64,000 nucleotides of DNA, taken from NCBI GenBank assembly GCA_027422505.1, contig JAPQWV010001324.1, forward strand, positions 1 to 64,000. Direction: 5' to 3'. Made by a program: the position numbers and the translations under genes. A model generated the notes under the pieces. The model had not been told where the DNA came from. It made no database searches and saw nothing but the letters and a program-made list of their open reading frames with translations. Positions within the stretch are counted from its first letter, which is position 1; every line of letters begins with the position of its first letter. Below are positions 1 to 64,000 of the stretch, piece after piece. The DNA is from Craterostigma plantagineum (lineage: Eukaryota > Streptophyta > Magnoliopsida > Lamiales > Linderniaceae).

Positions 1-2390
1 AGGTATTGCAAGGTAACATGATCCACGGGAAAGAATCCCATTGTAGCACCATACTCGGGGGACATGTTTGCAATTGTGGCTCTGTCAGCTAATGAAATTT
101 CACCCACACCAGGACCTGAACCAAAGATACATTAGTGTGTATGTTGAAGGAGTAACGCAGAGATAATTACTTGGGCTTCAGGTGTATTACCATAAAATTC
201 AACAAATTTTCCGACAACTCCATGCTTCTAAGAATTTGTGTGACAGTCAGAACCAAGTCAGTTGCCGTAACGCCATTTTGTAATTTTCCAGAGAACTTGA
301 ATCCAACCACACCAGGCAACACCATGCTCATTGGCTGTCAGAAACATGGATAGTCAAATACCAAGCAAAATTTGAAAATGAACGAATAGGAAATGCAGCC
401 ATGATGAAAGAGGTTAAATAGAAAAAATAAAGTTACAATAACTCCATATTTGAGACTAGGTACCTGGCCAAGCATTGCCGCCTCTGCTCAATACCTCCTA
501 CTCCCCATCCAGCAACGCCTAAACCATCAATATGGTGGTGTGAGAATCAGTTACCGACCACACTATCTGGGTATAGAACGCCATATTATTGAAGACAACT
601 CGTCCGAGGTATTCGAGATTGACCTATAAAATTGAATGAACATTGACAAACAGTCCTGTTGGCATGAGTGAAACAGAACAGCAATCATATTAATTTTTTT
701 GACAAATGAACCCAAATGGCATTAAACAACTTTCAGATGTTATAGATACAGTTCCTCTATGATCGAGTACCTGGTGCACAATGCCTGAACAGGTGGAACG
801 ACAAGCATGTTTTCAAAGGCAGTAGATCCCCATTTAAGGAAAGCAAAACCTCCTTGTTCCTCTGAATTCAAGTTCCATGTTAGCCTGCACAGCATTTTCT
901 GACCTAGCAACATCGACTTGCACAGAATGATCAATAACCAGATCAACAGGAACCTGCAAGAACAACCATTTTAAAATAAATATATAAGGGAGAGGTAAGA
1001 TAAAGTAAGCCGACAATCAGAAGACATTGAGTATACCATGGGATTGATCTTGTTGGAATCACTCCCAAGTTTGTTCATGGCATCTCGCATGCAAGCCAAG
1101 TCACCACAGCTGGAACACCAGTAAAAATCTGGCAAAAAAAACATTTTCTGTAAGAAAATGATCATTTGCTAATAGAACAATTACATTAAATCAACAAAGA
1201 GAAACACAAAGAGCACCTGGAGAAGCACACGTGCGGGCTTGAAGGGAATCTCAACCTGCTTTGGGGAAGATTTTCCCCAGTCAATGATCTTCTCGACATC
1301 TTCTTTCTTAACTTGGAAGCCATCACAGTTACGTATGGCTGACTCCAGAAGGATTCTAATTGAATATGGCAGCTTCTCTGCATCCATCATCAGAAAAAGA
1401 AGTTGTCAGTACAATATAATAGATATGATTCGCATCTCCAACTGTAATAGAAATCTCCAATTGCAACAAAGTTAAGTTACCTATCCGTGGATCATTTAGC
1501 GCCGGGAGGCTATAGAACTTCCCAAATTCACCACCACCAGGCTTGGGAAGAGAAGTGAAATTCCCTTGAAGGCATTCTCAGCCGCTGAAACCACGAGAAA
1601 CAAGTAATATCTATTAATCTTGTCACTTTACATGACTAACACCATGAGTTCTGCATCAAGCTAATTGCATATGAGACTAGAGTTACTGTATATCAAGAAG
1701 AGCACCGCTCATCTTATTTGAGCAGAAAACGATTGTAGAACAATATTTAAAAAAAAATTGTTTTTTAATTATTCTAGGACATCAACTTACTGTTTCAATT
1801 GAAAGCTGAAAGAGAACAAGAGGAAAATAGAAGACGTGTCTGATAGATAAACATGAGTCAGGTACCATCTTAGTATATGAATCCTGAACAATAAATTAAC
1901 AAATGGAGGCCATATATCATGCAATGAAGAGGCACGTACACCATTTGAAATTAAATGAAAACGATGATAAAAAAATTGTAGAAAATAAAGTCACTGATCG
2001 GCACTCATCATATAAGTAAAAGCCAATTATTTAATATTCGATCCCAGTAATGACTACAATATAAATTAACAAATAGAAAAAGCAAGCTAATGATATGAAG
2101 AGATTCCCCTCACCCATCGTCGCAAATTTCCGATACAAAAGCGTCTCGACGGCGGAAGAACCGATTCTGATCCGCGAGGCAAGGCCGACGGCGATTTCCA
2201 GTCAACACCGTGGCTCCAACAACGAGACAAATAGCTCAGAGATCGAAGCTGCTGAGCGCTGTGTTGTCCAACACTCTCAGCACCACCACACGAAGAATGC
2301 GAGAATTTTCCTTTCTAGAGAGTGGATTGAGGAGAAGAGCCTTCTGTTAGCTCTTTTCAGGAGAGTGGAGGTTCCACTTGTTATATACAT
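1..2390 (-). CDS. ACO: Aconitate hydratase, mitochondrial type, N-terminal half, frame-broken
   Basis: Aconitase converts citrate to isocitrate with a 4Fe-4S cluster. Eight minus-strand exons can be placed: 2390-2114 (start reads MYITS, then an Ser/Arg-rich presequence), 1584-1481 ([16 protein letters not shown]), 1377-1217 ([20 protein letters not shown]), 1128-1037 ([20 protein letters not shown]), 953-771 ([20 protein letters not shown]), 623-464, 334-191 and 115-1 ([20 protein letters not shown]). Splice sites are canonical and the order matches plant aconitases; the MY(L/I)T start followed by a long presequence fits the mitochondrial isoforms. The C-terminal half, including the cluster cysteines, lies beyond the left edge. 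At least seven one-base gains or losses break the frame, for example at about 850-865, 800, 540-580 and 1110, mostly in short base runs. Everything else looks conserved, so sequencing or assembly indels or a young pseudogene are both possible. Confidence 0.9.
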
Positions 2391-4036
2391 GATTAGAATC
2401 TAATGACAAAGGACAGCTAATCAGGTATGGCGATGAAATCGACGGATCACATCCAAACGAAGAAAAACGAGATAAGATTTGATGAATTGCGGATGACGCC
2501 GATGCAGAGTGATGGAGGATGGTTGAGATCTTCTTGAGCGGTGTGCCTGAAGAGATGAAATGTGCTCAATATATATGTGGAGCGCGTGGATGTGGCGAGC
2601 GTATGGAATTATTGCTGTTTCTAAAAAAAAGGAAAATAAAAAATAGAAAAGAAGGTGCGACGACTCTTCTTCGCTTGTGGTGCCAACATGTAATACAAAT
2701 CAATGGGATTTCGTTTTTATTTTATTTCCAATCAGAATGAATATCGCGTAAGGAATATTCAATGACGAAGGGCCTAACTAGCCAATTAGAAGCGATTAAA
2801 ATGTATTTTTTCCCATTTTACTTAATAATATAAAGAAATGTCAACTTGAAATCTTTGAAGTAAAATTTTAATAAATGTCAAAATCGAAGAAAAGAATATA
2901 TTCTGCTTTGTACTTTGAGATATTTAGTCATGGTGGCGAAGTTCCTTTTTTACTCGGCATCAAATTATATGGCGAAAAACTTCAACTTTGATTCGTTTAC
3001 GTTTCAATATCATTACTTGTATATACAGGTTGCTCGGGTTATGATTGGGTTCGGACACTCCATGTAAAAAGATTTAGACAACCATGTTTCAACATCAAGT
3101 TTTAATTGTTAAACATTAATTAAGAATCCTTTATTTTAATCTATTTTTCAGTCTTCTCTTTACTATTAGTATTAGGTTATTGTGTAATCAGAAATAGTAA
3201 AAACGAGTTATATATAATGAATAAATATCAAAATAATAAGAGATATTTTTATCGAAAATCATTAAAAATAACACTCCATCACCATTATGGAGATCGCCTA
3301 GTAAATACTTTTTTTTTTGGAAAAAAAGCAATGATTAATAATCTTACATAGCTAAAATATTGCGAAATAATCATGGAAATAGCGAAGTTCCAACCCGACG
3401 GCCAATTTAAAACGTTTTCAAAATAGTGGGCCAATTTTCCAGTATGTGTTTGAACGAATTTATTGACTCGAACTCTAAAAAACTGAAGTTAATATATAAT
3501 TTACTTAATAAATTAGATATGACTAGAAAGAAATTATAAATATCAAAGTGTGGTGTATGCAAGTTTGATTTCGTGCGATATTTTGTATGAAAAATCCACA
3601 CCACGCCATTTTTACGGTAGGTAAATTTTTAACCGCATTTTAGGGCTTATTTAGGGATTTTTTGCAAGTCATTGCACGCACCTGTTTTCACCATTAAAGT
3701 TATTTCGATATTAAACGGTCGAACATCTATACTACACAGACAGAAAAATGTTCATTTATTTTTAAAATTTCCTAATTAAATATTCCAACAAATCCAAAAA
3801 TTATCATCATTTCTTCATATTATATGATATAATCAAATAATATTCTATGTTTTACTACTATCAAATTGATAGCCATATCTTACATATTCTGATATTCATA
3901 AGTATTATTTTATTGTATATGTTCTAGGGATACAATTTTGAAGTTCTGTTCCCAAATAACCCAAACGGAAATGCTTCGAGTTCGCGCACCTCAAATTCAT
4001 GTAAGAAAACATATACATCCATCCAAACAGATATTA
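2391..4036. other. Intergenic spacer, divergent promoter side of aconitase
   Basis: AT-rich sequence with no supported gene. The part next to 2390 should hold the aconitase promoter and 5' UTR. The short open frames here lack start context, splice signals and recognisable similarity. No terminal repeats were recognised. Confidence 0.6.
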
Positions 4037-6067
4037 TTATTGCAAAACCAGCAAAAGACAGAGACTAGTTTGTTTCTTATTCTTTCTTACAAAGGAAAGG
4101 TAGGAAGCCGCAGCCCAGCAAATAAAACACAAAATACCCGAAGAGCTGCTCGCCATGCACCAAGCAGACAAGAACGAGCCCATCCACGAGCGGAATCGAG
4201 CCCAAGCAAGCTCGGCTGCTTCTGCATTCTCGTCGGTGAGCCCCATCTTCTTCCTCCTCTCCTTGCCCTCGGACGACGTGTTCATGAAGGCGTGGCCCAC
4301 CCCGGGATACACGTGCACCTCGTGTCGAGCCCCCGACCCTTCAGCTTCTCTTCCAACGCCTTTGCAGTCTACACACAGAGACACGCAGAGTAGATCCAAA
4401 TATTTATTGACGGCTTGATTATCTTGGTACTGTATGTCGAGGGTGGTGGCATGCATAAAGAAACTAGGCGTGTCAATTCGGGACAATAAGTTTCTACGTT
4501 AAAGAAATTTGAACATGCATAAAATTAAAACTTGCAATTTTAGGACACAATACGTTTCAAAACTGAAGCAATTTGAGGACATCTAATTTAAAGATTGCAA
4601 ATTTAGGACACTACGTTTTGAAATCGAAACAATTTACAGGCATCCAAATGAAAGTTAGGACGTCATGTTTCACAATCGAAGCAATATTTAGGGCAAATAA
4701 TGCTGGAACTTTGAAACTTTACTATCCTCAAATTGCTTTGATTTTGAAACATATTGTCTTCGGATTGCTCACGTTTTGAAACTTACTGTCGTCTTCAAAA
4801 ACTATACACTTAATTCTGGTTGCCTCAAATTGCTTCAATTTCAAACTTACTTCCTAAAACTGTCCCTACTAATTTAGGTATCCTTCGATTATCACTCCCG
4901 CAAACACACAGGACTAGAAAAATAATTAAGCATTATTGCACGCTGTACTAACCAACAACATATAACATTACCTTCACGTCCGAAAATCCTTCCGTGCTGT
5001 CGGCTTCCCCGAAGTGAGCTTGAATCGGCGCCTTAGCCTTCGTGGGGTCCGCTAAGTCAGGCGAGGGCACTCCGTAGAAGGCCGCCACAGCATCGACTCC
5101 CGGGACAAGGACCGAGCTGGCAATAGCCAACGCACCGCCCATGCAGTAACCAGTCACGCCAACCTATTTAAGCGAACAACGAATGACAAAGAACGAAATC
5201 GATCTTCTCATATTCGCTTCCCTGATATATAAAGAACGATGCTTCGAAGAATACCTTTGGAGAACCGTTTGCTTTCAGCCAATTGACCGACGCTTCGACG
5301 TCTTTCACGGCACCCTTCCAGTCGAGGCCCTCCATTAAATGCTGTGCTTCGGCGACTTCTAAGCCAACCTTCCCACGGTATAAGCTGATTTTCAGGACCA
5401 ATCAATTGAGTTAGAATCTATAGGTGACATAAAAGCGAGCGAACGAAAAAATTAGTCTCCAAGAACGAAAAAAGAAATTAGAGGAGAAAGGATGAGAAAA
5501 GTAGTGTGTCCGACGTACTCTGGGATCAACGCTTTATAGCCAGAATCGAACTGAGAAATCTTATGAGCGTGATTCTTGATCTTCAAATCGACGCCCACCA
5601 CTCTTGGAGCACGACGATTCCAGGAGCATCTTCTTTCCCAATCACATAGGCATCGAAGTCTGTAAAATTGAAAGAAATGGTTTTTTTTTTTTTTTCAATT
5701 CAGAACGTAATTCCTTGTTGGCAAGACTGCCAACAAAAGGTAATTTCACTCTATTCCACTACCCTCGACACTGTCATCGTCAAACTTCAATTGAAGATAT
5801 ATCTGTTAAGAGCAACGAAACTCCTCGATCTAAAAAAAGGGGACAAATGAACAATTGTAGTGAGGCGACGAACAGAGACGTTACCGTGTCGTCTCTCTGA
5901 ATGGCAAAATTTCTGAACAGCGAAGAGGCAGCAGAATCGGTGGCCATCGCACGAACCGTAACGAAAGAACTGTAGGGGGAGTAGTGATTTCGTCGCAAAC
6001 TGGGAGCGAAAGAGCTGAGCTTGGCGAGTGATGATTTAGGGAGAATTCTCGAAAAACGTGACGTCAT
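4037..6067 (-). CDS. Dienelactone hydrolase family protein (carboxymethylenebutenolidase homologue)
   Basis: An alpha/beta hydrolase of the dienelactone hydrolase family; the plant substrate is not known. Exons on the minus strand: 6067-5885 (Ser/Arg-rich N-terminus that looks like an organelle transit peptide, then MATDSAASSLFRNFAIQRDD), 5659-5519 (DAYVIGKEDAPGIVVLQEWW), 5384-5255 (YRGKVGLEVAEAQHLMEGLD), 5163-4972 with the nucleophile elbow GYCMGGA, and 4368 downward with the histidine region PGVGHAF and the family ending RFRSWM. Cys in G-x-C-x-G is the expected nucleophile. Frame breaks: one G lost after QEWW (a G4 run reads as G3), one base lost near 4320 (before RHEVHVYPG), and the junction of exons 1 and 2 is one base out of phase. 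The exact stop is uncertain because the last frame runs on past RFRSWM to 4037. Confidence 0.85.
4478..4867. repeat. Internally repetitive, partly inverted block in intron 4 of the hydrolase gene
   Basis: The intron holds several diverged copies of a motif like GAAACAATTTGAGGACA with CGTTTCAAAA nearby. The second half (about 4720-4860) has the complement, CCTCAAATTGCTTTGATTTT. The block starts near GGGACAATAAG and ends near AAAACTGTCCC, so it resembles a foldback element. I could not define a target duplication. Confidence 0.45.
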
Positions 6068-6210
6068 ATTTGATTTCCCTACAAGATAACAGACAGTAGC
6101 AACTTTTAGACGAAGAGTTGACGCTTTTCATTAGAAAGCTAACGCTGAGTGCCTGAATCAACACATGGAGTTATAGAATTTTTAAGAATTGTCACTCACG
6201 ATGTAATGGG

Positions 6211-6652
6211 TAGGGGTGTTCGTATACCGACCGAAAAACCCGAAAATACCGAAAAGTCGTACAAAAAACCGAACCGAACCGAAAATTAGTTCGGTATTGG
6301 TACATAGGTTAAAATTTTCGGTATTTCGGTTCGGTATAGAATTTTGGTCGGTAATTTCGGTAACCGAATTACAAAATTTTTAAATTAAAAATATTATAGT
6401 ATATTAAATTGAAATAAAACAATATAATGTATATTAAAAATTATATATATATTTAAATATTACAGAAATGTTTTTTTTTTTACTTTTTTATCGGAAATTC
6501 TTTATTTCGGTAAAAACGAATTACCGAAAAAATTTCGGTAAAAAACCGAATACCGAACCGAGAAATGGATCGGTATTCGGTACCTAAAGTAGGTGTACCG
6601 AATACCGAATTTCGGTTCGTTTCGGTACGGTATGTACGAACGAACACCCCTA
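6211..6652. mobile_element. hAT-type MITE with TSD, ACCGAA-rich
   Basis: A 442-bp non-autonomous element. It starts TAGGGGTGTTCG and ends with the exact inverted copy CGAACACCCCTA. The flanking octamers are GTAATGGG (6203-6210) and GTAATGGC (6653-6660), matching at 7 of 8 positions, as expected for the 8-bp target duplication of hAT elements. The interior is made of many short ACCGAA / TTCGGT motifs in both orientations around an AT-rich core. It sits just upstream of the hydrolase gene start at 6067. Confidence 0.88.
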
Positions 6653-6660
6653 GTAATGGC

Positions 6661-7351
6661 TATCTATTCCATTATTTTAAACGTCGAGGGGTTAGATTAA
6701 TTAAAAAAACATTTAGTACTTTAATCGTCATGAAAAAGATTTATTAAAAATATTTTTAAAAAATCACTAACTACCTTATTTTTAGATGCTACTATTTAGT
6801 TAATTACTATTACACCTTACAATTTATAAAAATTAAAATTTTCCTTATTAAATATTAAAATATACAGCTAAATTTAAATTATGATTTCTATGAAACATTT
6901 CAGATAAAAAATAAATTTAATAAAAATTTATTAAATAGCATACGCATTCGAATGTTAGAAATTATAGTAAAAGATTATGAATGGCTTTTTTTTGGGCTAA
7001 ACTAAAATCGTTTGGATTCTTCTGTGGGCTACCACTGGGTTAAAAAATTGTCTGTATATTTTTACGATAAATATATTCCAAGTTAAAGTCTATATTGAAT
7101 TTGACTCTAATTATTATCAAGTATGAGACGAACGTTCCGACCGGCAAGAGTTAACTTGTACAATGTATTTCATTTCAAGCTCATACATTCATGAATGTTG
7201 AAAAGCTGGCACTCATTACCTTCTTATAAAAAGTCATGCGCTCACCACTTTTAACATCTCGTATAGATTGGAACTTTCCCAAAAAAATTTCATTAAGCTT
7301 TAGAAAACACTTATGTTACGCACAAAAAAAATGGACACAAATTGACATATT
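6661..7351. other. Intergenic spacer
   Basis: AT-rich, lying between the hAT MITE and the 3' end of the kinase gene. No coding similarity or terminal repeat was recognised. The 3' UTR of the minus-strand kinase should fall just left of 7352. Confidence 0.6.
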
Positions 7352-8483
7352 TCATAGAAGTCGAAATCCATTATTTACCAAGTCACTCTTACGCCTTTTC
7401 GACTTCTTACAAGTTGGAAATTCAAGACCCCTCCTCTTTCTACATTCATTTCTACTATTACAACTACTGCTCCTTCTAAAATCATTGATGTCATCTTTTC
7501 CACCATCTCTAATCACTATCCAACCATTATCTTCTTCCCATTCACAACAGTCATTTCTTGAAACCTCAGCCAAATCTCTTATCCTCTCCAGCGAAGAACT
7601 CGTCGTAGGGCCCACATGAATCCCCCATTTAACTCTTCTTCTTCTTCTTCTTCTTCTTCTTCTTCTTCTTCATTACAACTCCAAATCCCACGATCAAGAA
7701 CGCTAGTGGGAGATTCTAAAGCTTCGATTTCCCTAAAAATGGATGCTTTAGCAACTCCTTAGCAGCCCATCTCTCTTTGGGATCGACCCTCAAACACTTG
7801 TCCAAGAAATCCCTGCCCAAATCAGACAGGAAGCTCGGAAACTCGGGCGACTCGCCGGAAAAAACGCCACCCTACGAATTGTGCTTTCCGGCCACGGCGT
7901 TTCCCCGTGCACATCTCAATCACGGTGCACCCCAAAGCCCATATATCCGCCGGAAAGCTCTGCTCCGACCCAACCAAAACCTCCGGCGCCATAAACATCG
8001 GCGTCCCGCCGATGGGACCCACCTCTCCGGCCATCCTCGCGCACCCAAAGTCGGCTATTTAACGTCGCCTCCACTCGCCAGCAATACGTTGCTACCCTTT
8101 ATGTCTCCGTGCACTATGTTCCTCGAGTGAAGATAGTCCAATCCTTTACGATCTGATAAGCGTAGTGACCAATCAACGACTCGTCAATCCGCCGGCGCTT
8201 GACCGGCGAGCCGCCAGAGAGTCGGCGATAGTGCCGTGAGGTGCGTAATCCATGAAGATGTTGAACATGACCTTTCCTTGTTCGATTGTAGTGTCGAAGC
8301 CTATGTAGCGGACGACGTGAGGATGGGTTAGCGTGGAAAGAATTTTTGCTCCCTTTGTAAGGGTTTGGACTGAGATAGCTCGGCGGACTTCACGGCCAAA
8401 GGCTCGCCGGAGCACTGAGCCATGGCCATGGACACGGTGGCCGAGGACCCACACCCTATAACACGACCTCTTGACCATTTCAT
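7352..8483 (-). CDS. MAPKKK17/18-like protein kinase, intronless, frame-broken
   Basis: A MEKK-subfamily MAP kinase kinase kinase of the small intronless plant group that includes MAPKKK17/18, known for ABA signalling. Start at 8483 gives MKWSRGRVIGCGSSATVSMA, the family N-terminus with the glycine loop directly at the start. Next come LAVKSAEL (VAVK lysine equivalent), the hinge MDYAPHGTIAD, HGDIKGSN at the catalytic loop (HGD instead of HRD; family members have HCD), IADFGCAR, GGTPMFMAPEVL and DIWALGCTVIEMCTGKR, then LGRDFLDKCLRVDPKERWAA. A poly-Glu tract and the tail RIRDLAEVSRND to GWIVIRDGG follow. At least five one-base slips break the frame (about 8350, 8200, 8060, 7880, 7710), several in A-runs. 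The order and motifs are otherwise complete. Confidence 0.85.
7634..7671. repeat. (CTT/GAA)n microsatellite coding for poly-Glu
   Basis: About twelve CTT triplets on the plus strand, read as GAA (Glu) in the C-terminal tail of the minus-strand kinase. Confidence 0.9.
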
Positions 8484-9840
8484 TTCTTGGAAGTATTAAA
8501 TGTAAGGAAATGCTAATGCTTGTTCCAAGGCTATTTGGTTGGTGCTATATATATATGTATGTGATTGTGAAGAGAATAAGGTGGGACTTTGGTAATATTG
8601 TTTAAAAGGAAATATTTGAAGTGTTGAAGGCAGTAGGCAAATTAGTTGGGATATCCGATGAGTGTTTGCTTCAACGGGAACTTAAAAAACGTGTCAGAAT
8701 CTTTGTGGGCATATTAACAATGGAATTAGGACAGAAGGGGTTGTAATTGTAAACTTTGGCATATGCTTCAAGTGTTTTCTTACGTGGCTTGCTTTTGGTG
8801 TAAGGAGTTGCGAAGCGTCGAGAGAAGAAGCATTTAAACTAACGGCACTCTTAGATTTATTTAGATGACTCGTGCTCCGTTTAACACGTGGAAACACAAA
8901 AAGATATGTTATGTTATCTTATGTTCGAAGCGAAGAAGAAGATCATCTTTTATTCGTGGATACAATACTCTGTAATATATTAATATTATAGATGTTCGCT
9001 CCATGTGGAGTTGTAGAAAGTTACCACGTATATAGAAAATATTCCAGTCAAGTTCGACATTTGTTCAACTAAAATCTTTCTGAAGCGACTAAACTTTTCC
9101 AACTTACAGAGCCAATAGTTCCTCCTCTCCAAGGAACTGAAATTTGGAAAAGAGAATATTTTTTACGACATTATCATAACAAGTTTAGTGACAATTGAGT
9201 GCTTCAAACTTAAATCTCAAGGTTCGGAATGTTAAGCATGTTTACAACATGATTATAAATCTAATTACACACACACAAACACGCATAATTACAATTGTAA
9301 ATTCTGATTCATCTAATGGCGAACGTCATGCGGAGCATAATGAGGCATTTGGACGATGATTAGAATTTAATTCCATTAGGTAAAGAGTGCGTTGTAAACT
9401 CAAACATAATTAAACAAATTGAAACTATGCTTATGTGGAGAGTTAGGCTTGAAGCATCTGTCAACCATAAATATTCATGTTTCATTTCCCCAACCAATCA
9501 CCACGCACACCCCATAAGATAAGAACCTCATTTAAACGATTGTTATAATCACCCTATTATTACGAATAAATTACGCAACACGCACGTAAGCAACATTTCA
9601 AACAATCATAATTCACAAGATCATTACCAAGATGTCTAATAGCAAAACAACTAACAAGTCCACACTAAAATATACTATCCAAGTTCTTGGAAAGGAACAA
9701 AGCAATCTTTCAGATTCATGTGTCATTGATAAAGTTAATCAGATCGTTATGGACAAGAATTATCCAAACTCAAGAAACATAAAACGTTGGAGTTGGAGAA
9801 ATGGAGCAGCATTTTACCAGAGGCAGATTATAAAAGCTTG
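8484..9840. other. Intergenic spacer: kinase promoter and MMS21 3' region
   Basis: The part next to 8483 is the presumed kinase promoter. The part left of 9841 is the presumed 3' UTR of the MMS21-like gene. An open frame of 105 codons on the plus strand (9632-9949) overlaps the last MMS21 exon antisense; see rejected items. Confidence 0.5.
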
Positions 9841-11566
9841 TCAAGTATCAAGCCCAGTTAAATCTTCGATTCCATCAGCGCCGGTATTTTGCTTATCCAT
9901 AGAGCGCAGTTCATCGATTTCAATAAGTAAACAGTGGGTCACATACTAATCTATCCGCCTGCAATTTTTTGGGGCAACCTGGAAGAGAAAGAAAAAACCA
10001 TGTAATGTACGATACGATCCATCAATGGTATTTTCGAAAGGGCATAAAAGGGGAAAAAAAAGTAAATTTACCAGCCACTAGACAGTTTCCATAGAAATTC
10101 TTGGAGCTCATGTGTTGAGTGATATGTTTCTTCTCATAGATGTGTTTGCAGTCCAAAATGAAACAAAAAAAAAGAACTGTTCATAAAAAACTAGAGAATT
10201 TGAAATGGATGTCTCAATAGCATTTAAACCCGACGAACATTTAAGAAAATTCAAACTTTCTGCTGGGTAGATGCTGTCCTATGTATTGCAGGCTGTAATT
10301 GCTTTTGGATTAGTTGAAAAATATATGTAACAGCAAATACGAAAAATAGCTAATAACAGTACCTTCGCACAGGTTCGGCTAATTCTGTGACGGGTTTTCC
10401 TGTCAATGGGCATCTTGAGTTCAAAATACTGACTCTGTGCAAAGTCATTACTATATCCTCCTGTTCATCCCCTGGCATTGGATGACCTTCATGATGAACA
10501 TTCTGTACAGTGATAAAATTGTATCAAAGATAGACTCAACGAGCAATTAGATTAAGATGATAAAAAGCTTATGGATGTTGCCAACTCAGCCAAAGAATTT
10601 TTTAAAAATATTGTTGCCATTCTGATCAGAGCAGACAGATAAGTCCTTCTAACAAGTTACACAAATTACAACTACAGCATTGTGTCGAGGAGGAAAGAAC
10701 TGACGCACGTACTTACCAGACAGCTTCACGAAACTGCCTTAACCACGGATGGTTCTGAGAAGCAGAAGATGAGAAGACCCTAATCTTCCTATTTTATCAT
10801 CAAAAAGCTTACTGAAGTTGGTAAGCTGCATCGACACACGATTGTCCAGCAAAGAACGAGAAATTAGCTAAATTGACCAGCTCCAACAATAAACAGCATA
10901 AGATTAAACCGGTCAGAAAGTTTCAGCACAAAGTATTCCTTACTTCTGTTCCTGGCTGATATTCGTTTCCAATAGACTGTATAGCATTGGAAAGATTAGC
11001 ACATTCATCCGAGGCTTTGACTAATGCCAGGACACTATCTTCGAGCTCCTTTACCTGAAATTCCATAATATTCAGGAATCGGAGCAACACAACATTTCGC
11101 ATTTTGACCAATAATGGGCTGTAATTAACTAAGTTCATATTGTCACAATTCCCAGATACAAAATAACCCTCAATTAAATTAAAAAAGTATGACATCATTC
11201 CCATCGGGCAACAGATCTCAGATAGGCTGGCCAGTTATTCACTAGGCATGGCCGATCCGCTAGTTTCGAAAATAGAAAAACCACTGAAGTATATGCACAC
11301 AAATTACCATCTCATGTCGATTGTCTCCTTCCAAATCAACTGCGACATCCTTCATCAGAAGGGTAGCTTTCCTAATTTCCTGCAACCATCACAAACGGAC
11401 AATTCGCCAACAGCTGAATTTTACTGGGGTATGTTAGGTAAAAAATCGAGAGGGAAGGAAAAGGCTTACAGCGATCAGAGTCTGATTCTCGGAGAACATC
11501 GTCTTAGCGACCGACGAGATTCTTCCGTAGGCGGCGTTGTTTCGAGGAGCTGACGTTGAAGCCATC
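9841..11566 (-). CDS. MMS21: MMS21/NSE2 (HPY2) E3 SUMO-protein ligase, frame-broken
   Basis: A SUMO ligase subunit of the SMC5/6 complex acting in DNA repair and endocycle control. Minus-strand exons: 11566-11470 (MASTSAPRNNAAYGR, then SSVAKTMFSENQTLIA), 11379-11308 (EIRKATLLMKDVAVDLEGDN), 11054-10944 (KELEDSVLALVKASDECANL, AIQSIGNEYQPGTE), 10825-10717 (LTNFSKLFDD, QNHPWLRQFREAVW), 10502-10363 (NVHHEGHPMPGDEQEDIVMT, CPLTGKPVTELAEPVR), about 10157-10072 (CKHIYEKKHI) and 9978-9841 (GCPKKLQADRLVCDPLLLIE, end GLDT). CPL, CKH and GCP give the SP-RING zinc-binding residues. An extra A in exon 1 and slips in exons 4 and 5 break the frame. The acceptor before CKHIYEKK is not a clean AG. Confidence 0.87.
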
Positions 11567-12882
11567 GCACATTAGCGCTTTCTTTCGTTTCCTTTCGCCC
11601 TTTTTGGTTTCTGGTTTAACCTTTTAACGCCGATGGAGGGAAAACAAACAATTAATTATACAATTACTATTAATAATCGTATTTTTGCACAATAAATCCA
11701 TGTGCTATATAATGTACTTATACAGTTATACTACATTAAGTATATAAAATATAATAATAAAGTAGTAACTGGAGCACACTCTGAATTCTGATGGGTATGC
11801 ATCGAAAAAAACTTAATTTAGCTAAATATAAAATCATATAAAAAGATCAATTTGAATATATTCAAGCAAATACATGAAAATAAAAGCATATCTTACACGT
11901 CAATAAAAATAAATGTAACTTAAGGCAGAAGTAGTTGAAAAATTAAACATTTTTCATAAATAAAAAAACACTAGTCATGTTATTGGTAAATAGTGGACAT
12001 ACCAAATAACAGTTTATATCAATTGTTCGCACTTAATATAAAAGTATAGATAAATATTATATTAAGTGACATGTATAGAAAAATATCAATTGAAATAAAA
12101 ATTAATAACTCAGTAAATATATTAGAAATTTTATAAATTTACCCGTTTTACTGTTTGTACCAATTTTCTCTGTGTTGCCGTACCTATTTATGTAGGTATT
12201 GCGTACCACGTCACGCGTTTATACAGTACCCAATACGGTTCCTATATGGTACTTTAGTGTGTTATATATGATGTACTATTTTCTCAACGTATTACGTACC
12301 AAAATACATTGCTATAGGGTACCTAAATGTGTTATATGGCGTATCTGCGTGTATCAGGTACCTATGCGCAAAAAAGTTATTCTACCAGGTACCTACATAT
12401 AAAAAATATGACAGAGTACTTACTGAATTACAAGTTTTTATGTAAATGAATATTTATGTGTAAAGACCTTATATTAATTGTAAAATATATTAACTAAAAA
12501 TTGAGGGTAAAAACGAGAATAGAAGAATGTCATAATGCAAAAACATACGAGTAATTCATTTCAAAATTTTAAATATTATATATATATATATATATATATT
12601 TCAAAATAATCTAAATTGACTGACAATTTAACCAAGTCACAAGACTTAATAAAAGAGTTATTTCCGCACGCTCTTTGTCTTTGCTGCTTATTAGGTATAT
12701 TTAATTTAACTTTTATATTTTTAAGAATGTAAAAAATAATTTGTAAGATATAAATGACTAATCAAGAATAGTAAATATTTATTATGGTATAAGCAGTTCC
12801 ATAACACGGGTGATTTTAGCCAACTTGATTTAATTAGTTTTTTTATTATATATATTAAAAAAAATCTGACTAATTTATTGAG
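11567..12882. other. Intergenic spacer with a GTACC-rich fragment
   Basis: Mostly AT-rich. Positions 12160-12400 contain many GTACC/GGTAC motifs spaced about 20-40 bases, like those inside the MULE that begins at 12883, so this is probably a relic of a related element. A piece at about 12620-12655 (ACTTAATAAAAGAG) resembles the 5' end of the Helitron family seen elsewhere in the window. A TA-rich run lies at 12575-12600. Confidence 0.5.
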
Positions 12883-13075
12883 CGGGAATCTACACATAAA
12901 TCCCAAATAGAAAAACTTTTCAGCCACTTAGGTACCTTGTCAGACATCTTTTACAGCTAGGTACCTAGTTGAATAAAAATTTTACACTTAGGTACCTAAT
13001 TACCTAAGATTACCAAAATACCCTTATTAAATAGAATTTCATTTCAGCTCTTTTTTTCTCTGCAAAAATCGAGCT
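12883..13075 (+). repeat. Left terminal inverted repeat of the GGTAC-rich MULE
   Basis: Contains CTTGTCAGAC and three TAGGTACCTA-like boxes, ending near TTTCAGCTC. It pairs with 17380-17563 in reverse complement; similarity looks around two thirds by eye, with small gaps. Confidence 0.7.
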
Positions 13076-14029
13076 TCAGCTCGCCGTCGACGACGATATT
13101 CTTGCCGACCAACTTCTTCTGCTCGTCCGGCGCCGAACAAGGATCGAAGAGCCTCTTGAACGTTGGGTTCTCGATTTTGGGGGTTTATTTGTAAGGTAAG
13201 CTTTTCTTTTGGTTAGTGTTTGGTTAATCGATTTTGGGCGTTTGTTCAAGGTTTATCCCAAATCCGGAGCTCAATGCGATCCAAGAGCTCCATATAAGAG
13301 TGGAATGTTAGGATTTGATAGTTATTGAGGCTAATCCATCGAGATTTCGGTTTTTTTTATATAACTTTTACGACGTACCATTTCCTATGAATATTACGTA
13401 CCATTGTATGTTGTTTTACCGTACCTAAATACATTATGCGACACAGTCCGATTGGACATTTATATTATGTAGTATCTTTGTGTATTTGTACAAGTAATCT
13501 GTCTATACGTTACCAAAATGTCCAGTTATGCAGTACCAATCTAAAACTATACACCGTACCATTTTAACAGGTTGCCATATTATCTGAACATATGGCGTCT
13601 GCAAATTCGTTTTGATGGCAGGACGTTATTTGCAATGTGTGAGTATACGAGGGAGTCTTCGTTACTATTAATCAATGAAGCAACGACGCTTATCGATATA
13701 TACGTATCCCTCCAAAGAAGGTGGTCTGATATCGATTCCGGCATGACTCAATAAAGTATCAAGTTCCATTCCAAAGTTTGTACTCGACATTGAAAGAAAA
13801 TACGGATGTTTTCAATATGTGGAAAATACGGACATAATCGCCGTACTTGTACAGAAGCCGTAACGACGTAGCGTCCGTATTTTCCAGTATTTTGTCATTG
13901 CTTTTGTCTCATGACCTTTTTCGGTGTTGTTTTATATGTCTTGGCTCATTCTTTTTGTCAAATGATGCCAGTAAGTAGAAGTTTGTTCAAATGTGTCCAT
14001 ATGATATGGCTCATTGTTTTTGTCCAAAT

Positions 14030-14560
14030 TTGGTACTGTAAAGATGCCGTTTGGTATTGTAATTGATGCACGTTTGGTACAGTATTATGTAAATCTGGTA
14101 TTGTAATTAAGGCCAGTTTGAACCTACGACATGCAAGTTGTACGGTTATATATTACTCTTTGGTACTGTTATTAATGAAATTTTGGTACCCTAAGTCCTC
14201 ACCATTTTGGTACGATAAGAAATGCAATTTTGGTACTCTAAGACATGCAATTTTGGTACCCTAAAAGAAACCATTTTGCTAGTCAGATTATTTGGTACGG
14301 TTATATACAACTACTTTGGTACTGTTATTAATCCCATTTTGGTACTCTAAGACATGCAATTTTGGTACCCTAAACGAAAACCATTTTGCTACTGTATGCA
14401 CATTTGGCACGTAACATGTTAATTTGGTACTGTGATGAATGCCAGTTTGGTACCCTACGACATTCAATATGGTACTGTAAGACATGCAATTTTGGTACTC
14501 TGAGACATGCCATTTTGGTACTCTAAGATATGCAATTTTGGTACCCTAAAATTAAAGTAA
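14030..14560 (+). repeat. Diverged short tandem array, TTTTGGTACYCTAAGACATGCAA type
   Basis: At least fifteen copies of a TTTTGGTAC core occur at about 20-35 base spacing, many followed by CCTAA or CTCTAAGACATGCAA. All are in the same orientation. They lie inside the MULE. Confidence 0.75.
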
Positions 14561-15399
14561 CAACTGGTATTTAAGCCTTGACTATATTCCGTCACAAACG
14601 AAGCATTTCAGCAAGTGTTCACGTGGAAGACAAGGATTAGACATTTTCTGATTTTTTCAGTAATGATTGCACACTTTTCTGACATTTTTCAGTGATGATT
14701 TGAGAGATTTCTGACATTTTCAGTCATGAGTTGGTCAAATTCTGACATACGAGGTATTAAATAATAAAAGTCAGCTCGTCTGACATGTCAGTGGCTTTCC
14801 TAAAATGTTTCATGTCATCAGTAATTTTGGGTACTGCAACCGTGGCTGGTTTGGTACGCTTTAAACCAAAAGATAGGTACCCCTACAAAGACTTTAAGGT
14901 ACGGCGTCCCTTATATATATGATACGTCGTACTAGGGTAGTTTTTCGAGGTCGATCGAAGAACTTTTTCATCTCGAACACCGTAGAACAATAATATATAG
15001 TATGCAATACGTTCAGATCAAATTCGGTGCATTAAACCCGCACAGATGAATTAAATCTTAAAATACCAAGATTCATTGTGAGTATAAGGATAAAAGCTAG
15101 AACATCTACAACATGTTGAATAATTTGGTGAGTGCTAGATCTGTGAACTCGGTGCATTAGGCTTTCCTTTTTTTTCTCGTTCGTTATTGTTCGGCATTGT
15201 GAAAATAACGCAGGACAACGCGATTCGATTAGGAATGTATTCATTTTTCGATCGTATATAACAAATGATACCATATACTTTCAATCTGGGTACCGTAATG
15301 TATAATTCTGGATACCGTCAACATGCAGGTTATGGTAATATAATTTGTAAATGATAAGGTACCTTACTGTGCAAGATAAGCTATCTACTGTACACGGAT

Positions 15400-16000
15400 A
15401 AGGTACTCATATATTCTATTTATGGTACGGGACATATACACATACTGATACGGTTAACCCGCATATTATGGTACTCGTATGTAAAAGATATGGTACGGCA
15501 ATATGAACGACAAGGTACTTCATATATTCTATTTATGGTACACCATATATAAACATAAGGATACGGTTAAACTACATATTATGGTATATGTATGTAAACG
15601 ATATGGTACGTTAATATAAAAGACAAATGTACTTCATATCTTCTATTTATGGTGCGCTATATGTTTACATAATGGTACGGTTAAAGTGCATATTATGATA
15701 TTATTTATGAAAATATAAGGTACGATCACATAAAAACACATGTACTTATAAAATACGGACAATCAAATAGAACTACACAACACAACACAACACCTGGCAG
15801 TAACGTCCACACACAAAAAAACATGCATATTATGGTACTCTTTTATGATGATAAGGTGCGCTAATGTAAAAGACAAGGTACTTCATGTCTTCTGTTTATG
15901 GTACGTTAATATTTATATAATGGTACGGTAAACCTGCATATTATAGTACTCTGTATGTAAAAGATAAGGTACGCTAATATAAAAAATATGGTACTTCATA
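15400..16000 (+). repeat. Tandem repeat with a period of about 112 bp, GGTACTTCATAT type
   Basis: Units begin AAGGTACTTCATATATTC followed by TATTTATGGTAC. Clear unit starts are near 15400, 15512, 15626 and 15875, with a shorter, worn unit starting near 15985. Each unit also has GATACGGTTAA, ATATTATGGTA and a GTAAAAGATATGGTACG box, so the unit itself is built from GGTAC boxes. Confidence 0.75.
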
Positions 16001-16320
16001 AAATACGAACAAGTCTCCAACATAAGATAACTTAAAAGAAATAGATCAACTGGGGCCGTTAACGAAATAGTATCACAACCGCAAAGTCTCTCCAAACAAT
16101 ATCACAACAAGTCTTCAAACATAGCATAAAATAGATCTAATCTAGTCTCCAAACAGTCTCCAAGCATAGCAGAACTACACAACAAACATAAAAGAGAAAG
16201 TCTCCAAACAGTCTCACAACCAAGCCAATAACTTAACGAAATAGATCTAGCATATAACTGACTGTGCTCGTCACGTAAAATGCGAGCAGCCATAGTAGCA
16301 CGATTCAGATCTTTTTTGAG

Positions 16321-16952
16321 GCATTTCTGCAAAAAAGCAAAATTGTTATTAGTACCATTTTATTCACACACTTATAGTAGATCAAAACAGAGAAGGATGA
16401 CAGCTGGAAGAAAGATCATATGAGTTCGCGGTGCCTTTGGTGCCATTTCTGCAAAAACAAAACTGTTAGTGAGTAATGTAAAAAGCAGTGCCATTTATTC
16501 ACACACGGCGTACCAAATTTGCCCAAACAGATGGTACAAATGCATTTGTCATGTAGTACCAATAATCAACATAACGAGTACCAATTCGAAACATAACAAT
16601 ATCCCAAATCAATTGACCAATCCTGATAAATAACACAGACTGACAAATGTTTAGATCATCTCAACTAAATATCGGAAGTCGTGATGAAGATAAACCTGCA
16701 GATGATGATACGGTAAACCTGCAGATTTACGATACTCTAGTGGCCCAGGTCATCTTATGCGAGGCCATCAGATCCCGAACGTAGATAAAAAAAACGCAGG
16801 ATGACACCTGGAAGAAAGTTCAGATCTTCTTGTTCGGATCATTTCTGCAAAAAAGTAAAACTGCTAGTAAGCGGTACCATTTTATAGACACACGGCGTAC
16901 CATTTTGCCCAAACAGATGGTACCAAATATAGTGATCGTATAGTACCAAAAC
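16321..16952 (-). repeat. Three copies of an intron-end / splice-acceptor-like module
   Basis: On the minus strand, modules near 16377-16321, 16510-16441 and 16900-16839 each read about GTGTGTGAATAAA, then a pyrimidine run and TTTTTGCAGAAATG. The second and third share about 115 bp, including CAGATGGTAC and GGCGTACCA boxes. Each looks like the 3' end of an intron followed by a short exon start. The downstream frames do not match each other. Confidence 0.55.
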
Positions 16953-17379
16953 AAATTGACCCCATTCGAAAACCCAAATTGACCCATTCCAAAACCCCCA
17001 AATTGACAACAATCAGTCCACCCATTCGAAGATACACGCACAGCTACCACACTAAATTGAACCATTCCAAGGAAACCCTAATCTAACAACAAATCGATGT
17101 CATTCGAAAAACACGCTGCTATTGTTACGAAATTGCTTAAACCCAACGAATAACGGCAAAATCAAATTAGATACAAGCCTATTGGTAACTGTAATACCAC
17201 TACGAAATGCACTACGTAATGTAATGAAGCGAATGACTTACCTATCTATTTCAGAAGGGGAATACCACGACGAACGAGAACCACGACGTTGAATCTAAGC
17301 AAAAACAAACGGGGTCGATTTCTGGAGAAAGACGCGCGATTTGGGTTGGTTTTGGGATGGTGCTTTTTTTTTTAAGAAC

Positions 17380-17563
17380 GAACGTGAGCTGAAAATAAGA
17401 ACTAGGTAAATGATGTAATAAATCTGTTTTATCAGGGTAAATTCGTCAGTTAGGTACCTATCAGTAAGATAAAATTCAAGTAGGTACCTAGAGAAAAATA
17501 AGTCTGACAAGGGACTGAACTGTTTAATTTTATTGAATAGGTATTTAGTGTAGAATCCCCTTT
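17380..17563 (-). repeat. Right terminal inverted repeat of the GGTAC-rich MULE
   Basis: In reverse complement it begins GGGGATTCTACACTAAAT and carries CTTGTCAGAC and two TAGGTACCTA boxes, then reaches TTTTCAGCTCACG, matching the layout of the left end. Confidence 0.7.
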
Positions 17564-17848
17564 TTTATTGAGACGAATTTACAGTTTTATCATACTATAA
17601 AGTCCTTTTTTTATCCTCAAAATAAACAATAAAATACATCGAACCATAGGCGTTAGTTGTATTCAGGCGTCATTAAAAGTCGTAAATGTCAAGAGTTTCG
17701 TGCCAACGAAATTCGGAAGGGGATAAGGTAGCAACGGCGAGGAGACGTTTTTGCAAACGCCGCTTTTTTCACTTCCTTCCTTCCTTCCTTCCACCATCTC
17801 TGAGATTCGTGAGAAATCATCGAAGCCGAGGAGATATACAGTTGAACA

Positions 17849-18704
17849 ATGGCCGTCTCAACGTCTCAATCCATGACGTGCTGTCTTCTGACCTCAAGAT
17901 TCAGCTCACTTTCTCTGGCAACAATGCAAAGACTCTGAGCTTCTCATCCAACGCCGCTTCTTCTCTCAATATGTTCTCTAGAGGTGAAATTCCGCAGAAT
18001 TCATTGGCGGAACTTCTAATTTTAGCTGCGATTGTGGAGAATATGTACTTCGCATTGCCTCTTTTCATGGTTTATTGGTTTGCTTATTGGTGGGTGTAGG
18101 GTTAGCGTCCATGAGCCCGGTGACCACGTGTCCGAGCCGCCGTTCAATTGTCTGCGCCGCAGGAGACTAAGAAAAAGCCAGACTCGGCCGCAAAGAGGGC
18201 TCGTCAAGCTGAAAAGAGAAGAATATACAACAAGTCCAAGAAATCAGAAGTTAGGACTCGGATGAAGAAGGTTAATTTTGTATTGGTTTGTCTGCTGATG
18301 TTGCCTTTTGCATCTGATAATTAGTGAGGTCTAAAAACTGAGCCATTGCAGCTACCTTGATGTGCTTTTATGGTGTTTGATAAAATAACAATGTGTAAGA
18401 GAGAGCCTTCTGTTTTCTGAAACTAAAAACAGGAATGATAAAGCGTTTCTCTCTTCCTTTTACAGGTCTCGAATCTCTAGAACTTCTCATGAAGAAAACC
18501 GATGCGCAAGCTGAGGAGATTCTCTCCATCGAAAAGCTAATCGCAGAAGCTTACTCTGCCATCGACAAGGCCGTCAAGGCGGGGAGCCTTCACCGTAACA
18601 CAGGGGCGAGGAGAAAATCCCGCCTTGCTCGAAGGAAGAAGGCGGTAGAAATACACCATGGTTGGTACGCACCTGCTTCTGCTGTTGAAGCTTCCCCTGT
18701 TTAA
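17849..18704 (+). CDS. Plastid 30S ribosomal protein bS20c, frame-broken
   Basis: A nuclear gene for the plastid small-subunit protein S20, which binds 16S rRNA. Exons: 17849-17983 ([12 protein letters not shown] transit peptide, then [18 protein letters not shown]), 18100-18270 ([20 protein letters not shown], presumed cleavage region, then [32 protein letters not shown]) and 18466-18704 ([38 protein letters not shown]). The basic S20 fold sequence is complete and ends at a TAA. One-base slips fall near 17925 (transit peptide), 18155 (just after VCAA) and at the start of exon 3, where GTCTCGAA replaces the expected GTNCTCGAA. The exon total of 545 nt is not a multiple of three. A roughly 140-bp leader precedes the start. 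Confidence 0.88.
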
Positions 18705-19380
18705 AATTCGCATGTCGATCTTTTCTTGAATTCGTTCTTTTTCGTTTCATCTGCTGCTGTGCTGGTAAAAATCCTGAACTTGTGGATCGATTTTTTGTGT
18801 ACCTATTTATGAGAGTTTTTTGTGGTGCAATTGTGCTTGCTAATGAATGGGTTATATATATCATGAAGCTTTTGTTTTTCTCGTGCGATCCCCATAATGG
18901 ATCTATTTAACTGAGAAAAAGTCGAAGATAAACAATATTTTCATTCAAACTTTATGTTTGGCCATCCATGTTTAAATGTCCATTAAGATTGTTGCACCTA
19001 AATGATTGTCACGTGTTAAGTTGTGATTAGACTTGGGTTAAGTCGAAGTGGGTATGCAAGATAAAGACTATAGAAGACTAGTAGCATCTCATTTAGCAAA
19101 CAACGTAGTTGATACTTTAACTCGCAAGATAAAAATTGTAACAATTATTATTTTATGCACATGCTCTAATATTAGAAAATATATAACACTAATTCATATT
19201 TTGAGTTTGTAAAATGTTTAACAGATAATTTATAATCTCAATTTTAATTATATTATTTTTTGGAATGTAATGATAAAAATTTGATATGTAAGTGTAAAAT
19301 TACGTGCGGCATATCACAATTAAAGGCTATTACTATAGAACTTATAATTTATGATATAATGTTTAATTATATATATAATT

Positions 19381-19432
19381 TATATATATATATATATATA
19401 TTCGAGTAATATATATATATATATATATATAT
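19381..19432. repeat. (TA)n microsatellite
   Basis: Two blocks of alternating TA separated by a TTCGAGTAA interruption. Confidence 0.9.
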
Positions 19433-19536
19433 TATTTTTGTCTAACTAACACGTTCCGGTCTTAGGAAAGTAAATTTAAAATTAAAGTGTTGAAATTTTA
19501 TAATAAGTTTCAAATTGGTGCAATGGACCGTAATTA

Positions 19537-19761
19537 TCCATTATATTATATTATGGGTGAATGGCTAGGATAAACGGTTAATTCGTCTGTTTCAATTGAC
19601 TAATCACTATTTTTTCTACATCTACTAAAAAAAAAAACTTATTAAGCCACGTAATCCATAACCTCATAATAACTATCAGATTCTATTTTTCGAATATTAC
19701 TTATTTGAAGTATAATTTTTTTATTGCACACAGGTATGGTGTAATGTAACAGAAATACTAG
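19537..19761 (+). mobile_element. Short non-autonomous Helitron
   Basis: It begins TCCATTATATTATATTATGG after an A and ends in CTAG (19758-19761), though the expected next base T is absent. The interior aligns by eye with the element at 45471-45701: GTCTGTTTCAATTGAC, TTTTTCTACATCTA, CATAATAACTA and TTTTTTTATTGCA occur in the same order. The terminal hairpin is degraded (CACACAGGTATGGTGTAATG). Confidence 0.6.
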
Positions 19762-20073
19762 TAACATTTATTATCGATTGCTTAAATTTTTATAATTTTT
19801 TTATCCAAAAATCAGAAGTCGCAAGGTGTGCTCAAGTTACATAAATTGGGAACTTATCAGTTATCATCACTAAATTATCATCTAATCTAAATGTGAGATT
19901 AAAAGATAATTTAGCCCGTCAAAAATTAAAAGAAAGTAAAGGAGGAAAATAAGAAATAAGAATCCACCCAAGCTCGCAACCAATCAATGTTCCCCTCATC
20001 TTCGTCGTCATCGTCGTCCCAAATCAAGTTCAGCTTCAGTACCAACCTCCGCCGCGAGACCCACAAACCAAAC

Positions 20074-21270
20074 ATGGCCTTTGCCCCAAACCCACTCTCA
20101 CTGAGCCTCACCGAGCCTGCTTTCGAGTCGTGGCTACGCGACTCGGGCTACCTGCAAGTCCTGGACCAGCGAACCACCGACCTCAACCGCCCCAAGCCGT
20201 CGGCGTCCACCGATTCCATCCGCACCGCAGATGCGAAGACCTCTATAAGCCTATTGGCTCCGGCGAGGCGTTTCTTGTCTGCGGCGTGGACGCTGATGTC
20301 GCTGTTCACGTTCAATCCCTTCGCGAAGCTTACCTCCGGCGATTTCGCCGGCGATGTTCCCTCCTGGACGGTGGAGTTTGGGGGGTCCTTGAGTTCGTAC
20401 TCTTTCCCTACGGAGCCTTCTCAGGCGAGGTTGCGCGTTCACGAGAATGTGAAGAGATTTGCGAGGAATTATGCTGCGCTATTCGTTGTCTTCTTCGCTT
20501 GCTCACTGTAATCAATGAACTTCCTGCCTTTACATCGAACTTCGTTGGATTGCAGGCTTTGATTGTCGATTGAAGGACTATGATGTATGATTGTCAGGTA
20601 TCAGTTCCCAAGGGCCCTTTTTGGCCTTATTGCATGCCTAGCACTTTGGGAGGGATTCAAGGTTATAGGTGATCGTTGGGCAATGGACAGATACCCTGTT
20701 GTAAAAGAATTAACTGTTCGAATTACTCAATTTGGTAAGCTTATTTTCTCCTTTACGCCATTGTTTCTGTCATAACTTGTGAAGGATGCTTGCAGCAGAT
20801 AATCTCCTTTATCAAGCGTATTCTCATATTGCTGACTTTAATTTCGGTGAATCCTATTTTCTAGATTATTCTTGGATTCTGAAACTAAGATTCAAGACAA
20901 ATACACCCCATATATTAATCTTCAATCTTAATATATTTTGGGAAAACTCGATGATCTTTGCAGTGGCCGTGGTAATCCTGTACGCTTCGAATGTCCAGTT
21001 AGCTGTTTTTGGTGCTCTCGTCGTTAGCTACGCTGGTGAGCATCAGCTATCCTCTTTCCTAACGTTTGCAAATGAAATCCCAAGCATTAGGTTCAGTTTC
21101 ATTTCAATCGTGTCATTCTAACAAGTTATCTATATTGCAATGCAACAGTCATGATTCTACATGCTTCCTTTAGGACATTGATTCCAGGTAAGCAGACTGC
21201 TCTAAGAGCTAACAGGCTTAGGACTTTCAAAGATAAGGGCGAGCGAACCCTCGAGTCCTTCCTTATAGAC
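20074..21270 (+). CDS. PRA1 family protein H (prenylated Rab acceptor)
   Basis: A small membrane protein of the prenylated-Rab-acceptor family, acting in endomembrane Rab traffic. Start at 20074 (MAFAPNPLSLSLTEPAFESW) fits the PRA1.H N-terminus better than the in-frame upstream ATG at 19987. Exons: 20074-20507 (FTFNPFAKLTSGDFAGDVPS, RLRVHENVKRFARNYAALFV), 20598-20734 (YQFPRALFGLIACLALWEGF), 20964-21035 (AVVILYASNVQLAVFGALVV) and 21149-21270 (MILHASFRTLIPGKQTALRA). Exon phases join cleanly with no frame breaks. Hydrophobic stretches in FVVFFACSLY, LIACLAL, VILYASNVQLAVFGALVVSY match the paired hairpins of the family. The last exon may splice at GTAAGT (21271) or read through to a stop at 21396, so the C-terminus is open. 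Confidence 0.85.
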
Positions 21271-21513
21271 GTAAGTATCTTGGTGATGTTTCTGATGGTT
21301 GAAACAAAAGAACCGAAGAAGATATGGTTCTGTTTTTATCGATCTTTCAGAAACCGAGAAGAGGTACTATGTGGTTCGTTGAGTTGTAATCTTTAGTCTT
21401 TTCTCAAGCAAAGCTTATGTTATGTGAAGGTGTTAATTTGAAACAAACCTATGGTTATGTTACATTCAGTATCTGCAAGGCAAACTTCATTCTCCTTACA
21501 GACTACATATACT

Positions 21514-22050
21514 CTACTTGGATTTCTTCAATTGAGATCGATAAACAGCGATGTAATGACAGCTTAAGAAGACGGCGAAAATCTCAGCAGAAGTTCCCAG
21601 TAAAAGGCCAGAAAGATTGCGCGAAACCCTATATAGCATCAAAAGGTTCCCTGAAGCTTGTTGTTGGTTCAGATTGAGGACTTTTAGCTGCATAGGATTC
21701 AAGAAAATCGTGGGCAATTCCTCTTTGAGGGCATTGTAAGAAAGGTGGAGCCTTTCCAATATATCGTGTTTCTTTGGATTAGGTGTGGAGAAAGTCAACC
21801 TTTAACTTTCCAGGCAACCTCAGTACAGCCGTTCTATTACCACTTGGCGCTCGATTTCTAACACCTTTCTTCACAAACGATACCTTCCCATTCTCAGCAA
21901 TCGAATGCATTAGTTGGCCAAGAAGACTTTATCGAACCCGTTTTTTAACTGACTTGCAATATCGTATAGCGCAGATAAATCGCTTGGTTGGCAGGTTTGA
22001 GATAGTCGAGGAGTTTCAAGTGGAAGTCATGACCTTAGTTTTGTCATGAG
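21514..22050 (-). other. Unrecognised open region, possible gene fragment
   Basis: This stretch is less AT-rich than its surroundings and has long open frames on both strands, including a 94-codon minus-strand frame (21798-21514, MTFSTPNPKKHDILERLHLS). I do not recognise any family. It may be 3' sequence of the PRA1 gene or a decayed gene fragment. Confidence 0.25.
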
Positions 22051-22499
22051 CCAATCACTTCACATTCTTTTGGAACAAACTTAGAAATATTTCGCAAAAA
22101 GGGATTTACGCCTAATTATCTTGTCGTATCTATACGCTTTTATTAAGCCTCAAGTTTGATATAAACCATCATTTTGATCTGTCAAGCCCCATGGAAAGAA
22201 AAAGGAATAAAAACTCTTCAAAAATCAGTAATCACTAATTTCTCAGACATTTTTTTTTTTTGTGTTGTTTTGCGAAGTATGATCCCTATTTAAACTTATG
22301 TGATAGCAAAAAGCATTGAAAAGTTACTACTCGGATTTTGGAGTGCTCCTATTATGAGACCATTCTCATTTGTACATTGGGAAACGACTATGGTATTCCA
22401 TTAGCATTGCGAGCATGATAACATTATTTTAAGGACAGTGTCCAACTCTTGCCGATATTAAAATTTGTGTTGCATCCACCATAGATGTTGATATTACAG

Positions 22500-22616
22500 T
22501 AAAATCTCTAAGAATTTTGTTTTTTCTAATTCAGCTAGCTCTTAGTCCATGCTAATGAAAATCTCTTTAAGAATTTTCTTTCTTTTTATTCATGTGTCTC
22601 TTAGTCCATGCCAATG
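22500..22616 (+). repeat. Imperfect tandem duplication, about 60 bp unit
   Basis: Two adjacent copies share AAAATCTCT, AAGAATTTT and the better conserved end CTCTTAGTCCATGCYAATG. Confidence 0.7.
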
Positions 22617-23053
22617 GCGGACTGAATCAAATTAGAACATGAGCGAATATATATTCATATTATACACACTTACTTCATGTACAATAATTTATCATTACTA
22701 ACAATATTGATAATTTTATTTGCTGCAATGTTCTTTTAGACATGTGACATGGGTCCGTATCAAAGGTCATGAATATTTTATAATTTCTAGCAATCATCAT
22801 AAATAGATAATCGAAGTGATCTTAGAAACCAACCGCGTTCTGGGAAAAAATCTCAATATCGTATTCGCCTAGAAGAAAAACAAATGATATTTATTAGTAA
22901 TTTACGTTTTAATGGACATAATCTATACTATTATAAATGCTCAGCAAGGGATACAAACCGTCAAATTGGCTTCTAATTTGGTATGTATCATTTATCAATT
23001 AACCAGTCACAAGTTGCCAAGTGTCCTCACTTTTTTATATTTATTAATTATTA

Positions 23054-23292
23054 CTCCCTCCGTCCAAAACTTTTTGTACATTTTACTAAATCGGGCGTCC
23101 CACTTCTTTGTACATTTCCTTATTTAGCAAAAAACCTATCACAAACAATCAATATAATAATATTAAATATTCTTAAAAGACGTGCCAAAATATACACCTT
23201 TTTACCTTCCCAACACACTATATTATTAAATATTCAGTTTCTTAATTCCCGTGCCGATACCCAATTGTCCTAAACTTATGGGACGGAGGGAG
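23054..23292. mobile_element. Stowaway MITE (Tc1/mariner type)
   Basis: The ends are CTCCCTCCGTCC and GGGACGGAGGGAG, flanked by TA on both sides (23052-23053, 23293-23294). The 239-bp length and TIR are diagnostic of Stowaway elements. Confidence 0.92.
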
Positions 23293-24851
23293 TATTAAAA
23301 AGGAGAAAGAGCCAAAACGTTTATTCCACCCACGTTTTGATGGAGAGACAACTACCATAACCATTAATTGCCCTCTGACGCAAAATAATATTATTTTTTT
23401 TCTCTGCACAGACATTTGACTGTGCGGATTTTACTTGTACTTATAAAGGGATTTTCCAAAAAAAATCATTACATTAACCTTATCGAATTTGATAATTTCT
23501 TACAAAGGTCCAAGTTGGAATAAGATGATTTTATTGTTTTAGAGAGTTTAGTATATAGTATTAATTTATAGATTTTATCGTATATAATTTTATCCGCGAG
23601 ACCAACATGTGTATACCGTTTTCAGTACTCGTAGACTACGATAGTCAAGGAGTTCACCTTGTATGAAACCCCGTAGTTTTACGAATTTGTTTCATTCTAT
23701 TCCTCCGAATTTTCATTAAAATCAAAATGCTGATATAGAAGCGCGTTTAGGCCCAAGGAGGAAGGAGGGGTTCAGATGAAAAAACGAGGTTTCATAGACA
23801 CATAATACGTAATAAATCAACACTCTTGTGGGCAAAAAGTCAAACCATTCTTTATTGACTTTAATCCGATCGAATGCATATGTCATAAGTCAACACGCCA
23901 CGCCGATCGACATGTGGTTTGGAAAAAGTCAAATCATTTATAAGTTATACGATCCAACTCATTTTTTCATTTTCTCGTTTCCTATGCTTTTGTAATTGTA
24001 AAGAAGCTTAGACCCATACACAGTTAATACTAGTTCAAACATTTTAATTTAATTTCAGTATGATAGCAATTTCAGTGTCGCATATATGATTGTATCGCTG
24101 TCAGTTTATCATCAGTACGCGTCGTAATTTGTATCACATAGCTAATTTAACATATAATTCTTATCATGAAAATGAGAAAATACAATTGAACCTTCGCATC
24201 ATTCGGCGGAAAATGAGATCCCTCCTCGTGTGCAATAACATGATATCTCTATTACTTACCCTATATGTCTACTTTAATTGTTTCCATAGCAGATTCAATA
24301 ATTAGTATATCAATTACATATAGTTTTCAACTAATAAAATCTAAGCGATTCCCATTTATTAATCACGAATTGGAATTAGAGGTTCTTGCAGGGATGTGAA
24401 TAGAGGAAGCCAGAAGTATTTGGGATATAACTAACTTATGAGAATACTGTCATATGTTAAAAAGTATTTCAGTATTGGAACCGATATAAATTTGAATATT
24501 TCTTCGCATTAAGACAAATTTTCTAGTAGTGTGGCCACTGCACATTCCACATGATCTCACCATTAACCAAGGAATTAATTAAAACCGAAGAAAGAAATTA
24601 ATGTTGGATTTCCAAGTCAAACTTTATAACTTTCTTTTAATACAAAGAGAATCTCGTCACAGTGAAGCTTTGATAAAGTCGGTTGAGATCAACACCACAT
24701 TCATTTGTCATTCAACCCCTGAACATAATTTAAGTAAATATTTAGACCTAACATGCATGAAATCATTGTTCCTTTCTCAAGGGCTTCTAAAAAATTATGT
24801 ATTAATCACTTCTCGAAATTAAATATATCGTCCTTAATCTCAAACTCCTAC

Positions 24852-24858
24852 TATAAAT
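24852..24858 (+). promoter_or_regulatory. TATA box of the first STIG1-like gene
   Basis: TATAAAT lies 49 bases upstream of the ATG at 24907, leaving room for a short leader. Confidence 0.6.
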
Positions 24859-24906
24859 CCCACATTATCTAAGCTACGTTCATTCACATAACTCTATCAT
24901 ATCATC

Positions 24907-25404
24907 ATGGCAGAGAAAACCCTAAAAATGCTAAAACTCATGGCAATCTTTTCCTACTTATTATCATTTCTACTACTAACCCTACATTGTCAAAGCGCCT
25001 TATCTTTCGAATACGATGACAACGATGAAGAAGTGTACGTAATCGACTCAATCTCATCGAACAGAAGCTTGAATGATGCTAGAAGAAGCAGATTCTTGAT
25101 CACTTCTTCGAGCGTTAAGACAATAAAGAAGGGCCTTCGTTGCCAGGCAGATTATTACAATCCCTGCAATGGAGTTTCTGCTAATAAGGGAAAGAGCATA
25201 CTTTACTGCTGTAAGAAACATTGTAGGGACGTTTTCGCAGATCGAAATAACTGTGGAGTTTGTGGGCGTAAATGTAGTTTGGAATGAAGGTGCTGTGGAG
25301 GAATCTGTGTTGATGTTTTTGGTAACAAAAATCACTGTGGTAAATGCGATAAGAAATGCAAAGATGGGGCTAAGTGTTCTTACGGATTCTGTGGTTATGC
25401 TTGA
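24907..25404 (+). CDS. STIG1-like cysteine-rich secreted protein (copy 1)
   Basis: STIG1 family members are small secreted Cys-rich proteins of stigma and other tissues, some reported to bind phosphoinositides or kinase ectodomains. Single exon, 165 codons. The N-terminus MAEKTLKMLKLMAIFSYLLS plus FLLLTLHCQSALS is a clear signal peptide. The Cys-rich domain follows: ADYYNPCNGVSANKGKSILY, CCKKHCRDVFADRNNCGVCG, RCCGGICVDVFGNKNHCGKC, CSYGFCGYA. A stop (TGA, 25285-25287) interrupts the domain after RKCSLE. Adding one T before TTGGAA and removing one G from AAGGTGC restores the family pattern (SFGMKCCGG), and total length stays in phase. The break is thus a compensating -1/+1 pair within about a dozen bases. 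Confidence 0.85.
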
Positions 25405-25910
25405 GGAAAAGATTTTATCAATTTAGTGCTTTTTTTTTTGTAAAGAGAGATGGAAAACATTTCTTTCATATCTTCGCCATGGTTTTCGAGTTTTATTTCT
25501 ATATATGCATGCATCTGTGTACCTCACACATGAGATCTGAAAGAGTTGATATAGTCATTCGGTTCTTCTTATTCAGTTGTTATGATTATTAAGATCTAGA
25601 CTAGACGGAATAATGCTAATCGTAATTTGTATATGATATATATATATATATATATAGTATTAATATTATATATATAATATATATAATATTTGCTAATGCC
25701 CACCTACGTGAGCACCATATGCAAATCTCTCAATGTTTTGCGTTTTTCATTCCCAACGTTGCCAACAACTCCGTAGACCCTCTCATAACCATTAATAACC
25801 TAAATCGCCCTCTCCAACACGTAATTTTTAAGAAAATTATTACTTATTATTCACATGTTGACGACTTACAGAGATGATGATTTTCTTAAAATTAACGTGT
25901 TTGAGAGGTG

Positions 25911-25942
<32 letters not shown>

Positions 25943-27069
25943 TATATAATTGAAAGAGAGGGTGGTGAAACCTGGACATATAAGTTTGGAGGTCGGAAAA
26001 TGATAAGAGACATCATATATCGTGCCCGGGCTTGGTGTCTCAAATAAATTTAGGGACAAATACAATAGATAAATTTATTTTGATATGTAATATATATATA
26101 TCTATTCCGCCGAGATCATTATATCGTCAACCTAAACTGATCAATCTAGTTTTGTCCCTTGCAAGAACTTGATGAGCAAGGTCAAATTTGAGGTTTCTAT
26201 GAGTGCTTAATGGCTGCAAACTAGTTGAACATTTTCTGCAATTTCCGACTAGAAAATGCTGTGTTTATTTTTTATCAGATTTTATCAAAACTTTTCATCG
26301 TTGAGAGATTTGGCTAAAAACTATCTCACATATATATAAATTATAATACATATATATATATATATATATAATCAGAATTCAAAAACAGTCATAACTCCAG
26401 AATCTAATAGTTATACCCAAACTATGATCAAGAAACCAAATGATTCAGATTCCATGTTATGTATATGATCTAAAGTTGTTGCATTACCTACTGCAATGCA
26501 TTAAGATGACTCCTACTCAATTTTCACTTTTTATCTTCTTTGTACAATTTAAGAAAGAACAGGCAATCAAATCCCTTAATTTTGTTATTGTGATAAGTGA
26601 AGCCGAAGCTTATATATCAGTAAATACATATACAGCTTTGGTGTGTGTTAGATTCTATTCTCACGTAGTAGCGTGTGTTAGTGTGGTATTGAGATCTGTT
26701 GACAGCTTATATAAAGTGCCAGGAAACCTAACGGATTAGAAATACATTGTAATAAAGACCAAAATAGGACACGTTAGGTTGCCAGTTCAAATAATATATA
26801 AGTGTAAGAAAAATTACGAAAATGCAACACAACTAAGTATTTCAAGAGTTCCCACTACATTTGACTTCTGCCCAACCCCGAAAATAGAAGGATCCCATCG
26901 GACAACAGTTGTGATGTCCCACTTACCAAGTTGTGATTTTTATCTACAAAGTAATAAAAAAAGGTTGACCTTTCATTAATTTTTGCTTCGAACATGTCGT
27001 TCACTAAGTTTTGCTTCCAATAAAACTTCAGACTAGAAAATTTAATATTACAGTATATATCTACTTGCA
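25405..27069. other. Spacer between the two STIG1-like genes
   Basis: Contains TA-rich microsatellites at about 25637-25690, 25911-25948 and 26346-26370. Imperfect inverted segments CTCTCCAACACGTAA (about 25812) and TTAACGTGTTTGAGAGG (about 25890) suggest a small foldback element. No gene is supported. Confidence 0.55.
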
Positions 27070-27076
27070 TATAAAG
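27070..27076 (+). promoter_or_regulatory. Probable TATA box of the second STIG1-like gene
   Basis: TATAAAG lies 99 bases upstream of the ATG at 27169, which fits a transcript leader of about 65 bases. Confidence 0.5.
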
Positions 27077-27168
27077 CCTGCCCAAAGCCCAAGCAACCAC
27101 TCAACAGCACACAACATACACAAATTAATCGTTCTTTCTTCCACTTTTTACAGAAACATAAGAGAGAA

Positions 27169-27690
27169 ATGGCAAAAACCCTAATCCCAAACACATTCTT
27201 ATCCTCTCCCTCATCGTTTTCCTTCTTACAACCCTACATTTCGAACAAGCAAAATCGTTCGAAGAAGATCAAACGAAGACAACAACGATGGCGAAGAGTA
27301 CACTCTCGACGACCCGCCGATCTCAACAGCCATGGACGACCATAATGAAAGAAGACCACCTAATAATGGTAGGTTTCTGTCGTCGTCTTCAAAGTCCAAG
27401 AAGGTCAGGCGGGCATGAGTTGTAACCCTAAGAACAAGAAAACGTGCATTTGCAATGGAGTGTGGGCTAATAACAAGAAAAGTCGTCTCTTTTGCTGCTC
27501 TAAGCGTTGCACAGATGTGTTGAACGACCAAAACAACTGTGGAAAATGTGGAAGAAGGTGTTGGTACGGACAGAAGTGCTGTAATGGAGTTTGCAGAAAT
27601 GTTTGGTTCGATAAGAACAATTGTGGGAAATGCAAGAAAAAGTGTCGCCGTCACGTTAGGTGCGAGTATGGGTATTGCGGATACGCATGA
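27169..27690 (+). CDS. STIG1-like cysteine-rich secreted protein (copy 2), frame-broken N-terminus
   Basis: A tandem relative of the gene at 24907, in the same orientation and 1.8 kb downstream. Start MAKTLIP at 27169. One base is missing soon after it; in the shifted frame the sequence reads HILILSLIVFLLTTLHFEQA, a good signal peptide. A second slip leads into DGEEYTLDDPPISTAMDDHN, and a stop (TGA, 27417-27419) just before SCNPKNKKTC requires a third. The Cys-rich domain itself is open to the stop: CICNGVWANNKKSRLFCCSK, CTDVLNDQNNCGKCGRRC, WYGQKCCNGVCRNVW, NNCGKCKKKCRR and the ending YGYCGYA, parallel to copy 1. It could be a real gene with base errors or a pseudogene with an intact domain. 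Confidence 0.8.
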
Positions 27691-30002
27691 GGATTCAAAT
27701 ATTACATTCCAATCGATATGCATGCATCGTTGTTTTGGGTAATTTTTATTGTTCTTTTCTTATTTTTTTCTTCTTTTCGAAAATGCGGGTGAATAATATA
27801 TATATATGTAGTCAGTGTGATTTGGTTTTGGAATTATTCGTTAATCTTATACTTTAACGGAGAAGGCTTTCCTTTTCGTATATGTTTTTTGTCTTCATGC
27901 ATGCATGGTGGTGTGTATACGTGATCTCTCAGTCAAGAGATTTATTTACTTTATGTTTGTTTCTTCTTTATATGGGTTTTATGGTATTATTTCAATTGGA
28001 AAATCTACGGAAAACCATTCGTTACAAATTTCAACGATAAAAATTTCGCGAAAAAATCATTCGCCACAATTTTCTACGGATAATCCCATAAAGGACCGAA
28101 ACAATTGGACGAAAAGGTGAAAAGTCGAAAATGATATCATTTCAAAAATTATTAATTGGTTCAATCAGAAATGTTTTCCTTTTTTGTTTGTAGGAGTTTT
28201 TCATACTTTTTTTAATATTTTATGTTTTTAATCGCTTGTTGATTGAAATTATGTTGAATTTGTCTTTTGTCATTTTTCCATCACATCTATCATTTCTTTA
28301 TTATATTTATGTTTAGTTTTGTTAATAAATTTCGACTTATAACGACTTTTCCCGGGCTACTACGATTTTTTTGGCAAATTTAAAAATCTCTCCTATAGTT
28401 TTCTTCTCCTACCTTTTCCGGCGCAGGCATCATATCCGTCGTCCCCTCTAGAATTTATAAAGGACCTTAGTTAGAACAATATCGTTGTTAGTATATAAAT
28501 GAAAAAATATTGTATCCGTAACCATATAATTTGAAAATTAGGGATGACAATGGGTTGTTCGGGACTGGATATACATATGCCAATACTAAATTCCTTTTCA
28601 AATATCATCCCAACTGATTCACCGCTTACAAGAATATGGTTCGGGTTGGAATTAGGAATCGGGGTAGCTTTGGAGGATTTGAGTTCACCATACAACTCTT
28701 GTTTTTTCAGCAAAAATATAAACTAAATAAGATGGTCGAATATATAGAAACATAACGAAAATATAAATTACGACAAAAGACACCCAAACATAATACAATA
28801 TAGATTTGTTACTATGGAGAAACTTTTAACAAAGAGTGAAAGATCCATGATAAATATATAGGTAAATTCCGTCATCCCTCCTCGTGGTTTAGTTTATATC
28901 ATAAAAATACCCTGTGGTTTATTTTTCCGTGGTAGTTCTCTTATGGTTATGGAAACTCAGCACAAAACCCCCCGTCAGTGGTTCCTGCCCGAGAGTGCGG
29001 TAGAACCCCGATACAGCGTATGGGTTAGGCTTGCTCAAACCTTTACTATATGAAATGACCAAAATGTCCTTAAACAACAATCATCTTCCTTACCCTACGA
29101 CAACCCCTTTTATTCTAACATCATTTGGGGAAAAGATTAGGGTTGGGAGAACAACGTCGTGCTGAGCCGACTTTGAAGGCTTACAGCAAAAGAAGAGCAT
29201 TTAACTGCATATCGTGAGTTGGGTGGTGGGCTTCATCTCATAATTTCTGCATCACCCTCTCCACCATTATTTTCATCCTCCCCATAAACCTCGTATGCAT
29301 CATTTGCCTCATCTTCTAATCTAACATCTTCACCAGCAACATCCTCTGGAATGGATAAGTTAGCATATGCACCAAATTGAGGGTAGGCGATGAAGGTAAG
29401 TCGAGTGATATGGGATGACGATTCATGCATTAGGTTCTAAGGGATTGGAATTTCCGTCTACGACCGATTCATGCTACTTAGCATAATCAATTTCATAGGT
29501 TTACATTAGGGGGTAAGATGGGAATTAAATTTATTATCTGACCATTAAGACTATAATTGACCTGCAAGGGAGCGGTCCGACTTATATATATGGCTTGTTT
29601 GGTTATAAAGCGCTCCGAAAAAGTCCAAGATAAATTGATGTTAGTCCAATGTACTATATCTTACCCTTTTTTTTATGAGACTATTACAATAAAGCCCGTC
29701 AATTTATTGCGGGTTATAACCGGGCCGAAATAGAGAAATCAAACACAGAAATTGAGTTATTATTATCTTGTAACTTATACTAGTGAATTAGCACATTCAA
29801 TTTCATATATGTGCTACTATTTAATAAATTTGAATAAAATATTTAATGGCAAATTGTAATCAAGATAATGTTTGGTATTATATTTAATATAATAATGTTT
29901 AAATTAATAAATAATTTTTAATTTATACATTGGCAAAATGATAATTGACATGAAATTGACACACCAAATACAATTACGATGTGGTGCTCTCCTTAATAAA
30001 TA
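27691..30002. other. Intergenic spacer
   Basis: Mostly AT-rich with no supported gene. Around 28862-28990 the text CCTCGTGGTTTAG, AAAATACCCTGTGGTTTA looks like one end of a dispersed plant repeat, and the 65-codon acidic frame on the minus strand (29430-29233) is probably part of it. The other end of the repeat was not located. Confidence 0.5.
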
Positions 30003-30264
30003 CTAGATAACCCTGCACACACCCTACGTGTGTGTAAAAAAGAAGAGCTTTTAAATAATATATTATATTCTATTTGTCAAGACGTCAGTTTCTTATGGCA
30101 GTTCTTAGTTCCCTTTTGCAACGTGGGTGTGGGTCCAGCAGTATTTGATCAAGCGTTGTGGTGTAACTAACCAATTGGTTCGAATTTGTGGTGTAATTGA
30201 TACACCAATTGATTATAATTTGACAGTTTTTAAAAGCCCCTGAGCATTAATAAAAGAGTATAGA
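30003..30264 (-). mobile_element. Non-autonomous Helitron, copy A of a tandem pair
   Basis: In minus orientation it starts TCTATACTCTTTTATTAATG after an A and ends with hairpin CACACACGTAGGGTGTGTG, a short spacer and CTAG, followed by T. These are Helitron hallmarks: 5' TC, 3' hairpin, CTRR, insertion between A and T, no target duplication. It is 262 bp. The interior shares GTGTAATTGATACACCAA and GGGGCTTTTAAAAACTG-like segments with its neighbour. Confidence 0.8.
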
Positions 30265-30266
30265 TA

Positions 30267-30561
30267 CTAGTATAGTTGGCACACAGTATTTGTGTGCAGA
30301 AAATAAAAATTGGATAGTAGTAATCATATAAAACTTGATTGCAGCATTGAAAAATGCAATACTAAGAACATAATGTGCACCCATAATGTGGGTAGTTTTT
30401 TGTCTTGTACAGTCTCACGATTTTTTCTATTTTTATATTTTCTATTAATGGAAGTATAAAATAACTACCCAATGGCTTGAAATTTTTGTGTAATTGATAC
30501 ACCAAATTAGACCAAATTGGGCAGTTTTTAAGTACCCCTGGCAGTTAATAAATAGTATAGA
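30267..30561 (-). mobile_element. Non-autonomous Helitron, copy B of a tandem pair
   Basis: Same orientation as the preceding element, with only two bases (TA) between them. In minus orientation it starts TCTATACTATTTATTAACTG and ends with the hairpin GCACACAAATACTGTGTGC, then CTAG. It is 295 bp and belongs to the same family. Confidence 0.8.
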
Positions 30562-32134
30562 TAAGATAGATAATCTACGAAATTGAATATACTACCACTT
30601 TTCTATTGCGTTCACAAAATGACTATCTATTAAATTTCCGCAAAATTCTAATGCTTTAACATATAGATAAATAAATCACGAGAAGACTTTTCCTTTAAAA
30701 CGAAAAAAGAAAATAAAAACGTAAAATATTCAAAAAGAAAATTACAAAGACAACACTTGGAAAAAGCTCCCAAAATTGTCCTAGAAAAGGTAAAGTGGTA
30801 AGAAAGTGTTAGGTCAAAACATATAGAAAAATCAACACGACTAATTTGCATTCCCATACGACGACTCCTTTTACTTGCTTAATTTAATATTACAAGAATT
30901 CAATTATAACTTATTGAAAGTTCAACATTTCTCTAAATTTCCGCCATATGATCAATAATAAAGCCAAGTGCTTTACAAAAAAAAAACCCAGATTTTGCCG
31001 ATATATGAGATGACAGTAATCTTGAAAAGCAAGCAATAATCTGGTTTTGTGATCAACTCAACACCATATATGCAAAACATAATAAATGATAAAATGTCAC
31101 CCAAACATTAGCTAAAATGTCCGCTTTTGATCTCTCTCTCTCTCTGCTACGTGTACAGTAAGCAGCTAATGCAACCTTAAAGCTTTTATTCTCTCTCCAC
31201 AGCAAGAGTCAAGAAACTGTAGCAAAAAAAAGGAGGTGGACGCAGTTTTTGAGAAACAGGGTATGAATATGATCTTTTCTTATTCATGATTTTGTTGTGT
31301 GATTTCTTGCTTATTTGTTTTTCATAATGGGATTCTTATTTACAGTTTGTTGAGCTTCATGCGATGCTTGTTGAAGTTATTAAAACCTTTTCTTTCGTTT
31401 TTGTTTTATTATTTTTTGTATTATAAATATATTCAACGATTCAGTGAGACGGTAAATGGCTCTGATCTTACCCTCTCACGTTTTCATCTTCAAAGCTTTG
31501 ATCTTTCGCTGTGTTTGAGCCTTTGAGGTAAATTTAACATTTTTCTTGCCGATTACTTTCTTGCGAGGATTTCTGCTTTTTTTTCATTCAAATTTCTGAA
31601 CTAATTCAAAGTTTTCTCGCCATGGAAAAGCACTAAAACCTCATTTATGTTCGTCCAAACAGCCTACTGCTCTTTCTGATGTAATGGTTTCCTGTCCCTT
31701 TCTTCACCATCATTAATTATTATCACCGTGTCCCAGAAAACTATTATAATAAAAAACATTCTGCCTTGGATCATATTTGTTTAATTATTTCACATAGCAA
31801 TTGGGTTTTTTTCTTGCTGAATAGTTTATGTTTATTACATCTTTTTGTTTGATCTCATTGTTTACTGTTTGCCGGAACATTGTTAATTTATTCCAAAGAG
31901 GTATTACATCAACAAGGAAAGCCTCTATCATGTTTTACCTCGTCTTTGCGTTTCTTTTCTTTACATTGCCTCATACTTCTTTGTTGTCTTTGAAATCCTT
32001 TCCTAGGTAACATCGATCTCTTGTCCAAGACAGCATCGCTCATCAGCTAAGCCGAAAGCTTCTTTCTTGCCCAGAAAAAAAAAAAGAAAGAAAGGTTCAC
32101 TGCGCTCTCATGATCGCCAGTCATCATTACAACG
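30562..32134. other. Spacer and 5' region of the GT14 gene
   Basis: The left part is AT-rich without features. From about 31130 a CT-rich run (TCTCTCTCTCTCTC) and pyrimidine-rich text suggest promoter and leader sequence, and possible leader splice donors such as GAGGTAAAT (31524) precede the ATG at 32135. No other coding region was recognised. Confidence 0.5.
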
Positions 32135-34215
32135 ATGGGCTATTTGAATCTTGAGAAGAAGAAGTGGCTCTTCCCTATCGTTCTAACATCGCTAGTATGC
32201 ATCGTTCTCCTCTTAACATCCTTAAACATGGGATTACTCTCCTCCCTAAACAGAATCAACCCCATCCTTTTACTCTTCCCTTCTCATTATGGGACGAATC
32301 AAACTGAGTCTTACTTTGTCGAAACGAGGATGAACAACCAGCCTCTGCCCAAGTCTTCGCTTCCTAAACTCGCCTATCTAATATCGGGATCTAAGGGCGA
32401 TTTAGAAAAGCTTTGGAGAACCCTCCACGCATTGTACCATCCATGGAATTATTACATCGTTCACCTCGACCTTGAATCTCCCGCCAGGGAGAGATTAGAG
32501 CTCGCCTCTCGTGTGAATAACCATCCCATTTTTAACAAGTTTGGGAATGTGTATATGAATGTGAAGGCTAACATGGTTACCTATAGAGGTCCTACCATGG
32601 TTGCTAATACCCTTCATGCTTGTGCTATTCTTCTCAAGAGGTATAAAGACTGGGATTGGTTCATTAACCTCAGCGCCTCGGATTATCCCTTGGTGACTCA
32701 AGACGGTAAAAAAGAATCTCTCCTTTGCTGCGTTTTTCGTCGTGTTTTGCGTAGCTGTGACGAGCCCAGTTTTTTGTCTTTCGCAGATCTTTTGTATGTT
32801 TTTTCGGGGCTGAATAGGGATTTCAATTTCATCGAACACACCAGCGATCTTGGATGGAAAGAGTTGAGATTTCTTGCATTCATTTCATCTAGAAAAAGCT
32901 CATTCAAGATTTATTACAAGATAGCCCATTCGATGCTCATATGGAACTATGTACTAATTTTATTGCAGGGATCAGCGGGCCATGCCTCTGATAATCGATC
33001 CCGGGCTATACATGACGAACAAATCGGACATATTTTGGGTCACGCCGCAGCGAACTTTGCCGACCGCCTTTAAATTGTTCACGGGTTTGTACATAGACTT
33101 TGCTAAATATCGAACACCGTAAAATCTTGAGGAGTCATGGAAAAGAAAATTGGAGAGAAATTTTTTTGAAGTTTCTATTTCGTTTTCCTCACCATTCAGT
33201 GAAGAAATTAATTTTCCTTAGTTTTCACGTATAAACTTAAGGTAGATATTTATTTCAATCAACCAAACAGGAAAATCGGTTTTTTTGTTAACCTTTTTTT
33301 TTCGTCCTCTGATTTGGGGTGGTTGCATTATAGGAAATAAATTAATGAGGCGGCATTATATTGACAATAACTTTCAAAATTAAGCAACATTGGGGATAAT
33401 ATACGTCGGAAACCTAGATTTCTTCCCAATGTTGCTTTTGAATGTTATTGTATAAGCATATGTCACCCCCTATAATTTGTCATAATTCATAGGTAACTCT
33501 AGGTTGGGGTAAAATCAATGGTTCAGGTTCAGGCGTTCCCTAAATCCCTTAATTACAAAATTTACAGTCCTTATAATGTTACCCTCTAAATTCCTCGTCC
33601 CTATAATGTTAATCCCCGAGCCCACGTTATAAGATGAGAAGAATTATTAAGCCGTTTTTATTTTCGATTTTCATTTTCCTTTCCCTGCTAATGTACTGGC
33701 ATCATTACAGGCTCGGCTTGGATGATCCTAACTCGGGAATTCGTCGAGTACCTAATATGGGGCTACGACAACCTCCCCCGACCCTGCTAATGTACTACAC
33801 GAACTTCCTGTCTTCCCCCGAGGGCTACTTTCAAACGGTCGCGTGCAACGCCCCGAGATTCGTCCCGACGCTCATAAACCACGACATGCACTTCATATCG
33901 TGGGACAACCCTCCCAAGCAGCACCCGCACACTCTCTCGCTCAACGACACGGAGAGGATGGTGAAGAGCGGGGCGGCTTTCGCACGAAAGTTCAAGCAAA
34001 ACGACCCAGTTTTGGATAAGATCGACCGAGAATTGCTGAATAGGACGGGGAAGGATGGGTTTTCCGGCGGAGGCGGTTGGCCGGCGGTGGTGGGCGGCGG
34101 CGGCGGAAGGGAGGGGCTTAGGCCGGGGAAGGGTGCGGAGAGGTTGGAGCCGTTGGTGCATGAGCTTGTGATGGCGGCGCATTATGGGGATAATCAGTGT
34201 GTTTATACGAAGTGA
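32135..34215 (+). CDS. GT14 family beta-glucuronosyltransferase (GlcAT14-like)
   Basis: A Golgi type II glycosyltransferase of the core-2/I-branching family; GlcAT14 members add glucuronic acid to arabinogalactan proteins. Exons: 32135-32705, 32787-32862, 32969-33084 and 33711-34215. The N-terminus has a short cytosolic basic stretch (NLEKKKW) and one membrane anchor (FPIVLTSLVCIVLLLTSL). Then come KLAYLISGSKGDLEKLWRTL, HPWNYYIVHLDLES, MVTYRGPTMVANTLHACAIL, DWDWFINLSASDYPLVTQDD, RDFNFIEHTSDLGWKEDQRA, MPLIIDPGLYMTNKSDIFWV, GSAWMILTREFVEYLIWGYD and YYTNFLSSPEGYFQTVACNA, in family order, ending at GDNQCVYTK. One A is missing near 33777 (CCCCGACCCTG where the family reading PRTLL needs one more base), and the exon total is one short of a multiple of three, so the gene is one base from intact at about 422 aa. 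Confidence 0.9.
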
Positions 34216-36788
34216 TTTGAGGAGTATAATTATTGGGGGAATCAATTGGATTAGGTTATGGAAATAAGAAGGGATTAGATTGATGTTTGGAAAACTTATA
34301 TAGAAGGTGGTAGAGGGGTGGATATGGGTAATTTTTTCCTTGCATATTAAATGGGATGTAATAAATAAAAGATATTATGGTTATTGAAGTAATTTTTGTA
34401 GGATTACTGCTATACACCTCATCTATTGGAACTTTTACTGATTGCCAAGTATATAATTTAAGAGCAACTGTTTTACTTAATTTAATAATTGTGAAAAAGT
34501 AATAACAAAAAGATTTGAGGTGATAACTAAAAATAATATTAGTGTGAATTGAAAAGTTGATTATTTTTGTAACAGGATGATAGAGTTATCTGGTCTTGTA
34601 ATATGACTATTAAAATAATACTATTTGTGTCATTTTCTCATTGATTGAGTTGTGTGAGGATTATGGATAGAAATGTCATCATGTTCCTCACTTGTGGCAT
34701 CACTGAAATGCCTATATTAATTGGGCGATGGTCAGTCTAGTATTACCATTATTCAATTCAGTTTTAGTGTTCCTGACAATTAATCTACCTCGTCTTTCGA
34801 AGCTTGTCATCTTGTGAGTTACCATAAATTTGGTTTTTTAATCATTATCTAGAGTGGGAAGTATATACCGCATACCGTATACTTGTGTTAGAACGATGTT
34901 GCTGCGTTCAGAAAAAGTGCGTTGTCCACCTCCATCTGCAAACTGCTGCACAAACATGCATTACATTAGAAGGCTCTGAGGACATACACTAAACAATTTT
35001 TGCCGAACTGGGCTATAAATAAATAGAAAAGAACTTGTTTGCCACACAGAGTTTATATTAGAAGCGTTTGAGCTATCAATGTTTATATAAAACTAATTAA
35101 CGGGCATGAAATGACATCAAGGTTTGGTTATTGGGTTTACAATAACTTGAGCGGTGTGTTTCACTAAGCCAGTAAACACGGGTTAGAATTTGTTACATAA
35201 ACTCATTATCTATATAAATCTATATGCCAAACACTTCAATATCTAATAGACCAATATTTAGAGTACTCTGAACCCACGAAAATGCAAATGACAAAGCATA
35301 GACTTCTTATTTAATAGTCATTAAATCTGTTTCAGATACAGCACAACCAGGAAACAAAATGAAGGAAAATATTATACCCATTTCTCTTTAATTGGGAAAA
35401 CAAACAGGAACCGAAAATTCAAATGAAAGGCTTATAGGAACAATTTCAACGGAACCAAGTAAGTGACACAGAATTATGTATGGGTATATAATATTAATGG
35501 ATGGTAAAAAAAATGTTCCAACACGAGGCCATCCCCATTTGAAATCACAAATATATCTCGTATATATGTGCGCAAAACCAGCTAGCACAATGATAAAAAG
35601 CATTAGCACAAAACAACGTCATTAAGATGCCAAATCAAGAACCTCTTGTTTGTGTTGCTACATATATACAAAACATCATTTGAAGATGTAAAAATCAGTG
35701 AAGATGAACGCATATATCATTTGACGTAGATCTGAAAATCAGTGACGATGAAAGAATAATTCGCAAACCATGAATACTTCGAGAAAACCTTACAAATCAA
35801 GCCACCCGCATACAAATAGTCTTGGAAAATCTCTCGTCCATCTTGTGCTGCATAATAATTTAAAACATCTTTTAATATTTTAAATAGAATAATTGAAAAA
35901 AAAATTGTGGATAACGATGAAACACATACTGCGAATGTAGGTCTGAAAATCGACGTGAAAAATGAAGTCGATTTCGCAAAATTTTCCGTTGGCATTGAAC
36001 ACACTTTTCATGCAATTAACATATGATGTGGAATCAAACCAGGCAAAATTGTATGATCTAAGTAGTGGATAAGAAACATGGAGCAGTCGCGAAAATTAAG
36101 GTAACGAGGAAAATTCCTTTGGCTAGGACAAAATATACACACGGCAGTGCACAAAGGTTTTGCGTTTGTGAAGAGTCGGATAGGTTTGCAAGGTTTTCTA
36201 TAAAAATGATGGAAAAGCAGCGGCGATTCGACTGTTTTGAGTTTGGAGTATGAATAGGCTTTTTAGGTTTTCCTTGAAACTTTTGGAATAGCGGCGATTC
36301 GTCTTAAATATAATTTTAATGTCGTCTTTTTTTCACAATATTTTCCGATTCAAATCAAAATTAGAAAATAACGCTTTTTGGATAATTCATTTCGTTCCAT
36401 GCTTTACGAAGCCCACCGCATAAGCCCCAATCACAAATTTTCTAATAAAAATCGAGTGATAGATAGAATAGTCCACCAAACTACGCATGTTTCCAATAAG
36501 CCTTAAAACTTTTGAATTTAACAGTATCCCATCTCACACAATGCTTGTAAATAATTGAGCAACAATCCCGTATATTTTCATTCCGGTATAGGATGCGAGA
36601 TTGATTAGGAAAAGTTAATAGAGTTTACAAGAACACTGATTTTAGTGTGATTGCTACTAGTGTCCAAAACAACATATGATGTAATATTATTGGATGCATA
36701 TTCGTTTACAAAACGATGCATTTTGAGGCTTACAAACATAACGTTGATTTTTTCCTTTCCTTTTCTTTTTCTTTTCTGTTTTGTATAA
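34216..36788. other. Intergenic spacer with an unrecognised minus-strand frame
   Basis: AT-rich. On the minus strand 36004-35717 is open for 95 codons and includes AAQDGREIFQDYLYAGG and YSWFANYSFIVTDFQIYVK; a possible upstream part reads GKFCEIDFIFHVDFQTYI. I do not recognise this and cannot tell a small gene from chance. Nothing else is supported. Confidence 0.35.
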
Positions 36789-37415
36789 CCGTGCGGCAGG
36801 AAGAAGTGCCTTGGGAGGGTCTCACGGGTTGTTCTCTGCGAGCGAACGACATCCGCTCAACGCCACCATAAGCTCAAATTCGTCGCACATTTGAAGCACT
36901 TTTCTTACGCCGGCTTCTCCATAGGCCAACAATGAAAAAACCACAGGACGTCCAATCTAATAATGTAATAAAACATATGCGATTGTGTAAAATTTTCGGG
37001 AAAAATGAAGTGTAGTGATTTCTGATGACATCTAGCAAAACCCATAATCCTCAGAAGTCCACAAAAAATAATTGACAATAGATGGAGCAATACATAAGCT
37101 TATGTACAAGTCACACTTGTTTCGCTTATCGACGAGAGATTGAGTTTGATACCCTACAAGAACTAACACGGAATTGCAATTCGCCCAAATTGAAAAATAG
37201 ATGGGGCACGGGCACGCGGCCCTTGGCTGCTCAACCTCAAATCAATGCAGAAAAAAAGAAGATAAGTAAGTCATATCATGAGCTAAAAGGTAAAATATAA
37301 ACACGAATCTTTGGAATAGATATATCGTACTTCTTCGAGAACCATTATGGTGGCGGGGATGTGGTCGAGCTGGTGGGCGCAGTGGTGGATGGCTTTGGCA
37401 CCGTTCTCGATTCTT
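36789..37415 (-). pseudogene. Glycolate / (S)-2-hydroxy-acid oxidase-like remnant
   Basis: Two exon-like blocks of the FMN-dependent 2-hydroxy-acid oxidase family survive on the minus strand. The block near 37415-37318 reads NGAKAIHHCAHQLDHIPA then TIMVLEEV, matching the conserved SNHGARQLD-PATI-LEE region. However, the catalytic NHGARQLD has become HHCAHQLD and residues before it are missing. The block near 36956-36835 reads [40 protein letters not shown], followed by a stop. A frame-shifted [18 protein letters not shown] may be the C-terminus, but it lacks a clear SKL-like peroxisomal ending. The DGGVRRGTD exon that should lie between is absent. With loss of active-site residues and an exon, I call it a decayed copy. 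Confidence 0.7.
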
Positions 37416-38353
37416 GTTGTAATAAAAGAAAAACAAAAGCGTAACACCGTTATCTAACACATACTCCTTAACATCGCGGTTGAAATCATCTGTCCCACAA
37501 TTCCTTTCTCATTTCATGTCCCGTTTTATTAAAAATGATTCGTATGATTATCGAAAAATATATGATGTGGATATCAAATTAATCATCATAAAATAAGGAA
37601 TAACTTGGATATGTTTATTTATTTTTGTCATCTAAATCACATAAAATAACGATGATTTTATGATTTGGTGGAATATAGAATTAAAAGAATTAACAAATAA
37701 AAAAGATATTTTGTGAACCACATTATTTAAAATTCAACGGAGCTGATCATTTGGGACATGGATGAGAGCATAATTTGTGGAACAGGTGATTTCCTTCGTT
37801 AAAATCGACCAATAGAAACATTTACAATGCATACGGGTTGGGCTGCTCTGAACTTTTGCATGCCAAAGATTCTTAGGCCCTAGCGTGAGGTACGATGGGC
37901 TGGGCTTTCGGCCCCAACCCATCGGGCCTGATGTTTTTCAAATCAAATTTCCTTTTTAAACATTCTTTTAATTATTCGCATATTTCACTATGCTCAGTTG
38001 AACTCTAAATTCAACTTCAGAATCACCGACAATTAAATTCTACAGAGAAACAACTGAACCCTCACATGCTCTTGCCTTCTCATTGTCTCCAAGTCCAAAC
38101 AGATGCATATGTATAGTAGGTTTGACAATAATAAATGAAATAAGACTATAACTCGTACCCCTTCCGTACCTTCGCTAGCGATAAATAAGACGCGTTTAAA
38201 CTAATCAAACAAAATCAGTTCGCATCATTTTCTTTCCATAATAATACTTTTTCGACCATAAATTTATTACTCATTTTATTTTTAATCACCGACTCATCAC
38301 AAACGCGTACGATATAGTACCACGGTTAGAGAATCATATGCATGAAGAATATC
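37416..38353. other. Intergenic spacer upstream of the expansin gene
   Basis: AT-rich with no gene recognised. The upstream part of the oxidase remnant was looked for here and not found. Confidence 0.55.
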
Positions 38354-38361
38354 TATAAATA
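38354..38361 (+). promoter_or_regulatory. TATA box of the expansin gene
   Basis: TATAAATA lies 66 bases before the ATG at 38420. It falls inside an upstream extension of the open frame (ATG at 38342), which argues for 38420 as the true start. Confidence 0.65.
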
Positions 38362-38419
38362 TAATTCTCTTTTAGTTCTAACTTCATCATATCAACAAAG
38401 ACTAAACAGACATCGCGCA

Positions 38420-40069
38420 ATGTTTCTTCTCAAAGGAAAAATTACTTTAGCTGTAAATGTAATAATAGCTTTTGTTCTTTGCAAGGGGATTGAAGGACAG
38501 AGTAGGCGTTGGATCACAGCCGGCGCAACCTTCTATGGTGGAAATCAAAATCCAAGCACACTTGGTTTGAGAACTATATATATAAATATAAAATATATAT
38601 GTACACTATATAGTAAGGGAGAGTATATCACCTCAGGCTCTCCAATTAATTAGTATGTCAAGTATCATTACAATTTTACCATTTAATTGAATTACAATTT
38701 ACACCATTATCATTAATAAATTATTATAATTTAATTGGAATCCCACTACATCATATGCTTTTTATATACCTAAAGTACCACACAATAAAAAATTTCATCT
38801 ATTAAACATTTATAATAAATCCTAAAATATAAAAATAATACATATTATGGTTTACTTGCACATACATCAGGCGTGCAAAAAAATCAGCATATATTCGTGT
38901 ATATAATTTGTAAATATATATACGTATGAAATAGGTGGAGCATGTGGATACGAAAATACGTACCAGGCGGGGTTTGATCTGTACACTGCAGCACTAAGTG
39001 GGTCCCTCTACAGAGGGGGGGAGGCGTGCGGTGGGTGCTATGAGGTGAGGTGCGATGTTAGGGTTCAGCCGCGGTGGTGCATCCGCCGTGCGACGGTCAC
39101 CGTAACCGCCACCAACTTCTGCCCCGCGAACAACCGAGGCGGGTGGTGCGATCCGCCGCGCCGCCACTTCGACATGTCCGTGCCCGCCTTCTTTAGAATC
39201 GCCCGTCGGGGGAACGAAGGGGTCGTTCCCGTGCTCTATAGAAGGTGATGATAGTGCATTGTGTTGGAATAGAATACATATAATTTTTTAAAAAATATGG
39301 TAAAGTCTTCGCTTCAAGCTTGAGCATAGGTGAATTGTCTCAACATGGTATCATAGCTCCTTACGAAAGTTCGTCATGCGTACGAATCCTCACCACCACC
39401 AATAAAAGAAAGTTCCATGGTCAAGGCTAGATAAAAAAAAAAGGAATTAGCCTAAACGTAAGAGAACATACATAATTACGATTTAATGCAGAGCTTAGAC
39501 TTTACTAGATAAGAATTAGCCTAAGGAAACTAGAAATAGCATAACTGAAGTTAAATTATGATACAGTTCCTCCAAGCTTGAACATATAAGTTGAAATTAT
39601 CATTTAACGGCTTGATCCATTATATATAGGGATTTATTTCTAAAAGTGGGATATTTAAACCTAATCCAAAACATCAGAAAACAGTATGTATTCACTTAAT
39701 ATTCCATGTAATCAAATAATGTCATATAGCTTATAATTCTTTTGTGATAAAAATAGGGTTGCATGCAGAAGAAGAGGAGGCGTTCGATTTACGGTGAAGG
39801 GAAAATCTAACTTCAATGTGGTAATGATCTCGAACGTCGGCGGAAGTGGGGATATTAAGAGCACTTCGGTACGACCCTCAAAAGCCCGAGCGTGGACTCC
39901 GATGCGCAGAAATTGGGGAGCAAATTGGCAAACCCTAATTGATGTCCGAGGGCAGACGCTGTCGTTCAAGATCATTCTATCCAACGGAAACACAATGCAG
40001 TTTCTTAACGTCGTACCTTCTTCGTGGCAGTTTGGGCAGACGTTCACTTCGCGGTCTCAGTTTATGTAG
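38420..40069 (+). CDS. EXPA: Alpha-expansin
   Basis: A secreted wall-loosening protein. Exons 38420-38564, 38935-39244 and 39757-40069 join in phase to 255 aa with no breaks. A signal peptide (LLKGKITLAVNVIIAFVLCK to GIEGQ) is followed by the GH45-like domain: ATFYGGNQNPSTLGGACGYE, GGACGY and GGEACGGCYEVRCD cysteines, TVTATNFCPAN and the HFDMS motif. The CBM63 domain then reads GGVRFTVKGKSNFNVVMISN, VGGSGD, MRRNWGANWQ and the ending SWQFGQTF. The Arg-rich PRWCIRRATVTV and RRGNEG stretches and the unusual PSKARAWTPM loop suggest a diverged subgroup (EXPA21-26-like) rather than the common EXPA1 group; I am less sure of that. Intron 2 holds a TRIM. Confidence 0.93.
39262..39600 (+). mobile_element. 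TRIM-like miniature LTR element in expansin intron 2
   Basis: Just inside is a primer-binding-site-like text CAACATGGTATCATAGCTCC, close to the initiator-tRNA-Met type TGGTATCAGAGC. The flanking short repeats share CAAGCTTGARCATA (about 39317 and 39574). No coding sequence lies between. Borders are approximate. Confidence 0.55.
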
Positions 40070-41796
40070 ATCGATTAAACTCGAGCTCGAAATATATAGC
40101 TATTTGTCTTCCTTATGAATTGGGACTAGGGTTTTTCTACCTAGTTTTGATCCTTCATGGAAATAGAAGTATGTGATGATAACGTGATATTATACAGTCA
40201 TTGTTAAATTGAAGCAAGTGTTATGTCAAATCACACGGCTGTATCATGAGCTTCAATGGATAGAAACAATTATCTGGAAAGATCTCGTTAAGTTAAATGG
40301 TGTTACTTTGGCGTACTAAATCTTTTTAGGAACAAAATCCGCTGCTTACTACTCCATACCAAAAAAGTCGTCCGACATTAAAGCTCATATTAGGTTGAAC
40401 TCTAAATTAAGTTGCAAAGGACGTTGTGCATTAAGCTACATATACGGGTCACACGTTTTAGAATTACACCATCAAAGTAATAGCAACCAATCAAATAATT
40501 GGAGAGATAAGGATGATAGGAGTAATAAGGCATGAGTACGTGATTTGTTACACTGAGAAATCACGGATTGGTTTGGTTCATCAATGAGGGAATCATGGGA
40601 GTAATCAAGGATGTCACATTAAGACTCAATCACGTTAATATGGCGAGTCAATAAAGAGATTGAAGATCATCATCAATCAATCATCGTCGAAGATCTTTAC
40701 CATATAAGAGCATTGAAGACCCTAATCAAGGGATTAATGGAATTGATATGTTTTCCTTTATATTAATCCCCAATCTCTAGATAAAGTCGATGTAACTAGT
40801 ATACTCAATCAAGTCTCACGTTAAAAAATAATAAAGCTACATTGAAGTTTATTTCTTCTTTACAAAGACAGTATATACACCTATTCTGTTATAGATCTTT
40901 TAATTAAGCTGGCAAAAAGCTGTCGACAGAATAATCAATAATCAGACCGTGATTACTTCTGTTAGTGGTGTTTCATGTTATTGAGAAGAGCAGAAACCGT
41001 CCGTACAAACTACCTCTTCGATCGATCAATAAATATTCTTTGAGTGCCGTGGATGTAGGATTCATCAAGAATCTGAACCACGTTATATCCTTAATTTTGT
41101 TCTACAAGATCAGATAATAATTTTGTTCTATCAAGATCAGACAAGATTTCGATTGCTGTTTTATGCCTTTGTGGTTGTTAAACTACCTTCTAACCCATAC
41201 TGAGAGGAATTTTACATGTACTCTATCTCTCTCTCTCTCGCTCTCTCTCTCTCTCTGTATGACTAATTTAAATCTGTGATCTTTCACCAGCTAAAGTAAG
41301 GCCATGTTGTTTGATCAGTAGTAAGACTGGAAACATCATTGTTACTACCATTGTAATAACTGAGACATAAGGAATCTATCTCTGAGGACTTCCTACAAAT
41401 GGGACACAACTCTTTTTTTTTTTTTCTTTTTTTTATTTAAACTAAAAGGCGTAGCGACTAAATGAAAATTAAATATAAATTAAGTTGAAGAAGTGATTTG
41501 TAGTTGGATTATTTATAGTGGTTAGGGTTAAGCTATTTCCAAATATAGGCCACAATGATGATTGCAGCAGCCCACCAAAATAAGCCCAAAATTCACCTGA
41601 CGAATATCAACAATTCCCAGAATTGCCCCAACATAGTTCTGCTGAATTCCATTTTTCTCCTCAACACAACACAACACAACACACTACAAATCTCCCAATG
41701 CTAAACTAAATCATACAGTCTACGACGCTACGGCTAATCTACTCCTAAAGAAAGAAAGAGAGAAATAGTCAAAGCCCTAATCGCAAATTGCCCAAA
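40070..41796. other. Intergenic spacer
   Basis: The expansin 3' UTR lies at the left. A (CT)n microsatellite is at about 41222-41257 and T-rich runs near 41410-41440. A leader containing ACACAACACAACACAAC precedes the stress-protein gene. No other gene was recognised. Confidence 0.6.
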
Positions 41797-43011
41797 ATGC
41801 AGCAACAATCCTCTGATTCCAGCTCCGATCTACCTCCGATCGCCGCAGTGAAAGTCCGAACCTCCTCCCCAAGAACGACCTCAACTACGACTCCTCAAAC
41901 CCCACTCTCCTCAGCTCAGAGGAAGATAGGCATCGCCGTCGACCTCTCCGACGAGTCCGCCTTCGCCGTAAAGTGGGCCGTCAGCAACTACCTCCGACCG
42001 GGGGACGCCGTCGTCCTCGTCCACGTGCGGCCCACCTCCGTACTATACGGCGCCGATTGGGGATCCGTTGACCTCGTTGACCCCGTTGATCAGCAGGACC
42101 CAGTCGATCGGCAGAAGCTCGAAGATGACTTCGACAACTTCACCACGTCGAAGGCTAGTGATCTCGCTCGTCCGTTGTCTGACGCTGGTATTCCGTTTAA
42201 GATTCATATCGTCAAGGACCATGACATGAGGGAAAGGCTCTGCCTGGAAATTGAGAGGTTGGGATTGAGTGCGGTGATTATGGGGAGTAGAGGGTTTGGT
42301 GCTACGAAGAAAGCTGCTGATGGTAGATTGGGGAGTGTAAGTGATTACTGTGTGAGGCATTGCGTGTGCCCTGTGGTGGTGGTGAGGTACGCCGATGAGG
42401 CAGACAATGTGAGTGGTGGGAAGGCGCCGGTGGTTTCTATCGGGTCGGCTGGGGTGGATGAGGATGATGTTGAGGAGATGAAGGAGAAGAAAGGTAATGA
42501 TTTGAGGTTTATTTTCTTTTCTTCTTTTTTCTTCCCCAATCTTGTTGTAGTTTAGTGTGTGTATGTATGGTTTGTGCCTGTGACTGCGAGTGACTGCTTC
42601 TTGAGGTACAGAGTTGATGGATTTTTTGCATATTGTGAAGATATGACGATGGGGTATTCTTTGCTTCAGTTGTGTGTTTATCTGCCTGCAATTAGCGTTG
42701 ATGATTAGATTATGAGTGGCACTTACGGTTGAATTGTGCTTACGGCAACTTGGAGGTTTCGATCTTTTATCCTAAGTACATTCCAACAGTCTCAAGAGAT
42801 TATGTAACCTTCAAACCGTGAGTGGAGTGGACGTGGAGTATATGTATAATTGCGTGCGGGTACTAGCTTTGCCTTATGTAGAAGCACACTAAAGATCATA
42901 TGATCTTTTTCTAAAACCATTTTTCCTAAGTTCACATGTTTCACTTATTAGTACCATTCACGTTCTATCTGTATGACGTTTTCAAAGCTACCTTGTGTAA
43001 CAGATGCCTGA
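41797..43011 (+). CDS. Universal stress protein, PHOS32/PHOS34 type
   Basis: A nucleotide-binding UspA-domain protein; the Arabidopsis relatives PHOS32 and PHOS34 are phosphorylated after elicitor treatment. Start at 41797 (MQQQSSDSSSDLPPIAAVKV) with a Ser/Pro-rich leader containing SSPRTTSTTTPQTPLSS, then the domain: RKIGIAVDLSDESAFAVKWA, NYLRPGDAVVLVHVRPTSVL, YGADWGS, KIHIVKDHDMRERLCLEIER, the ATP-loop AVIMGSRGFGATKKAADGRL, GSVSDYCVRHCVCPVVVV and an acidic tail. Exon 1 ends at 42493 (AAG/GTAATG). An exon of only 8 bases at 43004-43011 after AACAG gives the ending KKDA and a TGA; this small last exon is inferred. Without splicing the frame would run to 42555 through low-complexity sequence. 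Confidence 0.9.
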
Positions 43012-44389
43012 ATGTCGCTTGGTTTCATGGATCCACTTCATGTTAGCAGGTACGTGTCAGTATTTTCTGTGCAATTTCTACGCTCATCGACCATTAACTG
43101 CTTCAACTTGATCACATGTAAACCCTGTATGACTATTTAATCTCACTATCCTTTTGCAGCATGTTCAAGGCATACGTATCGTAACCGTCTTGTTAGATTA
43201 TGAGAAGTGATTAGTCGTGGTTCAATGGAAGTTTACATGCGATTCCGAGTCTATCTTCTTTTGTTCTGTAGCTTTCTTGCTTCATTGTATCTTGGATGGA
43301 TTCTCAGTTTGATGCTCGTCATGTGTGCTTAGTAGCGTGTATACTATTTGAGGCATTTAAAATAATCTTATAACAGTAATGCTCTTCTTAGTCCATTAAG
43401 TCACTTGTTTTATTAGTAACTTAAGAATGTTCAGCAATACAAAATATATATATCCGGAAAAACAATAAATTTGGCTTACCTACTCACTTGGGTATAACCC
43501 ATGTCTTGTTATAATTTAACATGTGACACAATGTATGAAAGCTAATGGGACTACTTGGCGTACCAATATGATGGGATGGGATAATGGTAAAAGCGTCCGC
43601 GTCATGTTCAAATTATGATAGGAATTGGGTTAATATCCTAATTGAACTCTTTTATTCAGAACTGATTATTCAGCTTTATCATTCGAAACCATTATTACAT
43701 TATGTTCACTACATATGCGTGCTTTAATTTGGTAATTAATATTGACAGGGATATGTAGTTGCCTTTTCTTGGAACTAGGCTTCCTTTTTTACGCTGAGAT
43801 ACTGCCGAGTTATATGTAAAGAATAACGCGTACGTATGCGTGTGTCGAGGTGGTATTGTTTCAATATATTATGAGAGGAATACAATCTACCATAAGATAA
43901 AAGGACATTTCAAACTGATTAAGTTGGAAAGCATGCATGTGCACAAACACTTAATATTTATTCTTGATAAAGTGGTAAGGTGAAAAGTTGAAACTATTTC
44001 GTGATAATAACATGTATAAAATATTTGTCAAATGATGTCCTAGGAGTATTAACGAGACGAGCTCAGCTCATTCTTAGGTTGGAGCGCGAAAATTTTATAC
44101 TGAGAATTAGCTCGATGACGTGCAATTAAATTCGTACTCAAAAGTCAAAACTACTCAACACTATCTGGATGATTTATAATTAAGCTCGAGCTCGCTCTCG
44201 ACGAGTTGAAGGTTGAAGCTCGATTTTTTATATCTAAAAATTTTAGAAAATAAAAATATCTAAAAAGCTAATGTCCCACGAATTTAGTGGCCGTAGTTGG
44301 AAATATACAGACCACGAATCGTAATCGGTTGTAGTCGAAAGTCTCGACTGACTATCAACTACGGGTTGCTTAATGCCTGTAGAGACTAA

Positions 44390-44956
44390 GAGCATCTCAA
44401 ACGGGTAGTTTTATTTTTTTGTGTAAACTATGAAAATATAGTACGTCTCTACTCCAACGAAACTCTATATTTAACACAAATATTGTGTTGATTAGCAGAG
44501 TAACTCTAGATATAGAGTACACCCTATTTTAAACATAAAAATAGAGTTATAGTTTCTATTTATTTATATTTTATTTAATAAAATATATTTTACTTTAAAC
44601 TATTTGATTTTTTCTTATAATAATAACAAGTAAAAATAATCTTAGTTTTCTTTTGTTTATTGATATTTTTCTTTAACTTTAATAATTAAATAATATGCTA
44701 ATTTTATCATTTAGTTTAATTTCAACTATCAACAATTTTATAATATATTGATTTTTTTATCTTAATTATAAAATTTAATATGTCAATTATGATAGCAATA
44801 TATAAAAATTTGATTTTTTTAGTGTAAAAATATAGTTAGGGTTGGAGTAAAAATTAGTGTGGAAGATAGAGTTTATGGGTTTGAGTAAAAGCAATGTAGC
44901 AACTGTATTATTGTGTAAACTTACATGTATTTTTATGATATGGGTTGGAGATGCTC
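44390..44956. mobile_element. Foldback MITE with GAGCATCTC termini
   Basis: The left end GAGCATCTCAAACGGG and right end GGGTTGGAGATGCTC form an imperfect terminal inverted repeat. Inside, both arms carry related boxes (GTGTAAACT, ACTCCAAC / GTTGGAGTA, AACTCTAT / ATAGAGTT) around a very AT-rich centre. I could not settle the target duplication, so the superfamily is open. Confidence 0.65.
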
Positions 44957-45470
44957 CAAGTGTTGTTGCTTACCGATTAGTCGCTTACAACTCAATCAGC
45001 TTGAATAAAACAATACCTATACCAAGAAAATCATGTTGATCGTAAAAGTATTTTGTCAGAAGACAAACTACATACTGTATTTTGTTTATTCTTTATCTTT
45101 ATATTGCGTAAACATCGAGTGGGCCTTAAATACTACTAGTAGCAATTGTCTTATGGCTGTTATGTAATCTCAGTTAAGTTTAAGCAATCAATTTTACATT
45201 TTTAGAAACTAAGGTTGAACAAATATTGAAAGGGCCAACACACACCACGAGGTTGAGTTATGAATGATAGCAAAGGGCAAAATGCACGTGCACCCATGTG
45301 TTCTCAACATGATAATCAATTCACAAACAATAATGGCCGATAATATCTTAAATTATGTGATATTTAAATATTTAAGATGGCTTGAAATTTACATATAGAC
45401 CCTTGTATTACTATAATACAAATAATGTGTTGTAATTAGTTGCAAGATTTAATTGCATAATGATAAATAA

Positions 45471-45701
45471 TCTATTCTATTTATTAAGGATGAGGGTCTA
45501 GGATAAGCCGTCAATTGGTCTGTTTCAATTGACCAATCAGATATTTTCTACATCTATTAAATAAATAAAAAAATTATTAAACCACATACCTTCCATAACT
45601 TCATAATAACTACCAAATTCTATTTTTAATAGATTACTTATTAAAATTATTTAATAAACTTTTTTTTATTGCATCACATATGCTGTGTGCCCGAAATCTA
45701 G
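45471..45701 (+). mobile_element. Short non-autonomous Helitron
   Basis: It begins TCTATTCTATTTATTAAGG after an A and ends with the hairpin CACATATGCTGTGTG, a short spacer and CTAG (45698-45701) before T. At 231 bp it shares its interior with 19537-19761 and its 5' end with the elements at 30003-30561 and 59543-59819. Confidence 0.8.
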
Positions 45702-46654
45702 TATTATATTACATATTTCACTTAAGGGGTGTAATTGTGTTTAGACTCGAGATCGATTACTCCTATTATTACAAATAGGCTCGAAATTGACTCTAAAACT
45801 CGTTAGTCGACGAACCGCGCTCGAAAAGCTAAAAATAAATAAAAAATTTCTTAAATATAATATATTATTTGAAATTAATAAAAGCTTTCGAACACTATTT
45901 CGGATTAGGTTTAGCACACTATATGCAAGCGAGTTTTTTCATAATTAATCTAGCAAGCAGAGCAATGGTAATATTTCTATTAAAAGTATCCAACATGTGA
46001 ATATTTTAATACACATTTGTCTTGGTATCGATTCATAGGACATTTCTTCACGTCTTGAACTCATCAATTGTTTATCTCGGATTTTTTTAACATGCCTTAG
46101 ATGATGATGATGTATATTTTATGACACATTTTTTTTTTCTGAAAAATATACGTACAGTTCAATGCTTCACTTATGTAGACAAACGAAACAAATAATAAAA
46201 TTAAGCGTAAATAAATATAAATAGAAAAATAGCTGAATCATAAAACATAATAGCTCTATGAGGGCAATTTGGGATAATGAAAAATATCCCACGTTCGTGA
46301 TCTAATGTTCGACACCGCTTTAACTTAAATGACATTATAAAAAACAAAACTGGATTGCTGTTCACCGCCCCCTTTTTCCTAGTCACCGCCCCTAAAGGAC
46401 TGAAAAAAGACTATTTTGCCCTTTCTAATTTAAAATTCTTTTTAAAGTCATTTTCCTTACAACTAATCTGATATCGCAATCAGACATCCAAATCAGATTC
46501 AAACATAACAAAAAATTAAAACATTTCAATGAATCGTATATTTTCGAAATTGAAAGGTCAAAAGAAAGTGTCTACTGGCACTGATGGTAAGCAAAGAGGT
46601 GACCGAAATAATCCAAATAAATAAATAAAAAAAACTAAAAAAATTAAAAAAAAA

Positions 46655-46882
46655 AATTGTGACCGAAATCGAATTTCGGCTACCCAAAGAGGTGACCGAA
46701 CAACAATTTCGGTCACCTCTTGGGACGACCGAATTTCATTTCGGTCAGCCCAAGAGGTGACCGAAATTGTTGTTCGGTCACCCCTTACGACGACCGAAAT
46801 TATTGTTCGGTTACCTTAGACGTAACCGAAATCGTTTTTCGGTCGCCTCTTTGGGTAGCCGAAATTCGATTTCGGTCACAAT
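46655..46882. repeat. GACCGAAAT / ATTTCGGTC boxes in both orientations
   Basis: About ten boxes of the type GTGACCGAAAT or ATTTCGGTCACC alternate. The outermost pair, GACCGAAATCGAATTTCGGC and GCCGAAATTCGATTTCGGTC, is nearly a perfect inverted pair, so the block can fold into a hairpin. Confidence 0.75.
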
Positions 46883-46904
46883 TTTTTTTTTTAATTTTTT
46901 TTTA

Positions 46905-47545
46905 ATTTTATTTATTTATTTATTTGGATTATTTATTGGTATTATTTATTTGTATTATTTATTTGGATTATTTATTTGTATATTTTATTTATATTATTTA
47001 TTTGTATTATTTATTTGGATTATTTATTTGTATTATTTATTTGTATATTTTATATTATTATTTATTTGTATTATTTATTTGGATTATTTATTTGTATTAT
47101 TTATTTGTATTATTTATTGGTATTATTTATTTGGATTATGTATTTGTATTATATATTTGGATTATTTATTTGTATTATTTTCTTGTATTATTTATTGGTA
47201 TTATTTATTTGGATTATTTATTTGTATTATTTATTTGTATATTTTGTTTATATTATTTATTTGGATTAATTATTTGTATTATTTATTGGTATTATTTATT
47301 TGGATTATCTATATGTATATTTTATTTATATTATTTATTTGGATTATTTATTTGGATTATTTATTGGTATTATTTATTTGTATTATTTATTTGGATTATT
47401 TATTTGTATATTTTATTTATTTTATTTATATTATTTATTTGGATTATGTATTTGTATTATTATTTGGATTATTTATTTGTATTATTTATTGGTATTATTT
47501 ATTTGGATTATTTATTTTTATATTTATATTCGAAACGGAATAAAT
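46905..47545 (+). repeat. Satellite of TTATTTGGAT / TTATTTGTAT decamer-like units
   Basis: About 640 bp of TATTTATTTGGATTATTTAT and TTATTTGTATTATT variants. Because no unit contains a stop in two frames, it opens artificial frames of 212-258 codons made of Leu, Phe, Ile, Tyr and Cys. These are not taken as genes. Confidence 0.9.
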
Positions 47546-47620
47546 ATGCAAAGAAATATTGAAAACATATAGAAAATCCGTCCGATGCAATAAAAGATAA
47601 AAAAAACAATAGCAACAGCG

Positions 47621-48150
47621 TCAAGGAGCCTGGCGCCACCGGTCGTTGATCTCATTCAGCCTGGCTCGGAACTCGTCCGTACGCGTCGTTTCACCACGAT
47701 GCAGACTGGCTAGCATGTCCGTACTCAAGCTGTACATCGTGCTGTACCACTGCACATAGCAATAATACGTACGATTACACATATAAATATAAAAAAATCG
47801 ACATAAGATTTAATTACGTACGTAGTCGGCGTGGCTGCGCGGGGGTATGCATGCCGATGACGACCCCTGCTCCGTCGAAAGCAGGCGAGGATGCGAATGC
47901 TTCTCATACCAGTCCATGTACCCTCCAACGGTTTCACCAAGGTACTCCGCGGTGGCACGATTGAGGTACGAGAGGTTGAGGATGGAGGCATACGGGAACT
48001 GACGCCAAGCATGTTCTGCTGCATCGACGGAATGATGCACCTTATACCTCGTCGGGTCTGCTGGCATGACCGCCTTCCGTGGCGGATTCATCGGCGGCGG
48101 GATGACCTGCACGTACCCCAACTGGCGCAACACTCTCGAGGGCGAGTAGG
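47621..48150 (-). CDS. Plant mobile domain (PMD) protein, 3' part only
   Basis: PMD proteins (also carried by some MULE, gypsy and CACTA elements, and by MAIN-type genes) are typically several hundred residues. Here only the last part is present. The exon ending at 47822 reads SRVLRQLGYVQVIPPPMNPP, VHHSVDAAEHAWRQFPYASI, LNLSYLNRATAEYLGETVGG, YMDWYEKHSHPRLLS and HADY. The last exon 47749-47621 reads WYSTMYSLSTDMLASLHRGE, then FRARLNEINDRWRQAP and a stop. The splice GTACGT...GCAG and phase are good. No matching 5' part was found right of 48150 inside the element, so this is a truncated passenger gene or its remains. I assign the PMD family by recalled pattern only. Confidence 0.6.
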
Positions 48151-48299
48151 CTCAACGATAATAAATAATACACATAAATAATACAAATAAAATAAACCAA
48201 TAAATAATACACATAAATAACCCAAATAAATAATACAAATAAATAATATAAATAAATATATAAATAAAATATACTGTAACTAAAGATTAAAAAAAAAAA

Positions 48300-48475
48300 T
48301 TCGACCGAAATAAGATTTCGGTCGGCTGATTTCGGTCACTACTGTGCCGACCGAAGCATGATTTCGGTCGGCACTGTAACCGACCGAAGCGTGATTTCGG
48401 TCGGCACTGTAACCGACCGAAGCATGATTTCGGACGGCTCTGTAACCGACCGAAATTTGATTTCGGTCGGTTTTT
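48300..48475 (+). repeat. Tandem TTTCGGTCGGCACTGTAACC units
   Basis: Four to five copies of a roughly 36-bp unit with the core ACCGAAGCRTGATTTCGGTC. It mirrors the box array at the left side of the same MULE. Confidence 0.8.
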
Positions 48476-48785
48476 TTTTTTTTTTTTCGCCGAACGAAAA
48501 TACGTTAATTTGGCTTACCAGTCGTGAAAAAAAACCCTTTCCCTTTCCTAGTCCTGTCGGCGATCCATTGCGATTTCAGTTTTTTTTTTTTTTTTGGTCT
48601 GATTTGGATATGCGATTTGAAAAGTGTTGTCTGGACAGAGCTTTATATAGATATTTTTTCTTGTTTATTATAATTTTCTCTTTTTAAATTAATTTAAATA
48701 TCATAAGGACAAATCGTCTTTTCCTAGCCCTTTAGGGGCGGTAACAAGTAAAAAGGGGGCGGTAATAGTAATCCCCAAACAAAAC

Positions 48786-49402
48786 CACTTCTTGATCCTC
48801 TTTGCAGTGTCATATACTCTTCTCTTCTTTGTCCTCTCGGTATCTTCAAACGCTGATGTTGCCATACATCAATATAATATAATAATACATATAAACAATA
48901 ATAACGATAATCAACTGCTGTCCCTCGCGTTGTCTGAAGCCTTACGTTTAGCAAGACAGGAAAAATAAGGTAATAATTTGCGTAAAGTCAATCTTTTTAG
49001 CTTTTTCCTCTTATCAGCATCGATGCCTTCTGATTGACATATCTGCTGCTATTTGAGGCAACATATGTTTCAGTTCCATGACTTACGATGTAATATATCA
49101 CTTTCCCTGTCTGAAAAAAAGATTACTTTCTTTCGTTCCTTCACTTCGCTTAGCTGCTTTTGAAGCTTGAGCAAAACCATTAACATGGGTTCTTCTGTAA
49201 TAATAATAATAATGGCAGTTAGGCCTCTACTTTAGTTGCCAAGCTAAAGGTTGGCCCTTGTCCGTAAATGTGGTCCAATTTGGATCATCTGTGCATAATT
49301 ATGAGATTTTTCATAATGTAATATGCTTTTGATTTCTTCTTTTATTCAATTTTTTTTTTTTCAGATTGATCATTAGAAATGTGATAAAATATCAGGAAGA
49401 AG
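48786..49402. other. Spacer and leader of the CRLK-type gene
   Basis: Contains a (TAA)n run near 49197-49211 and ordinary AT-rich sequence with possible leader introns (CAG at 49363). No other gene was recognised. Confidence 0.55.
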
Positions 49403-51999
49403 ATGAGAGAAACCTCTTTAGGTTTGATAATCGGAGTTTCGATCGGAGTCGTGATAGGAATCACATTGGGCGTGATCGGATTCTTCTGCATTTTAAGATA
49501 CCGTAGAAATATCTCGGGAATCGGGAAAATAAATTCAAGATCGAGCTCGACCACACCAATTCGCGCCGGCGATAATGATAATAATGGAGCCGACGGTTCT
49601 TGCGACGACTCGTCGGTTCGTAGCGCATCGCCAAAGTCTTCCACAACGCAGAGTCGGCCTTCTTGGTCGTGGATTGGGAGCGTTAAGAAGGCGAATAATC
49701 CCGTCTCTGCATCTGGGATCCCCGAATATTCTTACAGGTACTTCAACTACATATATGGCGCCTCGCTTTTGTTGGAAATATATAAAATAAAAAAATGATG
49801 CACTCCATTTGAGTTTGAACTTTCTTCAACATGATATCAGAGGACATGCCCAAAGGTCATGGGTACGAATCCTCATGACCACTCATTATAGAAAAAGTTC
49901 AGGTCGAAGGATATATAACAGAGAAATCAGCCAGCCTAGATGTAAGGGAGTGTGATGGAAATAAGTATATAAAAAAAAAATAACACTCCCTTTTAAGTTT
50001 AAGTTTTTTGGGTGAAGTGATCACGGGGCAGTTTTCTTCCATCCATGTTGTGAGAAAAGGAATAATTTCGCTCTAGATTGATCGCTTTTATGACAACTTT
50101 TAATGGCAGGGAAGTGCAGAGGGCAACGAATAACTTTACGACATTGATAGGTAAAGGAGCGTACGGCCCCGTGTACAAGGCTCGGATGTCGTCCAGCGAA
50201 ACCGTTGCCGTTATCGCAATTGATTCCAAGCAAGGGGAGAAAGAATTTCAAACCGAGGTTTGTTGCTTGTTCGTACTAATTCTCTTGAAAAGGAGTGAAA
50301 AGCACTTCATCCAACTACTTCTAATTGTGGTGTAAGAAATCTTTAGGTAATGTTGTTGGGAAGGCTACATCACAGAAACCTCGTGAACTTAGTCGGCTAT
50401 TGCTCGGAGAAGAGCCAGCGCATGCTTATATACGTATACATGGGCGGAGGAAGCTTAGCTTCTCGCCTTTACAGTAAGCTGAAATCCTCTCAATTTCTAA
50501 CCACTCCTACTTTGAACTTACTACATTTTCCTTACGAAAAAACAGACGAAAAGCTCGAACCTTTGAACTGGGATTTACGTCTTCAGATAGCCCTCGACGT
50601 GGCCCGAGGATTAGAGTATCTCCACGACGGTGTGAGTATATTCAATGGCATGTGTTTGATTCTTTCTCCTTCTCTTTTCTTTTTTTTTTTCTTCAATGGC
50701 CGTCAACATTTTTTCAGGCAGTTCCTCCCGTGATTCATCGGGATATCAAATCGTCGAATATATTACTGGACCAATCCATGCGAGCCCGAGTAAGCCGCCC
50801 GCCAATCTCTTACACATCATATGTGCAGCAAAATGAAACTCTTTAAGTTTTGTCTCAAAATGATGCCCAGGTGGCCGACTTTGGACTGTCGATGGAAGAA
50901 GCTCTGAACAAGCAAGTCTCTTACAACATCCGAGGGACCTTCGGTTACCTCGATCCCGAGTACGTGTCCACACGTTCCTTCACGAAGAAGAGCGACGTCT
51001 ACAGCTACGGCGTGTTGCTGTTCGAGCTCATCGCGGGGCTTAATCCTCTTCAGGGGCTCATGGAACACGTCGAGCTGGTAATTGTACGATCCCGTATTTT
51101 GTTTTGGCTGACAAGAAAAAGATCGTTACTAATTCAGTCGAGTGATTAATTCACCTAAAAGCTTAAGCTGTAGTATTACTATTTTAAATTTATATATTCA
51201 CGCTCCCACGCATACGGGCTGACTTCCTTAAGGTGCGTTTGGTATGCGAAATTCGACGTGCAGAAGAAAAGAAAATGGGTGATGGTACAATACGCGAAGC
51301 GTGATGTATCATGATACGATGCGTATCATTACATTTTTCTTTCATTTTCCCTACCGAATTCCGCATACACCAACGCACCATAGATATCTATAGCCTTAAT
51401 GGTGTACGCTCGGTGGTGTGCGAAATTCGATGCATTGAGGAAAGGAAAGTTTAACAGTATGCTAAGAACCATTGTACATTACGTTTCGTGTGTCGTACCG
51501 TTTTTTACGCATACCAAACACATCATAAATGGACGTCGTGACGATTTGTATCCAAGACTTCTTTATCCCCTTAAAGTCTGATATTACACCGAACCGAACG
51601 ATCATTTCACCTAAAAGTTTAACCTTCAACGCACCGTATCATATACTAAAATTTGTATATTTTCGTTCTGTGGTTTAGGCTGCTATGAGCACCGATGGAA
51701 AGGCCGGGTGGGAAGAGATAGCCGATCCTCGGCTCCTCCTCGACGACGGCGGATTCGACGTCAAAGAACTCAACGAAGTAGCGAACCTTGCGCACAAATG
51801 CGTGAGCCATATCCCTAAGCGAAGGCCTTCGATGAGAGACGTCGTTCAGCTTCTCTCGAGGGTCGTCGAGTCGAGGAGCGGAAGCTCTAGTAGTAGTACG
51901 AGGTATCGCACGGCGATTATAACCGAAGCCGAGGACGAAGTTGTCGTCGACGTGGGATTGGAACAAGTGTTGAAATTCCATGAGGATGGAATCTGCTGA
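49403..51999 (+). CDS. CRLK: Calcium/calmodulin-regulated receptor-like kinase (CRLK1/2-like)
   Basis: A plasma-membrane kinase; Arabidopsis CRLK1 binds calmodulin and acts in cold signalling upstream of MEKK1. Seven exons (49403-49737, 50110-50257, 50347-50473, 50546-50631, 50718-50789, 50871-51077, 51679-51999) join in phase to 431 aa. There is a short extracellular end, one membrane span (LGLIIGVSIGVVIGITLGVI) and a Ser-rich linker. The kinase domain has GKGAYGPVYK, GEKEFQTEVMLLGRLHHRNL, VIHRDIKSSNILLDQSMRAR, VADFGLSMEE, RGTFGYLDPEYVSTRSFTKK, SDVYSYGVLLFELIAG and RRPSMRDVVQLLSRVV. The family text VAVK is read as VAVIAIDSKQGE: two residues including the ATP-anchoring Lys are absent, with frame kept. 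The acidic C-terminal tail fits the CRLK group. Confidence 0.9.
49770..50011 (+). mobile_element. TRIM-like miniature LTR element in CRLK intron 1
   Basis: Two short direct repeats begin TGTTGGAAATATATAAAAT (49770) and TGATGGAAATAAGTATATA (49953), each continuing to an ACTCC(M)TTTKAGTTT box. Between them sit CAACATGATATCAGAGGACA, close to a tRNA-Met primer-binding site, and TGTAAGGGAGTG, a purine tract just before the second repeat. There is no coding capacity. It resembles the element in the expansin intron at 39262. Confidence 0.65.
51232..51530. mobile_element. Two adjacent related foldback MITEs in CRLK intron 6
   Basis: The first (51232-51379) has ends GGTGCGTTTGGTATGCG and CGCATACACCAACGCACC. 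The second (about 51396-51530) has GGTGTACGCTCGG, TGTGCGAAATTCGATGC and ACGCATACCAAACACATC. Both contain a GCGAAATTCG box after the left end. Target duplications could not be fixed. Confidence 0.55.
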
Positions 52000-52150
52000 T
52001 GTATAGAAACATTTAGAACAGTCTTGAATCTTGTCTGAGGACGACGAATGTTGAAGCAATAATTATTATATTATTTAATTTTTTTTTTAATTTACAAAAT
52101 GAATTCAGCCTTTAACAGTTAACTTCATTCAGCATCATAAGAAAAAAAAA

Positions 52151-53999
52151 ATGAGAAACGCAAGCGAAGTGAAGAACAAAACCTACTGCGTCACTGGTTC
52201 AACTGGTTACATTGGATCGTGGCTTGTGAAGTCTCTCCTTGAAAGAGGCTATGGAGTCCATGCTACTCTGCGAAATCCAGGTCAATATAGCCTTCTTACC
52301 GTCCTCTACTACTTTCTTTTTTATTTCAGCTGTGAAATGTTTTGACTTGAGACAGTGGAGTGTTTAGCTTAGTGGCTTGCTGTAATTAGCGAATCGATTG
52401 ACTGTATTTTTGTCGAGGCGGTGATGAACTTTTCAAAGATGATAAACCTTTGATGCAGAAGATTACTTGAAGATAAGCGCAGGGAACCCTTCCTTTGACG
52501 AAGAATCTGAGTTAGTTCATGTGATTTTGTGTGATTGATGGTTAAACATCGTCTTGTAGATTAAATAAGGTCCGATTGATCATAGGAAAATATTGCGTAA
52601 AACTGGACCATCATATTGTTTTCATACGCCAATTCTCACGTTTGAGCGTAAATTCACTGTAACAATGTCTATTCACTGGTATTTATGTGCCGTTGATGTT
52701 ATAATCCAGACAAGGCATCTCATTTCCTTAACCTTTGGAGAGGCAGAGAGAGATTGAGTCTCTTTAAAGCTGATTTAAACGAAGAAGGAAGCTTTGATGA
52801 TGCTGTAAGAGGATGTGATGGTGTTTTTCATGTTGCAGCGTCGATGGAGTTCGAACTACCTCTTCAAGAAAATCTCGGTGAGATCAACAATCGCTTTCCT
52901 TTAACTAATTCTAAGCTCCTTCTTGTGTTGGTGAAGTGATTTGGAATTTCAATACAGACTATGTCAAGACAGAACTTGTTACTCCAGCGATAAAAGGGAC
53001 CGTGAACGTTCTCAAAGCGTGCCTTAAATCAAAAACTGTTAAGAGAGTCGTTTTCACTTCATCGATCAGCACGTTGACTGCTAAAGATGGCTCGGGCAAC
53101 TATTTACCGGTCGTGGACGAATCTTGCCAGACAACAGTCGATAGAGTCCTCGAGTCTAAAGCAAGCGGTTGGGTACTATACATTGCTTATTACTTCTCAT
53201 ATCCATATGCATTCGAATTTCAAGTCATATACTATGTCACTCTTTAGGTCTATGTGCTCTCCAAGCTTCTAACAGAAGAAGCAGCATTTGAATTCTCCAA
53301 GAATAATGGAATTGATTTAGTATCTGTTATTACAACCACCGTTGGTGGTCCTTTTCTTACTCCAACCGTTCCAACGAGCATTAGAGTACTCCTCTCTCCT
53401 ATATCAGGTATTTTTCTTATCGTGAACGAGCGTACTAGGGCCAAACATAAACTAGTTTTTCCAATTTCCTTATTTAACCGAAACATAACAAGAATCTGTT
53501 TCCCTCTCGAAATGTTAATATTCAGGCGAACTCAAGTTATTTCAGATATTGTCTGCCGTAAATTCGAGAATGGGATCGATAGCTTTAGTCCACATTTCAG
53601 ACATATGCAATGCACACATATTTCTAATGGAGCACGAAGGTGCACAAGGACGATACATATGCTGCACAGGAAGCCGAGTAATGTCCGAAATCATAGATAT
53701 TCTTGATAGGCCACCAAAGCGCTGCATTGAGCCGAGGTATTTCTTTCTGTCGTGAAGTTTAGTTTTTTGATGATCTGAGATTGATAATATTGGTATACTG
53801 ATGATCCCTAAATAACGCCTGCTGGCTTTAATTACGTGTGCTTTAAAGGGTTGCTGACTCGGAGATTAGTTCCCTCCCTATTGAGATATCGTCGAAGAAG
53901 ATCAGAGATTTGGGGTTTAAGTTCGAATATAGCTTTGAAGATGTTGTGTGTCAGAGTTTGCAGAAGTGTGTTGATTTCGGGTTTTTAGCTACTCAGTAG
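52151..53999 (+). CDS. Anthocyanidin reductase / DFR-like NAD(P)H-dependent reductase
   Basis: An extended short-chain reductase of the DFR/ANR/vestitone reductase group; substrate unknown. Six exons (52151-52280, 52710-52877, 52958-53172, 53248-53407, 53526-53736, 53849-53999) join in phase to 344 aa without breaks. The Rossmann motif [11 protein letters not shown] is at residues 15-25, RNP follows at the NADP-binding loop, then [39 protein letters not shown] text ([20 protein letters not shown]), the catalytic Ser in VFTSSIS, and the YxxxK pair in YVLSK. The end reads [17 protein letters not shown]. It groups by eye with ANR-like enzymes rather than true DFR, because the DFR substrate loop is not recognisable. 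It starts only 152 bp after the CRLK stop, same strand. Confidence 0.88.
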
Positions 54000-54231
54000 T
54001 TCTTAAGTGTTCAATCCTTGAATTGCAATGGCAAAAACTCTTCTTCAATGAAAGGTTGGCCGTGACAGTTTATTTCTTCGAAGAATAAGCTAGCTGAAAG
54101 TTCTTTTGAACAATTCTTTATTGCACACAAGTCTATAAACATGGGAATTTTAACATGGAATGTCACGCGACGTGTACAAATCAAGAAAAGACAGACAAGA
54201 GACCATAATCTTTCTCCTTCGTTTTACTTTT

Positions 54232-54606
54232 TTAGCCTGCGCTTTGCGTGCCAGGGTTAGCCATCTTCTTCTCGGGCTTGGAAGCTGACGTGTCTTCATC
54301 TCCATGAGCAGATTCTATTGCAGCGTCCTGCGCCTTGTCGGCAGTCTTCCTCGTTTTCTCCTCTGCAATTCTCTGAAGCTCCTCCGCCGTTGAAGTTGCT
54401 CTCTCTTCGCCGCCGCCGCCCTTCTTCGCCGCCTCTTTGGCGTATCTTCTCTGCGTTTTTCGTTAATCAATCAGTATTAGAAGCTGGTCAAAAAGTTTGT
54501 GATTGGATTGTACCTTAGTCGAGACAGCACAGAGGAGTTTGGTGGTTCTTGGGGATGATGCTTGCCAGGTTCTGTAGAGAGTCAACAGAGTTGTTCTATT
54601 TGCCAT
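54232..54606 (-). CDS. Small LEA-like protein, probably organellar
   Basis: Two exons, 54606-54514 and 54450-54232, give 103 codons with stop. The N-terminus MANRTTLLTLYRTWQASSPR is basic and hydroxylated, as in mitochondrial presequences. After the splice it reads RRYAKEAAKKGGGGEERATS, ELQRIAEEKTRKTADKAQDA and ends KPEKKMANPGTQSAG. It is Ala/Lys/Glu-rich, lacks Cys and hydrophobic spans, and has LEA-like AEEKTRKTADKAQDA text. Splice sites and phase are good and no break is present. I do not recognise a named gene; LEA-like is a composition-based suggestion. Confidence 0.65.
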
Positions 54607-55519
54607 ATTTGTCTCTTTTGTGTTTCTAAGACATAGAGCTCAGCTCTTATTGTATAATCTTGGAATTGAAGGTGCGAGATTGTGGTACACGCGTCTCTTG
54701 GTGCGAAGTATGATTTAGCACGTGGCAACTCTATAGTGCTCGTTGACGTGGGCCTGGAGCCCAATAGTGTGTCTGCTGGCCCGTTAATGAATAATGAGCA
54801 TCTTATGTTTGTCTATAATTGGTCTCTCAAGCTTGCGAAGTGTAATTAAATTGTGCTCGTTCTTCACCGACGGACTGTGACATTCTGATCTGCTCAGGCT
54901 TATCCGAAATTCTGTTAAATCCTATTTTCGGATCAGGTAAAGGTTGATTTTAGCGAATTCCCTCCTTAGGTTACTCGGATCGTCTCTAATTTATTGGATT
55001 ATCGTAGTATGGCTGATTGATAGGTTGAGCTGATTTTATTCTTTTTGTTTGAGTTTGCTCTTTCTTATGCATAGTTTGATCAATCACGTGGTTTGGTTTC
55101 TTGCTTTGTTTTCTTTTTTTTTTCTTATTTGTGCGGATAATTATGCTTTTTTTATAGGTGGTGTATTACCCCTGTTTAAATTTGGTGTTTATCCCTGTTT
55201 ATTGGCTATCCATGTGTTTCTCTTCAGCTAACAGCTGCAAAGATGTACTCTTTGGTTGTTTATGTAATAGACTGTTCCCAATTTCCCGTTGATTAGACTT
55301 CATGAGAACGGTATACATGCCACTGCCTGATATCTGTGGATATAGTTCTTATTAATGAGCGGATTTCTTCTATTTTGATATATTGTTCTTTCACTTTCTA
55401 TGGTATTTTGCCGATTCATAGAATCTTTGTTTTTTCTTCAATAAGGTCTGAGCATTCACAAGCCAGCTCAAGAATACCGCAGTCGCTTCACTTCATTTGC
55501 TTAATCAACCAAGTTTTTC
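54607..55519. other. Spacer and spliced leader of the eIF1 gene
   Basis: Probably a bidirectional promoter region for the LEA-like and eIF1 genes. A leader exon likely ends near GATCAG/GTAAAG (about 54938) and resumes just upstream of the ATG at 55520, as is common for plant SUI1 genes. The leader intron is inferred. Confidence 0.5.
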
Positions 55520-55876
55520 ATGTCTGATCTTGACGTCCAAATCCCGTCTACGTTCGGTAAATATTTTCCACTTTGAAATTGTTTATGACAACAGGTACGA
55601 GAAGTTTTATACATCACATATGTTCAAGTCTAATTTTTCTGGTGATTTTTTTAGATCCTTTTGCCGATGCAAATGCTGATAACTCTGGGGCCGGGTCGAA
55701 AGACTACGTTCACATTCGCATTCAACAGCGCAATGGCCGAAAAAGCCTGACCACTGTTCAGGGACTGAAGAAAGAGTTCAGCTACAGCAAGATTTTAAAG
55801 GACCTTAAGAAAGAATTCTGCTGCAATGGAACTGTTGTTCAAGACCCAGAGTTGGGCCAGGTTTACTTTTTCCTTA

Positions 55877-55928
<52 letters not shown>

Positions 55929-56165
55929 GATCTGTGTAGAAAAAAGAATTGCATGTCATATTCAAACAAGAAATACTCACTCTGTGGTGTAGGTGATTCA
56001 ACTCCAAGGTGATCAGCGAAAGAACGCATCGACCTTTCTCATTCAGGTCATTTCTACCTTCCTTCACTGTTGTCGTTGTATGATTAAATTAAAGTCTCTT
56101 TCTTCTTGTCTGTGGAGCAGGCTGGGATTGTGAAGAAGGAGCACATCAAAATACATGGTTTCTGA
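55520..56165 (+). CDS. SUI1: Translation initiation factor eIF1 (SUI1 homologue)
   Basis: Start-codon selection factor of the 43S complex. Four exons (55520-55556, 55655-55860, 55993-56046, 56121-56165) join to 113 aa, the usual plant length. It reads MSDLDVQIPSTFDPFADANA, then VHIRIQQRNGRKSLTTVQGL, KKEFSYSKILKDLKKEFCCN, GTVVQDPELGQVIQLQGDQR and ends GIVKKEHIKIHGF, the SUI1 ending. There are no breaks. A (CT)n(TA)n tract lies in intron 2. Confidence 0.97.
55878..55929. repeat. (CT)n(AT)n microsatellite in eIF1 intron 2
   Basis: A run of CT dinucleotides passes into alternating AT, just after the exon 2 donor. Confidence 0.9.
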
Positions 56166-57379
56166 TCGTTGGCATGCATAAGTAATGTGAGCTTTGGCCT
56201 ATGGTGCTGTGTGTTTAGTATGTTAAATTTGCTACCTACTCTAGGTGTGGTTTGGTTTAGTATATCTTTGCAAGTCATTTATGGATCATCAATAATGGAT
56301 GGAGTTGAATAATACTTGCAGTTGGATTTGTTTCGTGTTCATGATCCTTTGTTGATTGTTGATATGGTGATCTTTGAAATAATGAAGTATTGGTTGACTT
56401 ATGAATTATTTTTTGATAAAATTAATTGCATTGTTTATGATATTATTAATGAATTTTAATAGTGAAATGTTAGTTACATAAATAACTTATTAGAAGGCCC
56501 GGGGTTGTATTTATCCAATTGGGTATAATCCATCCTATTTAAAAATATGACAAGTAACGTTCATTTAGTTAAACATACGTATGCTTATTTTATCATTTAG
56601 TTAAACATACGTATGCGTATTGGGTTAGGGTAGGGTGTAATGGGCTCGTGTTACTTCTTCAGATAATTATAATAAAGTAATTTTAATACTAAGGATGAGG
56701 AATTTTATGGTGCTCACGTGAGCACCTTATGTGGACACCTGTTGATGTGACATCGATTCGTGTCATTTCAACATCTCACATCGACATCTAAGATAATATC
56801 GTCTTAATTAACACCTTATATGATCCATTAATTGACATTTCGGACGCTAATGTGGCATATTGTACGCCTTACATAACATTTTTCGTGTCAACGAAATATA
56901 TCGCGTCCGAAATGTCAATTAATGGATCATATAAGGTGTTAATTAAGACGACATTATCTTAGATGTCGATGTGGGATGTTGAAATGGCACGAATCGATGA
57001 AACATCAACAAGTGCCCACATAAGGTTATGTGAGCACCATAAAATTCCTCAACTAAGGATTACGTCTTTTTAATTCTTTCCAAAGATAAAGCCGCGAAGA
57101 TTTCTGCCCGGCCCGACCCGTTACTTTTGAATAGTTGGACCAATTAATTAAGTGGCTGAGTGAGCCCAGTTTAAACCTCGCAACCTAACCCACAAGTCAT
57201 TTCATTTTCTACCTCTTCAAAGGAATAGGAAAATTGATTCGATTTCTGAGACCCCTTCGATTCGATCTGTATGGTCTTAATATATAGGTTATTCGAATTC
57301 TTCTGCGATTCAGCGATAAACTATCTGCTTCAGCTGATTTACTAGCTAGAGTTGTTGTTAATCTAAGGATTCTGACATC
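56166..57379. other. Spacer between eIF1 and DDRGK1
   Basis: Holds the eIF1 3' UTR, the foldback element at 56697-57051 and the DDRGK1 leader. A repeated TTAGTTAAACATACGTATGC occurs twice near 56566 and 56597. No gene was recognised. Confidence 0.6.
56697..57051. mobile_element. Foldback MULE-type MITE with perfect 9-bp TSD
   Basis: A 355-bp element that is almost entirely an inverted repeat: arms of about 150 bp run from GAGGAATTTTATGGTGCTCA inward and are mirrored to the right end TGAGCACCATAAAATTCCTC. They include GATCCATTAATTGACATTTC in both arms. The target duplication ACTAAGGAT is identical on both sides (56688-56696, 57052-57060). The 9-bp size points to Mutator-type transposition. 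Confidence 0.9.
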
Positions 57380-59098
57380 ATGGAGGATTTATTTGTCGGC
57401 ATACTGCTGATGGTTGTAGTTTTGTCGATGATTCAACTGTATTTCTGGAAACGTCGCGTCGATTCTACGGCCGCGCACGAGCACGAAGAGGAGCCTCAGG
57501 TATGTTGAGCTTTCATTTTACTCTTTTTCGATTCGTTTACCTCGTCGAATGCATATGTTTATTTTCCTTGTGATATATGGAATTTTGAAATTCTTAGTTT
57601 ACCTTAAATTGGTTGAATTTTGCTGTTGATCGAGGATGTGCGAGGAGAGAGAGTTATCAGGCCAAATAATGCACGGAGAATGCGGAGAAGAGGAGCTGCT
57701 GGCGCCAGTTCGTCGACTGCTGCCGCAAGCATCGAAGGTTTATTTAGCTTTGTGTTGCATGATTATTCATATAGCTTGTTTGTATTTAATGTAAACTACG
57801 GTATAGTAGTGTTGCCCAATTTGCTTTCTTTTGGAGATTTCTGTATTGAAAAGAAGTGAAACAGCTTGAGTTTCGTTCATCAGCTACACTTGTAGTTAAC
57901 ATGTATAATTTAACACATGTTCTCAAAATTTTACTTACAGAAACAGTAGATGGAAGCGATGATGATGCAGAGGGAGATGGTTATGCTGCCAGAGCTTCAA
58001 AGAAAAAGGATAGAAAACGTCAGGAGAGGGAAGAACGACGTCTGGTAATGAGTTTGATTTTTTTTTGTTCGTTTTTTATTGATGTCCATGTAACTGCATA
58101 TTTATTTAGTGAAGAATTAATACATTATAAAACCCATCTTCAACTGACATGAGTCATGACCCCAATTGGTAATGTCCTCTACTAGTAATGGTCTTGCGTT
58201 TTTCTTTCAATTGTGTTTTAAATTTACTCAATGTCATGTTACGGATGATCAAGGCTGAAGATGCTGCACGTGATACAAGGAAAACAAAGCAAGATCGTTA
58301 CGATGAGATGAGGAGGAGGAAGGATGAGGAACACGAAGCTCGTGAGAGGAAATTGGTTAGTTTATTGGAATCTTGAACATTTCCTCTTTAGTTCAACAAA
58401 TTTGTAAGTTTCGCTATACTAATCTGTTACCCCATTCAGGAAGAAGAAGCCTTAGCTCGAAAAGCCAAAGAGGAGGAAGCGGCTGCTTTAGAGTTAGAAA
58501 AATGGAAAGGAGAATTCTCTGTCGACGCTGAAGGGACAACAGAGACCGAAATTCAAGATGGTAGCCAGGGGTTGCTAGCTGATTTTGTCGAATACATTAA
58601 GGTATCCATGGGATTGGCTTTTGTCTGCTGTGTTATAGTATCTTATCTATTTGAAATATCCCTGCTTTGCTCCTTTGTTTTATCGGTCATGCACATCTTC
58701 TTGAAATTCTTCCTACTCTCGATTTTGCAGAAGCACAAATGCGTTCCCTTGGAAGATATCGCTGCAGAATTCAAATTGCGAACGCAGGATTGTATCAACC
58801 GTATAAACTCTCTAGAATCAATGGGTACGTATGCTCCTCTTCAATCATATCTCTCTCTTACATGCCCTCATCATCAATCACCATCATCTCTCTCTCAGGG
58901 AGGCTATCTGGTGTGATGGATGATAGGGGAAAGTACATATACATATCAATGGAGGAGATGAAAGCAGTTGCAGACTACATAAAGCGTCAGGGTAGGGTCA
59001 GCATCTCACACCTAGCCAGCAAATCTAATCAGTTTATAGACTTGGAGCCCAAATCACAGCTTGTTGAAGATATCATCAGCACTGCCATTGAAGAATAA
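57380..59098 (+). CDS. DDRGK1: DDRGK domain-containing protein 1 (UFMylation pathway)
   Basis: An ER-anchored adaptor of the UFM1 ligase UFL1. Seven exons (57380-57499, 57635-57737, 57941-58044, 58254-58355, 58440-58601, 58731-58824, 58899-59098) join in phase to 294 aa. One N-terminal membrane anchor ([19 protein letters not shown]) is followed by [15 protein letters not shown], a long charged coiled coil ([54 protein letters not shown]) and the winged-helix DDRGK domain: [40 protein letters not shown], then [15 protein letters not shown], where DDRGK itself is visible, and the end IISTAIEE. No breaks. Length and layout match plant DDRGK1. Confidence 0.97.
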
Positions 59099-59251
59099 GA
59101 GATCACACCACTTTAGTAGCTTGAGTGGGGGGTGATCATCGTATCAAATCTGCTCTTTTTGTAGAAGAAAATGTCTGGCTGGTGGCCTTTTTCTCTTCAG
59201 AGTCCCTCCTTATAGTCTGACACGCCACATGGAATGAAAAACTTTTTTATA

Positions 59252-59462
59252 CTACCTCCGTCCCACTTATTTCTTTCCATTTTCTATTTCGGGCGTTCCA
59301 CATAATTCTCTCATTTTCATTTTTGATAAAAAATTATTCCAATAACTAAACTAATTACACCATTTATATTAAAAAAAAGACTTCTTAATTTGCGTGTCTA
59401 CTAATACGTTTCTCTCTCCATACCTTAAAAGTGTACTATAATATTAAATGGGACAGAGGAAG
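59252..59462. mobile_element. Stowaway MITE
   Basis: The ends CTACCTCCGTCCCA and TGGGACAGAGGAAG form an imperfect inverted repeat, flanked by TA. It is 211 bp and of the same group as 23054-23292, but more worn. Confidence 0.85.
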
Positions 59463-59513
59463 TACGTCTTTATTTGTATATTATATTAATTTTGTCAAAT
59501 AAGTTTCACTAGC

Positions 59514-59541
59514 CTAGTAACCGTGACCGCTAATAAAGTAG
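59514..59541 (-). mobile_element. Deletion remnant of a Helitron
   Basis: CTAGTAACCGTGACCGC followed directly by TAATAAAGTAGA: both tips of the Helitron family with the hairpin and interior missing. It abuts the next element. Confidence 0.4.
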
Positions 59542-59542
59542 A

Positions 59543-59819
59543 CTAGTAACCGCGCACACTGCACACTGCGTGTGCAAAATCTAACTGCATATTAAATAAA
59601 TATTAAATAAACGAATAAATTGAAATATTTATATTTTTTACCTCATTTGACTCAGTATTCGCTACTCTTGATACTTTTGACAATATGAACATGGGTTACA
59701 TTTTTTCAAAAATAATTATTAATTTGTCAGTGAAATATGACTGGTCAATACACATACCAAATTAATTAAATTTAGTGACAGTTTAACCAAAGCTCCGAGG
59801 CTTAATAAAATAGAATAGA
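59543..59819 (-). mobile_element. Short non-autonomous Helitron
   Basis: In minus orientation it begins TCTATTCTATTTTATTAAGC after an A and ends with the hairpin TTGCACACGCAGTGTGCAG, then CGCGGTTA and CTAG. It is 277 bp and shares its 5' end with 45471-45701 and its layout with the pair at 30003-30561. Confidence 0.78.
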
Positions 59820-59956
59820 TAGACGGGCCATAAACCCCTCGCGACAGAGGACAATCCTCGTTTGTTTCTTGCATTAATTTTTTAGTTTTAAATTTCAAAC
59901 GCTAGTACCGAATTTTCAAAGACATTCATTGTTAAGAGTAAGAGATTCAAGGGAAT

Positions 59957-62900
59957 CTAATTCCCAGGAACAATATCCAAAAACGAAAACTCATGGGAAG
60001 GAGAACCTGCCACAGGAAAGAAAGGTTCCAAGTTATTAAATGACTTAGGATCCCCAAAAGAAAAGAAAAAAAAAAAAAAAAAACGTTTAACTGTATTATA
60101 TATCTGCAGTGCAACTGAAACTGATAATAATACCTACCTTGTTGACCGCCGAGGATGTAGAAAGGTACATTGGCAATCATTTTGGTGCTGGCTTCGTTCC
60201 AACTGATGGTTCCCGTATGCTGCTGCAAGTCGTTGTTGTTCGAAGGATGTCCCAATACAGAAAAACATATGGCGGGTTCGTTCATTAAACCCAAATAGTC
60301 TTGGGCACGTTTGGACACCCTTGCATCTGATATTCGAGAACGAGCCACCTGCAATGAAATCGTGCTATAAATAGTAAGGAAGGGGATGATGATTTCATGG
60401 CTTCGGTGATTGTTTTGTGATGATGCCAGTGTGTGTAATAGGCCAAGGCAAAAGCTGGAATGGACGTCAAATTAGGAAACAGCGATTCAAAAGAATGGGA
60501 AAGAGTCTCAACCTTGCCTAAAGACACACGAGCTCTCGGCATTAATTCTCGGTGGTAAGTGGCGAGTTTTGCTATTGCAGTCACGACGAAACAGAGGAGC
60601 CTCGATTGAGTAGATTTTCTAAAACTTGAACTGCCAGAACCTTGAGTTGCATCTCGTAAACCCAAGCGACTTTTTCCACAAAATTAAATAGAGTCCAACA
60701 AAAAAAAAACAAGAATCAGGTAAGTGCCAAGATCAAATATAGATGTGATGGGAACAGGAGGATATAGCGTACCTTGAGGAGAGGTTTTCGTATAGAAGTA
60801 ATTCCAAACTCTCGAAAAGTTCGCGTGCTGCGTCTTTGTGAGAAGCACCACCACCGCCGTACTCTCCAACTGCCCAACACAGCTGTAATGCCAACTCGGT
60901 CTGCACGAGAGACCGAAGGCAAACATAAGGGCAAAATTGGAATTTCTTTGGTAAGCGGCGAGGCTTACTGTCAGATACCTTTGAAGGGCTGTCGTAAGCC
61001 TCACCTAGCCTGTCCACTACAGGTTTCTGAAAAAAAAAAAAAAAAACAATTTGAACGGAACATTAATAAATTTAGAAGCAATGTTGGCAAGTTTTCTAAC
61101 ATGATCAATAAAGTACCTTGAGAACTGCAATAAAATGGGGAGATCTGTGGAAAGCAGCAAGCATGAATTCTATGAGCCGTTTCTGCATCTGTTTAGATTG
61201 ATTCGTATTATATATAGCCAGTCACATAAAATATCCCATGGGCCATGGCTAAGTGACATGACATAACTGGCTTCAAATCAACAGGGATGAAAGAAAACTA
61301 ATCATTAGTAGAGTATAAGAGTCTTGAGAACAGCCTAAACGGGACTTCTCCACAGAAAGGCAAAATACAATATAAAAAATGCTCTTGCCTCATATGAATA
61401 ACTTTTATCAGGGAAAAGAGTGGAGTATCGTCTCATAACCAGAGGAATCAAAGCACATATCAGAGCTGGCACAGATGTATTGGAACAACCAACATGTATG
61501 TTAGTCAAGAAAAATAGCCCTTCACATGCTTCTGCACACAACAAAAATGATGATATATAGTAATGGGCACATACAGTCATTGAAGTCATCAAATGCAAAT
61601 GTGAAATAGGAATCAACAAGCCGCGGTGCCATTTTCAGTGCTTCTTGCAGTCTATTGGACAAAGGATTGTTAATCACAGACTGCAAAGCTGCAGCCATAG
61701 CAGGAGTGGTCCAGTGGCGTTCCTGAAACATCATACATGATGAAGATCGATGCAACTCCAACAAAATAACTCTGCATACTATTGTATAAATCATGACAAT
61801 AAAGAATAGATGAACTGATGAAATTGAAACATTTGTTTCTACGACAGTTATTTGATTTCCTTGTAAAAGCAAAGCTTATTAGGTCATAAAAAATACAGCA
61901 CCTACATGATGTTTTAACCTACAAAACTAAAAACTCCACAGTGACACTAGATAAGTTTGGTGACTAAGAACAAATGGCTTCCTATGAACAAGTAAACAGT
62001 AAACGTAGACTGAATAGTGCGAATATTAATTAAACAAATACCCTATGTTGACACGAAATAGTGTACTTGCAAAAAATTGAAAGACAGGGTAAACATGGAT
62101 GTCAAATTCAATCAATCTTCAAAACCAAGAACTATAGCACTCTAATGTTATGCATCCCAATTTTCCTTTTATACAAACAAAATTCAAAGAAAAGGAACAT
62201 ACAGCAAGACCATCATTCTCATCTTTGAGGAGATCAAGAAAAAGAGGGTCAGCAACAGGAGCATTGTCATCAGATTCAGAGTCCGCACCTCCATCAGCTA
62301 TGGTTGAACCTGTATATGCTTCATCCATGAGAGCCAAAAGCATCTACATTCAATAAGAGAGGAAATATATTAATCATTGGAGCCTAATTCTCGCATAAGT
62401 AACTTTCTTACCTCAGGAGCAGCACTCTTCTGAATTGAAGCTATGCTGCTTCCCACGAGTGACCCAGAACTTTTCTCAACCCTCTCCAGTGCCACGACCA
62501 ATACTAGTGAATGCGTAAGGAAATGCGAACTTTATGAAAATAGTAGCTAATTAATAAATGAAGCATGGATACATTATTATAACAGCTATGGAGGTTTGAA
62601 CTCTCAGATTTCTATAAGGCTAAGAATTTTCAATTGAGTACAGGTGCTCTCGCTCATCGTCAAAGAAATCAAACAACTATTATAAGCTCGATGCAAAAGT
62701 AAAAGAAAGAAAACTCACTAGGTAAGTCAACAAGCGATGGAAAAAGGGGAATGAACGATCCAGGCGTGATCAGTCCAGAGAGAACCCTTTTAAACAAGTT
62801 CTCTAACCTACATGATTGTGAAAATATAATGGTAAAAGGAACAAGGTCAATGAAAGATTTGACATCCATCTATAAAAAGTCAAATACTGCCATTTCAATG

Positions 62901-64000
62901 GAAAAACTCGAACAATCTACAGGGGCATAAGACTCACTTCTCTCCATTATATGCAATCAGCTTCAGCAATAATGGGAAGAACTGCATGTCAACAATAACT
63001 AAACTTATTTCCGTCACATTTAAAATCTTTCCCAACAGCGCCGGTCTACCTAATTCCATAAGAGTACTCATTACCACATAAGCAGAAGAAACTATTCAGA
63101 TGCATACCTGTGGAAGTAAAGTGGGGAAAGAATGCAAAAGCTTTTCTTTGTTTGAGCTTAGAAATTCAAGAGTAGCTTCAGCAACATCGGGATCTGCAAA
63201 CTCTCTGCGAGATGAATTAGAAGCAGTGAGTGTATGGCTAGCAAACTGATAATTTCCGGTGACTGTACATAAAGATGAGACTTTAAATAGCTGCAAATTG
63301 AGGAACGAAAAACATTAAAATGAAAAGTAATTTGTTTGGAAGCACCAACACAAACTTGAACGAACTTAAGAGTGTAATCCATAATCAATTTATTTAAATT
63401 TAGCTGAGTAGACACTTGAGTAGGAGAGTGGAGTCTACACACAACATAATAGCTCAGGAAAGAAAAATTAATCCAAGTAATTATGTGCTTTACTCATTCC
63501 ATAGTAGCCACCTTTGAGCAACTTCTTCCTTGAAAGTTAACAATCAATTTGAGAGGTGTATAAGAGTACTACCCACTACCACAGAAAAACACCCTCCAAG
63601 CGACCATCTGAACTCCAAGTAATATCTAAATCTTGTTGCCAAATGAAATCAGCTAACAAGAATCTTCCCCTTACCGGCTCAAACACGAGCGGAAAAATGT
63701 CCTCAGACTCGTATCAGCATCATGCAACACAACATCACCAAAATCAACGAAAAACCGAAGAATTGCCTGAAATTACAAAGTGTAGACTACTTTAAATTAG
63801 CACCGACACTTCGAACCAACACCCTCGAACCATAAAAACTGAATGATAGTACAATAGTTAATGATAAATTCCATTAATTACTAGCAAAAGAAGGCCGATG
63901 GAAGCTTGAGAGTGTGAAATCGAAGCAACTGAGCGCTGGAATATCTTGTTGAGGTTTGGGTAAACCCGTGCGATCAATTCTTCTGATTTCTCGCTCCTAC
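59957..64000 (-). CDS. AP5Z1: AP-5 complex subunit zeta-1-like protein, partial at right edge
   Basis: AP5Z1 is a helical-repeat subunit of the AP-5 endosomal adaptor with the SPG11/SPG15 proteins. The gene enters at the right edge (RSEKSEELIARVYPNLNKIF near 63980) and runs left through exons near 63766 (AILRFFVDFGDVVLHDADTS), 63205 (EFADPDVAEATLEFLSSNKE), 62935 (LLLKLIAYN), 62815 (RLENLFKRVLSGLITPGSFI), 62500, 62340 (MLLALMDEAYTGSTIADGGA), 61720 (RHWTTPAMAAALQSVINNPL), 61480 (ALIPLVMRRYSTLFPDKSYS), 61185 (QKRLIEFMLAAFHRSPHFIA), 61020 (VVDRLGEAYDSPSK), 60900 (ELALQLCWAVGEYGGGGASH), 60660 (FRKSTQSRLLCFVVTAIAKL) and 60352 (RISDARVSKRAQDYLGLMNE). It ends SPSHEFSFLDIVPGN at 59957. No breaks were seen. 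The family name rests on the recalled C-terminal pattern; another HEAT-repeat trafficking protein is the alternative. Confidence 0.7.

Follow-up and report, generated by a model that had tools for sequence, protein, structure and literature searches.

A non-autonomous MULE with GTAC-core boxes on a common 22-23 bp lattice: a candidate binding array for an element-encoded protein

Sequence-specific anti-silencing through motif arrays has been described for the VANDAL elements of Arabidopsis (PMC5735166). VANDAL21 and VANDAL6 carry tandem arrays of short motifs in their non-coding regions, in VANDAL21 within introns, intergenic and terminal regions, and these are bound by VANC proteins; VANC21 targets YAGTATTAY, and the target motifs of VANC6 are AGTTGTCC and AGTTGTAC (PMC5735166). 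The same report describes fast divergence of the motif arrays, and an element unrelated to VANDAL, AT9TSD1, which has VANC6 motifs and is hypomethylated by VANC6. The VANC papers located through their titles or abstracts concern Arabidopsis, and VANDALs have been placed with elements of other Brassicaceae (PMC6446971). Here we describe two related elements in a stretch of 64,000 nucleotides (the window) that carry arrays of GTAC-core boxes. The initial annotation had considered the spread of boxes through a whole element body unusual; the VANDAL21 and VANDAL6 arrays are a precedent (PMC5735166).

Two related elements and their coding content

The features that delimit the two elements are as follows.

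12883 to 17563, no strand: main element, 4,681 bp, a TIR-MULE in which no genes are recognisable, delimited by a flanking 9-bp duplication and inverted ends
12874 to 12882, no strand: left copy of its target-site duplication, TTTATTGAG, exact match to 17564-17572
17564 to 17572, no strand: right copy, TTTATTGAG, exact match to the left copy
12883 to 13000, plus strand: left terminal inverted repeat of the main element, three AGGTACCT boxes at 12930, 12959 and 12990
17449 to 17563, minus strand: right terminal inverted repeat of the main element, two AGGTACCT boxes at 17452 and 17482
12066 to 12468, no strand: second family member, 403 bp, with ends GTGACATG... and, inverted, GGTCTTTACAC...
12057 to 12065, no strand: left copy of its target-site duplication, TTATATTAA, exact match to 12469-12477
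12469 to 12477, no strand: right copy, TTATATTAA, exact match to the left copy
12356 to 12394, no strand: two AGGTACCT boxes (starts 12356 and 12387) within the right end of the small element

We found that the ends of the main element align at 72% over 116 columns (12884-12999 against 17559-17450 on the other strand, E 2e-8). On the plus strand of the window TTTATTGAG is present only as the two copies adjoining the element, with one more copy on the minus strand elsewhere. Mu elements likewise have a 9-bp duplication. The duplication and the long inverted ends thus bear out the assignment of this element to the MULEs in the initial annotation.

The small element, about 0.4 kb upstream, was not seen in that annotation; the boxes extend beyond the main element, and a second box cluster at 12157-12393 belongs to this separate element. 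Its right end and the left end of the main element are 72% alike across 90 columns (E 1e-5). Its own two ends match over 39 bp at 77% (E 0.008), and an alignment of them over 86 columns has 50 alike. It is a diverged relative of the main element, and the remaining matches in a search of the window with the element ends were short and weak. The TTATATTAA pair was absent from the 12 duplication candidates printed under a requirement for ungapped end similarity, and we take it as a duplication because it is positioned where the end alignment predicts. The chance of a common 9-mer between two 11-position windows in the AT-rich stretch around the small element is about 0.003.

We found no intact open reading frame in the main element. 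Its longest stop-free stretch is 88 codons, and a Pfam search of its six frames at E<=10 returned one phage model alone (E 0.1) and no credible domain, which agrees with the earlier description of the element as non-autonomous. No MULE transposase was recognisable in the six-frame Pfam search of the main element or in protein searches with two possible coding remnants, the VANC domains DUF1985 and DUF287 gave no Pfam match in its six frames, and Rfam at gathering thresholds gave no match across the window. A possible transposase remnant was read by eye at about 13597-13870, where we took the peptide SIKYQVP...NTDVFNMW and, in an overlapping frame, the zinc-knuckle-like CGKYGHNRRTC to be like those of MULE transposases. 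The zinc-knuckle reading was not supported: Pfam zf-CCHC_2 came out at E 0.23-0.26, and its 11.6-11.7 bits fall short of the cut-off of 27. Of 42 candidates from a protein search with the SIKYQVP frame none reached E<=1, and the CGKYGHNRRTC frame gave no candidate at all. Since neither Pfam nor protein searches support it, no coding remnant is claimed.

Three splice-like features, read by eye, are present in the main element.

13030 to 13195, plus strand: possible promoter/leader exon for transcription from the left end, donor AAG/GTAAGC, intron from 13196; extent judged by eye
17242 to 17400, minus strand: possible promoter/leader exon of an inward right-end transcript, donor ATAG/GTAAGT, intron running down from 17241; extent judged by eye
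16310 to 16869, minus strand: an acceptor-like TTTTTGCAG/AAATG in three copies (plus-strand CTG at 16327-16329, 16449-16451 and 16845-16847), direct repeat family D16

The left leader-like stretch, with 14 CpG in the 171 bp counted, has a CpG observed/expected ratio of 1.53, and the right one (17236-17400), with 12 CpG, a ratio of 1.71; the window has 0.99, but some 1-kb segments elsewhere exceed both stretches. The main element as a whole is not depleted in CpG (1.06). Because the ratio is about 1 across the whole window this is uninformative on methylation, and we rejected a reading of hypomethylation from base composition.

GTAC-core boxes and their spacing

GGTAC occurs 46 times in the main element, far above its count in 200 dinucleotide shuffles of that element (mean 3.8, maximum 10), the comparison with shuffled sequence that the initial annotation had proposed. 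GTACC was found 26 times (mean 3.9, maximum 10), GGTACC 15 times (0.75 and 4) and AGGTACCT six times (0.05 and 1). The base after GGTAC is most often T (GGTACT 16, GGTACC 15, GGTACG 12, GGTACA 3). The internal boxes fall into these blocks; in the main element the array coordinates of the initial annotation hold to within tens of bases.

12157 to 12323, no strand: block S, in the small element, with 7 boxes at spacings of 23, 23, 23, 23, 47 and 23; unrelated flanks, mean identity 0.290 against 0.291 expected
13375 to 13560, minus strand: block A, 5 boxes, GTACC as read on the plus strand, spacings 23, 23, 112 and 23, best period 22.55; flank identity 0.391
14032 to 14545, plus strand: block B, 17 boxes in 23-bp tandem units TTTTGGTAC...
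14830 to 14902, plus strand: block C, 4 boxes, spacings 23, 23 and 22 bp; unrelated flanks, mean identity 0.288 against 0.291 by chance
15289 to 15994, plus strand: block D, 17 boxes in higher-order units of about 113 bp, five steps each
16352 to 16947, minus strand: block E, 9 boxes, mainly GTACC on the plus strand, periods 22.6 and 23.0; mean flank identity 0.308 against 0.291 by chance

Block E consists of a single box at 16352 and two clusters, 16510-16582 and 16873-16947, which are in part copies of one another (16781-16949 against 16377-16562, 72%). Orientation is block-wise, as the earlier account of its changes along the element had it: the 42 non-palindromic boxes form five runs where 17.3 are expected, and none of 10,000 shuffles gave as few. 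Box-free tandem repeats are also present in the main element, at 14644-14748 and 16952-17007.

We found that 36 of the 65 neighbour spacings in the two elements are 21-24 bp, against a mean of 2.4 and a maximum of 9 in 2000 random sets. Within the main element boxes are never less than 22 bp apart, the interval 8-21 bp downstream of a box never contains an exact GTAC, and boxes with one mismatch likewise have their spacing peak at 23 bp. Three consecutive GGTAC at steps of 21-24 bp were matched 19 times in the window, always within the two elements, and never in 100 shuffles. The best period was 22.00-23.15 in all seven blocks tested, with a common best of 22.55; its power was matched by none of 300 random sets in five blocks and by about one in 300 in the remaining two. 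The small element has the same step. The boxes of the terminal repeats differ, with spacings of 29-31 bp. The arrays, described in the initial annotation as several distinct types, are a single design of GTAC-core boxes on a 22-23 bp lattice with block-wise orientation. That annotation did not mention the common spacing.

Possible functions of the box lattice

We propose that the main element is a non-autonomous MULE and that its non-coding body would serve as a lattice bound by a sequence-specific DNA-binding protein, which an autonomous relative would supply in trans. This protein would read the GTAC-core box, as GGTAC in one orientation. Each box would hold one protein unit, with 22-23 bp or about two helical turns from one to the next across some 3.5 kb, and the same protein may also sit on the palindromic TAGGTACCTA-like boxes of the terminal repeats. 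Its main job would be VANC-like anti-silencing, by which silent marks are removed and the element stays accessible and mobile. We give this explanation as a whole, our best, a probability of roughly 45%. That the boxes are a binding lattice for an element-encoded protein is probable on the sequence, and the protein presumably comes from a partner MULE; that anti-silencing is its main role is an analogy to which we give slightly less than even odds.

The sequence around the boxes bears on these readings. Boxes and spacing are kept in blocks S, C and E while the flanks are close to chance identity, which points to selection on the boxes. When three ends are aligned, leaving out the left end of the small element, runs of nine invariant columns occur only in two TAGGTACCT blocks, and two such runs arise in 36 of 20,000 column shuffles. 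Where the left end of the main element has its first box, the right end reads AGTCCCT and the small element AAGTACTC; the left end of the small element has no end box at all. In block D four of the five copies were aligned blind to the boxes, the partial copy being left out. Four box-like consensus sites were counted, a fifth core split by an alignment gap being excluded, and the box columns were 0.86 alike against 0.76 elsewhere, a value reached by 20 of 115 rotations and not significant. Since these columns are barely more alike than others, no selection is demonstrated in block D, and the clusters of block E, being partly copies of one another, are not independent evidence. The argument for constraint draws on few boxes.

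The main rival to the VANC-like reading is that the boxes are transposase-binding sites. A MULE transposase would load along the element, and the arrays would make recognition more specific and transposition more frequent, an effect proposed for inverted ends rich in repeats. In favour of this, the boxes common to the three ends are TAGGTACCT palindromes within the inverted repeats, and there are parallels elsewhere. Muta1 has a 145-bp TIR with nine copies of a 12-bp subterminal repeat, and subterminal tandem repeats are reported in 10 of 12 long-TIR MULE families of mosquito (PMC5225508). The THAP domain of the Galileo transposase has several binding sites within the long TIRs of that element (PMC3688188), and MURA binds a motif of about 32 bp in Mu elements (PMC3310237). 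However, the boxes here are mainly interior, at distances of as much as about 2.3 kb from either end, and the spacing of the end boxes is unlike that of the internal ones, although a single protein could still serve both. We consider this reading unlikely, though it is the strongest of the alternatives.

It is less likely still that the arrays are functionless minisatellites, expanded through slippage within a dead element. In favour of this, blocks B and D are clearly built by tandem duplication, box-free tandem repeats are also present, and the box columns of block D show no significant excess of likeness. However, the persistence of box and spacing between chance-level flanks in blocks S, C and E is unexpected under neutral decay, and box and step are identical in two elements.

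Recruitment of a host transcription factor for the element's own expression, such as an SBP/SPL protein, is very improbable. SBP-domain proteins do recognise GTAC cores, their consensus being NNGTACR with a frequent C at N and a frequent A at R, and the MIR156B promoter has repeated GTAC cores (PMC3520712). Of the 67 GTAC sites in the main element, however, only 30 match NNGTACR counting either strand, against about three in four for random flanks, and CGTACA occurs once among those 67. The base preferred before the core of the boxes is G, that after it T, C or G, and the arrays lie kilobases away from the element ends.

If an asterid MULE family did turn its body into such a lattice independently of VANDAL, a doubtful reading taken up below, tiny derivatives of 403 bp, consisting of hardly anything beyond ends and lattice, would show that these two parts make up the minimal selfish unit. 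The regularity of the lattice allows the binding unit to be defined easily and tested as an oligonucleotide of 23 bp, and the small element offers a natural substrate of 403 bp.

Comparison with known systems

A viral relationship was considered and rejected: the end signature TAGGTACCTN18-24TAGGTACCT matched 12 stretches, about the number expected by chance by rough arithmetic, and the one stretch of the 12 examined, a viral contig, has its array on a 15-bp step.

Like Galileo, whose internally repetitive ends hold several transposase sites, the elements described here have repeated boxes in their ends; Galileo belongs to the P-element superfamily and has two additional sites, whereas here dozens lie on a lattice (PMC3688188). 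Muta1-type MULEs similarly have short repeated units near their ends and many non-autonomous derivatives, but in Muta1 12-bp units with 3-4 bp spacers lie within the TIRs while here boxes fill the interior (PMC5225508). The 9-bp duplication and long TIRs are shared with maize MuDR/Mu. MuDR has two convergent genes with promoters within its TIRs, and the two leader-like exons of the main element suggest a similar arrangement (PMC3310237). The passages on Mu in PMC3310237 mention no body-wide box lattice of the kind seen in the main element.

The closest resemblance is to the VANDAL arrays bound by anti-silencing VANC. VANDAL21 and VANDAL6 share with the main element the MULE class and a dense single short motif, in one orientation per region, in non-coding DNA (PMC5735166, PMC10398659), as well as growth through tandem repeats and fast divergence. 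The motif differs, GGTAC here and YAGTATTAY or AGTTGTMC there, and the 22-23 bp lattice is seen here, while the Results and Discussion of PMC5735166 give no spacing figures. The palindromic boxes and the recognisable though diverged TIRs also set these elements apart from VANDALs, whose TIRs are degenerate, as does a host that, judging by one gene, is probably in Lamiales and not Arabidopsis. If the boxes act in a VANC-like manner in a Lamiales plant, the strategy either arose again or is older and wider than the Arabidopsis examples. That an asterid MULE family, independently of VANDAL, made nearly its whole non-coding body a regular 22.5-bp lattice for its own chromatin-opening protein is a doubtful further reading; of the described systems, the arrays of the Arabidopsis VANDALs are what the main element most resembles.

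The main element, its small neighbour and the surrounding window

12883-17563: main element, MULE-like, 4,681 bp
12066-12468: small element, 403 bp, with an exact duplication, TTATATTAA
24907-25284: STIG1-like protein (Pfam Stig1)

We confirmed the MULE-like element proposed at 12883-17563. It is flanked on both sides by the 9-mer TTTATTGAG, which has no other plus strand copy in the window and one extra minus strand copy away from the element, and its ends are inverted repeats, with 72% identity when the first 116 bases are aligned to the opposite end. The initial annotation had also claimed an enrichment of GGTAC, which was borne out by 46 occurrences in the main element versus a mean of 3.8 in 200 dinucleotide shuffles (about 12-fold). 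In the same shuffles GTACC (26 versus 3.9, about 7-fold) and the palindrome GGTACC (15 versus 0.75) were likewise in excess. The rest of the window (59,319 bases, small element included) contains 29 GGTAC and 36 GTACC.

The small element ends 405 bp before the duplication of the main element, and its interior is mostly lattice (boxes at 22-23 bp steps). Its right end matches the main left end at 72% over 90 columns, ACACATAAAT is common to the termini, and its own two ends are identical at 50/86 columns. The family thus defined consists of two elements. When three of the four ends were aligned, omitting the small element left end, which has no box, nine invariant columns in a row occurred only at two TAGGTACCT boxes; the main left end has a further, outermost box that was not kept in the other two ends.

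Elsewhere in the window, a small GGTAC/GTACC cluster at 6299-6628 with CGGTATTCGGTACC...GTACCGAATACCG is palindromic and off the lattice, and is perhaps another small transposon. The stretches 46907-47527 and 48160-48271 hold a large 13-bp tandem array of TTTATTTGTATTA (48 copies), with a shorter inverse-unit array nearby, and 33-bp repeats containing TTTCGGTC. A search with the STIG1-like protein yielded 7 candidates, of which 5 were hits; the four with names (two from Sesamum, one each from Primulina and Erythranthe; 52-61% identity) are all from Lamiales, the order being checked for three of the four species. This one gene places the host probably in Lamiales.

A single box lattice

The arrays described initially exist, but they are not several designs, since all share one lattice of 22-23 bp. 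Pooling both elements gave 66 boxes (GGTAC or GTACC, centred on the GTAC core; 12157-17484), and 36 of the 65 neighbour spacings were 21-24 bp. Among the 20 other spacings of up to 130 bp, 12 lie near multiples (43-47, 68-69, 112, 115), another four (29-31 bp) come from the inverted ends, where the box is the palindrome AGGTACCT, and 39, 39, 62 and 86 match neither class; 9/65 exceed 130 bp. No exact GTAC was found 8-21 bp downstream of any box in the main element, and one-mismatch boxes there likewise peak at 23 bp. Three GGTAC at 21-24 bp steps occur 19 times in the window, all within the two elements, and never in 100 shuffles. The best period was 22.00-23.15 bp in 7/7 blocks, with a common best of 22.55. 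The 112-bp units equal five lattice steps, and the TTTTGGTAC array has the same step with better preserved spacers.

Two repeats within the main element lack the box: tandem 31-32 bp units with TTTTCTGACATTTTTCAGT at 14644-14748, and 22-23 bp units such as CAAATTGACCCCATTCGAAAACC at 16952-17112, of about the lattice step, which are perhaps lattice units that lost it.

The reported block-wise change of box orientation was confirmed with the 42 directional boxes of the main element, excluding 15 palindromic GGTACC. The first five (13375-13556) point leftward, the following thirty (14033-15991) rightward and six of the final seven (16352-16943) leftward, giving 5 runs versus 17.3 expected. In the small element both directions occupy one lattice, so this element keeps spacing rather than direction.

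Probable constraint on the boxes and their possible reader

Most likely, an autonomous partner would supply a protein that reads the GTAC box and loads along the element body, one unit per approximately two helical turns, perhaps also occupying the palindromes in the ends. Reading by the transposase itself is nearly as good an explanation, because the boxes common to the ends sit inside the inverted repeats.

A neutral minisatellite would account for blocks B (14032-14545) and D (15289-15994), whose 22 box-flanking bases have mean identities of 0.544 and 0.408 (block A, 13375-13560, 0.391), but fails for blocks S (12157-12323, small element), C (14830-14902) and E (16352-16947). Flank identity there is 0.290 (21 pairs), 0.288 (6 pairs) and 0.308 (36 pairs), compared with 0.291 from composition alone. 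Boxes nevertheless fill 7/8 lattice slots in S, the eighth retaining GTAC (12273), and 4/4 in C and in each block E cluster (16510-16582, 16873-16947); block A has five of about nine filled. Because slots stay filled despite chance-level flanks, we read the box and its spacing as being under selection. Against this, the blocks are few and drawn from two elements, the two block E clusters are partly duplicates (72% match), and an independent box-conservation test within block D did not reach significance. The GTAC core would suit a host SBP factor, but the bases flanking it do not.

Coding content, possible transcripts and known systems

Stop-free stretches in the main element reach at most 88 codons, and six-frame translations searched against Pfam (E<=10) gave a single match, to a phage model (E 0.1). 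A suspected transposase remnant near 13600-13870 and a suspected second gene on the minus strand were supported by no search. By eye, two inward-facing leader-like exons have good splice donors, with introns from 13196 (plus strand) and 17241 (minus strand), and three repeated acceptor-like sites (direct repeat family D16) lie on the minus strand; the leader-like stretches are CpG-rich relative to the window. Together the exons and acceptor-like sites are suggestive of inward transcripts. If the exons are genuine, block A and part of E would be intronic, behind element promoters.

A viral contig (L012:164-321, IMGVR_UViG_3300021400_000131) carries an array of nine TAGGTACCT boxes spaced either 15 or about 30 bp apart; the design is similar and the palindrome is that of the main element ends, yet the two are probably unrelated. 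Maize MURA, in a passage of PMC10398659, is also said to hypomethylate the TIRs of non-autonomous copies. For VANDAL21, passages of PMC5735166 report that VANC21 bound to motif arrays accompanies loss of DNA methylation across the whole element, and its authors conclude that motif density matters. Some of those arrays are described there as lying in introns and upstream regions (PMC5735166), a likeness that block A and part of block E would share were the leader-like exons genuine.
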